Below are positions 1 to 64,000 of a DNA stretch of 64,000 nucleotides, one piece after another. Position 1 is the stretch's first letter. Every line of letters starts with the position of its first letter. The notes under the pieces were generated by a model. That model worked only from the letters and a program-made list of their open reading frames with translations, was not told the DNA's origin and did not search any database. The DNA comes from Clostridiales bacterium. GTDB lineage: Bacteria > Bacillota > Clostridia > Tissierellales > GPF-1. The position numbers and the translations under genes are program-made. The stretch is taken from the NCBI GenBank assembly GCA_013619125.1, contig JABXKS010000094.1, positions 1 to 64,000 of the forward strand, given 5' to 3'.

Positions 1-534
1 CTGATAGACGGCACAAAGGAAATGAAAAATAAGACCTACAGATTGAATAGATATACTGTGAATACAGGGAACACAATCACTCCTATAGTATCCATAAACA
101 TGGATAAGGATGGAGAAAGTATAGAAAATGTAGCCATTGGAGACGGCCCTGTAGATGCGGCATTTAAGGCTATCGATAAGATTGTAGATGTGGAATTTAA
201 ACTGAATAAATATGTTATAAAGGCAGTGACAGAGGGAAGTGATGCCCAGGGAGAGGTCTTCATAAGGCTGGGTAAAGATAAGAAAAATTATAATGGCAGA
301 TATACAAGCACCGACATAGTAGAAGCCAGTATCATGGCATCCAAAAATCCGGCGCGAATCACCGGGGTGTTGGATCAAAAAGGGACGATTGAGATCGGGA
401 AGGATGCGGATATTTTGGTCTTGGACTCCGACCTGTCTTTGGAAATGACGGTGTGCGAGGGCGTGGTTTCCTATCGGACAGACGAAAAAAAAGACCGAAC
501 GAATCCGGTCTTTCGAGAATATCTTGTTAAATAG
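1..534 (+). CDS. Chimeric ORF open at left edge: LeuA (2-isopropylmalate synthase) C-terminal regulatory domain joined to the C-terminus of an amidohydrolase (NagA-like)
   Basis: Frame 1 is open from base 1. VEFKLNKYVIKAVTEGSDAQGEVFIRLGKDKKNYNGRYTSTDIVEAS is LeuA-like; MASKNPARITGVLDQKGTIEIGKDADILVLD is NagA-like. Confidence 0.75.
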   Translation: MIDGTKEMKNKTYRLNRYTVNTGNTITPIVSINMDKDGESIENVAIGDGPVDAAFKAIDKIVDVEFKLNKYVIKAVTEGSDAQGEVFIRLGKDKKNYNGRYTSTDIVEASIMASKNPARITGVLDQKGTIEIGKDADILVLDSDLSLEMTVCEGVVSYRTDEKKDRTNPVFREYLVK

Positions 535-557
535 GCTCCCTTCGGGGAGTCTTTTTT
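534..557 (+). terminator. Rho-independent terminator
   Basis: GGCTCCC-TTCG-GGGAGTC followed by TTTTTT. Confidence 0.8.
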
Positions 558-1314
558 ATTCGATGTATTTTTTGAAGTTCGTTCGGTTGAGGGCCGCCAG
601 AAGAATCATGCCGATGACAGCGCCCAAGACAAATTGGATGACATTCCAAGGGATACTGAAGATAGGGAGAATAAAACTGCCGTACATCCATCCCGCCGCG
701 ATATAGTATCCGGTGACCATCCAGGTGCCGGCAATCATCATGCCGATCATCACTGAGCCGGTGATCTTGATTCCGGTTTTACGATTAAGAATGGCGGATG
801 CTAGGAAGGTGAGGGTTGGTATGCCGATAAGGACGGCGATCAATTGTCGTTGTACTCCTGCGATCATAGCAGTTGCTTGGTCGGCATTGGCCACTTCTTC
901 AAGCCCGTCAATAAAGAGTTGCGGATTTAACTGTCCGTGACGGGACAAAGTGACAAAAAAGCCAACGATCAGTGCGGAGAAGATGGCAAGAATCAAGGCG
1001 CCACGCTGCTTTGCTTTTTTTGCCTGTAAATTTACGAATACGCCCATCAGATACCCCATCAATCCTTTGATCAACAGTGTGGGAATCACCCATTGGGGAT
1101 AGCCCATCATATCTGCCAGACTGGAGCCAACACCTGCGGCGATCATGCCGGGGATGGGACCTAAGACGGCTGCAGATACAAAGATCATGGTATCACCTGC
1201 GTGTATGTAGCCTTGAGTAAAAGGCACTGGAATTCGAATGGCAACGGTAGCGATGAAAACAAGGGCTGTCATCATACCGGTGAGTACTAAGGTTTTGGTG
1301 GATCGTCCGTTCAT
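556..1314 (-). CDS. ECF transporter S component (vitamin uptake family)
   Basis: Multi-TM protein, MNGRSTKTLVLTGMMTALVFIATVAIRIPVPFTQGYIHAGDTMIF; start at 1314 chosen from the RBS GGGAGGC. Confidence 0.75.
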   Translation of the reverse strand: MNGRSTKTLVLTGMMTALVFIATVAIRIPVPFTQGYIHAGDTMIFVSAAVLGPIPGMIAAGVGSSLADMMGYPQWVIPTLLIKGLMGYLMGVFVNLQAKKAKQRGALILAIFSALIVGFFVTLSRHGQLNPQLFIDGLEEVANADQATAMIAGVQRQLIAVLIGIPTLTFLASAILNRKTGIKITGSVMIGMMIAGTWMVTGYYIAAGWMYGSFILPIFSIPWNVIQFVLGAVIGMILLAALNRTNFKKYIE

Positions 1315-1366
1315 TTTGGTTTGCCTCCCTTTTCTTTTTCTGACAACTCCACTATAATAGAGATGT

Positions 1367-1384
1367 GACCCCTTTAAAAGGGTC
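1367..1384. promoter_or_regulatory. Candidate operator palindrome between divergent ECF-S and MocR genes
   Basis: GACCCcTTTAAAaGGGTC (16/18 symmetric), just downstream of TATAAT at 1353-1358. Confidence 0.45.
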
Positions 1385-1396
1385 AAAAAAGAAAAT

Positions 1397-2842
1397 TTGA
1401 AAGGGGACAGAATGATCTTTCATTTTCCTATGGATAAAAAGCAAAAGATGCCATTGTATCTGCAATTGTATCGAAATTTAAGAAAAAGCATTCGAAACGG
1501 AGAGTTGGAGGCAGGGACTCGTTTGCCCGCGATTCGCGAAATGAAGGAGATTACGGCATTAAGCCGTACCACCATAGAAAACGCCTATCAGCAGTTGATG
1601 ATGGAAGGTTATATCGAAAGTCGGCAGAAGGTGGGGTATTTTGTGTTGCCCTTGGAAATTGCTGAGCCGCCGGGACCGGAGATCCAGATGCAAGAAGAAA
1701 TTGATTCCTATCATATGGCGGCAAAACCTTCTGGAAACACCGGGGTTGATCCATCCAGTTTCGATTTTTCCCTTTGGAGAAAGCTTTATGCCCAGGTACT
1801 TCGGGAGAATGAGGGAGCGCTGACACAGAGTGGAGACGTAATGGGAGAGATGGCGCTGAAGATTCAGCTGCGGGAACAATTGCGCCGAGACCGCGGGGTG
1901 AATTGTTTGCCGGAACAGATTGTAATCGGTGCCGGGGTACAGGTGCTCTTGGGGATGTTATTGCCGCTTTTGCCGGCTGAAATGCGACGGGTCGGGCTGG
2001 AAGATCCCGGGTTTGTCAAGGCGCAATATGTCTTTGAAGACTATGGCTGGGCAACAGTCAAGGTGCCCTTGGTAGATGGAGGAATGGATGTGGATCGACT
2101 GCAGGAAACCACAAGCCGTGTGGCGTATGTGAGTCCTTCTCATCAATATCCGACAGGAACGGTAATGCCTGTAGCGAAGCGGGAAGCCCTGCTTCGGTGG
2201 GCGGAGAGCGAATCGGGTTTGATCATCGAAGATGATTACGACAGTTATCTGCGATATTCGGGGAATCCGATTCCCGCTTTACAGGGGATGGATCGAAACG
2301 AGCGTGTGGTCTATTTCGGCTCCTTTTCTAAACTGCTACTTCCCTCCTTACGCATCAGTTATATGATTTTACCCATGCCATTTCTTCATATGATGGAAAG
2401 AAAGAAGAGTAGGCTAACGCCCAGCGCATCGAAGATTGATCAGTTGACGCTGGCGAAATTTATCGAAGACGGACACTATGAACGGCATTTAAGACGGATT
2501 CGAAAAATCTATCGAAAGAAAAACATATTGCTGACGGAGTATTTCACCCAGGCAGCAAAGGAATGGATTTCTGTATTGGGAACAGAATCGGGGGTGCACT
2601 TGCTCCTGGAGGCACAGCAGCCCTTGCTCCTGGATCGAATTATTTCAGAGGCTCGGAGAATAGGGATTTATTTGGAGGAGATCGAGTCGGTGGAAGTGAA
2701 TCGGCAGCGGTTGCTTTTTCCCTACGGTGGGATTCTTCTTTCGGACATTGAAGGGGTATGCAAGGAATTGGTGGAAATTTTGAAAGGAAGTGAGTCGGAT
2801 GATGGGTCGCCTGAGTGCATTGAATCTTCCGGGGATCGGTAG
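1397..2842 (+). CDS. MocR/PdxR-type regulator (GntR wHTH + fold-type I PLP aminotransferase domain)
   Basis: N-terminal PLYLQLYRNLRKSIRNGELEAGTRLPAIREM and aminotransferase-like domain with SFSKLLLPSLRISY. Confidence 0.9.
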   Translation: MKGDRMIFHFPMDKKQKMPLYLQLYRNLRKSIRNGELEAGTRLPAIREMKEITALSRTTIENAYQQLMMEGYIESRQKVGYFVLPLEIAEPPGPEIQMQEEIDSYHMAAKPSGNTGVDPSSFDFSLWRKLYAQVLRENEGALTQSGDVMGEMALKIQLREQLRRDRGVNCLPEQIVIGAGVQVLLGMLLPLLPAEMRRVGLEDPGFVKAQYVFEDYGWATVKVPLVDGGMDVDRLQETTSRVAYVSPSHQYPTGTVMPVAKREALLRWAESESGLIIEDDYDSYLRYSGNPIPALQGMDRNERVVYFGSFSKLLLPSLRISYMILPMPFLHMMERKKSRLTPSASKIDQLTLAKFIEDGHYERHLRRIRKIYRKKNILLTEYFTQAAKEWISVLGTESGVHLLLEAQQPLLLDRIISEARRIGIYLEEIESVEVNRQRLLFPYGGILLSDIEGVCKELVEILKGSESDDGSPECIESSGDR

Positions 2843-3635
2843 CCAAAGCATAAGAAAAGCGGAACAGAAAGCCGGCCGGTTTATAGCGGACTTTCCATGT
2901 TGGCAAGAGCAGATTAGAAAAGTGTGGATCAATCGGTTTTCCAGTTTGGACATGCACAAGGCATGGGAGCAGGCGAATCGACAACGAGAAACCATTGAAG
3001 AAATCAATGGAGAAATCATTTCTCAGGAGGGACTACAGTACCCGGCAGCTTTTTTAAATCTAGAAAATCCACCACTCTTGTTGGCGGTCATGGGTGATGC
3101 ATCTCTGCTGAAGAAGAAGGGAATCGCGATTGTTGGAACCCGGTCGCCTAGTCAGCAAGCAAGAGAGGCTGCCTATCAATCCGGGAAATTTTGTGCAAAG
3201 GCAAGTCAAATTGTTATCAGTGGATTAGCCTTAGGGTGTGACACCCAAGCGCATTGGGGTGCGGTGCATGGGGGCGGAGAAACTGTTGCGGTCTTGCCAT
3301 CCTCTCTGTCGGAGATTTATCCCATGCGAAATAGGCGCTTGGCAAGGAAAATTGTTGCAAACGGTGGTGTTTTGATCAGCGAGAATTTTTCGGAAACAAA
3401 AATGGAGGCCTATCATTTTGTTCAGCGAAATCGAATGATTGCCGCTCTCAGCGAGTGGGTTGTGGTGGTGGAAGCAGGCACGAATTCCGGTACGATGCAC
3501 ACGGTGCGAGATGGCGTGGAACTTTCTAGGAAGATTGCGGTGCTTAGGACTGATCAGCCAATGAGTGCGGGATGCCGGGAAATTATCTTGCAAAAGAAAG
3601 GCGTTGAGATTACAAGCGTACTGGAGATTTTGTAG
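2799..3635 (+). CDS. dprA: DNA-processing protein DprA/Smf
   Basis: GIAIVGTRSPSQQAREAAYQSGK, VISGLALGCDTQAHWGAV and EAGTNSGTMHTVRDGVELSRKIAV motifs. Confidence 0.9.
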   Translation: MMGRLSALNLPGIGSQSIRKAEQKAGRFIADFPCWQEQIRKVWINRFSSLDMHKAWEQANRQRETIEEINGEIISQEGLQYPAAFLNLENPPLLLAVMGDASLLKKKGIAIVGTRSPSQQAREAAYQSGKFCAKASQIVISGLALGCDTQAHWGAVHGGGETVAVLPSSLSEIYPMRNRRLARKIVANGGVLISENFSETKMEAYHFVQRNRMIAALSEWVVVVEAGTNSGTMHTVRDGVELSRKIAVLRTDQPMSAGCREIILQKKGVEITSVLEIL

Positions 3636-3693
3636 TTTTTCTTTTCAAGGGTTCTTTTATTTGATAAGATCAAAAAAAGAATCAGAGGAGGAA

Positions 3694-3828
3694 ATGATGA
3701 AAGAATTGCATTGTCTCAATGAAAATCCATGTACATGCCCGCATACCAGTTGTGAGAATCACGGTATTTGCTGTCAATGCGTAGCATCGCATCGTTCAAA
3801 AGGAAATGTACCAATGTGCTTGCGATAA
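3694..3828 (+). CDS. Small Cys-rich protein (44 aa), resembling DUF6485-type proteins
   Basis: MMKELHCLNENPCTCPHTSCENHGICCQCVASHRSKGNVPMCLR with RBS GAGGAGG. Confidence 0.7.
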   Translation: MMKELHCLNENPCTCPHTSCENHGICCQCVASHRSKGNVPMCLR

Positions 3829-3868
3829 GCCAGCGACCGAAGAAATCGGTCACTGGCTTATTTTTTTA
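3826..3868 (+). terminator. Rho-independent terminator
   Basis: AAGCCAGcGACCGA-agaaa-TCGGTCaCTGGCTT + T run. Confidence 0.85.
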
Positions 3869-3953
3869 TTGGATATCCGTTTACCTAAAAGTCAGTTCCA
3901 GATATACTGGTAAGGAAGAAGAATGAGATGGATATCCATCGGAGGAGTCGAAT

Positions 3954-5801
3954 ATGCTTGATTATCGAGAAGGAGCCGCGCACTATGGGGCGAAAACAGT
4001 CTTTGCGGGTGTTTCCTTTCATATAGCACCAAAGGAAAGAATTGGATTGGTTGGTGTGAACGGTTGTGGGAAGACCACCTTGTTAAAGGTCTTAGCCGGC
4101 AAGATGGAGGGGGAAGGTCGATTGACCTTTCGCCGGAATACACGAGTCAATATTTTGGAACAGGATTTGGCGCCGACAAAGGAAACAATCGGAAGCATCC
4201 TTCATGGCGCATTTGAAAATGTGGAGGATTCTAAAGAACGATTGAACGCCTATGAGATTGAGATGGCCGAAAAACCGAACGAGTTGGATCGCGTGATGCC
4301 TCTTTATCTGGCGGAGCTTGAGAACTATCAAGAGATTGGCGGGTATCAGGTAGAAGAGAAAACCAACCGCATGAAGCAGGGATTGAAGATCCCCGAAGAG
4401 TGGTTAAATCGAACCATGGACAGTTTGAGCGGGGGAGAGCGATTTCGGGTGCGGCTGGCGCGGGCTTTGATGGAAGAACCAGACCTGATGCTCTTGGATG
4501 AGCCGACTAATCATCTGGATTTGCCGACGATTGTTTGGCTGGAAGAGTACCTGTTGCAGACAGATATGGCACTCTTGATCGTATCGCATGATCGATATTT
4601 TTTGGATCGCATTGTGGAGAAAGTATTTGAATTGCATCCGGATCATATGGAGGAATATCACGGGAATTACAGTTATTATCAGACGGAGCGGGAACGGCGA
4701 TTTTTGGAATCCCTGAAGCATTTTGAATTGCATCAAAAGAAGGTTCAGCGGATGGAAGCGCAGATTGAGCGATTTCGTATCTGGGGAAAGATGCGAGACA
4801 GTGAGGTGATGTATAAGCGCGCCAAAGAATTGGAAAAACGGTTGGTGAAACTGGAGGCGCGAACCCCGGGCAAACCATGGATTCCAGAGACTCGATTTGC
4901 TTTGCGTGCTTCGGGATCGAATCGCTCGGGCAAAGAGGTATTGCAATTGAAGGCAGTTTGCAAATCCTTTGGAGAGAACCATGTGCTAAAGGATGTTGAG
5001 CTGTTGCTTCGCTATCAAGAAAACATCGCTTTGCTGGGACGAAATGGTGCCGGAAAATCAACCCTTTTTAAAGTGGTCTTGGGAGAGTTGGAACCGGATG
5101 CAGGAGAGATCCGCATTGGACCCTCCACGAAGATTGCGTTTCTGCCTCAGGAAATTTATGTGGATTCGGAAAGAAGCATCTTGGATTACTGGGAAAAGAC
5201 GCGGGAAATTTCAAGTCTTGATGCAAGACGAGAACTCGCACAATTGGGTTTTCGCGGTGACCATGTTTTCGCGCCTATGATGGGATTGTCGGGTGGTGAG
5301 CGTCGAAGATTGGCCCTTGGTGCCATGATGAAGAATGCGCCGAATACATTAATACTCGATGAGCCAACCAACCATTTGGATTTGGATGCCCGTGAAATCT
5401 TGGAAAGTGAGCTGCAAAAATTCACAGGGACTGTTTTATTCGCGTCCCATGATCGCTATTTTATTGAGAAGATCGCGGATCGCCTACTCTTTTTAGAGGA
5501 TGGAAGCCTGCAAACGGTGGATTCCGTGGAAACTGCTTTCTTCCCGCCAGAAGAAATGGTGGAGAAAAAAACGGAAAGAAAAAAGGGGAAGCCAGCCCGA
5601 AAAAAGCCGGAATTAACAGAGAAAAAGCGGAAGTCGTGGGAAGCGCGCATTGCGGTATTAGAGGTGGAAATCGAGGCGTTGGAGCAGGAATTAAATCAGG
5701 AAAACCACGATGTGGAGGAATTGCAACGTTTGTTTAAAGAAAAAGAAAAACGGGAAGAAGAATGGGAAAACCTTTCGATGAATTTAGAAGGGGAAGAGTA
5801 G
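3954..5801 (+). CDS. ABC-F family ATP-binding protein
   Basis: Two ABC domains (GVNGCGKTTLLK/LSGGERFRVRLARAL and GRNGAGKSTLFK/LSGGERRRLALG) with LDEPTNHLD, no TM segments. Confidence 0.92.
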   Translation: MLDYREGAAHYGAKTVFAGVSFHIAPKERIGLVGVNGCGKTTLLKVLAGKMEGEGRLTFRRNTRVNILEQDLAPTKETIGSILHGAFENVEDSKERLNAYEIEMAEKPNELDRVMPLYLAELENYQEIGGYQVEEKTNRMKQGLKIPEEWLNRTMDSLSGGERFRVRLARALMEEPDLMLLDEPTNHLDLPTIVWLEEYLLQTDMALLIVSHDRYFLDRIVEKVFELHPDHMEEYHGNYSYYQTERERRFLESLKHFELHQKKVQRMEAQIERFRIWGKMRDSEVMYKRAKELEKRLVKLEARTPGKPWIPETRFALRASGSNRSGKEVLQLKAVCKSFGENHVLKDVELLLRYQENIALLGRNGAGKSTLFKVVLGELEPDAGEIRIGPSTKIAFLPQEIYVDSERSILDYWEKTREISSLDARRELAQLGFRGDHVFAPMMGLSGGERRRLALGAMMKNAPNTLILDEPTNHLDLDAREILESELQKFTGTVLFASHDRYFIEKIADRLLFLEDGSLQTVDSVETAFFPPEEMVEKKTERKKGKPARKKPELTEKKRKSWEARIAVLEVEIEALEQELNQENHDVEELQRLFKEKEKREEEWENLSMNLEGEE

Positions 5802-5834
5802 TAAAATGTAACGAGTACAATCTATGTGAAAGAG

Positions 5835-5886
5835 TTGACATTCAACCAGAAACTTCGTATGATGGACTAAATGATAACAGTTATCA
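5835..5886 (+). promoter_or_regulatory. Sigma-A promoter with Fur-like box upstream of feoA
   Basis: TTGACA (5835-5840)-N17-TATGAT (5858-5863), then perfect 7-1-7 palindrome TGATAAC-A-GTTATCA (5872-5886). Confidence 0.75.
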
Positions 5887-5902
5887 ATTGGAGGAAATGC
5901 GT

Positions 5903-6127
5903 ATGACGCTTTTATATAGCAAACCGGGAGAACAAATGGTGGTTGATGAAATTACATGGTCGCCAGGGGTAAAACGTAGATTAGAAGATATGGGATTTAT
6001 CAAGGGAACACCGGTTCGCGTTATTCGATCCGATGGATTTGGCGCCATTGTAGTTGAGATTAAGGGATCCAAATTGTTGTTGGGTCGCGGCATGGCACAA
6101 AAAATTAAAGTAAAGCAAGCGGCTTAG
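5903..6127 (+). CDS. feoA: Ferrous iron transport protein A
   Basis: VKRRLEDMGFIKGTPVRVIRSDGFGAIVVEIKGSKLLLGRGMAQKI; upstream of feoB; RBS GGAGG. Confidence 0.88.
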   Translation: MTLLYSKPGEQMVVDEITWSPGVKRRLEDMGFIKGTPVRVIRSDGFGAIVVEIKGSKLLLGRGMAQKIKVKQAA

Positions 6128-6156
6128 GACCTAAGCCGTATTTCTTTGCAAAACGA

Positions 6157-6171
6157 TGATAATCATTCTCA
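6157..6171. promoter_or_regulatory. Second Fur-like box in the feoA-feoB gap
   Basis: TGATAAT-C-ATTCTCA, 14/15 to TGATAATNATTATCA. Confidence 0.6.
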
Positions 6172-6191
6172 GTTAGAGGGGCGGTACAGAT

Positions 6192-8276
6192 ATGAAGGAA
6201 TTGGTATTGGCGGGGAATCCCAATGCAGGAAAAACCACGCTATTTAATGAATTGACCGGGGCGCGACAAAGCGTGGGGAACTGGCCGGGGGTTACGGTAG
6301 AGAAGAAACAGGGAAAATTTACATATCAAGACGAAAACTGGGTGGTGACGGATTTGCCCGGCACCTATAGTCTTTCTCCTTATTCAATGGAAGAAAAGAT
6401 TGCAGGGGCGTATATCGTCGAGCAAAGACCTGAGGTTGTGGTCAATATTATCGACGCGTCGAATTTGGAAAGAAACCTGTATTTGACCCTGCAGCTATTG
6501 GAACTCCAGCAACCGACCGTGATTGCCATGAATATGATGGATATTGTGGATCGATGGAAGATTGAATTGGATATCAAAAAATTAGCTACAAAACTGGGGG
6601 TTCCCATCGTTCCGATTTCCGCAAGCCGGAGTGAAGGGCTGGAAGAGCTGCGTTCAGCGATAGCAGAGGTTTCAAAAAAACCATCTTTGGGGATGGGCAA
6701 TCCAGTGACGTTTTCTGAGGATATTGAAGCAACGATTGCGAAGTTGATGAAGGAGTATCAATTGGATGAGAAGGAGTCCCGATCTCGATGGCAAGCCATA
6801 CGTGTGATTGAAGAAGATTTGGATGTCTGTGCATCATTGGGTGTGGAGAAGCTGCATCTGTATGATCATGAACGAACCGAGATGACTCATCTTCGTTATC
6901 GATACATTCACGACTTGATTGATCGCGTGATGAAGCGGCCGGAGCGGTTTGAATCCATGACGGAGAAAGCGGATAAGATTTTGATGCATCCATGGTTTGG
7001 ACTGCCGATCTTTGGTTTCTTTATGTATATGGTATTTACCATGACCTTTACCTTTGGGGGCTGGTTGGCCGGTCCAGTGGAATCGCTGTTTGGTTGGGTG
7101 TCCGTAAGTGTGGACGCTATTCTAACCCAACTGGGCGTAGCGGAATGGATGATTTCATTGCTCACAGACGGTGTGATCTCGGGAGTTGGCGGCGTTTTGG
7201 TCTTCTTGCCGAATATTGCCTTTTTGTTTTTGGCATTATCTGTTTTGGAAGACAGTGGATATATGGCGCGTGTCGCCTTTTTGATGGATCGCTTTATGCG
7301 GAAAATCGGACTTAGCGGTAAAGCCTTTATTCCTCTTTTGATGGGTTTTGGCTGTTCGGTGCCGGCCGTGATGGCAACTCGGAGTTTGGAGAGTGATCGA
7401 GACAGAAAAGCGGCCATGATGATGATTCCGTTTATGTCTTGCGGGGCACGCATGCCGATCTATCTTTTGTTTGCATCGGTGTTTTTCCCTGGCAAAGAAG
7501 CCTTGGTGACTTTCTTCTTGTATTTCTTAGGGGTATTGGTTGCCGTGTTAATGGGCACGATTTTTAAAGACACCTTGTTTAAAGGATCAGGTGATCCCTT
7601 TATTATGGAAATGCCGACCTATCACATTCCCACCATGAAGACCGTTGGTCGAAGTGTTTGGGAAAAGGTTGAAGATTATATTGTACGGGCGGGAACGGTT
7701 CTACTGGCTGCTTCCGTGGTGCTTTGGGGACTTTTGAATTTTAATATGCAAGGCATGACCGAGATGGTCAACAGCTTTGGCGCACAATTGGGGCATATGA
7801 TCGCACCGATCTTCGCACCTATGGGATTTGGAAACTGGGAATCTTCCCTTTCTCTTGTGACTGGAATCATGGCAAAGGAAGCAATCGTTTCCAATATCGC
7901 GATTATCTTTGGGATGGGAGAAGCCGCTGGTGAAGCGGCCTTGAATGGAAATATGTCCGGAATGCTCACTGGGATTCAACAAGCTTTTCCTTTGGCAGCG
8001 GCGTTTTCATTCTTGATCTTTAGTCTTTTGTATACGCCATGTTTGGCGACGTTGACGGTCATTAAACGGGAAACGAATTCGTGGAAATGGATGTTCTTTT
8101 CAGCGGGATATACCTTTGCAGTAGCCTGGGTCTACGCGGTGATCGGATATGGATTGGCGATGAAATTTTCGGTACTCGTGTCAGCAGCTGTTTTAGCCTT
8201 TGGCACCATGGGAATGATTGCTTTTCGAACGCGGGACAAACGCAGAAAGGAAGAGGTGGAATGGGAACAATTATAA
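6192..8276 (+). CDS. feoB: Ferrous iron transporter B
   Basis: G domain GNPNAGKTTLFNELTG, DLPGTYSLSPYS; Fe permease segments. Confidence 0.97.
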   Translation: MKELVLAGNPNAGKTTLFNELTGARQSVGNWPGVTVEKKQGKFTYQDENWVVTDLPGTYSLSPYSMEEKIAGAYIVEQRPEVVVNIIDASNLERNLYLTLQLLELQQPTVIAMNMMDIVDRWKIELDIKKLATKLGVPIVPISASRSEGLEELRSAIAEVSKKPSLGMGNPVTFSEDIEATIAKLMKEYQLDEKESRSRWQAIRVIEEDLDVCASLGVEKLHLYDHERTEMTHLRYRYIHDLIDRVMKRPERFESMTEKADKILMHPWFGLPIFGFFMYMVFTMTFTFGGWLAGPVESLFGWVSVSVDAILTQLGVAEWMISLLTDGVISGVGGVLVFLPNIAFLFLALSVLEDSGYMARVAFLMDRFMRKIGLSGKAFIPLLMGFGCSVPAVMATRSLESDRDRKAAMMMIPFMSCGARMPIYLLFASVFFPGKEALVTFFLYFLGVLVAVLMGTIFKDTLFKGSGDPFIMEMPTYHIPTMKTVGRSVWEKVEDYIVRAGTVLLAASVVLWGLLNFNMQGMTEMVNSFGAQLGHMIAPIFAPMGFGNWESSLSLVTGIMAKEAIVSNIAIIFGMGEAAGEAALNGNMSGMLTGIQQAFPLAAAFSFLIFSLLYTPCLATLTVIKRETNSWKWMFFSAGYTFAVAWVYAVIGYGLAMKFSVLVSAAVLAFGTMGMIAFRTRDKRRKEEVEWEQL

Positions 8277-8416
8277 CAATTGGATTGGCCGCCGCAATTG
8301 GTTGGTGGGTAACACGAATTATTTCTCGACAGGCAAAAGCGATTAAAGAGGGGAAGTGTACAGGCTGTTCAAAGGATTGTTCAACCTGTGGTGTACCAGT
8401 AAATTTTACGGAATAA
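8261..8416 (+). CDS. FeoB-associated Cys-rich membrane protein (51 aa)
   Basis: MGTIITIGLAAAIGWWVTRIISRQAKAIKEGKCTGCSKDCSTCGVPVNFTE, overlapping feoB end. Confidence 0.85.
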   Translation: MGTIITIGLAAAIGWWVTRIISRQAKAIKEGKCTGCSKDCSTCGVPVNFTE

Positions 8417-8422
8417 ATAGCA

Positions 8423-8456
8423 AAAGCCTTCTAAGGAAATCTTGGAAGGCTTTACT
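8423..8456 (+). terminator. Rho-independent terminator
   Basis: AAAGCCTTC...GAAGGCTTT. Confidence 0.7.
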
Positions 8457-8513
8457 TGTATGCCGCGGTTTTTCTGGTATAATTGGGATGAAATGAGAGA
8501 AAGGAGGACCTAT

Positions 8514-9650
8514 ATGATTCAAGAGGCGGTATTAAAAGCAGCGACGAAGGAGTGGGACTCTGTTTCGGAAGGATGGATCCATGAAATTTTGGATGCACTA
8601 CCCTATTGGGCACGATTTATAGAGCTTCAATCGCGAAAGGTATACTTAAATGCCCGCATGAAAGAAGACTTGGAAAAAGGGAATCGTGATCTATTGACTC
8701 ATATTGATGCAGAAGGTTGTTTTGGGTGTAATCATTGTATCCGCGTGATTGCGGAGAACACGGCGCTGTCTGTTGAAAAGGAACGAAAGATCGGCTCAAG
8801 GTTCTTTCAGGTGCGAAACGTACCCATTAAAGATCAATCGGGACAAATGTATGGGATTTTGGAAACCTTTATCGATATTACACAAAAGAAGGAATTGGAA
8901 GAACGGTTGGTTCGCAACAAGATCAAATTGGATCGAGACCTTGATTTTTCACGTTCTTTGCAAGAAAAGATTTTACCGAGCAACCAGAATTTTGCCCATG
9001 TCTTGGTGGATTATATCTATCGTCCTTCTGAAATCCTCAGTGGAGACATGTTTGATATCTTTGAATTGCAGAATGATCGCTATACGGGGATGTATATCAG
9101 CGATGTGGTCGGGCATGGCGTCTCGGCATCACTCTTGACGATGTTCATCCGTCAAACGATGCGCGCTTTAAAGGATGAATCAATATCACCAGCAGAAATT
9201 CTGAAAAGGCTTCACAAGTCATTTTCAGACTTGGATCTGGAAGCGGACAAGTATTTTACTATCGTTTACTGTGTATATGACCATAAAACGAATATCTTGC
9301 GCTATGCCAATGGGGGACATATCTGCATGCCGATTTTACGGCGTCAGGATGGCAGAATCGATATCTTGGAAGGATCAGGGTATCCGATATCCAGCCTTTT
9401 TGCGCAGGTGACTTTTCAAGAAGAGGAGACTCAGGTGTATGCGGATGATCGCTTGCTTTTATTCACCGATGGTCTTTTGGAAGCAAAGGGCGAAGACGGA
9501 GAGCAATTTGGCATGGAGAGATTGCTGCATGTGGTAAGAGAGACCCAAAGAGATACCAATTTAATTAGCAATATTGATCTGGCTTTACGCCTTTTCGAGC
9601 AAGAGGAGCAAAAAGACGATTTTGCCATGATGAAAATACGATTTCGATAA
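8514..9650 (+). CDS. PAS-like sensor domain + PP2C/SpoIIE-family serine phosphatase
   Basis: CFGCNHC motif then [18 protein letters not shown]; phosphatase motifs [32 protein letters not shown]. Confidence 0.85.
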
Positions 9651-9661
9651 GGGAGGATAAA

Positions 9662-10993
9662 ATGATTCGAATCAATCAAACAAGAGCAGGCATCTCGATC
9701 GATGCGATGAATGCATGGAAAGAAAAAGCAATTGACGCCAATCGTGCTTTACATGAAGGAACGGGAAAAGGTTCAGAGTACTTGGGATGGGTAGAACTGC
9801 CGGAAACCATGGATCCAGAGATTTTAACTGCAGTCGAAGCGGCAGCCAAACGCATTCAAGGCCAGTCTGAGGTGTTGGTGGTAATCGGAATCGGAGGATC
9901 TTATTTGGGTGCCCGAGCAGCCATCGAAGCCTTGAATCATTCTTTATATAACTTGCAGTCCAATGAGGAGCGACGAGGTCCTGTGGTATTGTTTGCCGGG
10001 CATCAGATTTCAGGACGGTATACCAAGCAATTGATTGACTGGATCGGAGAGAAGGATTTCTCCGTCAATGTGATCAGCAAGTCGGGTACGACAACGGAAC
10101 CAGCAATTGCGTTTCGTGCATTGAAGAAGATTCTGGAAGAACGTTATGGCAAAGATGGAGCGCGAGAACGAATTTATGCGACAACAGATGAAAAGAAGGG
10201 TGCCCTCAGAACCCTGGCAGATCAAGAAGGATATACGAGTTTCGTGATTCCTGATGATGTAGGCGGTCGATATTCCCTCTTTACACCGGTAGGTCTTTTA
10301 CCGATTGCCGCAACAGGTGTATCTGTCTTTGAGATGATGGCAGGAGCGAAAAAAGCGCAAAAAGAGTGTGCTTTGGAAGAAATGGAAAATAATCCCGCAT
10401 TGCAATACGCAATATTACGCAATTGCCTTTTGGCGGATGGAAAGACCATTGAAATCTTGGCCAACTATGAACCAGCCTTGCACACAATTGCGGAATGGTG
10501 GAAACAATTGTTTGGGGAGAGTGAAGGCAAAGACGGTTTGGGAATTTTCCCAGCGGCTGTCGATTTCTCCACAGATCTTCATTCCATGGGCCAATTTATA
10601 CAAGATGGACCGCGCAATCTCTTTGAAACTGTTTTGCATCTAGGTTCTATTGAAGAGGATTTGGTGATCGAAGAGGATGAACAAAATCTGGATCAATTGA
10701 ACTATTTGGCGGGTAAAACCTTTGCAGAGGTGAATCAGAGCGCATTTGAAGGAACCCTTTTAGCCCATGTGGACGGGGGCGTTCCGAATATCGTGATTGA
10801 AATGGAAAAGATGGATCCGGAAACATTCGGGTATTTGATTTATTTCTTCGAGAAAGCTTGTGGCATCAGCGGATATATGTTGGGTGTCAATCCTTTCGAT
10901 CAACCTGGTGTGGAAGCCTATAAGCGGAATATGTTCGCCTTATTGGGAAAACCGGGGTATGAGGAATTGGCAGCAGAACTAAAGAATCGATAA
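9662..10993 (+). CDS. pgi: Glucose-6-phosphate isomerase
   Basis: [48 protein letters not shown]. Confidence 0.96.
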
Positions 10994-10995
10994 GG

Positions 10996-11022
10996 AAAGA
11001 GCCGATATGGCTCTTTTTTTTT
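10996..11022 (+). terminator. Rho-independent terminator
   Basis: AAAGAGCC-gatat-GGCTCTTT + T run. Confidence 0.85.
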
Positions 11023-11179
11023 GGAAAAAACTGCAAACGTTTTCAGAAAGTTGTTTGACATTAATGGAGAACTCTGGGAAAATGGAATTATGAAGAAATT
11101 GTAAATAAGATTCGTTGTAGGAGAAATTATTTTTTGCAGATTTGTAACAATTTCTTCAAAAATCGAAAGGAGTGATTTA

Positions 11180-12673
11180 ATGAGTCGCGAAAATTGGGGT
11201 AGCCGTACTGCGTTTGTATTGGCTGCCATTGGTTCTGCCGCAGGTCTCGGCAATGTATGGAGATTTCCATATATGGCGGCGCAAAATGGCGGGGGCGCCT
11301 TTTTAGTGCCGTACTTTATTGCTTTGTTCACCGCAGGAATTCCGCTTTTGATTTTTGAGTTTTACATGGGGCACCGATATCAATCCGGCGCACCAACGGC
11401 GATGCAAAATATTGGAGAGAAATGGGAGCCATTGGGTTGGTTATCTGTTCTCGTCAGTTTTATGATCGTCTGTTACTACCCGGTCATTATGGCATGGGTA
11501 TTCAATTACGTATGGCATTCATTTAGCTTGGCATGGCAAGGCGATTCCGCGGGCTTCTTCTTTGGAGAAATCCTAGAGGTTTCCAGTGGTCCTGCTGCAG
11601 ATTTTGGGATGAAAATTCCAATCTTGATCGGATTGCTTTTAACCTGGTTCTTTATCTGGTGGGCGATTCGTGAAGGCGTCAAGTCTGTTGGCGTTGTTGT
11701 TAAGGTAACAGTTACGTTGCCAATCATCATGCTGATCGTTTTGGCAATCCGCGGGGTGACTCTACCCGGTGCGATTGACGGCATCAATTATTATTTAGAT
11801 CCTGATTTTAGCAAGTTGTTGAATTGGAAGGTATGGGCGGATGCCTACGGGCAGATCTTCTTTAGCTTGTCTGTGGCCTTCGGGGTTATGATCGCGTACT
11901 CGAGCTTTCTGCCGAAGGATTCGGATATTACGAACAATGCAATTATGACAGCCCTTGCCAATTGCGGCACCTCTTTCTTGGGCGGCTTTGCCGTTTTTGG
12001 AACCCTGGGGTATATGGCGCAGGTGCAAGGCGCATCGGTTGCTGATGTCGCCGGTACCGGAGGACTGGGCATGGCTTTTGTCGTCTTTCCGGAAGCGCTG
12101 ACAACTCTACCGTTTGGGCGGGTTGTCTTCTCTTTGATTTTCTTTATCATGTTGCTGACGCTAGGGATTGACTCGGCTTTCTCCTTGGTGGAATCGGTTT
12201 CTACGGCGTTCGCAGACAAGTTCGCATGGAACCGCAAGAAAACCACGATTGGCGTTGTTTTGGTCGGTTTTGTGTTTAGTTTGATCTTTGCAACAAAATC
12301 TGGTTTGTATTGGTTGGACGTTGTCGATCGTTATGTCAATGCTTTCGGGATCATCTCGGTTGCTTTGTTGGAAGCGCTAATGGTTGTTACGGCAATCAAG
12401 GTCGATACCCTGCGGGAATATGTCAATGAGGTTTCCGAGGTTCATTTGGGAAAATGGTTCAACTATCTGTTGGGTCTGATTACCCCATTGTTCCTATCGG
12501 TTATTTTGGCCGGCAATATTTACAATGAGATCAAAAATTTGATGGCAGGCACCCTTTATGAAGGATATCCATTATGGGTCATCGGTGTTGGCGGATATTT
12601 GATGTTGGCTGCCCTTGTTATTTTCAGTTTCATCTTTGGCATGAGAAAAACCAGAGCCAGAGTAGACGAATAG
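11180..12673 (+). CDS. Neurotransmitter:sodium symporter family transporter
   Basis: WGSRTAFVLAAIGSAAGLGNVWRFPYMAAQNGGGAFLVPYF. Confidence 0.94.
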   Translation: MSRENWGSRTAFVLAAIGSAAGLGNVWRFPYMAAQNGGGAFLVPYFIALFTAGIPLLIFEFYMGHRYQSGAPTAMQNIGEKWEPLGWLSVLVSFMIVCYYPVIMAWVFNYVWHSFSLAWQGDSAGFFFGEILEVSSGPAADFGMKIPILIGLLLTWFFIWWAIREGVKSVGVVVKVTVTLPIIMLIVLAIRGVTLPGAIDGINYYLDPDFSKLLNWKVWADAYGQIFFSLSVAFGVMIAYSSFLPKDSDITNNAIMTALANCGTSFLGGFAVFGTLGYMAQVQGASVADVAGTGGLGMAFVVFPEALTTLPFGRVVFSLIFFIMLLTLGIDSAFSLVESVSTAFADKFAWNRKKTTIGVVLVGFVFSLIFATKSGLYWLDVVDRYVNAFGIISVALLEALMVVTAIKVDTLREYVNEVSEVHLGKWFNYLLGLITPLFLSVILAGNIYNEIKNLMAGTLYEGYPLWVIGVGGYLMLAALVIFSFIFGMRKTRARVDE

Positions 12674-12683
12674 GAGGGAAGAG

Positions 12684-12779
12684 ATGACAACAGGTTCAAT
12701 AGTAATGTTAATTTTTGGTGTAGTGGTGCTCTATGGCGGTTTAGCATGGAGCTTGGGACGCGCGAAAAAAGGAAAATAA
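12684..12779 (+). CDS. MetS-family small subunit of the NSS transporter (31 aa)
   Basis: MTTGSIVMLIFGVVVLYGGLAWSLGRAKKGK; absent from ORF track; RBS GGAGGG; directly after the NSS gene. Confidence 0.85.
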   Translation: MTTGSIVMLIFGVVVLYGGLAWSLGRAKKGK

Positions 12780-12784
12780 GAAAT

Positions 12785-12817
12785 AAAACGGGGACCTTTG
12801 GGTCCCCGTTTTATTTT
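12785..12817 (+). terminator. Rho-independent terminator
   Basis: AAAACGGGGACC-tttg-GGTCCCCGTTTT. Confidence 0.9.
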
Positions 12818-12822
12818 GGTGG

Positions 12823-12902
12823 CTTCCCCGCCTAATTGCTGACGGATAGCTCCGTTTGTTTGTTTGCGGGTTCCCCACTTGATTGCTGACGGATACCTCC
12901 GT
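12823..12902. repeat. Two imperfect 33-bp direct repeats (period 47), each with a small hairpin
   Basis: cTTCCCCgCcTaATTGCTGACGGATAgCTCCGT (12823-12855) and gTTCCCCaCtTgATTGCTGACGGATAcCTCCGT (12870-12902), 28/33 identical. Confidence 0.8.
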
Positions 12903-13007
12903 CTGATGTTAACGAAATGTGAATCCTCTCAGGAAACCTTGTGAATCAGCGGAATAATGTTTATAATTAAGTTTGATTAGAACAGGCAGTAGACGGGAGA
13001 GAAAACG

Positions 13008-14000
13008 ATGAAACATTTTTTGCGTATTTTTGGGGTTGCCTTATTGGTCTTCACCCTTGTGATCGGTGGTGGATTAATGCTGGTACATGGCATGACCTCC
13101 TCGCCGGAAATGAATTTTCCAGAACCAGGGGAAGTGACAACAGACCCCGAAGTGGTTTTGACCCCGCCAGATGAGGGGAGTGACGAGACGCCGATTGAGG
13201 AGCCGGAATCGGAACCGGAGCAATTGAGCGATCTCTATCAAGGACCCCGAACGGATACGATTATCTTTGCGAGTATCGATCCAGATTTGAAGCGAATCGA
13301 CTTGATTAATATTCCTAGAGACACCTATTACTACGAAAAAGGATATGAAGAAGCAGATCTTCGCAAGATCAATGCGGTACATGGACGAGAGGGGACCGAC
13401 GGGATTAAAACGGCGGTAAGCACTATTTTGTACAAGGTACCCGTTGATTTCTACGTAAAAATCAATTATAACGGGGTAGCGGCGATCGTGAACCTGGTCG
13501 GCGGCGTCGAAATTGATGTGCCCTATGACATGGAATATGATGATGAATGGGCAGAACCGGAGCTTCATATTAATCTCTCCGAAGGGGAGCAAGAGTTAAA
13601 TGGACTCGATGCGTTGGATTTTCTTCGATTTAGAAAGAGTAACGACGGGAGTATTTTTATCGGCGACGTCGGACGAATTGAAAATCAAAAGAAGGTGATC
13701 AAGGCGATTACGGACAAAGCTTTGAGCTATCGATTGCCATTTGTCATTGAAACAGCCTTCGATTATGTGAAGACGGATATGGGCGTTGTTAACGGCCTGA
13801 AAATCGGAACTGGATTTGCAACGGGCTTCTCATCTGATTCAATTTTTATGCATACACTTCCTGGAGATACGAAGAATATGAACTTTGGTAGTCAAACTTT
13901 GAACTATTGGGTGCAGGATTACAAAGTAACAGTGAAAACGGAAGATTTGCTGGAAGAAATTTATGCGTCGGAGTTGGCCGCAATTCAAGAACAAGAATAA
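13008..14000 (+). CDS. LytR-CpsA-Psr (LCP) family protein
   Basis: RTDTIIFASIDPDLKRIDLINIPRDTYY, KINYNGVAAIVNLVGGVEIDVP, LDALDFLRFRK. Confidence 0.92.
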   Translation: MKHFLRIFGVALLVFTLVIGGGLMLVHGMTSSPEMNFPEPGEVTTDPEVVLTPPDEGSDETPIEEPESEPEQLSDLYQGPRTDTIIFASIDPDLKRIDLINIPRDTYYYEKGYEEADLRKINAVHGREGTDGIKTAVSTILYKVPVDFYVKINYNGVAAIVNLVGGVEIDVPYDMEYDDEWAEPELHINLSEGEQELNGLDALDFLRFRKSNDGSIFIGDVGRIENQKKVIKAITDKALSYRLPFVIETAFDYVKTDMGVVNGLKIGTGFATGFSSDSIFMHTLPGDTKNMNFGSQTLNYWVQDYKVTVKTEDLLEEIYASELAAIQEQE

Positions 14001-14016
14001 TAAGAATAATAAGAAG

Positions 14017-14058
14017 AAAAACACCATCCCAAGCTGCAACGAGCGGGGATGGTGTTTT
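14017..14058. terminator. Bidirectional terminator between convergent LCP gene and murC
   Basis: AAAAACACCATCCC...GGGGATGGTGTTTTTT. Confidence 0.85.
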
Positions 14059-15426
14059 TTATTGTTCGGATAGATAACTTTCGCCAATTTGATCAACGTC
14101 TCCGGCGCCAACGGTGACAATCCAGTCGCCGGGCTGGGTGTTTTCTTTTAGGTAGGCGAGGATTCGATCGCGGCTGCCGAGGTAGCGGCAATCAGTTCCG
14201 TTTTTTACAATGGCTTTCGTTAGATCACGTGCGTGAACCAGTCCCGTATCTTTTTCACGGGCTGGATAAATGTCATCCATTAAGACGAGATCTGCGTCGT
14301 GAAAGCTCTCGGAAAATTCCCGAAACAGTTTGTGGGTGCGGGTAAAGGTATGGGATTGAAAGACGCAAAACAATCGCCCTTGAACCCTTGGCTTGATGGC
14401 CGAGAGGGCGGCTTGAATGGCTGTGGGATGATGAGCGTAGTCGTCATAGACCATAATCTCATTCTGTTCGCCTTTTTTTTCCATGCGACGATGAACACCG
14501 GTGAAGGCGGCCAAGGCTTTTTGAATGTGGTGAAATGCTATTCCGATAGAGTCCGCAATGGCGATGGCTGCCAAGGCGTTTTCAATATTATAGTTCCCGG
14601 GAAGGGGCAGGTCGATTTCGCCCAGTTTGCTTCCCTGTTTGATCAGGTCAAAGGTCCAACCCATCGAGGTTGACATGAGATTTGCCGGATAATAATCCCC
14701 CGATTCATCCAGAGAAAAGCTGAGAACCTCAGCCTTTAAAAAGTGGAAGGTTTCCTTTAAATCATGGCGGATGATTAGGGTGCCGGTTGTCGGCAGCAGT
14801 TTTGCGAAACGTAAAAAAGCGGATTCAATATGAGCTAAGTCTCGAAAGTAGTCGAGATGATCGGCCTCGATATTGAGGATTGCCGTATGGGTGGGCTGGA
14901 GTTCCAGAAAGTTTTCCTTGTACTCGCAGGCCTCTGTTACGAAGATGCGGTCGCCTGTGATGGAGAGGTTGCCACCCATCACATCGGCATTGCCACCGAC
15001 AAGAATGGTGGATTCCGTTTCTGCCTCCAAAAGAATGGCGGCAAGAATACCTGTCGTAGTTGTTTTTCCATGGGTGCCGGAGATGGCGATGGAGATTTCA
15101 TGATCCTCCATCAATGCCCCCAAAAGGCTCGCGCGCTTATGTTCGGGAATGCCTAGCCGAGCCGCCTCTTGCCGCTCTGGATTATCCGGATGGATGGCAG
15201 AGGTAAATACAACTTGATCTGCGCCATGGACCCATTCTTTTTGATGGCCTTGGTGGATGGTGGCACCCAAAGATTCCAGGTGAAGCGTCAGGGGAGAGGC
15301 GTTGCGATCGGACCCTGTGATGCGGTACCCGCGCCGAAGGAGTATCTCGGCCAAAGCGCTCATGCTGATCCCGCCGATCCCAATAAAGTGGATCGTTTGG
15401 TTTTGGTTTTTCCAATTGATGTTCAA
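14059..15426 (-). CDS. murC: UDP-N-acetylmuramate--L-alanine ligase
   Basis: IHFIGIGGISMSALAEILLRRGYRITGSD, ISGTHGKTTTTGILA, YDDYAHHPTAI. Confidence 0.96.
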   Translation of the reverse strand: MNINWKNQNQTIHFIGIGGISMSALAEILLRRGYRITGSDRNASPLTLHLESLGATIHQGHQKEWVHGADQVVFTSAIHPDNPERQEAARLGIPEHKRASLLGALMEDHEISIAISGTHGKTTTTGILAAILLEAETESTILVGGNADVMGGNLSITGDRIFVTEACEYKENFLELQPTHTAILNIEADHLDYFRDLAHIESAFLRFAKLLPTTGTLIIRHDLKETFHFLKAEVLSFSLDESGDYYPANLMSTSMGWTFDLIKQGSKLGEIDLPLPGNYNIENALAAIAIADSIGIAFHHIQKALAAFTGVHRRMEKKGEQNEIMVYDDYAHHPTAIQAALSAIKPRVQGRLFCVFQSHTFTRTHKLFREFSESFHDADLVLMDDIYPAREKDTGLVHARDLTKAIVKNGTDCRYLGSRDRILAYLKENTQPGDWIVTVGAGDVDQIGESYLSEQ

Positions 15427-15570
15427 GGGGGAGCCTCCTTATTTTCGATTATTCCTATTATATCATAAAAAAATCCAAATGATTTTCGGGAAAACATCTT
15501 GTAAAAACAAGTATAAGCGAATAAGATGGTGTATAATGAAACAAATTGTTCGTGTTTGAAAGGGGCTTTT

Positions 15571-16383
15571 ATGGAAAAGTTTAAGCGTAGCGAGCGTGTA
15601 GCCGCTATTTTTTCAATACTGGTTGAGCATCCGAATCAGTTATTTACATATCAAGCATTTGAGGAACGATTTGCCGCTTCGAAGACGACGATTAGTGAAG
15701 ATGTCGCGATTTTGCGTCAATTGGTCAAGCGTTTGGATTCCGGGGAAATTGTGACGCAATCCGGTGCGGCGGGTGGAGTGCTGTTTCAACCGCACTTAAA
15801 TCGGGAAGAAACCGTTGAGTTCATTACAAGAATCGGTAAGCGGATTATGGAGAAGGAACGTTTGATTGCAGGCGGATTCATTTATATGACAGATCTGTTG
15901 AATCATCCGGACACTGTATTCACTTTTGGAAAGATCTTTGCAGATCGATATAGCGATCCGAAGATTGATTATGTGGTCACGGTGGAAACCAAGGGGATTC
16001 CAGTTGCATTGGCAACGGCACGTATTTTAAATGTGCCCATGGTAACCATTCGGAAAAATATCAAGGTAACAGAAGGGACGACGGTCAACATCAATTATCG
16101 AAGTGGTTCGACCGGGCAGATTCAGACCATGTCCTTGTCGAAACGAGCAATCCCTGCAGGCGCCCATGTCCTGTTGATCGATGATTTTATGCGCGGCGGT
16201 GGAACCTTGCGCGGCATGATTGAAATGGTGCGTGAATTTGAGGCGGTCGTTGAGGGTGTTGGCGTTTTGGTTGCGACGGAAGAACCGGATCGCAAGTTGG
16301 TTCAGGATTATTATGCCATGTTTAAATTGATTTCCGTGGACGAACAAACCGGGGAGGTTGTGATTCTTCCCAACCTCGACTAA
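15571..16383 (+). CDS. purR: Pur operon repressor
   Basis: MEKFKRSERVAAIFSILVEHPNQLF; PRPP-binding VLLIDDFMRGGGTLRGM. Confidence 0.93.
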   Translation: MEKFKRSERVAAIFSILVEHPNQLFTYQAFEERFAASKTTISEDVAILRQLVKRLDSGEIVTQSGAAGGVLFQPHLNREETVEFITRIGKRIMEKERLIAGGFIYMTDLLNHPDTVFTFGKIFADRYSDPKIDYVVTVETKGIPVALATARILNVPMVTIRKNIKVTEGTTVNINYRSGSTGQIQTMSLSKRAIPAGAHVLLIDDFMRGGGTLRGMIEMVREFEAVVEGVGVLVATEEPDRKLVQDYYAMFKLISVDEQTGEVVILPNLD

Positions 16384-16456
16384 TCATTTTCCTCACTCAC
16401 AAGAAAAAAATGAAGCAATTTTTCACTCTAGGATTTGATTTTCAAATCGATGTATT

Positions 16457-16538
16457 CCATGGTGTGAACACGTCATATGATCCGCATGAATTTTAATGAA
16501 TGGATGCGAATATGAGGTGCTCACACCATGGTTTTTTT
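16457..16538 (+). terminator. Unusually long stem-loop ending in U-tract between purR and spoVG
   Basis: CCATGGTGTGA (16457-16467) / TCACACCATGG (16521-16531) with further CAC/GTG, TCATAT/ATATGA, CGCAT/ATGCG pairing; T7 follows. Confidence 0.7.
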
Positions 16539-16681
16539 GTTTCTATTGTATTCTTCCAGTAAGTTGAAAAAATATTTTGAAAATTCTTTACAAAAAAAAG
16601 GGTTTTTCTTCTAAAAAGGAGTATATATATAATGGAATATTCTACTAAATTGCATTCTATCTTGGCGGAAGGAGCTGGAAA

Positions 16682-16957
16682 ATGGAAGTAACAGACGTAA
16701 GAGTACGTAAGATCAACACTGATGGGAAAATGAAGGCAATAGTATCGGTAACCTTTGACGATGCCTTCGTGGTACATGACATTAAGATCATCGAGGGGCA
16801 AACCGGACTTTTTATTGCGATGCCGTCCAGGAGAATGCCTGATGGTGAGTTTCGCGATATCGCGCATCCGATCAATTCGGATACTCGTGCGCGAATTCAA
16901 GATATTGTCTTTTCTGAATACGAAAAGTCAATGCAGGAAGCGGAAGCAATAGAATGA
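16682..16957 (+). CDS. spoVG: Septation protein SpoVG
   Basis: [39 protein letters not shown]...[21 protein letters not shown]. Confidence 0.97.
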
Positions 16958-16964
16958 TGGAAAA

Positions 16965-16987
16965 GGACCGTTCACGGTCCTTTTTTT
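16965..16987 (+). terminator. Rho-independent terminator
   Basis: GGACCG-TTCA-CGGTCC + T7. Confidence 0.9.
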
Positions 16988-17057
16988 GTGTTAGAATATA
17001 ATAGTTGAAAGGATCGAAAATTCTGGTATAATTGTAGAGGTTGTGAGGTGACTGATT

Positions 17058-18431
17058 ATGATTAAAGCAATGATTCTTGCCGCGGGGCAAGGGACTCGAA
17101 TGAAATCGCAACATCCAAAAGTGATGCATCAAATCTGTGGGGAATCCATGGTGGAATGGGTTGCACGGGCGGCTGACGATGCCGGTTCCGACGAAACCAT
17201 TGTGATTGTAGGTCATGGAAAGGATGAGATCTGTTCTGCATATGCGCAGAAAGGGTGGCAATTTTGCGAGCAACCTATCGGAGAGGGCATGCCTTATGGT
17301 ACCGGTTATGCGGTGATGCAGGGAATGTCGTTTATCAATGATGAAGATGAGGTGTTGATTTTAACGGGAGATACTCCTTTGATTGAAGGATCTGATTTGA
17401 CTTCTCTTTTGAAAAAACACCGAGACAGCAAAGCGGTGGCGACGGTATTGAGCGCAAAGATGAAGGATCCGACGGGATACGGTCGAATCTTACATGATAC
17501 AAAAGGCGTTGTTGGGATCGTGGAGGAAAGAGATGCCACGGCAGAGGAACGCTTGATTCAAGAAATCAATTCAGGCATTTTTTGTTTTCAGGGAAAAGCC
17601 TTAAAGATTGCTTTGGCAGGTTTGACGACCGAAAATGCGCAGGGTGAATATTATTTGACAGACAGTTTAGGCGTTCTCAGAAATCTTGGCGAACAGGTTG
17701 AATCCTATTGCATGAAGGATGCCGACCATATTCGAGGCATTAATTCTCGGGTACAATTGGCGGAAGCGGCGCGGATTCGACAACAATGGATCAACACGTA
17801 TTGGATGGAAGAAGGGGTGACCTTGATCGATCCTTTAAATACCTACATTGATGTGGATGTGACGATTGGCCAGGATACAGTGATTGAAGCCAATGTGCAG
17901 TTGAAGGGAAAGACCTCGATTGGAAGCAATGTGGAAATTGGCGCTATGTCCAAGATTGTCGACAGTACAATCGGCGATGAGGTGACCATCGATTCGTCTA
18001 AAATTTTGGAGAGTGAAGTAGGGCGAAAAACGACCATCGGTCCCTACGCGTACTTGCGTCCAAAGAGCCGAATTGGCGAGGGATGTAGAATCGGTGATTT
18101 TGTAGAAGTGAAAAATGCTGTAATCGGCAACGGCTCAAAAGCCAGTCATCTTTCTTATGTGGGAGATGCGATTGTCGGAGAACGGGTGAATATAGGTTGT
18201 GGCGTCGTATTTGTAAACTACGACGGGAAAAAGAAATCTCAATCCATTGTGGAGGATGATGCTTTTATTGGATCCAATGCGAATTTGATTGCGCCGGTGC
18301 ACATTAAGAAAAATGGTTTTGTTGCGGCGGGATCAACCATTACGCGGGATGTGGAAGAAGGAGATTTATCCATCGCGAGAGCGAAGCAGGTCAACAAGGC
18401 TGGATGGGCGGAACGTTTCTTTAATAAATAG
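17058..18431 (+). CDS. glmU: Bifunctional N-acetylglucosamine-1-phosphate uridyltransferase/acetyltransferase
   Basis: AMILAAGQGTRMKSQHPKVMHQICG and left-handed beta-helix hexapeptides. Confidence 0.97.
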   Translation: MIKAMILAAGQGTRMKSQHPKVMHQICGESMVEWVARAADDAGSDETIVIVGHGKDEICSAYAQKGWQFCEQPIGEGMPYGTGYAVMQGMSFINDEDEVLILTGDTPLIEGSDLTSLLKKHRDSKAVATVLSAKMKDPTGYGRILHDTKGVVGIVEERDATAEERLIQEINSGIFCFQGKALKIALAGLTTENAQGEYYLTDSLGVLRNLGEQVESYCMKDADHIRGINSRVQLAEAARIRQQWINTYWMEEGVTLIDPLNTYIDVDVTIGQDTVIEANVQLKGKTSIGSNVEIGAMSKIVDSTIGDEVTIDSSKILESEVGRKTTIGPYAYLRPKSRIGEGCRIGDFVEVKNAVIGNGSKASHLSYVGDAIVGERVNIGCGVVFVNYDGKKKSQSIVEDDAFIGSNANLIAPVHIKKNGFVAAGSTITRDVEEGDLSIARAKQVNKAGWAERFFNK

Positions 18432-18452
18432 GTTAATTTTAGGAGGAGTACC

Positions 18453-19409
18453 ATGCATTCGGAGCAAAGTCGTATCAAGGTTTTTACAGGTAATGCAAAC
18501 CCCGAACTCGCACAGTCAATCTGTAATGAGTTGGGCATTTCATTGGGACGTTGTAGTGTGGATCGATTCAGTGACGGAGAAATTTCTGTCAGCATCCCAG
18601 AGACGGTTCGCGGAAATGACGTTTACTTAATTCAATCGACATGTCCGCCGGTTAATGAGAATTTGATGGAAGTTTTAATCTTGATTGATGCCTTCAAACG
18701 GGCTTCAGCAGGACGAATCAATGCAGTCATTCCATACTATGGGTATGCGAGACAAGACCGAAAAGCAAAGGCTAGAGATCCGATCTCTGCGAAATTGGTT
18801 GCAAATCTCCTTCAAGCAGCGGGGGCCGATCGTGTTGTGGCGATGGATCTGCATGCATCACAATTGCAAGGTTTCTTCGACATTCCAGTGGATCACCTGA
18901 AAGCGATCAACCTACTGGGGGAATACTACAAGGCGAAGGAAGGCTTGAACAAAGATAATACAGTCGTGCTTTCTCCTGATATCGGTGGAGTAAAGCGGGC
19001 GAGAAATTTAGGCGCCATTCTGGATCTTCCGATTGCGATTATTGAAAAGCGTCGTCCAAAGGCGAACGTGGCGGAAGTGATGAACGTGATTGGCGACATC
19101 AAGGACAAACACGTAATTATCATTGATGATATGATCGATACAGCGGGTTCTTTGGTGAAAGCAGCGGAAGTAGCCAAACAATTCGGTGGCTTGGATGTGT
19201 ATGCAAGCTGTACCCATGGCATTCTATCGGGACCGGCGATCGAACGAATCAAGAATTCTCAGATTCTAGAGGTCTTGATTACGGATACGATTCCTCTTCC
19301 GGCGGAAAAGCAAATCGAAAAGATCAAGGTGATGTCAGTTGCGGAATTGTTGGCGGAATCCATTCGCCGAATTCATGGCAACCGTTCCATCAGCGTATTA
19401 TTTGACTAG
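18453..19409 (+). CDS. prs: Ribose-phosphate pyrophosphokinase
   Basis: FTGNANPELAQSICNELGI, YYGYARQDRKAKARDPISAKLVANLL, VIIIDDMIDTAGSLVKAAE. Confidence 0.97.
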   Translation: MHSEQSRIKVFTGNANPELAQSICNELGISLGRCSVDRFSDGEISVSIPETVRGNDVYLIQSTCPPVNENLMEVLILIDAFKRASAGRINAVIPYYGYARQDRKAKARDPISAKLVANLLQAAGADRVVAMDLHASQLQGFFDIPVDHLKAINLLGEYYKAKEGLNKDNTVVLSPDIGGVKRARNLGAILDLPIAIIEKRRPKANVAEVMNVIGDIKDKHVIIIDDMIDTAGSLVKAAEVAKQFGGLDVYASCTHGILSGPAIERIKNSQILEVLITDTIPLPAEKQIEKIKVMSVAELLAESIRRIHGNRSISVLFD

Positions 19410-19414
19410 AAAGA

Positions 19415-19442
19415 AGGCCCCCGATGATTTCGGGGGTTTTTT
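19415..19442 (+). terminator. Rho-independent terminator
   Basis: CCCCCGA-tga-TTTCGGGGG + T run. Confidence 0.8.
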
Positions 19443-19454
19443 AAGAGGTGTAGT

Positions 19455-20027
19455 ATGTTTGTTATTATAGGATTGGGAAATCCGGGAAAAAAATATGAAA
19501 AGACGCGTCATAATGTGGGCTTTCGCGTAATCGACCGATTGGCGAAAGACTGGGGTGTCTCCGTGAAAAAGGTGCAGTTTCAAGCCCTTGTGGGGGAGAC
19601 CTTTCGAGGTGGAGAAAAGGTGATCTTGGTCAAACCGCAGACCTATATGAACGAAAGCGGTCGCGCGGTCATGGAGCTTCAACGTTATTATCAGGTGCCG
19701 CCTGAGAATTTGATTGTGATCTATGACGATATCGATTTTGAGGTGGGCGTGCTTAAGGTTAGAAAACGGGGCAGCGCAGGCAGTCATAACGGCATGAAAT
19801 CCGTCATCTTTCAATTGCAGACGGATGTTTTTCCTCGGGTTCGCATTGGAATCGGGAAACAGCCAAGCTATATGGATTTGGCGAACTATGTGCTGAGTGG
19901 ATTTACAACACAGGAAGAAAAGACCTTGGACGATGTGTTGAAGGCGGCCGTAGATGCTGTTGAGATCATTGTCGAAAAGGATGTGGAGCAATCCATGAAT
20001 CAAACCAATCACTTGAATTTTCAGTAA
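19455..20027 (+). CDS. pth: Peptidyl-tRNA hydrolase
   Basis: MFVIIGLGNPGKKYEKTRHNVGFRVIDRLA, KPQTYMNESGRAV. Confidence 0.97.
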   Translation: MFVIIGLGNPGKKYEKTRHNVGFRVIDRLAKDWGVSVKKVQFQALVGETFRGGEKVILVKPQTYMNESGRAVMELQRYYQVPPENLIVIYDDIDFEVGVLKVRKRGSAGSHNGMKSVIFQLQTDVFPRVRIGIGKQPSYMDLANYVLSGFTTQEEKTLDDVLKAAVDAVEIIVEKDVEQSMNQTNHLNFQ

Positions 20028-20037
20028 GGAGAAACCG

Positions 20038-23000
20038 ATGCAGAGATTATGGGGAAGAATCACAGAAAAGACAAAAGCATATGGTGACATCACCCATGCC
20101 ATTGATAATGGCAGTTTTCCGATCTCTTTGCATGGCTTGTCTGAAGAGGCGCTGTATCAGCTTTTTACACGATACGGCGAAGATCACCAAGTACTTTTAA
20201 TTTTTCCGCAAGACCATCAGGCGCGGGCGGCAAGGGTGATGATTCAGAGCTTTGCGGCGGGGAATGCACATTATTTTCCTGCACGACCGACATATTTTTA
20301 CGATATTGAGGCATTCAGCCACGAGAATATGAATCAGCGGCTTCGAACCCTGCATCATTTGCAGCGAGGAAGCAAGGGAATCTATCTGACAAGCACGGAA
20401 GCGATGATGAATCCCATGCTGCCGAAGGGACAATATGGGGAGTTGCGCCTCTCTGTTGGACAGACCATCGAACCACAAGCGGTGATAGAAACACTCGTGG
20501 AGCTCGGATATCGTCGAGAGACAATGATTGAAGGCCCGGGTCAATTTAGCGCCCGCGGCGGGATCATCGACTGCTATCCTTCGGATGCAGAAGATCCTGT
20601 GCGTTTGGAATTCTTTGACATTGAAATCGATTCGATTCGAAGCTTTGATCTGGAGTCTCAGCGTTCATTTGAGAACCGTCAAGAAACCATGATTCCGGCA
20701 GCCGTCGAATTCATCCTGACACAGGAACAAAGACAACGGGTGGCACAGGGCATTCAAATGGACCTGGCGGCTACAACGAAAAAAGAAAAACCCGGGTCAG
20801 AACGAACCAAGCGGGTGGAAAAATTCGAAAAGGTCGTTCATCAGATCGAAAGCAACTTGCCTCTGCCCAGTGCGGCGCTCTGCTACCCTTATTTGAAGGA
20901 AGCGGAAAGTCTTTTGGATTGGTTGCGGGCGGATGCGGTGATTGTGATGGACGAGCCTGATCGCATACTGGATGCGGCACGGGATCAGCAACATCAATTT
21001 CATCATCGTTTAGAGGAGTTGCACCTTGCTGGTGAGACTTTGTCTCGCCACGGAGAGTCACTGATTTCTTTTGAGCAATTGCCCATGGAAAAGCATCAGC
21101 TGATTACCTCTACGCGATTGTTGAGAAACAGTCGATTCTTTGCGCCGAAAGCGTTGGTTCAAGTCAGAACTAAGTCAAATCCGGTTTTTCATCGAAAATT
21201 TGAGATTCTCGCACAGGAGACGAAGCGGCTTTTGGCACGTGACGGTACCGTGGTGTTTTTTACAGGAACGAAAGAACGAGCGAAAGCCTTGAAAGGATAC
21301 TTGGAAGAAGCGCGGATTCCGGTTTTATCTGAAAAACGCGTAGAACCAGGATTTGCCACCATTACCCAAGAATCCTTGAATCAGGGTTTTGAATATATCG
21401 ACGAGCGGATCTTCCTCTTCGGCGAAGCGGAAGTGTACGGGGGAACCAAGCGGAAGCGGAGAAAACGGGAAAAAGAGAAGAGCCGCCGAATCGAAACCTT
21501 TATAGATTTGAAGGTGGGCGACTATGTGGTTCATGAAGAATTTGGAATCGGTCAGTATCAGGGGATCGAACAAAAGGTGATTCTGGGGATCAAGCGGGAT
21601 TATTTGATCGTGCAGTATCGGGGAACGGATCGACTCTATGTTCCGGTCGATCAGATGCAGATTCTCCAAAAATTCATTGGCGGAGACGCTGGATCTCCTC
21701 GCCTGAACAAGATGGGATCGGACGATTGGAAGCGGACGAAACAGACGGCAAAAAAAGCGATTGAGATTATGGCGCGGGAATTGCTGGAGCACTATGCCAA
21801 GCGAGAAGCGGTCAAGGGCTATGCCTTCGGCGGTGACAGCGAATGGCAGCGGCAATTCGAAGACCTCTTCCCTTACGAAGAGACCCAAGATCAATTGCAG
21901 TGCATTGAAGAGATTAAGGCCGACATGCAAAAGTCGCGCCCGATGGATCGCCTGCTCTGCGGCGACGTAGGCTATGGAAAGACGGAGGTTGCCCTCCGGG
22001 CTGCCTTCAAGGCGGTTCTAGATGGAAAGCAGGTGGCGATTTTGGTGCCAACCACGATCCTGGCGCAACAGCATTACAATTCCTTTCTCTCTCGTTTTCA
22101 GGAGTTTCCGGTTAAGGTGGAGATGTTGAGCCGGTTTCGAACGGCCAAGCAACAACAAAAAATCTTTCGGGATGTAAAAGCGGGCCATATCGATGTGATC
22201 GTTGGTACCCATCGGATTTTATCGAAAAACTTGCATTTCAAGGATCTGGGGCTTTTGATCGTGGATGAAGAACAGCGATTTGGGGTGCGACACAAAGAAG
22301 CCATGAAGATGATGAAATCCTCGGTGGATGTCTTGACATTATCTGCGACACCGATTCCACGGACCTTGCATATGTCCATGATCGGGGTGCGGGATCTCTC
22401 GGTCATTGACGAGCCGCCGGAAGAGAGGCTGCCGATTCAGACATTTGTGGTCGAATACCAGGAGGAACTGGTGCGGGATGCAGTGCGACGCGAATTGGAA
22501 CGGGCAGGGCAGGTTTACTTTGTCTTTAATCGTGTAAAGGGCATTCGCAGCATGCAAGGAAAACTGCAAAAATTGATTCCGGAAGCCCGGATCGCCGTCG
22601 CCCATGGGCAGATGGGGGAAAGGGAACTGGAAGCCGTGATGGTTGCTTTTTTGGATGGAGAAATTGATATCCTGATCAGCACCACGATTATTGAAACGGG
22701 TTTGGATATTCCAAATGTCAATACCATGATTATCTTCGATGCGGATCGACTGGGGCTTTCTCAATTGTATCAATTGCGAGGAAGAATCGGCCGTTCTAAC
22801 CGATTGGCTTTTGCTTATTTTACCTTCCAAAAGGACAAGGTTTTGTCCGAAGTAGCGGAAAAGAGATTGAAGGCGATTCGAGAATTCACGGAATTCGGCG
22901 CGGGCTTTAAGATTGCCATGCGGGATTTGGAAATTCGAGGTGCGGGAAATCTGCTGGGCGCCGAACAACACGGTCATATGGCGTCCGTTGGATATGATCT

Positions 23001-23526
23001 CTATGTGAAGTATCTGGAGCAAGCGGTGAGTCTCTATACAGGAAGTTTGGAAGTGGGCATGGAAGAAATCGAGTCAAAGCTGGAATTGCAGGTGGACGCC
23101 TATATTCCAGATGAATATATTCAAGATGCGGAACAAAAGATTCGGATGTATAAGCATATTGCGACAATCGATTCGAAAGAAGATTATTCCGAAATTCTGG
23201 ATGAGTTGATCGATCGTTTCGGCGAACCGCCTGCAGCGGTCGTCAATCTGATGCGAATTGCCAAGGTGCGCGCGGGAGCCAAACAGGCTGGATTTTCGAC
23301 AATTTCCCATACCAAGAAGGGAATTGTGATGAGCTTTGCGAAGGCCTTGTCTTTCACACCGGAATTAGGCAAGATGATGATGGATCATTATGCACGAATG
23401 GTGGATTTTGACTTGTCGACGGAATTTCCGAAAATCTTTCTGAATAAACGAGAGTGCACAGCCGAGGAGGCTTTGTTCTTGATGGAAGAAGCCGTGGGGA
23501 TGATCTGTGAATTTTTTAAGAATTGA
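20038..23526 (+). CDS. mfd: Transcription-repair coupling factor
   Basis: 1162 aa; GDYVVHEEFGIGQYQGIE (RID) and helicase motifs GDVGYGKTEVALRAAF, DEEQRFGVRHKE. Confidence 0.97.
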   Translation: MQRLWGRITEKTKAYGDITHAIDNGSFPISLHGLSEEALYQLFTRYGEDHQVLLIFPQDHQARAARVMIQSFAAGNAHYFPARPTYFYDIEAFSHENMNQRLRTLHHLQRGSKGIYLTSTEAMMNPMLPKGQYGELRLSVGQTIEPQAVIETLVELGYRRETMIEGPGQFSARGGIIDCYPSDAEDPVRLEFFDIEIDSIRSFDLESQRSFENRQETMIPAAVEFILTQEQRQRVAQGIQMDLAATTKKEKPGSERTKRVEKFEKVVHQIESNLPLPSAALCYPYLKEAESLLDWLRADAVIVMDEPDRILDAARDQQHQFHHRLEELHLAGETLSRHGESLISFEQLPMEKHQLITSTRLLRNSRFFAPKALVQVRTKSNPVFHRKFEILAQETKRLLARDGTVVFFTGTKERAKALKGYLEEARIPVLSEKRVEPGFATITQESLNQGFEYIDERIFLFGEAEVYGGTKRKRRKREKEKSRRIETFIDLKVGDYVVHEEFGIGQYQGIEQKVILGIKRDYLIVQYRGTDRLYVPVDQMQILQKFIGGDAGSPRLNKMGSDDWKRTKQTAKKAIEIMARELLEHYAKREAVKGYAFGGDSEWQRQFEDLFPYEETQDQLQCIEEIKADMQKSRPMDRLLCGDVGYGKTEVALRAAFKAVLDGKQVAILVPTTILAQQHYNSFLSRFQEFPVKVEMLSRFRTAKQQQKIFRDVKAGHIDVIVGTHRILSKNLHFKDLGLLIVDEEQRFGVRHKEAMKMMKSSVDVLTLSATPIPRTLHMSMIGVRDLSVIDEPPEERLPIQTFVVEYQEELVRDAVRRELERAGQVYFVFNRVKGIRSMQGKLQKLIPEARIAVAHGQMGERELEAVMVAFLDGEIDILISTTIIETGLDIPNVNTMIIFDADRLGLSQLYQLRGRIGRSNRLAFAYFTFQKDKVLSEVAEKRLKAIREFTEFGAGFKIAMRDLEIRGAGNLLGAEQHGHMASVGYDLYVKYLEQAVSLYTGSLEVGMEEIESKLELQVDAYIPDEYIQDAEQKIRMYKHIATIDSKEDYSEILDELIDRFGEPPAAVVNLMRIAKVRAGAKQAGFSTISHTKKGIVMSFAKALSFTPELGKMMMDHYARMVDFDLSTEFPKIFLNKRECTAEEALFLMEEAVGMICEFFKN

Positions 23527-23596
23527 TGAGATAGCAGTCCGCAAAGGGGTGCGGATTTGGTATAATAGTCAGGAATCAGTATAAGGAGGAGACAGA

Positions 23597-24637
23597 ATGA
23601 AAAAAAGAGCAGTAGCGATTTTTATGGTTATTCTGATGGTCGTTCCTGGTGTGTTGGCGGCATGTTCCGCGGCGCAAGAAGGACAATCAGCACCAGAACC
23701 GACAGCGGTAACAAATGTAGCAACAATTAATGGTGTGGACATGCCATTGAATGAATTTGAAAGCTTCTTTGCCTTCAATAAAAAATACGTAGAAGTAATT
23801 GGGTACATTACGCCAGAAATGTGGACAGAGGATGCTGGAAACGGCATGACGTATGAACGTGAATATTTAGATTCCATGATTCAACAGTATGTGCAGCAAA
23901 AGACATTGGAATTGGCAGCTTTGGATTTGGGGATTTCTGTAACGGACGAAGACGTGCAAGCAGAGCTTGATTCGATCAAGGCCGATGAGGAATTGAAGAC
24001 CAACTATGAAGAATTTTTGGCCAATACCGGAATCGATGAAACGTACTATCAAGGATTGCTAAAGCAGCAATTGTTGATTGAAAAGTATGATACGCAATTG
24101 CGAAGTGAAGTTGCGGTCGCAGAGGCAGACGTACAAGCATTCTATGATGTCAATGCGGCAAGCTATGAGCAAGTTTGGGCGCGCCATATTCTTGTTGAGA
24201 CACAAGAAGAAGCGGACGCAATTTATGAGCGGGCAGTTGCAGGAGAAGATTTTGCTACGATGGCGCAAGAAAATTCTATCGGACCAAGCGCTGAAAACGG
24301 TGGAGATTTAGGTTATTTCTCTCGTGGACAAATGGTACCTGAATTTGAATTGGCGGCTTTCGCGTTAGCGGCAGGAGAAATTTCAGTTCCTGTTTCGACA
24401 CAATTCGGATGGCATGTCATCAAGGTGGAAGATCGATTGGATCCAAGCTTTGAGGAATATAAAGATCAGATCAAGACGCAATTGGCCGGTGAAGAGATCT
24501 CAAAGAACATTTCAGCGGTGATTGAGGCGGCGGAAGTGACGACTTATCCGATCTATAATGAGCTTTTAGGCGAGGGCGCCGGCATCTTAGAAACGGAAGT
24601 TACGGGAGAAACATCGGAAGAATCCACACAAGAATAG
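23597..24637 (+). CDS. Peptidylprolyl isomerase lipoprotein (PrsA/parvulin-type foldase)
   Basis: Lipobox VLAAC; rotamase domain WARHILVETQEEADAIYERAVAGEDFATMAQENSIGPSAENGGDLGYFSRGQMVPEFE. Confidence 0.93.
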   Translation: MKKRAVAIFMVILMVVPGVLAACSAAQEGQSAPEPTAVTNVATINGVDMPLNEFESFFAFNKKYVEVIGYITPEMWTEDAGNGMTYEREYLDSMIQQYVQQKTLELAALDLGISVTDEDVQAELDSIKADEELKTNYEEFLANTGIDETYYQGLLKQQLLIEKYDTQLRSEVAVAEADVQAFYDVNAASYEQVWARHILVETQEEADAIYERAVAGEDFATMAQENSIGPSAENGGDLGYFSRGQMVPEFELAAFALAAGEISVPVSTQFGWHVIKVEDRLDPSFEEYKDQIKTQLAGEEISKNISAVIEAAEVTTYPIYNELLGEGAGILETEVTGETSEESTQE

Positions 24638-24648
24638 ACGATGATTTG

Positions 24649-24673
24649 AAAAACATCCTTCGGGGTGTTTTTC
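24649..24673 (+). terminator. Rho-independent terminator
   Basis: AAAACATCC-ttcg-GGGTGTTTTT. Confidence 0.8.
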
Positions 24674-24714
24674 TTTTTTCTGGAATCCAGTATACTGAGA
24701 AAAGGAGGGATTTT

Positions 24715-26172
24715 ATGAATACGATTACGATTGTGGGTCTTGGACCCGGACAAGTTGATGATATGACCGTTGCCGCGCATCGCGCACTATTTGAAGAAAA
24801 AGGGAAAAAGTTTTTCCGTACGATGAAGCATCCGGTTGCCGAGATGGTTCTGGAGATGAAAGTAGACGTGACAAGTTTTGATGAATTTTACGAAAAATCA
24901 GATTCTTTGGAAGAAGTCGAGAGAAAAATCCTTCAAATTCTGCTGGAAGAAGCACAGAAACAAGAAAATCTCTTTTACTTTGTTCCAGGACATCCGATTT
25001 TTGGTGAAAACGTTGTGAAAATGTTGACTTCATCGGGTTTGAGGGATAAAATAAGGATAGAATTTCTTGGAGGAATCAGCCAGATCGATGCTGCAATGAC
25101 TGCCATTGCGCAAGATTTTTCTGACGGATGTCAAATCATTGAAGCGTCACAGTTTGATTCTCGCATGATTGATTTCCAACAAGGGATCCTGATTACCAAT
25201 ATCGATGACCAAGGATTGTTGTCTGATCTCGCCATTTCATTGACAGAAGGCTATGGCGATGAGCAAGAGGCATGGGTGATTGATCATCCGATGGACGAGG
25301 CAGAAAAGATTCAGCGGATTCCTTTGATGAATCTGATTCAAGCACGTTGTTCGCATTTGACGTCCGTTTATCTTCCGAAGGTTGAGGATCCGAGCCGTTA
25401 CGGGTATCGAGATTTGATCGCCATTATTGAGAGGCTCCGCAGTCCAGGCGGTTGTCCTTGGGATCGGGAGCAAACCCATGAATCTCTACGAGCCAATTTG
25501 CTGGAAGAAACCTATGAGGTAATCGAAGCAATCAACTGCCAAGATGATACGAATCTGGAAGAAGAGTTGGGTGACCTATTGCTGCAGATTGTATTCCATG
25601 GATTGATAGCGGAAGAAGATGGTTATTTCACTCTCTTGGATGTGACCACTGGGATCTGTGAAAAGATGATTCGCCGACATCCGCATGTCTTTGCGGAGGA
25701 AACGATTCCAACGACAGAAGGTGTTCTCAAGCGCTGGGAAGAGATTAAGCAACAAGAAAAGTCGCAGCAGGGTCAATCGCAAAAGATGAAGGAGTTGCCT
25801 GAGGCTTTGCCAATGCTGGTTCGAAGCCGAAAGGTTCAGAAAAAGGCTGCGGAAGTCGGCTTTGATTGGCCGGAGGTTCAAGGCGCCATGGGAAAATTGC
25901 AGGAAGAGCTTGATGAATTTCAAGAGGCGTTGCGATTGAATCAGGCAGATGAAATGGAAATGGAGTTTGGCGATCTGCTTTTTGCGATTGTCAATGTCTC
26001 ACGGTTTTACAAGATCCATCCCGAACTTGCGCTAAAACGGGCAACGGATAAATTTATTCGACGATTTAGTTGGGTGGAGAACGAAGCGGAGAAAAGGGGA
26101 TTGCAAATGGAGTCTTTGGACTTGGAAGCTCTGGACGCGCTTTGGGATCAATGCAAGCAAACAGAGAAATGA
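24715..26172 (+). CDS. mazG: YabN-type tetrapyrrole methylase-MazG fusion (NTP pyrophosphohydrolase)
   Basis: ITIVGLGPGQVDDMT N-terminus and LRSPGGCPWDREQTHESLRANLLEETYEVIEAI. Confidence 0.93.
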   Translation: MNTITIVGLGPGQVDDMTVAAHRALFEEKGKKFFRTMKHPVAEMVLEMKVDVTSFDEFYEKSDSLEEVERKILQILLEEAQKQENLFYFVPGHPIFGENVVKMLTSSGLRDKIRIEFLGGISQIDAAMTAIAQDFSDGCQIIEASQFDSRMIDFQQGILITNIDDQGLLSDLAISLTEGYGDEQEAWVIDHPMDEAEKIQRIPLMNLIQARCSHLTSVYLPKVEDPSRYGYRDLIAIIERLRSPGGCPWDREQTHESLRANLLEETYEVIEAINCQDDTNLEEELGDLLLQIVFHGLIAEEDGYFTLLDVTTGICEKMIRRHPHVFAEETIPTTEGVLKRWEEIKQQEKSQQGQSQKMKELPEALPMLVRSRKVQKKAAEVGFDWPEVQGAMGKLQEELDEFQEALRLNQADEMEMEFGDLLFAIVNVSRFYKIHPELALKRATDKFIRRFSWVENEAEKRGLQMESLDLEALDALWDQCKQTEK

Positions 26173-26215
26173 TTCAGTCTTACTGATTCATATAAAGCTA
26201 AGGAGGGGTTTATCG

Positions 26216-26494
26216 ATGAATAAAGCACAACTCGTAGCAAAAATGGCAGACAAATGTGGTTTGAGCAAAAAAGATTCTGAGGCAGCATTGAATGCATTTA
26301 TTGAGAGCGTTGAGGAAGCATTAATTGCGGAAGAGAAAGTTCAATTGGTTGGATTTGGTACATTCGAAGTTCGCGAGCGTAAAGCACGTGAGGGACGTAA
26401 CCCAAGAAACCCAGAGGAATCCATTCAAATTCCTGCATCGAAAGCACCTGTTTTTAAAGTTGGTAAGACTTTGAAAACGAAAGTAAACAAATAG
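26216..26494 (+). CDS. hup: HU family DNA-binding protein
   Basis: MNKAQLVAKMADKCGLSKKDSEAALNAFIESV...GFGTFEVRERKAREGRNPRN. Confidence 0.97.
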   Translation: MNKAQLVAKMADKCGLSKKDSEAALNAFIESVEEALIAEEKVQLVGFGTFEVRERKAREGRNPRNPEESIQIPASKAPVFKVGKTLKTKVNK

Positions 26495-26512
26495 TCCTTA
26501 TACCTAATAAGA

Positions 26513-26537
26513 AAGCCAGGCTAGCCTGGTTTTTTTA
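26513..26537 (+). terminator. Rho-independent terminator
   Basis: CCAGGCTAGCCTGG + T7. Confidence 0.8.
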
Positions 26538-26596
26538 TTTGACTTTTATTGTGGTTTTTTCATAGAATGAAGATGAATACGTCAAGGGGGATAAAA

Positions 26597-26842
26597 ATGC
26601 GAATTGACAAATATTTAAAAAATGCACGAATCATTAAACGACGAACCGTTGCAAAAGAAGCATGTGATCAGGGACGCGTCTTGGTCAATGACAGAAAAGC
26701 AAAACCTGGAACGGAAGTTGTGCCAGGAGATCGCATTGATTTGCGTTTGGGTTCCAAGATGTTGTCTGTCGAGGTTTTGATTTGTTTGGATCATGCGACG
26801 AAGCTGACGGCAGAGACCATGTATATGGTAATCGGTGACTGA
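26597..26842 (+). CDS. rqcP: RNA-binding S4 domain protein (RqcP/YabO/Hsp15 family)
   Basis: MRIDKYLKNARIIKRRTVAKEACDQGRVLVNDRKAKPGTEVVPGDRI. Confidence 0.9.
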   Translation: MRIDKYLKNARIIKRRTVAKEACDQGRVLVNDRKAKPGTEVVPGDRIDLRLGSKMLSVEVLICLDHATKLTAETMYMVIGD

Positions 26843-26855
26843 AAGGAGACCTTTC

Positions 26856-27173
26856 ATGCGAGGATGGATAGGGAAAAGTATTCTGCTCTTGATTTTGGTG
26901 ATGTTGTTTGGGACGGGAGTCATGACGGCTTTGAGCCGCCATCAAGTACGCATGGAAGAATTGGAGGAAATCCGGGGCGCCAAGGAAATTGAAATTCTTC
27001 GTATTGAATCTCGGATCCATATACGGGAGGATTTGCTCGGCGCAAAAAACGAGTCCGATTTTATTGAAAAAATGGCGCGATTCTATGGAATGGTCTATGA
27101 CAATGAATTGATCTATAAGGATCGAGATCGAACGGAGACGGAAGATCCCATGGAAGCACTCTTCAAAAATTGA
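26856..27173 (+). CDS. Septum formation initiator family protein (FtsB/DivIC)
   Basis: One N-terminal TM then coiled coil; position between rqcP and S1 gene as in Firmicutes. Confidence 0.75.
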   Translation: MRGWIGKSILLLILVMLFGTGVMTALSRHQVRMEELEEIRGAKEIEILRIESRIHIREDLLGAKNESDFIEKMARFYGMVYDNELIYKDRDRTETEDPMEALFKN

Positions 27174-27242
27174 CAGAATTGCTTTCATAACCTATACTCA
27201 TAATCATACGTGGTACAAATAATAAGGAGGAGTCGCATTTTT

Positions 27243-27728
27243 ATGCAATTGAAAGAGAATGAGATTGTTGAAGGCGTCATAACAGGGGTTGCAAAATTTG
27301 GTTTATTTATTGATATAGGTGCGCCAAAATCAGGGTTGGTTCATATCTCTGAGGTGTCCTATCAATATGTAGAGGAATTATCCGGCTTGTATAAAGTGGG
27401 AGATAAGATCAAGGTCAAAGTGTTGACCATTGGTGAAGATGGAAAGATCAGCTTGTCGATTCGGCAGACTGAAAAGCGCCCAGAGCGCAAACCCATGGAG
27501 GGAAGACCATCAGGAAAGCCTGCTGGCGGACCGAGTGGAAAACCGTCTGGAGATCGAAAATTTGACCGAAAACCACAGGGCAGAAAACCATTCCCACCTC
27601 GAAATCGGGAATATAAACCTGCGACTTTCGAAGATAAATTGGAAGCATATCTGAAAGACAGCAACGAACGAAATGAATTTAAAAAGAAACCCACGCGAAC
27701 AAAGCGCGGGTATCAAACTCGTGATTAA
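27243..27728 (+). CDS. S1 RNA-binding domain protein (YabR-like) with basic Pro/Gly/Arg tail
   Basis: NEIVEGVITGVAKFGLFIDIGAPKSGLVHISEVS...DGKISLSIRQ; RBS GGAGG. Confidence 0.9.
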   Translation: MQLKENEIVEGVITGVAKFGLFIDIGAPKSGLVHISEVSYQYVEELSGLYKVGDKIKVKVLTIGEDGKISLSIRQTEKRPERKPMEGRPSGKPAGGPSGKPSGDRKFDRKPQGRKPFPPRNREYKPATFEDKLEAYLKDSNERNEFKKKPTRTKRGYQTRD

Positions 27729-27752
27729 AACCGGATATTTTTCCGGTTTTTT
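27728..27752 (+). terminator. Rho-independent terminator
   Basis: AAACCGGATAtttTTCCGGTTTTTT. Confidence 0.65.
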
Positions 27753-27779
27753 CCATTTTTCATTTGAGGTGAGAAAAAA

Positions 27780-29159
27780 GTGATCAAACAAATGAATCAG
27801 ACCGTCCAATGGATCAATACACAAATCAAAGAAGAGGAATGGGCGATTGTTGCATTATCCGGAGGGCCGGATTCCGCTCTATTGTTGGAAGTAACCTGCG
27901 CTGCGGCGAAATTGTGTGGGTTTTCTGTGATGGCCGCTCACCTGAACCACGGGTTGCGGGAAGAGGCTGATCAGGAAGAGGAAGACTTGCGGAAGTATTG
28001 CGAAGCGAGAAAGATTCCCTTTCAATCGAAGCGAGTGGCCTGCGCGACTTATGCAAAAAACCATCATCTGACTCTTGAGGAAGCTGGGCGCAATTTGCGG
28101 TATGGATTTTTCAACTCGCTTCTCGCTACTCATCCCGGATGGATTTTGACGGGGCATCATCGCAACGATCAGGCAGAAACGATCTTGTTTCATTTGTTTC
28201 GAGGGACTGGTGCTCGGGGTTTGCGCGGCATCCCCGCGATTGAATCACCGATTATGCGTCCCTTGTTTAATTGGAAACGAACCGAAATTTTAATGGCGTG
28301 CAGAGAGAATAAAATCGCGTTCTTTGTGGATAAAAGCAATGAATCGAAAGTATTTACGCGCAATTGGATCCGCCATGAGCTGATTCCAAGTCTGGAAAAT
28401 CGATTTGATGAAGGCGTGGTCGATCGGATTGTGGAGACCAGCGAGCTGATTGCCCAAGATGATGACTATCTGCAGTCTTTGGCAGAACAAGCCTTTCATA
28501 ATGCGGCTGTCCGAGAGGCAAACGGAATTGCTTTGAATCGAGAGTTGCTTGTCCGCTTGGAAGCACCGATTCTCTCTCGCGTGATTTTTCTCGCTCTGGA
28601 AAAGCAATTCGGGAGTCGAAAGGATGTGACCCGGCGTCAGATTCAGCAAGCAATGGAGCTGATCAAAACGGGACAGTCTGGAAGTCAATTTCAATTCTCA
28701 AAAGATCGCGGCTTTCTCATCGGAAGCCAAGCAATCTATTGGGGGGTGGGAGAGATGGCTGAATCCTTTTCAATTCCATTGAATATTCCAGGAGAAACCC
28801 GCGTGCCGGGTGGTGTTGTTCTGTCGGAATGGAGAAAAGTTCGGGAAGAATCAATAGATTCATTTACCATTGAAATCGATTATGATAAAATAAAAGGTGA
28901 ATTATTTTGGCGGACTAAGCAGTCGGGGGACTGGTTTGTCTTGCCGAGGCAAATGGGGAGAAAGAAGTTGAAACGGTTTTGGATTGATGAAAAAATCCCG
29001 CAATATCAACGGATTTCCTGGCCCTTATTGGCAGATGACGATCGGGTCCTATGGATTGCAGGTCGAAGAAAATGTGTGGAAAATCCGGCTGGGGGAGCGC
29101 GCTTGTTGCGGATCAGTTGGAGGAGTTTTGAAGGAGGGCATCATGAAGAGGGATATTAA
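27780..29159 (+). CDS. tilS: tRNA(Ile)-lysidine synthetase
   Basis: GTG start; VALSGGPDSALLLEV, AAHLNHGLREEADQEE, TGHHRNDQAETILFHLFRGTG. Confidence 0.94.
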   Translation: MIKQMNQTVQWINTQIKEEEWAIVALSGGPDSALLLEVTCAAAKLCGFSVMAAHLNHGLREEADQEEEDLRKYCEARKIPFQSKRVACATYAKNHHLTLEEAGRNLRYGFFNSLLATHPGWILTGHHRNDQAETILFHLFRGTGARGLRGIPAIESPIMRPLFNWKRTEILMACRENKIAFFVDKSNESKVFTRNWIRHELIPSLENRFDEGVVDRIVETSELIAQDDDYLQSLAEQAFHNAAVREANGIALNRELLVRLEAPILSRVIFLALEKQFGSRKDVTRRQIQQAMELIKTGQSGSQFQFSKDRGFLIGSQAIYWGVGEMAESFSIPLNIPGETRVPGGVVLSEWRKVREESIDSFTIEIDYDKIKGELFWRTKQSGDWFVLPRQMGRKKLKRFWIDEKIPQYQRISWPLLADDDRVLWIAGRRKCVENPAGGARLLRISWRSFEGGHHEEGY

Positions 29160-29676
29160 AGAGGTATTATTGTCAGAAGAGGTATTGCAAAAAAGGATTC
29201 GTGAGCTGGGTGCGGCAATCACCAAGGATTATCCAGATGGAGATTTGGTTGTGATTTGCGTATTAAAGGGAGCTGTCCTTTTTATGAGTGATTTGGTGAA
29301 GGCGATTGATCGTCCCTTGGAAATGGATTTTATGGCAGTTTCCAGCTATGGCAATTCAACAGAGTCATCTGGAATTGTAAAAATTGTAAAAGATTTGAAT
29401 TCGAGTATTGAGGGTAGAAATGTATTGATCGTAGAAGATATTATTGACAGTGGTTTGACCTTGCAATATCTGCTTCGCATCCTGCAAGAACGCGAACCGG
29501 CGTCTCTAAAGGTTTGTGCGCTTTTGGAACGGGAAGGGCAAAAAACAGGTCAGACATTTGACTACACAGGATTTATTGTGCCGGATGGGTTCCTAGTGGG
29601 ATATGGATTGGATTTTGCTGAACTGTATCGAAATCTTCCTTATATTGGAATTCTAGATCCTTCGGTCTACGAATAA
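29143..29676 (+). CDS. hpt: Hypoxanthine phosphoribosyltransferase
   Basis: MKRDIKEVLLSEEVLQKRIRELGAAI...VLIVEDIIDSGLTLQYLL. Confidence 0.95.
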   Translation: MKRDIKEVLLSEEVLQKRIRELGAAITKDYPDGDLVVICVLKGAVLFMSDLVKAIDRPLEMDFMAVSSYGNSTESSGIVKIVKDLNSSIEGRNVLIVEDIIDSGLTLQYLLRILQEREPASLKVCALLEREGQKTGQTFDYTGFIVPDGFLVGYGLDFAELYRNLPYIGILDPSVYE

Positions 29677-29703
29677 ACATGGAATTTTCAGGAGGTGACG
29701 ACT

Positions 29704-31635
29704 ATGCCAAAGTATTTTCGAGGAGTTGGAATGTATTTGTTGGTCTTCTTGGTGATCATTTTGATCGCTTCAGCAACCAGCAATCAGTTAGAAGTAGCAG
29801 AGGAATTAAGTTATAACGCCTTACTAGAGAAAATTGAAGCGGGCGAGGTTGACGGAGATTTGGTGGCGGTAGGAGAAGAGGTTCAAGGAACCTTGGTCGA
29901 CGGAACCAACATAACGGCCAGCATCCCGGATTTTGACAAAGACTATTACGATTCATTGAATCTGGAAGGTAGCAATGTCAATTTAGTGGTACGGCAACCC
30001 CAGGGGGACCCTTTGTGGCTGACGATTCTTTCGCCACTCTTGATGATTGGGTTCTTTGCGTTGATTTGGTATTTCTGGATGCGCAAATCACAGGGGGGAA
30101 GTGGCGGAAGAAACGCTATGAATTTTGGAAAATCCAAGGCTCGCTTGGTCGAATCGGGTTCTACCCATGTAACGTTTACCGATGTCGCTGCTTTGGAAGA
30201 AGAGAAGGAAGAACTGGCGGAAATTGTTGATTTTCTTTCTCATCCAAAACGCTATATTCAACTGGGTGCGCGGATTCCAAAAGGAATTTTGATGGTGGGT
30301 CCTCCCGGAACAGGGAAAACCTATCTGTCGAAAGCGGTGGCCGGGGAAGCTGGCGTTCCGTTTTTCAGCATTAGTGGATCCGACTTTGTCGAGATGTTTG
30401 TCGGGGTGGGTGCCTCACGGGTGCGTGATCTCTTCGAACAAGCAAAGAAGAATTCGCCATGCATTATCTTTATTGATGAAATTGACGCGGTTGGACGTCG
30501 CAGAGGCGCTGGTCTTGGCGGTGGTCACGATGAACGCGAGCAAACATTGAATCAATTGTTGGTGGAAATGGATGGATTCGGTGTCAATGAAGGTGTGATC
30601 GTGATGGCAGCGACAAACCGTCCTGATATTTTAGACCCTGCAATCTTGCGTCCTGGACGCTTTGACCGTCAGGTGCACGTGGGCATTCCGGATATCAAGG
30701 GGCGAGAGGCGATCTTGAAGGTTCATACACGCAATAAACCGATGCACAAGGATGTCAATCTGAAAACCCTGGCAAAACGAACGATTGGCTTTACACCTGC
30801 TGATTTGGAAAATCTGTTGAATGAAGCGGCGCTTCTAGCAGCCCGGGAAAACTTGAAAGAGATTCCCATGCGAGTTGCAGAGGAAGCCATTACCAAGGTT
30901 ATTGCCGGACCAGAGAAAAAGAGTCATGTTCGATCCGAGGAAGAAAACCGATTGGTTGCCTTTCATGAGGCGGGTCATGCGGTTGTCAGCCAGTACTTGT
31001 CTCATGTCGACAAGGTGCATATGGTTACGATTATGCCGCGGGGAAGCGCAGGTGGATTCACCATGCATTTGCCAGAACAGGACAAGCGCTTTATTTCGAA
31101 GCGAGATATGGAAGAGCAATTGGTGGTCTTGTTGGGCGGCCGTGTTGCGGAAGAATTGATCCTTGATGATATCTCTACGGGGGCTTCCAATGACATTGAG
31201 CGCGTAACTGCTACCGCCAGATCCATGGTAACCCATTATGGAATGAATGATGTAATGGGTCCGATGACCTATGGAAAAGAAACCAATGAAGTCTTTTTGG
31301 GGCGCGATATTGCGAGGTCCAAAGATTACAGTGATGAAACAGCTACCAAGATCGACAATGAGATGCGTCAGATTGTGGATGCAGCCTATCGCACATGTCG
31401 TCAATTGCTGACGGACCATATGGACAAGTTGCTTAAAGTTGCAGAATTGCTTCTGGAGAAGGAAACCATTACAGCAGACGAATTCAGCTCGGTTTTCAAC
31501 GAAGGGGAATCTCTGCCGGCGGCAAGTGTTAGCGAAGTAAAAACAGAGAAAGAAGAGTCGGAAGGTAACGGCTCTAATCAAGCTCCAATCGGAGATCCAG
31601 CGTTTACAAGTGCTATGGAAACCGAGGGAGAATAG
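29704..31635 (+). CDS. ftsH: ATP-dependent zinc metalloprotease FtsH
   Basis: [51 protein letters not shown]. Confidence 0.97.
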
Positions 31636-31646
31636 AATTTTTGAAG

Positions 31647-31676
31647 CACCCTAGGCGAGAGCCTGGGGTGTTTTCT
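31647..31676 (+). terminator. Rho-independent terminator
   Basis: CACCCTAGGC-gaga-GCCTGGGGTG + TTTTC. Confidence 0.8.
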
Positions 31677-31802
31677 TGCAATTATTCATTCATAAATTAT
31701 GATGATTTCGTAAAAACTTTTAAAACTTGCAATAAAACTTGCATATGACATCGTTTTCTTGTAGGCTAGAGGGGAATATCGCATTGAAGCGGGAGGAAGA
31801 GA

Positions 31803-33473
31803 ATGGAGAATTGGAAGAAACACTTGCAAGTGGAACGGGAACACTGGGAGCAAACAACCGTGAAAAAAGTAACGGATCGCTTTCCAGAGCGTAAAGAGAC
31901 CTTTCTAACCGGCTCCAGAGAGCCGGTGGAACGACTTTATACGCCAGCGGAGGGAGACGATCATTATCTGGAAGAGATCGGTTTTCCGGGTCAATATCCC
32001 TTTACTCGCGGGGTGCAACCAACCATGTATCGCGGCCGATTATGGACCATGCGCATGTATGCCGGTTTTGCGACGGCTGAGGAATCAAACGCAAGGTACA
32101 AGTACCTTGTTTCCCAAGGCTCTTCAGGGTTGTCGGTCGCCTTTGACCTTCCAACGCAGATTGGATACGATTCCGATCATGCATTGGCTGCCGGTGAAGT
32201 AGGCAAGGTGGGGGTAGCCATTGATTCCCTCGCGGATATGGAACGCCTTTTTGAGGGGATTCCTTTGGACCGCGTCAGTACGTCCATGACGATCAACGCC
32301 CCAGCGGCAGTCTTATTGGCGATGTATATCGCGGTGGCGGAAAAGCAAGGTGTTTCAGCCGATCAATTGAGAGGAACCATTCAAAATGACATCTTGAAGG
32401 AATATATCGCGCGGGGCACGTATATCTACCCGACGAAACCTTCCATGCGATTGATCACAGATATTTTTGCATATTGCTCGAAAGAGGTACCCCAATGGAA
32501 TACCATCAGCATCTCGGGTTATCATATTCGCGAAGCAGGATCGACGGCAGCGCAAGAGGTAGGCTTTACCTTGGCCGATGGAATCGCTTACGTCGAAGCA
32601 GCGCTTCAAGCGGGATTGGATATCGATGAATTTGGACCAAGGCTATCCTTTTTCTTTAACGCCCATAATGATCTTTTGGAAGAGGTTTCAAAATATCGTG
32701 CGGCGAGACGCATGTGGGCCAAGATCATGAAAGAACGATTCGGTGCAAAGAATCCGAAATCCATGATGATGAAATTCCATACGCAAACCGGGGGTTCGAC
32801 CCTGACGGCGCAGCAGCCGGATAATAATATCGTACGGGTGACGATTCAAACCCTGGCGGCAATTCTGGGAGGCACCCAGAGTCTGCATACCAATTCCCGG
32901 GATGAAGCCTTGGCGCTTCCAACAGAGGATTCGGTGCGCATTGCTCTTAGAACGCAGCAAATTGTAGCCCATGAAAGTGGTGTGACGCAGACTGTCGATC
33001 CGTTGGCGGGCTCTTACTATATCGAATCAAAGACCAATCAAATTGAAGAAGAAGCTCTTGCCCTGATCGAAAAGATTGATGAGCTGGGCGGAGCGCCGAA
33101 AGCCATTGACATTGGCTTTATTCAACAAGCCATTTCTGATTCCGCTTATGCGGCGCAAAAGGATATTGAATCAGGCGAGCAGGTTGTGGTGGGCGTCAAT
33201 CAGTATCAGATGGATGAAGAAGCGCCGAAGGATCTGCTTCGGGTTGATCCTGTGGTTGAGAAGCGCCAAGTTGATGCCCTTCATATCATGAAAGGCGGGC
33301 GTGACCAGGCCATGGTGGAAGCTGCGCTGGCGGAACTGAAAATAGTTTGTCAGGGAACGGAAAACACCATGCCTGCCATCTTGAAGGCAGTTTATAGCTA
33401 TGCAACCCTAGGGGAAATTTGTGATGTGATGCGTGACGTGTTCGGCGAGTACGAGCAACACGTGCGCTTGTAG
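31803..33473 (+). CDS. Methylmalonyl-CoA mutase large (catalytic) subunit
   Basis: [61 protein letters not shown]; equivalents of P. shermanii Y89 and R207 are conserved. Confidence 0.95.
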
Positions 33474-33483
33474 GAGGAGCAGA

Positions 33484-33888
33484 ATGAGACCGATACGAGT
33501 ATTAGTAGCAAAACCGGGACTGGACGGCCATGACCGGGGGGCGAAGATTATTGCTAGAGCCCTGAGAGACGCGGGAATGGAAGTGATATATACAGGACTT
33601 CGACAGACGCCGGAACAGATTGTTCGCGCGGCTGTGGATGAAGATGTCGATGTCGTGGCGATGAGCATCCTTTCAGGCGCTCACAATCATCTTCTGCCTC
33701 AGGTGGCGAAGGGAATGAAAGCTGAGGGAATCGAGGATGTATTGATTGTGGGCGGCGGTGTTATTCCGGATATGGATATCCCGAATTTGAAGATCCAGGG
33801 GATTGAAGCGGTGTTTACACCGGGCACGACAACAGAAACCGTGGTTTCCTATATTCGCATGAATCTGAAGCGGGATTTGGCGGAATGA
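33484..33888 (+). CDS. Methylmalonyl-CoA mutase small (cobalamin-binding) subunit
   Basis: [43 protein letters not shown] (DxHxxG). Confidence 0.95.
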
Positions 33889-34844
33889 AGGCAGTTGAAG
33901 CGATGCTTCAAGGGAGCAGGCGAGATTGCGCGCGGCTGATCACCCAGGTGGAAAATGAGCATCCAAAGGCCAAAGAAATTTTAAAAGAGATTTATCCCTA
34001 TACAGGGAAAGCCCATGTGGTTGGCATAACGGGTCCGCCAGGCGGTGGAAAGAGTACCCTGACAACTCGGTTGGCAGAAGCCTTTCGCGCGCAGAACAAG
34101 CGCGTAGGGATTATTGCGGTCGATCCTACCAGTCCCTTTACCGGGGGCGCGATCCTCGGAGATCGAATTCGCATGAAAAGCCTCTTTGAAGACGAAGGCG
34201 TTTTTATCCGAAGCATGGGAACACGGGGGCATTTGGGCGGCTTGTCGAAGACAACAGCCGGCGTGATTCAGATTCTGGACGCCTTCGGCTGCGACGTGAT
34301 CTTTGTGGAGACTGTTGGGGTTGGGCAATCGGAGGTTGAGATCGTTCGGAACGCGGATACGGTTTTAATGGTGCTGGTGCCGGGCCTTGGAGACGATATT
34401 CAGGCGATCAAGGCGGGAGTCATGGAGATTGGCGATCTGTTTATTATCAATAAGTTTGATTTGGACGGAGCGATTCGAGCAAAAACAGAGATTGAAATGA
34501 TGCTTGCCATGGATCAGCGCCGAAAGACGATTCCCTTGGTATATCCTGTAACGGCCAGCATGGCTGGGAGCAACCGCGCCGAAGGGATTGAATCGGTGGT
34601 GGAAGGGATACGCAAACATCGAGAGGATAGTGTGGAAAACGGACAGTGGGAAGCGCGAAGAAAAGAACAGGCTCGTAATGAGATTCTTTATTTTATGCGG
34701 GGTGAACTGGAAGCGATCTTGAAAGCGGAACTAAAGCGATGGGAATTAAAATCGGTTTATCAACGGAATCAATCGCCGCGGGAACGGGGCGAAGAAATTT
34801 TACAGGCATGGATCAAAGGGGGACATCATGGCAAGAAAGATTGA
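33885..34844 (+). CDS. meaB: Methylmalonyl-CoA mutase-associated GTPase MeaB
   Basis: [70 protein letters not shown]. Confidence 0.95.
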
Positions 34845-35229
34845 TCATATCGGCATTGCAGTGAAAAACTTAGAGGAATCATTAAAATTTTATCAAGAAA
34901 CATTGGGTCTGGACCTTACAGGTATTGAAGTCGTGGAAGAGCAGAAAGTACGCGTCGCCTTTTTACCGATTGGTGATACGGAGATCGAGCTTTTGGAATC
35001 AACGGATCCGGAAGGCCCCATTGCTCGGCATATTGAAAAGCGAGGCCAAGGGGTGCAACATTTGGCGGTACGTGTTGAGAATATCGAAGCAGCCATTGCC
35101 GAGATGAAGGAAAAGGGCATTCGCATGATTGATGAAGTGCCGCGTTACGGCGCGGGCGGCGCGAAAATTGCTTTTTGTCATCCGAAAAGCACGGGCGGCG
35201 TTTTGATTGAATTGACGGAACGAGAATAG
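34828..35229 (+). CDS. mce: Methylmalonyl-CoA epimerase
   Basis: [29 protein letters not shown]...GQGVQHLAVRVENIEAAI. Confidence 0.95.
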   Translation: MARKIDHIGIAVKNLEESLKFYQETLGLDLTGIEVVEEQKVRVAFLPIGDTEIELLESTDPEGPIARHIEKRGQGVQHLAVRVENIEAAIAEMKEKGIRMIDEVPRYGAGGAKIAFCHPKSTGGVLIELTERE

Positions 35230-35238
35230 GGGAAGACG

Positions 35239-36783
35239 ATGACAAAATCCATGTTAGAGCGATATCGAGAAGAACGGGAACAAGTAGAACTTGGAGGCGG
35301 CGTAAAACGGACTGAAAAACAGCATGCCCAGGGAAAATTGACAGCACGCGAGCGGATTGCCTATCTGTTGGATGAGGGCAGCTTTATTGAATTGAACGCC
35401 TTTGTGAAACATCGCTGCACAAACTTCGGCATGGAGTCGAAGCAAGCGCCAGGGGAAGGCGTTGTGACCGGTTACGGCACCATAGATGGCCGGCTCATTT
35501 ACGTATTTGCGCAAGATTTTACCGTGTTTGGCGGTTCCTTAGGAGAAATGCATGCCAAACGGATTGTGAATATCCAGGAACTCGCCATGAAAATGGGTGC
35601 TCCTTTGATCGGATTGAACGATTCGGGTGGAGCAAGGATTCAAGAGGGGGTTGACGCCCTTTCCGGATACGGCGAGATTTTTTACAACAATACCATTGCC
35701 AGCGGCGTGATTCCGCAGATCTCTGTGATTATGGGACCATGTGCCGGAGGAGCGGTCTATTCGCCAGCATTAACGGACTTTATCTTTATGGTGGATCGAT
35801 CCTCGAAGATGTTTATCACCGGTCCTCAGGTTATCAAAACTGTGACAGGAGAAACCGTAAGCGCTGAAGAGCTTGGCGGCGCCATGAGCCATAATGAGAA
35901 GAGTGGAGTCGCGCATTTTATTGCAAACAGCGATGAGGAGACCTTGGATCAGGTGAAGCGCCTGCTTTCTTATTTGCCGTCGAATCACACGGAAAAACCG
36001 CCTTGTACCGATGGATTTAGCATCAATCAATTCCATCCAAAATTGAATGAACAGATGCCAGAAAATCCAAATAAGCCTTATGATGTGAAAACCATTATTG
36101 AAACCGTTGCGGATCATGATAGCTTTATGGAAGTACAGCCCTATTTCGCGAAGAATATCGTAACAGGGTTTGTTCGTATTGGCGGAATGGTAGCCGGAGT
36201 GGTGGCCAATCAACCCAAACATCTGGCGGGTACCTTGGATATCGACGCCTCAGACAAGGCGGCTCGATTTATCCGGTTCTGTGATGCCTTTCAGATTCCT
36301 TTGGTGACTTTTATTGATGTGCCTGGATTCCTTCCAGGGGTTCAACAGGAGTACGGCGGGATTATCCGCCATGGAGCGAAGCTTTTGTATGCCTACAGCG
36401 AGGCAACGGTGCCAAAGATTTCGGTCATTATGAGAAAAGCCTATGGCGGAAGTTACGTAGCCATGAGCAGCAAGTCTTTGGGCGCGGATTTGGTATTGGC
36501 ATGGCCCAATGCTGAGATTGCCGTGATGGGACCTGCGGGTGCTGCGAATATTATCTTTAGAAAAGAGATTGAAGCGGCGGATCATCCTGGAACCGTTCGG
36601 CAAGAAAAGGTCGAGTTGTATCGTGAGACCGTTGCAAATCCCTATGTGGCGGCGCAGCGCGGGATGGTGGATGATATTATTGAACCGCAATATACAAGAC
36701 AGCGTTTAATCAGTGCCTTGGATATGCTTGAGACAAAACGAGAAAAACTTCCGGCGAAGAAGCACGGAAACTGCCCACTTTAG
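35239..36783 (+). CDS. mmdA: Methylmalonyl-CoA decarboxylase alpha / carboxyltransferase subunit
   Basis: KQHAQGKLTARERIAYLLDEGSFIEL, GLNDSGGARIQEGVDALSGYGEIF, FIDVPGFLPGVQQEYGGIIRHGAKLLYAYSEATVPK. Confidence 0.94.
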   Translation: MTKSMLERYREEREQVELGGGVKRTEKQHAQGKLTARERIAYLLDEGSFIELNAFVKHRCTNFGMESKQAPGEGVVTGYGTIDGRLIYVFAQDFTVFGGSLGEMHAKRIVNIQELAMKMGAPLIGLNDSGGARIQEGVDALSGYGEIFYNNTIASGVIPQISVIMGPCAGGAVYSPALTDFIFMVDRSSKMFITGPQVIKTVTGETVSAEELGGAMSHNEKSGVAHFIANSDEETLDQVKRLLSYLPSNHTEKPPCTDGFSINQFHPKLNEQMPENPNKPYDVKTIIETVADHDSFMEVQPYFAKNIVTGFVRIGGMVAGVVANQPKHLAGTLDIDASDKAARFIRFCDAFQIPLVTFIDVPGFLPGVQQEYGGIIRHGAKLLYAYSEATVPKISVIMRKAYGGSYVAMSSKSLGADLVLAWPNAEIAVMGPAGAANIIFRKEIEAADHPGTVRQEKVELYRETVANPYVAAQRGMVDDIIEPQYTRQRLISALDMLETKREKLPAKKHGNCPL

Positions 36784-36792
36784 GAGGAAAGC

Positions 36793-37125
36793 ATGTTTGG
36801 AGAACATATTAGCATAAGCCAAGCCTTGTTTGTCACCCTCTTGAGCATGGGAACGGTTTTTGTGGTTTTGGCAGTGATTGCGTTCTTGTTGGGGTATTTC
36901 GAACACCTTTTTTCGGATCGAAAGCAGGAAGAGAAACCAACGAGTGCCGTGCAAGAAACATTTCCTGCTGAAGCAGTGGAACCGGAAGGCGATGATCCTG
37001 CATTGATTGCCGTGATTACAGCGGCGATACTTGCAAGTCAGACCGCTTCCTATCCAATTCGGATCCGTAAGATCCGACGTGTGGGAGAGACGCAAACCAT
37101 GTGGCAAAACGAAGAGAGCAAATAG
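36793..37125 (+). CDS. OadG/MmdD-type small membrane subunit of Na+-pumping decarboxylase
   Basis: Single TM and C-terminal ALIAVITAAILAS...IRIRKIRR; position in cluster. Confidence 0.82.
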   Translation: MFGEHISISQALFVTLLSMGTVFVVLAVIAFLLGYFEHLFSDRKQEEKPTSAVQETFPAEAVEPEGDDPALIAVITAAILASQTASYPIRIRKIRRVGETQTMWQNEESK

Positions 37126-37135
37126 GAGGAGTCCG

Positions 37136-37546
37136 ATGAAACAATATCGAATTACAGTCAATGGAGTGAGTTACGACGTAGAGGTTGAAGAGGTTGTCGG
37201 GGGACAATTATCGCGACCAATAGAACAACCTGTGGCAAGAAAATCCGTGGAACAGCCGGCAGTGCGTAGACCGGTAGTCCAGCCCGTTCAGGCTGCTCCA
37301 AACCGCGTTTCCACGCCTCGCCCGCAAGGGGGAGTAAATTCCATCAAGGCGCCAATGCCAGGAACAATTTTGAAGGTGATGGTGGTGGAAAATCAACAGG
37401 TGAAGCGCGGGGAAGTCTTGTGCATTCTGGAAGCAATGAAGATGGAGAATGAAATTGTGGCGCCAAATGATGGGGTGGTGAGCCACATTTATATCAAAGA
37501 CCAACAAAATGTGCAGCTTGATGCGCCTTTGTTGGATTTGGAGTAG
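37136..37546 (+). CDS. mmdC: Biotin carrier subunit
   Basis: VNSIKAPMPGTILKVMVVENQQVKRGEVLCILEAMKMENEIVAP. Confidence 0.95.
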   Translation: MKQYRITVNGVSYDVEVEEVVGGQLSRPIEQPVARKSVEQPAVRRPVVQPVQAAPNRVSTPRPQGGVNSIKAPMPGTILKVMVVENQQVKRGEVLCILEAMKMENEIVAPNDGVVSHIYIKDQQNVQLDAPLLDLE

Positions 37547-37555
37547 GTGATTTAA

Positions 37556-38692
37556 ATGGGCGGAATCATGGAAGCGTTCTGGAAAAGCACGGGTTTTTAT
37601 CAATTGGACCTTGGCAGCATCTTTATGTTGGGTCTGGCGTGTTGGTTTCTCTATTTGGGCATTCGAAAGGGATATGAACCCTATCTAATGATCCCCATCG
37701 CTTTTGGCATGTTGCTGGTCAATCTACCAGGAGCCAATCTGATGGAGGAAGGGAATCTTTTACATTATTTATACTATGGCACCAAATTGGGTATTTATCC
37801 GCCATTGATCTTCTTATGCGTGGGTGCTAGCACCGATTTTGGTCCCTTGATTGCCAATCCTAAAAGCATTCTATTGGGAGCGGCAGCGCAATTCGGAATA
37901 TTTTTTGCCTTTATCGGAGCCATTCTCTTGAGCGGTTTGGGTGTGGAGGCTTTGAAATTTTCGGCACAAGCAGCGGCGGCAATCGGAATCATCGGTGGAG
38001 CCGACGGTCCGACGGCCATTTATTTGACGAGCAAATTGGCACCGGACCTCTTGGGACCTATTGCCTTGGCAGCCTATTCCTATATGGCTCTCGTGCCGAT
38101 TATTCAACCGCCGATTATTCGCGCCCTCACAACAAAAGAGGAGCGACAGGTGAAGATGGAACAGTTGCGTCCGGTTTCTCAGCGGGAGAAGATTATTTTT
38201 CCAATCTTCGTTACCCTTTTTACGGTGCTCTTGTTACCGTCCGCCGCTCCCTTGATCGGAATGCTGATGCTGGGCAATTTGATGAAGGAATCGAATCGTG
38301 TACCCCTCTTGGTGGATGGGGCGACCAAAGCCTTGATGCCGGTGGTGACCATTCTTTTGGGGGTAACAGTTGGTGCGAAGGCCAGTGCGGAAGTCTTTTT
38401 GGATGTGAAAACCCTGGCGATTATCGTGCTGGGACTTATGGCCTTTTCCGTTGGAACGGCAGCGGGGGTAATCTTTGGAAAGATCATGTACAAAACTTCC
38501 GGAGGGAAGGTGAACCCGATGATTGGCGCGGCTGGCGTATCTGCTGTACCGATGGCAGCGCGGGTGGTACAAAAAGTGGGACAGGAAGAGAATCCTTCCA
38601 ATTTCTTGTTGATGCATGCCATGGGTCCGAATGTGGCGGGTGTCATTGGATCGGCTGTTGCGGCTGGCATTCTCTTGAATCTTTTCTCCTAA
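37556..38692 (+). CDS. mmdB: Sodium ion-translocating decarboxylase beta subunit
   Basis: GAILLSGLGVEALKFSAQAAAAIGIIGGADGPTAIYLTSKLAP; AAGVSAVPMAARVVQ. Confidence 0.95.
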   Translation: MGGIMEAFWKSTGFYQLDLGSIFMLGLACWFLYLGIRKGYEPYLMIPIAFGMLLVNLPGANLMEEGNLLHYLYYGTKLGIYPPLIFLCVGASTDFGPLIANPKSILLGAAAQFGIFFAFIGAILLSGLGVEALKFSAQAAAAIGIIGGADGPTAIYLTSKLAPDLLGPIALAAYSYMALVPIIQPPIIRALTTKEERQVKMEQLRPVSQREKIIFPIFVTLFTVLLLPSAAPLIGMLMLGNLMKESNRVPLLVDGATKALMPVVTILLGVTVGAKASAEVFLDVKTLAIIVLGLMAFSVGTAAGVIFGKIMYKTSGGKVNPMIGAAGVSAVPMAARVVQKVGQEENPSNFLLMHAMGPNVAGVIGSAVAAGILLNLFS

Positions 38693-38731
38693 TCGTTCAA
38701 ATGGTATAATGAGGAACGAAAGGAGCACGAC

Positions 38732-39445
38732 ATGAGAAAATTTGACCTAAAACAACCGATCCATCGAATTGGACAGTCCGTGGTATACTACGACTCGCTG
38801 GATTCCATGGTGGATAAGTGCCGATCGATGCAAGGCGTGAAAGGGATTGATGGAACCGTGATCTTTGCCAATCGCATTCGCATCAACGAGGGCGATATCA
38901 GCGACCCCACGTGCAGTTTTGGCGTAATTGTCAAGCCGGATACGCTTCCTTTCAAAGAAAGAGCGGAGGTGGAACCCGTGATGATGGGTGCCTTTGCATC
39001 TGTATTGGAGGCGTTTCAAGCGAGTTTTCGCTGGCCGTCTTCTTTTGTGCGCGATGGTGTTGTCTTTGGACAGGCGAGGTGTGTGGCGCAAAAGATTAAA
39101 GAGCGGTGGGTGTATATTATCTTCTCAGCGCAGTTTGACTTTGGGGAAGGCTGGTCGATCGAGGAACAGGAAGCTTTTTTGCAGGCAAGTATTTCCGCCC
39201 TGGACCAAATGGATCGTAGGATACGGGAATCGGAAGATACAGAGTATTTGGCGGACTATCGAAGGGCGAGCAATTTGATGGAGCAAAGGCTGAAAATCAG
39301 TCTTCCGGATCGGGAGATTGAGGGGATTGTGCAGGAGATTACCGCGCATGGCGATTTGATCGTCAAACAGAATCGGGGTCGTGCAATTCGCGTTCCAAGC
39401 AAAAAAATCAAGACGATCCAATATCTTGACGTTGCAAGCCAGTGA
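38732..39445 (+). CDS. Biotin-protein-ligase-fold protein lacking catalytic motifs (pseudo-BPL), 237 aa
   Basis: YYDSLDSM / GTVIFANRIRINEGD / FRWPSSFVRDGVVFG / EIEGIVQEITAHGDLIVKQNRGRAIRVPSKKI align by eye with BirA DSTN / GRGRRGR / WPNDLYLQDRKLAG / C-terminal SH3-like domain. Confidence 0.6.
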   Translation: MRKFDLKQPIHRIGQSVVYYDSLDSMVDKCRSMQGVKGIDGTVIFANRIRINEGDISDPTCSFGVIVKPDTLPFKERAEVEPVMMGAFASVLEAFQASFRWPSSFVRDGVVFGQARCVAQKIKERWVYIIFSAQFDFGEGWSIEEQEAFLQASISALDQMDRRIRESEDTEYLADYRRASNLMEQRLKISLPDREIEGIVQEITAHGDLIVKQNRGRAIRVPSKKIKTIQYLDVASQ

Positions 39446-39462
39446 AAATCCTCATATAATAA

Positions 39463-39511
39463 GAGCGATAACCAATGGGAGCGTAAGCCCTGAATGGTTG
39501 TCGCTTTTTTA
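39463..39511 (+). terminator. Rho-independent terminator
   Basis: AGCGATAACCA...TGGTTGTCGCT + T run. Confidence 0.75.
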
Positions 39512-39513
39512 TC

Positions 39514-39611
39514 ATGAATAGATCTTCGTAATTATTTGCAGAGGGTTTAATCTGCAAATATAAGTTCAGCGAAGATGTTCAGGCTTGAACAGGCTTCAAG
39601 ACTGAATTCAT
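39514..39611 (+). repeat. Structured intergenic element, copy A
   Basis: ATGAAT...ATTCAT ends; ATCTTCGt/gCGAAGAT; ATTTGCAGA-GGGTTTAA-TCTGCAAAT hairpin; near-identical to copies at 55119 and 55226. Confidence 0.85.
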
Positions 39612-39671
39612 GACAAACATCACTATAATTCGTAGCACGGTATCTTCGGAACCGAAGCGAAAGGAGAAAAA

Positions 39672-40439
39672 ATGAATAAGAAATGGTTAACAACACGAAG
39701 GATGGCAATTATTGGTGTTTTGGGCGGGATCTCGATGGTCTTGGGAATGACGCCGCTGGGGTTTATCCCCATCGGACCGACACGGGCAACCATCATGCAT
39801 ATCCCGGTGATTATCGGAGCGATTTTGGAAGGACCGATTGTAGGCGCGATTGTGGGTTTGATCTTTGGCCTGTTCAGCATTTTTCAGGCAGTCACGAATC
39901 CAACTCCGATTTCTTTTGTATTTTTAAATCCGCTTGTATCGGTATTGCCCAGGATTCTGATCGGGGTGGTGTCCTATTATGTGTATCGCGGATTTTCCAA
40001 GATTGGAAACCGAGGTGCTCTGGCGGTGTCTGGCCTCATGTGGCTGGCTGCAATGGCATATTTGATTACTGGATGGATCGGGTTGCTTGCCGATGGCTCT
40101 GCGGCGTCCTTGGCCTTTCAAAGCCTGTTGGTGGTGCTGACGGCGATTCTAGGGGTGCTGGTGTGGCGATTTGCATCGAAGCATGCCGCTGAGATTGCAT
40201 TGACGGGTGTTTTTGGCACCATGACCAATACACTCGGTGTTTTGACTATGATATATTTGCTCTACGGGAGACGCTTTGCGGAAACGCTGGGGCAAGACCC
40301 GGAGACAGCGGGAAAAATGATAATTTCAATTGGATTGACCAACGGGGTGCCGGAGATGATTGTAGCCATGATCGTTTCGACCTATGTGGTCTTGGCATTG
40401 TTGAAGAATAGAGGAGACAGTAATGGTTCTAGTCATTGA
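39672..40439 (+). CDS. ECF transporter S component, probable pantothenate (PanT-like)
   Basis: [79 protein letters not shown]; overlaps coaX. Confidence 0.75.
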
Positions 40440-41199
40440 CGTGGGGAATACCAATATTACCCTCGGATTGTATAAAAAAGAGGGTTTATATCTAAAAAAA
40501 TCTTGGCGCATCGCAACCGATCGTCAAAAAACTAGCGATGAATTTGGGATCTTGATCACCCAATTGTTTCAGCATGACGGGTTGGATCCGGAGTCGGTGG
40601 AGGCCGTGATTATTTCCTCGGTTGTACCGCCGATCATGTATTCCTTGGAAGCGATGACGATCAAGTACTTTGAGATGAGACCGCTGATTGTTGGACCGGG
40701 AATTAAAACCGGCATGTTGATTCATTATGACAACCCCAAGCAAGTCGGGGCGGATCGCATTGTTAATGCGGTTGCGGCATTCCAAAAATACGGCGGCCCT
40801 TTGGTCATTGTTGATTTCGGAACGGCAACCACTTTTTGCGCCATAAATGAAAAAGGCGATTATCTCGGTGGAACCATCGCGCCGGGGATCAAGATTGCCA
40901 GCGACGCTTTGTTTGAACGAACGGCAAAATTGCCGAAGGTTGAAATTCGCATGCCAGATCGTGTGATTTGTCGCAATACGACAGAGAGCATTCAGTCGGG
41001 TATCTCTATCGGGCAGGTTGGCTTGGTGGATTATATCGTCCGTAGAATGGTGGAGGAGCTGGGCGGTTCAGTTTCAAAAGTAGTAGCAACCGGCGGATTG
41101 GCTTCCATGATTGCTTCTGCGTCGGAAACCATTGAAGTCATCGATAAGCGGTTGACCCTGGACGGGTTGAAGATTATCTATGATCGCAACCGGGTCTAG
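40423..41199 (+). CDS. coaX: Type III pantothenate kinase
   Basis: [47 protein letters not shown]. Confidence 0.96.
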
Positions 41200-41208
41200 G
41201 TGGCTGGT

Positions 41209-42186
41209 ATGAAGATAGGAAATCTTGAGCTTGAAACGCCGTTGTTTTTGGCCCCTATGGCGGGAATCACGGATATGCCTTTTCGTGCGATCTGCCGCGA
41301 ATTTGGAGCGGATTTTGTTTGCACGGAAATGGTGAGTGCGAAGGCATTGTATTACGGCGACAAGAAATCGCAGCGCTTGATGGTGATTCATCCGGAAGAG
41401 CAACCCGTCTCTTTGCAGATTTTTGGAGAGAATCCTGAGATTCTTTCCGAGGTTGTCAAGCGGTTTATCAATCCTCGAGAAGATATCGCGGTACTGGATT
41501 TTAATATGGGATGTCCCGCGCCCAAGATTGTGAAAAATGGCGCGGGTAGCGCCTTGGTCAAGGATTTGGATCGAGCCCAAGCGGCAGTGGAAGCCATTGT
41601 GAAGGCATCCAATCATCCGGTGTCCGTTAAAATTCGCATCGGATGGGAGACTGGAGAAAAGCGCGGCATTGAAATCGCCAAGCGGATGGAGGCGACGGGC
41701 ATCGATTTTTTGGTTGTCCATGGACGAACACGCGCAGAGTTTTATCAGGGCAAGGCAGATTGGGAAGAGATTGCCAAGATTAAAGCAGCTGTTTCCATTC
41801 CGGTGATTGGAAATGGAGATATCGCCAGTGGCGAGGTTGCCATGAAACGATTGAAAGAATCTAAGGTGGATGGATTGATGATTGGGCGAGGCGCCCATGG
41901 GAATCCCTGGATTTTTCAAAAAATCAAAGCGGAATTGCGAGGAGAGATCTGGACACCGCCAACGATGGAGGAAAAAATTGCAGTGGCAAGCCGCCAGTTG
42001 CATGGTCTTGCCGCCCATAAGGGTGAGCGAACCGCAGTTCTTGAAATGCGGAAAGATTTTGGATGGTATTTAAAGGGAGGCCCCTTCGCAACGGAGTATC
42101 GCGTCCGCTCCTACAACGTGACAACCTTGGCTGAAATGGAAGAGCTGTTTGAAGAGTATGTAAGGCAAGTGAAGAGTTTAAAATGA
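41209..42186 (+). CDS. dusB: tRNA-dihydrouridine synthase
   Basis: LETPLFLAPMAGITDMPFRAICREFGADFVCTEMVSAKAL, DFNMGCPAPKIV; GTG at 41200 is an alternative start. Confidence 0.93.
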   Translation: MKIGNLELETPLFLAPMAGITDMPFRAICREFGADFVCTEMVSAKALYYGDKKSQRLMVIHPEEQPVSLQIFGENPEILSEVVKRFINPREDIAVLDFNMGCPAPKIVKNGAGSALVKDLDRAQAAVEAIVKASNHPVSVKIRIGWETGEKRGIEIAKRMEATGIDFLVVHGRTRAEFYQGKADWEEIAKIKAAVSIPVIGNGDIASGEVAMKRLKESKVDGLMIGRGAHGNPWIFQKIKAELRGEIWTPPTMEEKIAVASRQLHGLAAHKGERTAVLEMRKDFGWYLKGGPFATEYRVRSYNVTTLAEMEELFEEYVRQVKSLK

Positions 42187-42268
42187 TTTGCTTGACAAGA
42201 ATTCATCCTTTCACTATAATCGGATTATATGTAAACATTTCGCAATCATGCGAAAGGGAGGGGAAGTC

Positions 42269-42748
42269 ATGGCAAATAAAGAAGTAATTTTAACAAAAGA
42301 AGGATTTACTAAGCTGGAAGCAGAGTATAAGGAATTGAAGAACATTAGGCGTGGGGAAGTATCCGAGCGGATTCGAATTGCAAAGGGCTTTGGCGACCTG
42401 AGCGAAAACGCGGAGTATGATGCCGCGAAAAATGAGCAAGCTCAGGTGGAAGAACGCATTTATAAACTGCAAGAAATGTTGGCGCACGCCAAGATCATCA
42501 AGGAAGAAGAAATCGATGATCAGATTGTGGGTGTGGGAAGTCATGTCAAGATTCGAGATCTGGAATTTGACGAAGTGGAAGAATACATCGTTGTAGGCTC
42601 CACGGAAGCAGATCCATTCCAAAATCGAATTTCAAACGAGTCCCCGGTTGGAAGAGCCTTGTTGGGCCATTCTGCTGGAGCATTTGTCGATGTTGAAGTC
42701 CCTAACGGAGAAATCGTAAAGTATGAAATCCTAGAGATTTCTAGATAG
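42269..42748 (+). CDS. greA: Transcription elongation factor GreA
   Basis: [52 protein letters not shown]. Confidence 0.96.
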
Positions 42749-42758
42749 GGGGAGCAAC

Positions 42759-44231
42759 ATGTCAGAAGTTGAAAACATAAATGAATTACTTCAGGTGAGA
42801 CGCGATAAACTGAAGAAATATCAAGATAATGGATGCAATCCCTTTGATCATGTGAAGTTTGAAGTGACGGCGAAAGCAGCCGAACTGAAGGCGGATTTTG
42901 AAGCAGTTGAAGGAAATGAAGTAACGGTTGCTGGTCGTGTGATGTCGAAGCGTGGACAAGGCAAGGTTGCCTTTTATGACCTTCAAGACAGCACAGACCG
43001 TGTTCAATTGTTCTTAAAGAAAGATTTATTGGGGGAAGACGTCTATGCGGACGTAAAAACCTTTGATATTGGCGACCATATCGGTGTAACTGGTGAGGTG
43101 TTTAAAACCAAGATGGGCGAGGTTTCGATCCGTGCCAAAAAGGTGACACTCTTATCGAAATCGCTTCAAATATTGCCAGAAAAATTCCATGGATTGAAAG
43201 ATCCAGATCTTCGCTATCGCCAGCGTTATGTGGATTTGATTATGAATCCAGAAGTGAAGAACGTGTTTCGAACGCGATCGAAAATTCAACGCTATATCCG
43301 AGAGTTTTACGATGACCGCGGATATATGGAAGTGGAGACACCTGTGCTTTCAACCTTGGCGGGGGGCGCGTCGGCGCGACCTTTTATCACGCATCATAAC
43401 TCGCTCGACATTCCCATGTATTTGAGAATCGCCTTGGAATTGCCGCTGAAACGATTGATCGTCGGTGGTTTTGACCGGGTGTATGAGATGAGCCGTGTGT
43501 TCCGAAACGAAGGCATGGATAGCACCCATAACCCAGAATTCACGATGCTTGAGTCCTATGAAGCCTACGCGGATTATGAAGATGTGATGGCTTTGGTGGA
43601 AGATCTGTTTGGATTTTTGGCAGAGCGTGTGCTGGAAAAGAATTCTGTTGAGTTTAAGGGACGTGAGATCTCCTTGGAGGCGCCGTTTAAGCGGGCGCGC
43701 ATGGTAGATCTTGTCAAAGAACATACGGGCGTTGATTTCGATGCGGTAACGGATCGAGAAGAAGCGATCCGATTGGCTAAAGGGCTGCACCTTGAGGTGA
43801 AAGGCCATGAGTCGATCGGCGTATTAATTGAAGAGGCATTTGATGTCTTCGTGGAGGAGCACTTGGTGCAACCTACCTTTGTCACGCATCATCCGGTGGA
43901 GATTTCACCGCTTGCGAAGAAGGATCCCGAAGATCCGCGCTATACCCAACGATTCGAGCTCTTTATTTCTGGTGCCGAGTATGCCAACGCATTTTCCGAG
44001 CTGAATGATCCTATCGATCAAAAGGAGCGTTTTACTGCGCAAGTTGCATTAAAAGACGCGGGGGATGAAGAAGCACATCCGTTTGACGCAGACTTTATCA
44101 ATGCGTTGGAGATTGGACTTCCACCAACGGGTGGTCTTGGAATTGGGATTGATCGTTTGGTGATGTTGTTCACCAATCAGGCGAGCATTCGAGACGTACT
44201 TTTGTTTCCAACGATGAAGCCTATTGAATAA
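42759..44231 (+). CDS. lysS: Lysyl-tRNA synthetase (class II)
   Basis: [48 protein letters not shown]. Confidence 0.96.
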
Positions 44232-44238
44232 GGAATAT

Positions 44239-44264
44239 GAGGATCGGAAACGATCCTCTTTTTT
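44239..44264 (+). terminator. Rho-independent terminator
   Basis: GAGGATCG-gaaa-CGATCCTC + T run. Confidence 0.88.
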
Positions 44265-44347
44265 GTGTAAAAAATTCATAAACTCTTCGAGAAATTTGGT
44301 GCGAAGTGAAAAAGAATGATACAATAATGGAAGTTTAGGAGGTCGCT

Positions 44348-44905
44348 ATGCGTATCTTTTTTGGAATTGCTTTTCCTGATAAAATCAAGGAACAATTAAA
44401 GACGGAAGCCGCTGTTTGCAGAGAGTATTGCGAGAAAGGGCGTTTCATGCAAGAAGAGAATTTTCATTTGACCCTTCGATTTGTTGGGGAAGTGGAACCT
44501 CCGATGTTGGAAACCTTTCAGCAGATACTGGAAGAGACGGCAGAACAGGTGGCGCCCTTTCAAATTCATTTGACCGGCCTTGGGCGGTTTTCCAAACGCG
44601 GAGGCGATATCTTGTTTCGCGGGCTTCGGCGCGAGCGCGGCTTGGGCGGACTCGTAAGGAATTTGGACCGTGCCTTCAAAAAGCAGGGATTTCCTGTGGA
44701 AAAAATGCCATTTCGTCCTCATGTCACCTTGGCGAGACGGGTGTATTGGGCTGATGGCTTTGAGAAGGTGCAACGGGAAGTGAAGCTGGAGGATCTGGAG
44801 ATCGATGTGAGTCAGATTATGATTATGGAAAGTGTTCGGGTCAACGGGGAATTGGTTTATCGCCCCATCACCCATGTGAATTTAAACAAACAGACAGAAG
44901 AATAA
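44348..44905 (+). CDS. thpR: RNA 2',3'-cyclic phosphodiesterase (2'-5' RNA ligase family)
   Basis: [10 protein letters not shown] and RPHVTLAR (two HxT motifs). Confidence 0.92.
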
Positions 44906-44918
44906 TGGAGGGAATCGA

Positions 44919-47660
44919 ATGAAAAAAATATTGGAGTCTTTTTTCGGATCGCAAAGTAGCCGGGAAATCAAACGAATTACACCGTTTTCTGAGAAGGTCC
45001 TCGCCTTGGAAGAAACAATGAAAGCTTTGAGTGATGAAGCCTTGCGCGCAAAAACCGATGAGTTTCGCACTCGGTTGACGGCGGGAGAAACCGAGGATGA
45101 CTTATTGTCGGAAGCCTTTGGTGTATGTCGAGAGGCGGCGAGCCGTGTTTTGGGTCTCACCCATTATCCTGTTCAATTGATCGGCGGGGTTGTTCTTCAT
45201 CAGGGCGATATTGCCGAGATGAAAACCGGGGAAGGCAAGACCTTGGTTGCAACGCTGGCGGGGTATTTAAATGCCTTGAGCGGAAAAGGAGTCCATGTGG
45301 TGACGGTCAATGATTATTTGGCCAAACGTGATATGGAATGGATGGGCAAGGTCTATGAATTTTTGGGCTTGACTACGGGCTGTATTGTTCACGGCATGAA
45401 TGACGTGGAACGAAAAGCAGCCTACGCGGCGGATATTACCTACGGAACCAACAATGAGTTTGGATTTGATTTTCTAAGGGATAATATGGCCGTTTTTAAA
45501 GAACGGCGTGTGCAACGCGCGCTTCACTATGCCATCGTTGATGAGGTAGATAGTATTTTGATTGATGAGGCGAGAACGCCTTTGATTATATCGGGACAGG
45601 GAGACACTGCGTCCACCCTGTATCAGGTCGCGAATCTTTTTGTCAAAACCTTGAAGGGAAGAAAAGAAGATCCCAACAAGGTGCGGGGGATCGAGGAGCG
45701 ATTGGATCGCAAATTCGTAGAAGAAGAAGCCGATTTTGTTACCGATGAAAAGGGCAAGTCCGTCTCCTTGGGAGAAAAAGGGGTGGACAAGGCCGAAAAA
45801 TATTTTGGTGTGGATAATCTTGCGGATCTGGAGCATATGGAGCTTCAGCATCGGATTAATCAGGCGCTGCGCGCCAATTATTTGATGTTTCGGGATCAGG
45901 ATTATGTCGTCAAGGAAGGGGAAGTCATTATAGTCGATGATTTCACCGGCCGATTGATGCAGGGACGTCGATATTCCGAGGGGTTGCATCAGGCGATTGA
46001 AGCCAAGGAAGGGGTTGAGATTCAAAAAGAATCCAAGACCCTGGCAACCATCACCTTCCAGAACTATTTTAGGATGTATGAAAAACTTTCTGGTATGACG
46101 GGTACCGCCTTGACTGAGGAAGATGAGTTCCGTCATATTTATAGCATGAATGTCATCGAGATTCCAACGAACCGCCCCGTGGTGCGACTGGATCATCCCG
46201 ATATGGTTTACAAAAATGTTGAAGGTAAATTTAATTCCGTGATCGAAGAGATCGTGAAGGCGAATCAGACGGGGCAACCGGTCTTGGTGGGTACGATTAC
46301 CATTGAGACTTCGGAGCTTTTAAGCAGGATGTTGAAGCGCCGCGGCGTGAATCATCAGGTATTGAATGCCAAGCAGCACGGGAAAGAGGCGGAGATTGTG
46401 GCGCAAGCCGGCCGTTTGGGTGCAGTTACCATTGCGACCAATATGGCAGGCCGTGGAACGGATATTGTCTTAGGCGGTAATCCGGTTTTCTTGGCAAAAT
46501 CACGCATGAAGAAACATTACGACGAGCATATGATTGAGATGGCGGATTCCTATTTTGATACGCAGGATCCTGAAATACTTGCGGTGCGAGAGACGTATGT
46601 GAAAGCATTGGAAACCGCGAAACAGGAATTGAAGGATGAACAGGAAAGCGTGTTGGCTGCTGGCGGTCTTTATATCATCGGAACGGAGCGCCATGAATCA
46701 AGACGAATCGATAATCAATTGCGTGGCCGATCCGGTCGACAGGGAGATCCGGGCGCGTCCCGATTCTATATTTCCTTGGATGACGATTTGATGCGTCTAT
46801 TCGGCGGGGAACGGGTGCAAACCATGGTGGATCGATTGGGATTGCCAGATGATGAACCCATAGAAGCAAAGATTCTTTCTAGAAGCATTGAGTCGGCGCA
46901 GGAAAAAATTGAGGCGAGAAACTTCGGCATTCGGAAAAACGTCTTGCAATATGATGACGTGATGAACACCCAGCGGAATATCATCTACGAACAGCGCCGC
47001 CGCGTCCTTGAAGGGGAGAACCTGAAAGATCAGATTGAAGAGATGATCGACGGCGTCATTGATGAGGTGGTCGCGCATCACACCCAACAACGATATCCAG
47101 AGGACTGGAAACTTGCGGATCTGGCCGAGGCCATGAATCAATACTACCCGATTGAAGGCGCCTTACAGATCGAGCATGTGGAAGATTTGACACGAGAAAC
47201 GCTGAAAGAAATTTTGAAAACTCAAGCGATGGTGGGTTACGGGCATCAGGAAGAAGCCTTTGACGTGCAAATACGTGAAATTGAGCGGATTGTTTTGCTG
47301 CAAACGGTCGATCGTCATTGGATGGATCATATCGACGCCATGGATCAATTGCGACGAGGGATTGGGCTTCGCGCTATGGGACAAGAAGATCCGGTTCGTG
47401 CCTATCAAAACGAAGGCTACGAGATGTTCAATACCATGACCCATACGATCCGCGAGGAGACGGTGAAAACCATGTATCGTGTTCGTCCGCAACGAAAGAT
47501 GGAGCGAAAACAGGTGGCGAAGATTACCGGCACGTCCGGAGGCGATGCACCGGTGAAACGAAAAACCGTGGTGCGTTCCAACAAGAAGATTGGACGAAAT
47601 GATCCCTGTCCATGCGGATCGGGAAAGAAATATAAAAAATGCTGCGGTAAGGATGCGTAG
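44919..47660 (+). CDS. secA: Preprotein translocase subunit SecA
   Basis: [37 protein letters not shown]-terminal [19 protein letters not shown]. Confidence 0.98.
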
Positions 47661-47669
47661 GAGGCAATG

Positions 47670-48783
47670 ATGTTTGAATTAGAGAGTCTAAAGCAACGAT
47701 ATCAATCCGCCAAAGAGAGTTTGGCGGAACTCGAGGTGTCTCTTTGACACACCTGTGATTCAAACTCGGGTGGAAGAACTGGAAATGGAAATGGCGAAAC
47801 CGGAATTCTGGAATGATCAGGAAACCGCACAGCCTTTTATTCTTGAGATGAAGCAATGCAAGGCGGATCTTTCCCGGGTGGAAGAAATCGTGGATCTGTT
47901 GGAAGAATTTGAGATGATGCTGGAGTTTGCGGATCTGGAAGAGCCTGATGCAGAGGCGCAGTTAGAGCTTGTCCAGACTGCCAAAGCGGTTGAAAAAGCC
48001 CTAGAAAAGTTGTCTTTGGACACCCTGCTTCATGGTGAGTATGATCATCACTCCGCCATAATTTCCATCCATGCCGGATCTGGTGGAACCGATGCGCAGG
48101 ATTGGGCGCAAATTCTTCTTAGAATGGAACTTCGCTGGTGCGAAAAAAAGGGGTACTCGATTACAGAATTGGACCTGCAGCGAGACACGGAAGCGGGGGT
48201 CAAATCGGCGACGTACCGCATTGGCGGGAAAAACGCCTATGGCTATTTGAAAGCAGAGAAAGGCGTGCACCGTCTGGTGCGGATTTCACCCTTTGATTCT
48301 TCTGGAAAGCGCCATACCTCGTTTTCGTCGGTGGATGTAATGCCGGAGCTTGCTGATGATGAAGAATTGGCGATTGACCCTAAGGATCTTAGGGTGGACA
48401 CCTATCGATCTGGCGGAGCCGGTGGTCAGCATGTCAATAAAACCGATTCTGCGATTCGCATCACCCATATTCCAACCGGGGTTGTGGTGCAATGCCAGAA
48501 TGAGCGATCGCAGATTAAAAACCGTGCGACGGCCATGAAGATGCTGATGGGTAAGTTGATTGAAATTCAGCAGCAGGAAAAAAAGGAAAAAATCGAAGAT
48601 ATTCAGGGGAATTATCGAGAGATCGCCTGGGGCAATCAGATTCGTTCCTATGTTTTCCATCCCTATTCCATGGTGAAGGATCATCGCACCCAAACGGAAA
48701 CGGGCAATGTGCAGGCTGTTATGGATGGTGATTTGGATCGGTTTATCGAAAGCTATTTAAAACTTCATACCAAGGGAAAATAA
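47670..48783 (+). CDS. prfB: Peptide chain release factor 2, with programmed +1 frameshift
   Basis: Frame 1 MFELESLKQRYQSAKESLAELEVSL-TGA (47745-47747); +1 frame continues D-TPVIQTRVEELE; slip site CTT-TGA-C with SD-like GAGGTG; GGQ motif GGAGGQHVNKTDSAIR. Confidence 0.95.
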
Positions 48784-48787
48784 ACGA

Positions 48788-48813
48788 AAACTCGGAGAAA
48801 TCCGAGTTTTTTT
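48788..48813 (+). terminator. Rho-independent terminator
   Basis: AACTCGGA-gaaa-TCCGAGTT + T run. Confidence 0.88.
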
Positions 48814-48867
48814 ATGATCCTCACCCAAATATGGTAAAATAAAGGGAATACACGAGGAGGAATCTGC

Positions 48868-49347
48868 ATGAGAATAGGGATTGGAATCGACGCGCATCGA
48901 CTGGTGCCGGAGCGGCCATTAATTCTGGGAGGGGTGACCATTCCGTATGATTTGGGTTTGCTGGGCCATTCCGATGCGGATGTGTTGACGCATGCAATTA
49001 TGGATGCCCTCTTAGGCGCCGTGGCGCTTGGCGATATTGGCCAGCATTTTCCACCCAGTGATGAAGCTTATCGTGGCGCGAATAGCTTGGATTTGCTTGA
49101 AGCTGTGATGGCGCTGCTGATGGAACGGAACTTTCGAGTAGGCAATATCGACGCGGTGATTGTGGCACAGGCCCCAAAAATGGCGGAATATCTGCCGATG
49201 ATGAGAGAAAAGTTGGCTGCAGTGATGGGCATTGATTGTGATCGGGTTTCCATCAAGGCGACAACGACGGAAAAAATGGGATATGAAGGAAGAGGAGAAG
49301 GGATCTCCGCGCAAGCGGTCGTGCTGGTGGAGGCGTTCGATGATTAA
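48868..49347 (+). CDS. ispF: 2-C-methyl-D-erythritol 2,4-cyclodiphosphate synthase
   Basis: RIGIGIDAHRLVPERPLILGGVTIPYDLGLLGHSDADVLTHAIMDALLGA. Confidence 0.96.
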   Translation: MRIGIGIDAHRLVPERPLILGGVTIPYDLGLLGHSDADVLTHAIMDALLGAVALGDIGQHFPPSDEAYRGANSLDLLEAVMALLMERNFRVGNIDAVIVAQAPKMAEYLPMMREKLAAVMGIDCDRVSIKATTTEKMGYEGRGEGISAQAVVLVEAFDD

Positions 49348-50068
49348 GGTAAAAGATCTGACCAAACGATTTGGCAGTTTTACAGCGGTGGATGACCTCT
49401 CTTTTTTTATTCCGAAGGGGCAGGTGTTCGGCCTTCTCGGAGAGAATGGCGCGGGCAAGACAACAACCCTTCGCATGATGGCAACCATGCTGCAGCCATC
49501 TTCCGGATTCATTCAGATTCACGGGGTCAACGCCATTGATTTTCCGGAGGATGCGCGGGCTCACATCGGAATTTTGTTCGGTGGAGAAACCGGATTGTAC
49601 GATCGATTGACCGCGAGAGAAAATATCCTCTACTTTGCCAGATTGAACGGAATGGAGTTGAAGATGGCCAATGAACGCGTGGAGCGATTGGCGATGCAGT
49701 TGGAGATGACGGAATATCTGGATCGAAGAGCGGGCAATTTTTCCAAGGGGATGAAGCAGAAGGTTGCCTTGGCCAGAAGCATTGTGCACGATCCAGAAAT
49801 CATGCTCTTCGATGAGCCGACGGCGGGACTGGATGTGTCGGCGATTCGCCTGGTGCACGCCTTTATTCGCGAATTGAAAGCAGAAGGGAAAACCATTGTC
49901 TTCTCCAGCCATACCATGACAGAGGTCATGGCTCTTTGTGATGCGATCGGAATTATTGACCGCGGGAAACTCATTGAATTTGGGAGCCTGCATGACCTCG
50001 AGAAACGAGCGCCGGGCATGAGTTTGGAAGAGTTCTTTTTGCATCGAATAAGCGAGGATCGACGATGA
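49340..50068 (+). CDS. ABC transporter ATP-binding protein (NatA-like)
   Basis: GLLGENGAGKTTTLRMMATML, FSKGMKQKVALARSIVHDPEIMLFDEPTAGLD. Confidence 0.92.
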   Translation: MIKVKDLTKRFGSFTAVDDLSFFIPKGQVFGLLGENGAGKTTTLRMMATMLQPSSGFIQIHGVNAIDFPEDARAHIGILFGGETGLYDRLTARENILYFARLNGMELKMANERVERLAMQLEMTEYLDRRAGNFSKGMKQKVALARSIVHDPEIMLFDEPTAGLDVSAIRLVHAFIRELKAEGKTIVFSSHTMTEVMALCDAIGIIDRGKLIEFGSLHDLEKRAPGMSLEEFFLHRISEDRR

Positions 50069-51243
50069 GGGGATATACCTGGATTGTCTTTAAAAAAGAA
50101 TTGATGGATACCTTTCGGGATCGAAAGACCATTATCACCAGCATCTTGATTCCAATTTTAATTTTTCCCATTCTCACCTTTGTGATGGGGATTGCGATGC
50201 AGGGGCTGTTTGACGATGTGGAATCCCATGTGCCCATCGCAATAATCGGAGAAGAGTCCGGTGTGGCGGAGTTTTTACAAGAGACGGGGATCGTGGAGAT
50301 CAAGCCGGAAGAAAATCCCATGGCGGCTTTAAAAGACCTCGATGTCTTTGTTGTAGTGGAGATTCCTGTGGGATTTAACGAGACATTGAAATTGAAGAAC
50401 ATGGCGGATTTGGTCTTGCATTACGATGAATCGAGCCAGAAATCCACCATGGCCCTGGGCACGGTACAGGGATTGATTACGCAGTTTCAGCAAGAAATAG
50501 TGCGTCAGCGCCTGATCGATTTGGGAATGGATCCCGGGTTTGTCACGGCGGTGAAAACCGAGTCACGCTCATTGGCGGAAGGCGAGTCGGGGAATCCGAT
50601 TGGCGCCATGCTGTATATGATGCTCTTGCCCTTGATGCTGACCATGTGGTCGGCGGTAGGCGGGATTCCCGCCGCAACGGATCTGGGTGCGGGCGAGAAG
50701 GAAAGACAGACGCTCGAACCCCTTTTGGCAACGCGAGCCAGCCGGTCGCAGATTCTCTTCGGCAAGTATTTTGCTGTGGTGGTTGCCAGCGTCATGGGGA
50801 TGTTTGCCTCCCTCTTGGGTTTTTTGCTGGCAACTATATTGAACCCAAGCGTTCTCGCTTCAGGGGGAATCATACCGCTGAAGGCGGTTTTGGTAATCGC
50901 GGTAGCCTGTTTGGGGCTTAACTTTACCTTTAGCGCTGTGGAGCTGGCCATCAGTTTCTACGCGAGAAATTTTAAAGAGGCGCAAACCTATTTGTCTCCA
51001 ATCACGATTCTTGTGATGATTCCAGCGTACTTCACCTTATATCTCGACGGCAAATTGATTCCCGAGTCCTATTTCCATATACCAATCATCAACACCATCG
51101 CCATTATCAAGGAGGCTTTGGCGCGGATCTATGATCCGAGACACCTTCTGATCGTGGGGATTTGGCTTTGCGTATACGTGGGAGCGGCACTTTTGTTCAC
51201 CCGTCGAATGTTTAATCGGGAGTCAGTGATTTTTCGAAATTGA
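50065..51243 (+). CDS. ABC transporter permease (NatB-like)
   Basis: IVFKKELMDTFRDRKTIITSILIPILIFPILTF; GEKERQTLEPLLATRASRSQILFGKY. Confidence 0.9.
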   Translation: MRGYTWIVFKKELMDTFRDRKTIITSILIPILIFPILTFVMGIAMQGLFDDVESHVPIAIIGEESGVAEFLQETGIVEIKPEENPMAALKDLDVFVVVEIPVGFNETLKLKNMADLVLHYDESSQKSTMALGTVQGLITQFQQEIVRQRLIDLGMDPGFVTAVKTESRSLAEGESGNPIGAMLYMMLLPLMLTMWSAVGGIPAATDLGAGEKERQTLEPLLATRASRSQILFGKYFAVVVASVMGMFASLLGFLLATILNPSVLASGGIIPLKAVLVIAVACLGLNFTFSAVELAISFYARNFKEAQTYLSPITILVMIPAYFTLYLDGKLIPESYFHIPIINTIAIIKEALARIYDPRHLLIVGIWLCVYVGAALLFTRRMFNRESVIFRN

Positions 51244-51268
51244 CATTTCCCTCACTTTCTTGTATGAT
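51240..51268 (+). promoter_or_regulatory. Sigma-A promoter for T-box/proS
   Basis: TTGACA (51240-51245)-N17-TATGAT (51263-51268). Confidence 0.75.
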
Positions 51269-51284
51269 GAATGCATTCAAATAT

Positions 51285-51478
51285 CGTGCTTGAGAATAGT
51301 AGAGGCAATATGGATGCAAGAGAGAATGGTCCTTGGCTGAAAGACCTTTCCATCCCCCTATGACTTGAACCTGCTCAGAAAAAGCACACAATTCGAGGGA
51401 TAGATCACGGGTCTATAACTAGGGTGGTACCGCGGAGTTTACGCTTCGTCCCTATTCGGGATGAGGCGTTTTTTTTAT
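51285..51478 (+). ncRNA. T-box leader (proS), likely Pro specifier CCU
   Basis: AGGGTGGTACCGCGG antiterminator box; CGCTTCGTCCC-tattc-GGGATGAGGCG-T8 terminator; GAACCTG context for specifier. Confidence 0.9.
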
Positions 51479-51495
51479 GAGAAGGAGTGAAGACA

Positions 51496-53223
51496 ATGAG
51501 AATGACGAAATTGTACATGCCAACATTGCGCGAGGTGCCTAGCGAGGCGGATATTCCGTCACATCAATTGCTGATGCGCGCGGGAATGATTCGAAAGCTT
51601 GTATCAGGGGTGTACTCGTACTTGCCTTTGGGATATCGGGTTTTGAAGAAAGTGGAGCAAATTGTTCGAGAGGAAATGGATGCATCGGGTTCGCAAGAGG
51701 TCTTGATGAGCGCGATTCAACCGTCGGAATTGTGGAAGGAAACCAGTCGATGGGATGATTTTGGTCCGGAGATGTTCCGTCTCTATGATCGCAATCAGCG
51801 AGAGTTTTGTTTGGGACCCACTCACGAGGAGATCTTTACGGATTTGATTCGTTACGAGGTGAATTCCTACAAGCAATTGCCTATGAATCTCTATCAGATT
51901 CAAACGAAATACCGAGATGAGAAGCGTCCAAGATTTGGATTGATTCGATCTCGCGAATTTATTATGAAGGACGCTTATTCCTTTGATCTGGACGAGGCGG
52001 GCATGATGAATTCTTACCAGGAAATGTGGGAAGCGTATGATCGCATCTTTACGCGATTAGGCATGAAATACCGTGTGGTGGAAGGCGATGCCGGCGCCAT
52101 GGGCAATGGAGATTCTCACGAGTTTACTGCCATGTGTGAAGTAGGCGAGAGTAATGTCGCGTATTGCGACGCCTGTGATTTTGCCGCAACCGACGAAAAA
52201 GCAGAAACCATTGTACCGATCGCTGCCCAAGAGGCGGAAGAGAAGGCTTTGGAAAAAGTGGATACTCCAGATGTGGGCACCATTGAAGATTTAGAGAAAT
52301 TCTTTAGTCTTGGCGCCGATCGATTTGTGAAAACCTTGCTCTTTCAAGCCAAGGATCGCGTTATTGCGGCCTGTATTCCGGGACATCGAGAGATCAATGA
52401 AACCAAATTGATGAATGCGATCGGAGTGGCGGAGCATGATTTCGAAATGGCGGACGCGGAAACGGTGAAGCGTGTAACCAATGCGGAGGTCGGATTTGCC
52501 GGTCCTGTGGGACTCGATAAAGAGGTTGAAATTCTGGTGGACCGCCGGGTGTTGGAGATGAAGAACTTTGTCATCGGCGCCAACGAGACGGATCGCCATT
52601 TGATTAATGCTAATTATGGTCGTGATTTTGAAGGTCGCGTGATCGATGATCTTTTGATCGTTCGGGAAGGCGACGCTTGTCCGAAATGCGGCGCGCCATT
52701 AGTAATGGATCGCGGTATTGAAGTCGGAAATATCTTCCAATTGGGAACCAAGTATTCTACGGCTATGTCGGCGACTTATTTGGATCAAAACGGAAAGGCA
52801 AAATTGGTCTGGATGGGTTCTTACGGCGTGGGTGTTTCCCGTTCCGTCGCATCAATCATTGAGCAAAACCACGATGAGAACGGTATTGTTTGGCCAGCTG
52901 TGGTTGCGCCGTTCCATGTAGTCGTAACGCCGATCAACGTGAAGAATGACGAGCAACGGGAATTGGCGGAAGCTCTTTATGAAGAGCTGAAGGCAGCCGG
53001 TGTTGAAGTAATCTTGGACGATCGAAAAGAGCGTCCGGGTGTAAAATTCAAGGACGCTGAGTTGATCGGATTCCCAATTCGCATTGCGGTGGGCCGTGGC
53101 GCTGCCGAAGGCATCGTTGAATTTGTTCTTCGAAAAGATGTGAAAAACAAGGAAGAGATCGCTCAAAGCGATGTATGTGCACGAGTGATCAAAGAATTGA
53201 ACAAACAAGGTTTGAACTTATAA
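51496..53223 (+). CDS. proS: Prolyl-tRNA synthetase
   Basis: [65 protein letters not shown]. Confidence 0.97.
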
Positions 53224-53266
53224 AAATTCCTGAACTGGGGATGATGGATAGCATGCAATGGTTTTA

Positions 53267-53291
53267 CAAAAGCCCCGTTTCGGGGCTTTTG
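53267..53291 (+). terminator. Rho-independent terminator
   Basis: CAAAAGCCCCG-ttt-CGGGGCTTTTG. Confidence 0.85.
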
Positions 53292-53354
53292 CGTTGCTAA
53301 AATGATTCGATTGTCTTATAATAATTGTGAATGTGAACATGGGAGGAAAAAAAT

Positions 53355-54842
53355 ATGTCAAATGTACGTGTGCGTTTTGCGCCGAGTCCAACGGGATATC
53401 TCCATATTGGCGGGTTGCGAACAGCTTTATATGATTACTTGTATGCAAAACAATTGGGTGGAGCTTATATCCTTCGAATTGAGGATACGGACCGCAATCG
53501 TTTTGTGGACGATGCGATGAAGAACCTGATTGAAAGCCTAGAATGGGCAGGGGTTGTTCATGACGAAGGCGTTTTCTTGAACGAAGCGGGCGAGATTGTT
53601 CAAAAGGGAGAGTACGGCCCTTATATCCAATCCGAGCGATTGGATATCTACAAAGAGCACTTGGATCGATTGATTCAATCGGGTCATGCCTATCCTTGTT
53701 TCTGTTCCAAGGAGCGATTGGAAACGGTTCGCGAGCATCAGCGTGCGACCAACGAGATGATGAAATATGACGGCCATTGCCGCAATCTTTCGAAGGAAGA
53801 AGTCGAGAAGCGAATGGCAGCCGGGGAAGAGTATGTGGTTCGTTTGAAGATGCCTGTGAATGTGGATATCACCTTTGATGATACCATTCGTGGTCATGTA
53901 TCCATCAACTCCGACGATGTAGATGATCAGGTTCTGATGAAATCCGATGGATTTCCGACCTATCACTTGGCGGCTGTTGTGGATGATTATTTGATGGAGA
54001 TCACCCATGTGGTTCGTGGAGAAGAGTGGCTGGTTTCCACACCGAAGCATATCTATTTGAATCAGTGCTTTGGATGGGAAGCGCCGCAATACGTGCATCT
54101 TCCAACGGTGTTGAACAAGGAAAAGAAAAAGTTGTCCAAGCGTCACGGGGATGTTGCCGTTGGCGACTTTAAAAAGAAGGGCTACACCAAGGAAGGGCTT
54201 ATCAACTATTTGGCCCTGGTTGGCTGGTCACCAGAAGGGGATCAAGAGATCTTTTCCATGGATGAATTGATTGCCGCCTTTGACTTTGGACGGGTCGCCA
54301 AAGCCGGCGGCGTATTCGATGTCGACAAATTAAATTGGGTCAATGCTCAGCATATTCGACAGCTTTCTGTTTCAGAATTGACGGATCTCTGCGCGCCGTA
54401 TCTCCTAGAAGCGGGTCAGATTTCGGCTGCTGAGTTGACGGAACGCCGTCCATGGTTGGAGCGTTTGATTTCTACCGTACAAGAGCGGATCGAGGTATTG
54501 TCCGACGTGGTGGAACGTGCGGCCCTATACTTTACGGAGGAAGTGATTCCTGAAACTGAAGAGGTGGAAACCATGCTTCGCACGGAAGGGATTCCTGTCT
54601 TGATTGAAGCCATGTTGGCAGAGCTGGATACCATTGAGGAAATCGATGATGAATTTATGAAAGGATTCTTCAAACGGATTCAAAAGGCGACGGGACTCAA
54701 GGGGAAAAACCTTTATATGCCGAGCCGCGCGATGATCACCGGACAATTGCACGGACCGGATATGGCTGCTGTTTTTGTGGTCATGGGGAAAGCTGGAATT
54801 CAAAATCGATTGATCTATGTAAAGGAAAACTTCACAAAATAA
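53355..54842 (+). CDS. gltX: Glutamyl-tRNA synthetase
   Basis: VRVRFAPSPTGYLHIGGLRTALYDYLYAK, KKLSKRHGDVAV. Confidence 0.97.
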   Translation: MSNVRVRFAPSPTGYLHIGGLRTALYDYLYAKQLGGAYILRIEDTDRNRFVDDAMKNLIESLEWAGVVHDEGVFLNEAGEIVQKGEYGPYIQSERLDIYKEHLDRLIQSGHAYPCFCSKERLETVREHQRATNEMMKYDGHCRNLSKEEVEKRMAAGEEYVVRLKMPVNVDITFDDTIRGHVSINSDDVDDQVLMKSDGFPTYHLAAVVDDYLMEITHVVRGEEWLVSTPKHIYLNQCFGWEAPQYVHLPTVLNKEKKKLSKRHGDVAVGDFKKKGYTKEGLINYLALVGWSPEGDQEIFSMDELIAAFDFGRVAKAGGVFDVDKLNWVNAQHIRQLSVSELTDLCAPYLLEAGQISAAELTERRPWLERLISTVQERIEVLSDVVERAALYFTEEVIPETEEVETMLRTEGIPVLIEAMLAELDTIEEIDDEFMKGFFKRIQKATGLKGKNLYMPSRAMITGQLHGPDMAAVFVVMGKAGIQNRLIYVKENFTK

Positions 54843-54859
54843 TCCTTGATTTATGAGGG

Positions 54860-55113
54860 GAACTTGTGGTATCAATAAAGAAAGACATGGAACAAGAAGA
54901 GTACTTGCGAGAGGGATGAAGAGAGAAGCTGGTTGGTGAGAAGCTTACGATTTGAGCAGGGAAGTGCGCTTGGGAGTCGACGCCTGAAATAAGTAGGGTT
55001 GTTCGGATGATCTCGTTATCGATCGATGAGAGAAAGGATGCTGATCCTTTAATCAAGAGTGGAACCGCGGTGTAAATCGTCTCTTTGGAGACGACAATCA
55101 CCGCGTTTTTTTT
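54860..55113 (+). ncRNA. T-box leader (cysE-cysS), candidate Cys specifier UGC
   Basis: AAGAGTGGAACCGCGGTG antiterminator box, CACCGCG-T8 terminator, AGTA motif in Stem I; TGC in GGAAGTGCGC. Confidence 0.9.
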
Positions 55114-55118
55114 GTATG

Positions 55119-55216
55119 ATGAATATATCTTCGCAATCATTTGCAGAGGGTTCAATCTGCAAATATACGTTTAGCGAAGATGGTCTGTCTTGAACAAAGT
55201 GAAAGACTGAATTCAT
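55119..55216 (+). repeat. Structured intergenic element, copy B
   Basis: ATCTTCGC (55127-55134)/GCGAAGAT (55174-55181); ATTTGCAGA-GGGTTCAA-TCTGCAAAT (55139-55164); ATGAAT...ATTCAT ends. Confidence 0.9.
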
Positions 55217-55225
55217 TTGGACATG

Positions 55226-55319
55226 ATGAATATATCTTCGCAATCATTTGCAGAGGGTTCAATCTGCAAATAAAAGTTCAGCGAAGATGGTCTGATATGC
55301 GAAGCGTGGAAGAATTCAT
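55226..55319 (+). repeat. Structured intergenic element, copy C (tandem to B, period 107 nt)
   Basis: Same core as copy B; 3' end abuts the cysE RBS (TTTGGAGGAAG). Confidence 0.9.
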
Positions 55320-55331
55320 TTGGAGGAAGAT

Positions 55332-55991
55332 ATGTTGGGATTCAAGCAATTGAAAGAAGACATTCAAATTATTATGGAGAAAGACCCTGCGGCAAAATCC
55401 GCCTTTGAAGTCTGGATGACCTATCCCGGGCTCAAGGCGATCAGGCGCCATCGAAGAGCCCATTGGTTCTATCAAAGGGGTTGGACAACCATGGCTAGAA
55501 TTTTGTCGGATCGTGGCCGATCGAAAACGGGTATCGAGATTCATCCCGGCGCGGAGTTGGGGCGCAGACTCTTTATCGACCATGGCATGGGAATTGTAAT
55601 TGGAGAAACCTCCATTGTAGGAGACGATGTGACCATCTATCACGGCGTTACCTTGGGGGGGACTGGTAAGGAGACTGGGAAACGGCATCCCACCGTTGGC
55701 GATCATGTGATTATCAGTGCGGGTGCGAAGGTCCTGGGAAACATCGTGATCGGCGATCATTCACGGGTTGGCGCGCAGTCTGTTGTTTTGAAATCCGTTC
55801 CGGCGCATTGTACCGTTGTCGGAATTCCTGGCAAGATTGTGATTCAGAATGAAGAACGGGTTGGAAAGGCTGGCATGCCGGATCCGGTTCTTCAAGAGAT
55901 CAATTACTTGAAACAGCGGGTTCGACGTTTGGAAGACGAATTGGATCAGCTTCAGATAGAGAATGAGGAGGAATTTGATGAAAATCTATAG
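55332..55991 (+). CDS. cysE: Serine O-acetyltransferase
   Basis: GIEIHPGAELGRRLFIDHGMGIVIGETSIVGDDVTIYHGVTLGGTGKETGKRHPTVGDHV. Confidence 0.96.
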   Translation: MLGFKQLKEDIQIIMEKDPAAKSAFEVWMTYPGLKAIRRHRRAHWFYQRGWTTMARILSDRGRSKTGIEIHPGAELGRRLFIDHGMGIVIGETSIVGDDVTIYHGVTLGGTGKETGKRHPTVGDHVIISAGAKVLGNIVIGDHSRVGAQSVVLKSVPAHCTVVGIPGKIVIQNEERVGKAGMPDPVLQEINYLKQRVRRLEDELDQLQIENEEEFDENL

Positions 55992-57378
55992 TACCTTAAC
56001 AAGAAAGAAAGAGGAATTTGTTCCTATTGAGCCGGGTGTTGTTAAAATATATGTCTGTGGTCCGACTGTTTACAACTATATTCATGTTGGAAATGCCAGA
56101 CCTTTTGTGGTGTTTGACACCCTGAAGCGCTATCTTCAATATCAGGGACTTCAGGTAAAATATGTGCAGAACTTTACGGATATCGACGACAAGTTGATTA
56201 CCCAGTCCATCGAAGAAGGCGTGAGTGTCAAGGAATTGGCGGAGAAATACATCCAAGAATATATGACAGACGCGGAAGGCTTGAATATCGACGAGGCATC
56301 AATCATCCATCCGAAAGCGACGGAAACCATGGACGAGATCATCGCCTTTATCGCGGAGTTGGAAGAGAAGGGATATGCCTATGCGGTAAACGGAAACGTC
56401 TACTTTGAAGTTACCAAGGTGAAAAACTACGGAAAATTCAGCCGCAAAAATATTGAAGATTTGGTCAGCGGAGCCAGAATTCTGGTGAACAAAGAGAAGA
56501 AAAATCCCCTGGATTTCATTTTGTGGAAAAACAAAAAGCCAGGCGAGCCGGCATGGACAAGTCCTTGGGGTGAGGGGAGACCGGGCTGGCACATTGAGTG
56601 CTCGGCCATGATCCGCAAGCTACTGGGAGAAACCATTGATATTCATGCCGGAGGATCGGATCTAGAATTTCCGCATCATGAAAATGAAATCGCTCAGTCT
56701 GAGAGTTTGACTGGAAAACACTTTGCGAATTATTGGATGCATAACGCCATGATTAATACCGAGGGTGAGAAGATGAGTAAGTCGAAGGACAATTTCTTTA
56801 CGGTTCGCACCATCGCGGAAGAATATGATCTGGAGATCGTTCGATTCTTTCTTTTGTCGTCTCATTACCGTAGCCCTATCAACTTTAGCAGAAAGATCAT
56901 CGAGCAAAGCCAGGCGGCCATGGATCGACTTTATAACGGGAAATATCAAATGCAGCATCTGATGGGTCTGGAAAACCCGGCATCGGAAAGCGGTTTAGAG
57001 GCTGAAGTGAAAAAAGAAGCGGCAACCTTCCTTGAGAGATTTGTGGAGGCCATGGAAGATGACTTGAATACGGCGGATGCCATTGCGGTCATGTTTGAAA
57101 CAGTGAAATACGCCAACACAAATTTATCTGAGGCGAGCAGTCGAACAAGCGTAACGGTCCTATATGACGCCTTGATGGAGATGGGTGGAGTCTTGGGTAT
57201 CTTATATCGTGAAAAAGAAACACTGGAATTGGATGTTCAGTCTTTGATTGACGAGCGACAAACGGCAAGAACGAATCGCGATTTTGCCCGGGCCGATCAG
57301 ATTCGAGATGAATTGAAAGCTCAGGGAATCGTGTTGGAAGACACGCCGCAGGGGGTCAAATGGAGACGAGAAGAGTAA
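55978..57378 (+). CDS. cysS: Cysteinyl-tRNA synthetase
   Basis: VYVCGPTVYNYIHVGNARPFVVFDTLKRYL-type motif, HNAMINTEGEKMSKSKDNF. Confidence 0.97.
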   Translation: MKIYSTLTRKKEEFVPIEPGVVKIYVCGPTVYNYIHVGNARPFVVFDTLKRYLQYQGLQVKYVQNFTDIDDKLITQSIEEGVSVKELAEKYIQEYMTDAEGLNIDEASIIHPKATETMDEIIAFIAELEEKGYAYAVNGNVYFEVTKVKNYGKFSRKNIEDLVSGARILVNKEKKNPLDFILWKNKKPGEPAWTSPWGEGRPGWHIECSAMIRKLLGETIDIHAGGSDLEFPHHENEIAQSESLTGKHFANYWMHNAMINTEGEKMSKSKDNFFTVRTIAEEYDLEIVRFFLLSSHYRSPINFSRKIIEQSQAAMDRLYNGKYQMQHLMGLENPASESGLEAEVKKEAATFLERFVEAMEDDLNTADAIAVMFETVKYANTNLSEASSRTSVTVLYDALMEMGGVLGILYREKETLELDVQSLIDERQTARTNRDFARADQIRDELKAQGIVLEDTPQGVKWRREE

Positions 57379-57782
57379 TGCGCGATCCACGTGAAGAGTC
57401 AGCCCTGCGATTGGCGTATATAGGCGATGCTGTATATGAGGTGCATATTCGAAGGTGGTTGATGGAACAAAGTTTGCTGCCTGTTGGTGCTTTGCACAAG
57501 GCGTCCATTGCCTTTGTCAAGGCATCGGCGCAGGCATCGTTTTATCATCTGATCGAACCCAAACTGACAGATGCAGAGCAGGCAGTGATGCGTCGGGGAC
57601 GCAACGCGAAGTCAGCTATGGTGCCAAGAAAAGCGGATATCGGTGATTATCGCAAGGCGACTGGTTTTGAAGCCTTGATTGGATTTATGTACTTAAACGG
57701 AGAAAATGAACGAATCGAGGAGGTGATGGGATGGATATTCAAGGCAACACAGACTGGATCGGAGGAAGAAACCCAGTCTTAG
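57378..57782 (+). CDS. mrnC: Mini-ribonuclease III
   Basis: LRLAYIGDAVYEVHIRRWLM...RRGRNAKSAMVPRKADIGDYRKATGFEALIGFMYL. Confidence 0.93.
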   Translation: MRDPREESALRLAYIGDAVYEVHIRRWLMEQSLLPVGALHKASIAFVKASAQASFYHLIEPKLTDAEQAVMRRGRNAKSAMVPRKADIGDYRKATGFEALIGFMYLNGENERIEEVMGWIFKATQTGSEEETQS

Positions 57783-58501
57783 AGGCAGTCAAGTCGGGGA
57801 GAACCATTGAAAAGATTTTGATTGCGGACGGGATGAACAAGGGAAGCATCGGAAAGATTCTGGTGTCGGCCAATGAACGAAAGATTCCCGTGCAAAGCGT
57901 GCCAAGAACGAAGCTGGATCAATTGGTGGAAGGCAATCATCAAGGGGTCATCGCGCATTTGTCCGCCCATACCTATGGAACGATGGAAGATGTTTACAAG
58001 AGAGCGGAGGAAAGCGGCGAGCCGCCTTTTCTCTTGATTCTTGACGGGATTGAGGACCCCCATAATCTGGGGGCGATTATTCGAACGGCAGAGTGTGCTG
58101 GGGTTCATGGCATTATTATCCCGAAACGCCGCGCGGCTGGGCTGACATCCACCGTGGCCAAGACTGCGGCAGGGGCGTTGGAATATGTCCCGGTCGTCAA
58201 GGTGGGAAATCTTGCACAGGCGATAGAAAAATTGAAAGAGGAAGGTTTCTGGATCTACGGGACGGCTTTTTCTGATCAGAATCTTTTTGAAACCGAGCTG
58301 TCCGGTTCCGTTGCTCTTGTCATCGGCAATGAGGGCAAGGGAATATCCAAAAATATTCAAGTCCATTGCGATGCTTTGGTGTCGATTCCCATGGTCGGGA
58401 AAATCACATCCTTAAACGCCTCCGTTGCGACGGCCGTGGTCACCTATGAGGTGAGGCGTCAACGAGACCTGCGAGGTCGGCAGGGGACAAAGAAAAAATG
58501 A
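57731..58501 (+). CDS. rlmB: 23S rRNA (guanosine-2'-O-)-methyltransferase
   Basis: GRNPVLEAVKSGRTIEKILIADG, ILDGIEDPHNLGAIIRTAECAGVHGIIIPKRRAAGLT; VIGNEGKGIS. Confidence 0.94.
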   Translation: MDIQGNTDWIGGRNPVLEAVKSGRTIEKILIADGMNKGSIGKILVSANERKIPVQSVPRTKLDQLVEGNHQGVIAHLSAHTYGTMEDVYKRAEESGEPPFLLILDGIEDPHNLGAIIRTAECAGVHGIIIPKRRAAGLTSTVAKTAAGALEYVPVVKVGNLAQAIEKLKEEGFWIYGTAFSDQNLFETELSGSVALVIGNEGKGISKNIQVHCDALVSIPMVGKITSLNASVATAVVTYEVRRQRDLRGRQGTKKK

Positions 58502-59034
58502 TCATTCGCGGGCAAGAGATCTTGTTTGTTGATGGATATAACGTGATCCATTCCTGGGGGGAACTGAAGGGCTTGGCCCGGGTGAACCTAAGTGGGGCAC
58601 GTCAGTCTCTTCTGGATTTTATGGCGGAGTATCAAGCCTATACAGGCGTGAAGGTGATTGTCGTCTTTGATGCGCAATCCGCCTCAGGAACCATTGATTC
58701 CAAGTTGACCATAATTGGCTTGGAGGTTGTGTTTACTGGTACGGATTCGACAGCGGACGATTATATCGAACGGCAGGTGCACTTGTTGGGGAAGGTAAAG
58801 CGAATTCGCGTTGCTACTTCCGATTATTTGGAACAGCAGTTGGTCTTAAGTCGGGGAGCGACTCGGGTGTCGGCACGGGAATTGGAACTGGAACTGGCCG
58901 AAATGAAAAGCCGGATCAAAACCAAGGAACGAAAACGGCAGCAAGGGGAAAAAGAGAGCTTCCTTTTGGTGGAGGATCGAATCGATCCGAAAACAAAGCA
59001 AAAGTTGAAGAAACTCTTTGATGAGGAAGAGTAA
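58498..59034 (+). CDS. NYN-domain RNase (YacP/Rae1 family)
   Basis: EILFVDGYNVIHSWGELKGLARVNLSGARQSLLDFMAEYQAYTGVKVIVVFDA. Confidence 0.92.
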   Translation: MIIRGQEILFVDGYNVIHSWGELKGLARVNLSGARQSLLDFMAEYQAYTGVKVIVVFDAQSASGTIDSKLTIIGLEVVFTGTDSTADDYIERQVHLLGKVKRIRVATSDYLEQQLVLSRGATRVSARELELELAEMKSRIKTKERKRQQGEKESFLLVEDRIDPKTKQKLKKLFDEEE

Positions 59035-59038
59035 AAGG

Positions 59039-59077
59039 GAACGGTTCTTAATCTTGACGGATGGAACCGTTTTTTCT
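59039..59077 (+). terminator. Rho-independent terminator
   Basis: GAACGGTTC...GGAACCGTTTTTT. Confidence 0.75.
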
Positions 59078-59112
59078 TATAATGGAGGAAGAGACAACCC
59101 GAGGAGATTGCA

Positions 59113-59766
59113 ATGGAAAAGATGGCAAAGGACATGAAGGCATGGGGAGAAGCAGTTTCTGATACCGGAATTCAAGAATCGGTTAGTGATGAAGATTTGG
59201 TTCTGCGCGCGAAGGAAGGTTTGGATTGGGCGCAGCGGGAACTGATCGATCGCTACAAGGCGATGGTGCGCTACAAGGCTAGCCTGTATTATTTACCCGG
59301 TGCCGATCGGGAGGATCTGATTCAAGAAGGGATGATTGGCTTGTTTAAAGCCATGACGGAGTTTGATCACACACGCAATCAGTATTTTCGTTTTTTTGCA
59401 AACCTCTGTGTGAAGCGACAGCTTCTGACGGCAATCAAGACCTCTCAACGGCTGAAACACATGCCATTGAACGGCTATATTTCCATCCATGGATCCAGAA
59501 CAAACAGCGGAGATGAGCCGATTCTTCTAGAAACCCTGCGCGCCAGCATGGAAGAGGGGCCGGAAGCGAAGATCATCGCGGAGGAAACCCTTCATATGAT
59601 GGAAAGCAAGATTGAAGAGCGGTTGAGTTTTCTGGAATGGAAAGTGTTGATGCACCATTTAGAGGGGATGAGTTATCAAGAAATTTCTGATCAGATGAAT
59701 CGTTCGGTGAAATCGATTGACAACGCACTTCAACGCATCAAAAAAAAGCTGGAGAATTGTCTATAA
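59113..59766 (+). CDS. sigH: RNA polymerase sigma factor SigH
   Basis: DREDLIQEGMIGLFKAMTEFDHTRNQYFRFFANLCVKRQLLTAIKTSQRLKH. Confidence 0.92.
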   Translation: MEKMAKDMKAWGEAVSDTGIQESVSDEDLVLRAKEGLDWAQRELIDRYKAMVRYKASLYYLPGADREDLIQEGMIGLFKAMTEFDHTRNQYFRFFANLCVKRQLLTAIKTSQRLKHMPLNGYISIHGSRTNSGDEPILLETLRASMEEGPEAKIIAEETLHMMESKIEERLSFLEWKVLMHHLEGMSYQEISDQMNRSVKSIDNALQRIKKKLENCL

Positions 59767-59773
59767 TTCCCTA

Positions 59774-59802
59774 TTGACAACCCTTTGAACGGGGGATAAA
59801 AT
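59774..59802 (+). promoter_or_regulatory. Sigma-A promoter for tRNA-Thr/tuf
   Basis: TTGACA-N17-TAAAAT. Confidence 0.75.
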
Positions 59803-59819
59803 AGATGAGTGAGTGAAGT

Positions 59820-59895
59820 GCCCTCGTAACTCAGCAGGTAGAGTACTTGCATGGTAAGCAAGAAGTCACCAGTTCGAATCTGGTCGTGGGCTCCA
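59820..59895 (+). tRNA. tRNA-Thr (GGT)
   Basis: Cloverleaf; anticodon loop ATGGTAA in CTTGC/GCAAG stem; T arm ACCAG-TTCGAAT-CTGGT; encoded CCA. Confidence 0.95.
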
Positions 59896-59954
59896 ATGAA
59901 ATCTTCGCATCTGCGGAGAAAAAAATGAGAACCAATTGGTGAAGGAGGATAATC

Positions 59955-61148
59955 ATGGCAAAACAGCATTTTGAACGTACTAAACCGCACGTGAATATCG
60001 GAACGATCGGACATGTCGATCATGGTAAAACAACGTTGACGGCAGCGATCACTCGAGTTCTTCACGAACGACTGGGAACAGGTGAAGCGATTGCATTTGA
60101 CAACATTGACAAGGCACCAGAAGAGCGTGAACGTGGAATCACAATCTCGACAGCACACGTTGAGTATGAGACGGAAAATCGTCACTACGCACACGTGGAC
60201 TGCCCAGGCCATGCCGACTACGTTAAGAACATGATCACGGGTGCCGCTCAAATGGACGGCGCGATCCTGGTATGTTCTGCAGCAGACGGCCCAATGCCTC
60301 AAACACGCGAGCATATTCTTTTGTCTCGTCAGGTAGGCGTTCCTGAAATCGTTGTATTCATGAATAAAGCAGACATGGTAGATGACGACGAGTTATTGGA
60401 ATTGGTTGAAATGGAAATTCGTGATTTGTTAAGTGAATACGAATATGATGGCGACGAAACGGCCATCGTAATCGGTTCTGCTTTGAAAGCCTTAGAAGAC
60501 CCGTCAAGCAAATGGGGAGACGGCATTATGGAGTTGATGGCAGCGGTCGATGAGAAAATCGAAGAGCCAGTGCGCGATATCGACAAGCCATTCTTGATGC
60601 CAATCGAAGACGTATTCTCAATCACGGGTCGTGGTACAGTTGTTACCGGCCGTGTTGAGCGTGGGATCGTCCGTGTTCAAGATCAAGTGGCAATTGTTGG
60701 TTTGCAAGAAGAACCGACATTGTCTGTATGTACAGGCGTTGAAATGTTCCGTAAATTGTTGGATGAAGGCCGTGCAGGCGATAACATCGGTGCCTTGCTC
60801 AGGGGCGTTCAGCGAACAGACGTAGAACGTGGCCAAGTATTGGCAAAGCCGGGAACCATTCATCCTCATACGATTTTTGAAGGCGAAGTATACGTATTGA
60901 CAAAAGAAGAGGGTGGACGTCATACCCCATTCTTTAACGGCTATCGTCCTCAATTCTACTTCCGTACAACAGACATCACAGGTGCAATCTCTCTTCAAGA
61001 GGGTGTTGAAATGTGCATGCCTGGGGACAACGCGACTTTCACGATTGAAATGATTCACCCGATTGCGATGGAAGAAGGACTTCGATTTGCGGTTCGTGAA
61101 GGCGGACGTACAGTCGCTTCTGGTGTCGTAACCAAAGTCATCAAGTAA
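59955..61148 (+). CDS. tuf: Elongation factor Tu
   Basis: [36 protein letters not shown]. Confidence 0.99.
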
Positions 61149-61157
61149 GAATTGGAT

Positions 61158-61192
61158 GGAAGGGCTGGGGGATTACTCTCTTAGCCCTTTTT
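61158..61192 (+). terminator. Rho-independent terminator
   Basis: AGGGCT...TTAGCCCT + T7. Confidence 0.7.
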
Positions 61193-61320
61193 TTAACGAT
61201 TGAAATGCTTGACATCACCAGTCGACTATGATAACTTTTATTGAGTGGTGTAGTAAAGACTGGGTATTTCTATCTGGAGACATAAATCCAACAAGAATTA
61301 TACCTAGGGAGGTGTTTTAG

Positions 61321-61470
61321 ATGAGAGAAAAAGTAACGTTAGCATGTACCGAATGCAAACAACGCAATTACAATACAACAAAAAACAAGAAACAGCATCC
61401 GGATCGAATGGAAGTTCGTAAGTATTGTCGTTTCTGCAAAAAGCATACGGTGCACAAAGAGACAAAATAG
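61321..61470 (+). CDS. rpmG: 50S ribosomal protein L33
   Basis: [49 protein letters not shown]; 49 aa, absent from ORF track. Confidence 0.96.
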
Positions 61471-61498
61471 GTTCAAAATCGATTGAGGATGTGATGAC

Positions 61499-61702
61499 AT
61501 GGCAACTCAAGTTCAAAGTAAAAAGAAAACGAGTTTTTGGAAAGGTTTCCGTTCGGAAATCAAGAAAGTTACTTGGCCAACTCGTCCAGAACTGATCAAA
61601 AAGACAGGTGTCGTCATTTTTGTTTCAATAGCGATGGCGGTTTTGATTTGGCTTCTAGACACTGCGATGCATGGATTGCTTTCACTGATAATCGGTGCCT
61701 AA
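61499..61702 (+). CDS. secE: Preprotein translocase subunit SecE
   Basis: SFWKGFRSEIKKVTWPTRPELIKKTGVVIFVSIAMAVLIWLLD. Confidence 0.95.
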   Translation: MATQVQSKKKTSFWKGFRSEIKKVTWPTRPELIKKTGVVIFVSIAMAVLIWLLDTAMHGLLSLIIGA

Positions 61703-61720
61703 CCAGAAAAGGGAAGGGTG

Positions 61721-62245
61721 ATGAAGATGATTGAAAGCACTGCAAAGTGGTACGTTGTTCACACTTATTCCGGTCACGAGAATAAGGTGAAAAAAAACAT
61801 TGAGAAAATGGTGGAAAACCGAGGCATGGAAGACCAGCTAGAAGAGGTCAGCGTGCCGATGGAAGAAGTTGTTGAGGTCAAAGACGGCAAGCGCGTGGTA
61901 AAGGAACGCAAGAAGTTCCCTGGCTACGTGCTCGTTAAGATGATCATGAATGACAAAACCTGGTACATTGTGCGAAATACTGCGGGTGTAACCGGATTTG
62001 TTGGTCCGGGATCGAAACCGATTCCATTGACAGATGAAGAGATGCGCCGAATGGGACTTCAAGAAGTTGTTTCGGTGGATTTTGTTGTGGGCGATCAAGT
62101 CAAGGTAATGTCAGGTCCATTCGAGAATTTTATGGGCGCTGTCGAGAGTATCAACAATGACCAACAAAAGGTAAAAGTCTATATTTCAATGTTTGGTCGA
62201 GAAACTTTAACAGAATTGACATTTAGTCAAGTTGAAAAACTATAA
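61721..62245 (+). CDS. nusG: Transcription termination/antitermination protein NusG
   Basis: AKWYVVHTYSGHENKVKKNIEKMV, KKFPGYVLVKMIMNDKTWYIVRNTAGVTGFVG; start could be 61727. Confidence 0.97.
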   Translation: MKMIESTAKWYVVHTYSGHENKVKKNIEKMVENRGMEDQLEEVSVPMEEVVEVKDGKRVVKERKKFPGYVLVKMIMNDKTWYIVRNTAGVTGFVGPGSKPIPLTDEEMRRMGLQEVVSVDFVVGDQVKVMSGPFENFMGAVESINNDQQKVKVYISMFGRETLTELTFSQVEKL

Positions 62246-62264
62246 GTTATAAGGAGGTGCAAAC

Positions 62265-62690
62265 ATGGCTAAAAAAGTACAAGCAATTGTAAAACTACAA
62301 ATTCCAGCTGGAAAAGCAACTCCTGCACCGCCTGTTGGTACAGCGTTGGGTCCACATGGTGTCAACATCATGGGATTCTGTAAAGAATTCAACGCGAAAA
62401 CAGCAGACCAAGCAGGATTGATTATTCCAGTTGTTCTTACGGTCTTTGCAGACCGATCATTCTCTTTCATCACAAAAACACCACCAGCAGCTGTTCTTCT
62501 AAAGAAAGCAGCAGGCATTGAGTCAGGTTCAGGTGAACCAAATAAGACAAAGGTTGCAACGGTTAGCTCGGCACAAGTTCGCGAAATCGCGGAATTGAAA
62601 ATGCCAGATCTAAACGCGGCGTCTATCGAAGCAGCAATGAGCATGATCGCAGGAACTGCGAGAAGCATGGGAATTGTCGTAGAAGACTAG
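62265..62690 (+). CDS. rplK: 50S ribosomal protein L11
   Basis: [46 protein letters not shown]. Confidence 0.98.
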
Positions 62691-62741
62691 AAAACCTGTG
62701 GGAGGTCTTAAACCGCTAACACCACGAAGGAGGAAATTAGA

Positions 62742-63443
62742 ATGGCAAAAAACGGTAAACGCTATCAAGACGCTGTAAAGGCGATTGATAAAACAAAACT
62801 ATATGATACGACAGAGGCGATTCAATTGGTTCTTCAAAACGCGAAAGCGAAATTTGATGAGACAATCGAGTTGCATATTAAATTGGGTGTTGACTCTCGT
62901 CACGCGGATCAGCAGGTTCGTGGCGCGATCGTCCTTCCTCACGGAACGGGTAAAACGAAACGCGTTTTGGTTTTCGCGAAAGGCGATAAGCTAAAAGAGG
63001 CAGAAGAAGCAGGCGCGGATTTCTTTGGTGCTGAAGAGTACATGGAGAAGATCCAAAAAGAGAACTGGTTTGAGTTTGATGCGGTAATCGCGACACCGGA
63101 TATGATGGGTGTTGTTGGTCGTTTGGGTCGAGTATTGGGACCAAAAGGCTTGATGCCAAATCCTAAGTCAGGTACGGTTACATTTGATGTTGCCAAAGCG
63201 ATCAATGAGATCAAAGCGGGTAAGGTTGAGTACCGTGTTGACAAAACAAATATCATTCACGTGCCAGTGGGACGAGCTTCTTTCGGTGAAAAGAAGATCA
63301 CGGAAAACTTTGAAGCGATGATGCAAGCGGTTGTAAAAGCGAAGCCATCTGCTGCAAAGGGACGTTACCTACGAAGCGTTGCGTTGACAAGTACAATGGG
63401 ACCATCGGTTCGATTGAACGGCGCAAAATTGATGGAAAAATAA
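62742..63443 (+). CDS. rplA: 50S ribosomal protein L1
   Basis: [47 protein letters not shown]. Confidence 0.98.
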
Positions 63444-63470
63444 TTTTGACAAATCAATAGCCAATGTGAT

Positions 63471-63601
63471 AAGGTTTAACTTGATTCACATTTCCGCAGA
63501 CAGTAGGGGCCGTAAGGCGATAAGAATCCTACCGAGGATGTTGGTGAGCGTCTAATGATGCACATTCAGCCTTTCTCGCAACTGCGGGGAAGGCTTTTTT
63601 G
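63471..63601 (+). ncRNA. Ribosomal protein L10 leader
   Basis: CCGCAGACAGTAGGGGCCGTAAGGCGATAAGAATCCTACCGAGGATG core followed by GCCTTTCTCGCAACTGCGGGGAAGGC-T6; rplA-rplJ gap. Confidence 0.88.
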
Positions 63602-63639
63602 ATGAAGTGAGAATAAACGACAAGGAGGTGGAAACCTTT

Positions 63640-64000
63640 ATGAGTTCAGCTACAGTTTTAGAACTAAAAAAGGCGAAAGTACAAGAGATCCAAGAAAAGA
63701 TCGAAGCAGCAACTTCTGTTGTTTTGGTTGATTATCGTGGATTGAACGTAGAAGAAGTAACAGAATTGCGATCCAAATACCGTGAGGCTGGAATTGAATA
63801 CAAGGTGTACAAAAACAATATGATGCGCTTTGCATTTGCCGGTGCCGGATTTGAAGGCATGTCTGAGTTCCTAAAAGGACCAAACGGCGTTGCATTCTGT
63901 ACAGACGAAGTAACAGCTGCTCGTGTTACCAAAGAATTTGCTGATACGCATGATGCTTTGGAATTAAAAGCAGGCGTTGTGGCGGGCGAATTGATGGATC
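63640..64000 (+). CDS. rplJ: 50S ribosomal protein L10 (truncated by window end)
   Basis: MSSATVLELKKAKVQEIQEKIEAATSVVLVDYRGLNVEEVTELRSKYREAGIEYKVYKNNM. Confidence 0.97.
   Translation, partial: MSSATVLELKKAKVQEIQEKIEAATSVVLVDYRGLNVEEVTELRSKYREAGIEYKVYKNNMMRFAFAGAGFEGMSEFLKGPNGVAFCTDEVTAARVTKEFADTHDALELKAGVVAGELMD

Follow-up and report, generated by a model that had tools for sequence, protein, structure and literature searches.

A lineage-specific structured repeat inserted between terminators and downstream SD sequences or promoters, perhaps partly exapted as a leader module

Two units between a T-box and cysE

What are the two folded units that stand between the terminator of a cysteine T-box and the Shine-Dalgarno (SD) sequence of cysE? 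For the 64,000-nt stretch of Clostridiales DNA analysed here (the window), a sequence-only reading had offered two answers. The units could be aptamer-like and form an unusual compound leader with the T-box, or they could be a tandem insertion of a MITE/REP-like repeat. The latter proved mostly right: they belong to an interspersed repeat, and relatives have empty sites. The layout is as follows.

54879-55087, + strand: T-box leader of cysE-cysS (Rfam RF00230, 118.2 bits)
55106-55113, + strand: T-run of the T-box terminator, read from the sequence; copy B starts 5 nt further on
55119-55216, + strand: copy B (R2 covariance model, 91 bits)
55119-55124/55211-55216, + strand: helix P1 of copy B
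55127-55134/55174-55181, + strand: helix P2 of copy B
55139-55147/55156-55164, + strand: helix P3 of copy B, with loop GGGTTCAA
about 55184-55210, + strand: helix P4 of copy B
55217-55225, + strand: 9-nt spacer from B to C, TTGGACATG, read from the sequence
55226-55319, + strand: copy C, 94 nt, with a P4 shorter than that of copy B (ATGCGAAGCGT)
55320-55331, + strand: SD region TTGGAGGAAGAT, read from the sequence, preceding the cysE ATG at 55332
55332-55991, + strand: cysE, serine O-acetyltransferase (ORF list; NCBIfam TIGR01172, E 7e-72)
from 55963, + strand: cysS, after cysE (ORF list)
39514-39611, + strand: copy A, a further member of the family, which follows the terminator T-run of the gene before it by a few nt

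Most details of the earlier description were reproduced, namely the coordinates of the tandem (55119-55319), its 107-nt period, the ATGAAT...ATTCAT bounds, the 8-bp helix ATCTTCGC/GCGAAGAT, the 9-bp helix ATTTGCAGA/TCTGCAAAT, the Cys T-box upstream (RF00230, 118 bits) and the way copy C abuts TTTGGAGGAAG, the cysE SD. The two units had also been called identical, which they are not: the first ~48 nt are the same, but ungapped identity between B and C is 85% and the P4 arms diverge (TTGAACAAAGTGAA vs ATGCGAAGCGT). To that description we add helix P4 and the closing role of P1; with these, each unit is a three-way junction. The spacer TTGGACATG resembles the SD-side flank TTGGAGGAA in a duplication-like manner, and the nearest kin of copy C are the four cysE copies of a congener. 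Both copies are more stable than their shuffles (z -3.2 for B and -2.3 for C), as is the whole tandem region (z -4.0), and the core hairpin is found three times in the window, where shuffles give an expectation of 0.00. Downstream of copy A are genes for an ECF transporter (ECF_trnsprt, PF12822) and coaX. The window also holds a ribosomal protein L10 leader (RF00557) at 63476-63609 and a tRNA at 59820-59892. Its T-boxes and order of genes point to a member of the Bacillota.

A covarying fold in two species of one genus

The family was collected by a DNA search of the source genome (G000) and then by covariance models, of which R2 is the final one. R2 matches 25 times in G000, a count that takes in tandem arrays and partial copies as well as one locus divided between two contig ends, and 21 times in the one-contig genome of a congener (G001). 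No match was found in a further congener (G002), nor in the remaining genomes of an order-wide search comprising 249 genomes and 92 genera. A degenerate pattern gave scattered single matches at about chance level among ~85,000 genomes, and one match among viral contigs. Units are ~94-103 nt long, or 124-129 nt where a second P3-type inner hairpin is present, and some copies are reduced to the P4 half. Copy number shifts between G000 and G001 at conserved loci, from 2 to 4 at cysE and from 1 to 2 at lysA. Each carrier genome has many dispersed copies below ~200 bp, as MITE- or BOX-like repeats do; the only candidate for terminal inverted repeats is the 6-bp pair ATGAAT/ATTCAT.

The R2 consensus is a three-way junction, with P1 (ATGAAT/ATTCAT), P2 (ATCTTCG/CGAAGAT) around P3, and a P4 of the TTGAAC-AAG-GTTCAA type. 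Among 41 distinct copies, 89% of cells are paired, a value that drops to about 32-41% in slid controls. Double-sided changes are present at 20 of the 35 pairs, and compensated cells number 112 against 36 in shuffles, none of 500 shuffles reaching 112. In the G001 copy at serS, for instance, P2 is rewritten (GGTCTTTG/CAAAGAC) and the fold retained. This covariation strongly backs the three-way junction. The loop CAA and the junction GATGGTC are unpaired constants of the family. An asymmetry of G-U over A-C pairs, which would point to the RNA strand rather than to DNA, is not decisive (41 vs 25, p 0.06). The covarying multi-helix RNA is what one expects of a riboswitch; a further expectation, genes of one pathway across lineages, is not borne out. 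An Rfam search gave no match above the gathering score (best chance match E 0.5), in keeping with the initial impression that no known riboswitch class is involved.

Occupied and empty sites behind terminators

Twenty-four loci were read in the two carrier species. Their genes were named by family searches for some and, for several, on the basis of the N-terminal sequence. They are cysE, trpE, an rlmD/TRAM-domain methyltransferase gene, a MATE transporter gene, an araD-like class II aldolase gene (ald) and prmA; genes for a monovalent cation antiporter, a nucleoside hydrolase and an ECF transporter, with dnaE, a phosphate butyryl/acetyltransferase gene (ptb), glmS and trpS; and ribD, asnS, lysA, two ACT-domain genes, cysK, argS, trpX, serS, murB and one convergent site. 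Nearly all copies share the strand of an intrinsic terminator and begin a few nt past its T-run. The exception is a half element at one ACT-domain locus, where no terminator was seen; by eye, this locus has a likely glycine riboswitch leader, with the half element at its promoter or its 5' end, and in G000 the end of the upstream GGDEF-like gene is altered there.

The terminators belong to leaders of many kinds. By Rfam assignment, asnS, trpS and argS have T-box leaders, as does serS downstream of the G001 cysK gene; ribD has an FMN riboswitch, lysA a lysine riboswitch and the antiporter gene a fluoride riboswitch, a tRNA is 5' of the MATE gene, and the glmS copies have a glmS ribozyme downstream. 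The trpE leader has a T-box signature by eye and scores under the Rfam threshold. Other element sites follow ordinary gene terminators. At cysK, ptb, prmA and the ECF transporter gene, promoter-like sequences were recognised by eye between element and gene, such as TTGGCA-N17-TAGAAT before cysK and the sigma-54-like TTGGCATGAAAGTTGCA before ptb.

Is the family simply scattered behind terminators? As a baseline, a crude scan of 400 kb of G001 yielded 132 intergenic terminators, of which 75 (57%) precede a co-directional gene and 57 (43%) a convergent gene. Elements are co-directional with the downstream gene at 23 of 24 loci (Fisher p 1e-4 against the 75/132), the sole convergent-gene locus being G001:511290. 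A co-directional start lies within 35 nt of 15/24 elements, compared with 9/132 terminators (p 3e-9). Because of these co-directional and short-gap biases, the sites are neither random nor behind just any terminator. The sequence-only reading had named random positions and orientations as the sign of a mobile repeat that would speak against a leader element; no such scatter is seen, since 23/24 loci are co-directional and nearly all copies directly follow a terminator.

Three further observations concern the genus at large. Judged by loci of G002, terminators in the genus often end just 10-30 nt before the next start, also where no riboswitch lies upstream (dnaE, the rlmD-like and aldolase genes); given this spacing, the downstream genes seem dependent on read-through. 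Upstream of trpX, all three congeners have a Trp-rich short ORF (MNWRWQMN...) followed by hairpins, with the look of a leader-peptide attenuator. The short ACT-domain ORF occurs as tandem paralogues in all three, with a similar leader and terminator before each.

Empty sites were compared among the three species at ~20 loci. At 15 loci of G002, 11-29 nt separate the T-run from the start codon, and carriers have the element plus a short flank in this gap. At cysE, the G002 T-run leads directly into the SD (ccgcgattttttttattggaggcagacATG), and we therefore take the units to be insertions rather than part of an ancestral cysE leader. The carriers themselves differ, G000 being empty at argS and trpX, and G001 at the MATE, antiporter, ECF transporter, nucleoside hydrolase and ribD genes. 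This is the presence/absence polymorphism with clean empty sites that is typical of MITE- or BOX-like repeats. Repeated flanks of 6-7 nt accompany the insertions at ptb and cysK (TTGGCA) and at ald (TTAGGA), and are clear at 3-4 loci only. With 56% support, the three-species tree does not decide the root, and G002 might formally have lost every copy precisely rather than the carriers having gained them.

Once inserted, some copies have changed little. Between G000 and G001, the identity of orthologous copies is 0.86-0.93 at six loci, with ptb lower at 0.79, compared with 0.38-0.61 for 4-fold codon sites of neighbouring genes; for the single-locus orthologues at trpS, lysA and asnS, the figures are 86-89% and about 50%. 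Copies at trpS, lysA, cysE, cysK and the rlmD-like gene are reciprocally nearest, and at asnS and ptb one paralogue is slightly nearer in one direction. Since orthologous copies are for the most part each other's closest relatives by locus, they appear to descend mostly from insertions that preceded the split. Stability and pairing are retained somewhat above random mutants (combined Fisher p about 0.001-0.02), and in a simple pair count over orthologous copies on the model alignment kept pairs were not in excess. Apparent divergence could also be lowered by ectopic gene conversion, which would then be mistaken for in-place conservation. In G001, the copies at dnaE, ald, glmS and prmA have shrunk to a bare P4 or a stub, and the ptb copy is also counted among the decayed; with several shared copies decayed in this way, an in-place function is not general. 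As far as sequence comparison goes, the pattern is suggestive, not proof, of selection in place or a role in some leaders.

Origin and possible role

We favour, at a probability of roughly 0.78, a lineage-specific structured repeat that was inserted in gaps between terminators and SD sequences or promoters and was perhaps partly exapted as a leader module. A ~100-nt three-way-junction repeat would have spread by insertion, in a transposition-like manner, and its insertion point would be the short stretch that separates an intrinsic terminator's T-run from the following gene's SD or promoter, with the orientation given by the terminator. Tandem amplification followed at some loci. In T-box and riboswitch leaders, the element would join the read-through mRNA just 5' of the SD and leave terminator and SD intact. 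Target preference or selective retention may operate at terminator-SD junctions, and the partly exapted copies may keep the terminator hairpin away from the SD or shield the 5' end of the read-through mRNA. Going further, one might picture a mobile RNA module that settles preferentially in the terminator-SD gaps of attenuated operons and was recruited there for a common leader task, be it mRNA protection, SD insulation or the binding of one host factor, an idea that we put forward tentatively and with some doubt.

The strongest competitor, to which we give somewhat less than an even chance, is a purely selfish MITE/BOX-like repeat with no mRNA role, whose structure is kept for copying and whose insertion machinery recognises terminator hairpins and T-runs. 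It accommodates the post-terminator sites and the orientation set by the terminator, the decay at dnaE, ald, glmS, prmA and ptb, the copies 5' of likely promoters and the predicted SD accessibility, on which the element has no consistent effect. It does not anticipate the preservation of the trpS, lysA and asnS orthologues far above 4-fold sites, nor that 43% of ordinary terminators face a convergent gene and only 1/24 elements does. The opposite emphasis, a regulon-wide cis RNA for a host protein or sRNA that spread by duplication and is now selected in leaders, would explain the constant loop and junction, the compensated helices, the in-place conservation and the same-strand leader position at 23/24 loci. 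We nevertheless consider it unlikely: the downstream genes share no theme, several copies decay, the element is wholly absent from G002, which has the same leaders, and the binding partner is putative.

Far less probable still is that the tandem units behind the T-box are a metabolite-sensing riboswitch of a new class, as in the aptamer-like compound leader first imagined. The covarying multi-helix junction, its conserved unpaired nucleotides and the tandem units in the cysE leaders of both carrier species would suit a riboswitch. However, the units are confined to two species of one genus and precede about two dozen unrelated genes, some already under different riboswitches; there is no Rfam match, and the leaders of G002 are empty of units and otherwise intact. 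Nor does the unit have an expression platform of its own, the terminator being upstream. Sequestration of the SD was considered and rejected, as predicted accessibility shifts both ways. A metabolite sensor is thus disfavoured by how varied the genes are, by the narrow distribution and by the copies upstream of likely promoters; the in-place conservation hints at a leader function other than sensing.

As to how the element moved, the agent could be an HUH transposase (REP/IS200-like) acting on a single-stranded DNA hairpin, or a retroelement that targets terminators. This would fit the imperfect palindromes, the post-terminator sites and the finding that 14 of 14 G001 loci are on what is presumed to be the leading strand (p 0.02, given a gene bias of 77%). 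We judge it improbable, since that strand bias is close to the genes' own and neither candidate enzyme matches. The sole Y1_Tnp-like ORF, which lies beside a trxB-like gene and has a C-terminal helix-turn-helix, is present in one copy in each of the three congeners, and has ADNEYRLLI or EANGYRLLI in place of the HxH motif; the protein is probably domesticated. Y1/RAYT was rejected as the mobiliser because HxH is lost and the ORF also occurs in element-free G002. A group II intron reverse transcriptase was likewise rejected, since the maturases, found in G000 and G002 and absent from G001, do not follow the element's distribution. When the unit was searched against the genome, no interrupted or longer copy was found, and the Y1 and group II searches yielded no transposase or autonomous partner.

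Several known systems resemble the element in part. REP/BIME sequences are intergenic palindromic repeats of 20-40 nt with RAYT (Y1) transposases, and form tandem clusters. The element is likewise palindromic, intergenic and clustered; unlike them, it is a ~100-nt three-way junction for which no active Y1 was found. Tandem riboswitches and T-box compound leaders also place structured units in series before an SD, whereas the units here are insertions, absent from a congener, common to unrelated leaders and without evidence of sensing. The closest precedent is BOX of Streptococcus pneumoniae, a small intergenic repeat with a tight fold, paired ends, a variable number of inner modules, a lineage-restricted distribution and low mobility (PMC3049150). 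Size class, fold, modularity and narrow range are shared with the cysE-type element. One BOX even sits between two trp-operon T-boxes and is co-transcribed with them as a compound leader (PMC3049150). BOX is, however, enriched between convergent genes (PMC3049150), whereas the element nearly always precedes a co-directional gene, directly behind a terminator; no IS partner was found, and its modules differ from boxA, boxB and boxC as described. Group IIC introns, in the portion of PMC7161350 that cites Robart 2007, insert right after intrinsic terminators in an orientation set by the terminator. On that account, post-terminator insertion and the orientation rule are common to both, but the element is ~100 nt long, lacks an intron core and an Rfam match, and is not tracked by the maturases. 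The element is a targeted variant of small structured interspersed repeats, a known kind, and terminator targeting itself was already known.

If the favoured reading is true, the genus offers a natural replicated experiment, in which T-box leaders and those of FMN, lysine and fluoride riboswitches have all received one folded RNA between terminator and SD, and orthologues that lack the element serve as controls. One would see how a repeat spreads through regulatory leaders without breaking them, and could test directly whether such repeats become leader modules or remain passengers. Should the recruited-module idea hold, a single transposable element would have rewired expression platforms across one genus, in many riboswitches and T-boxes unrelated to one another.
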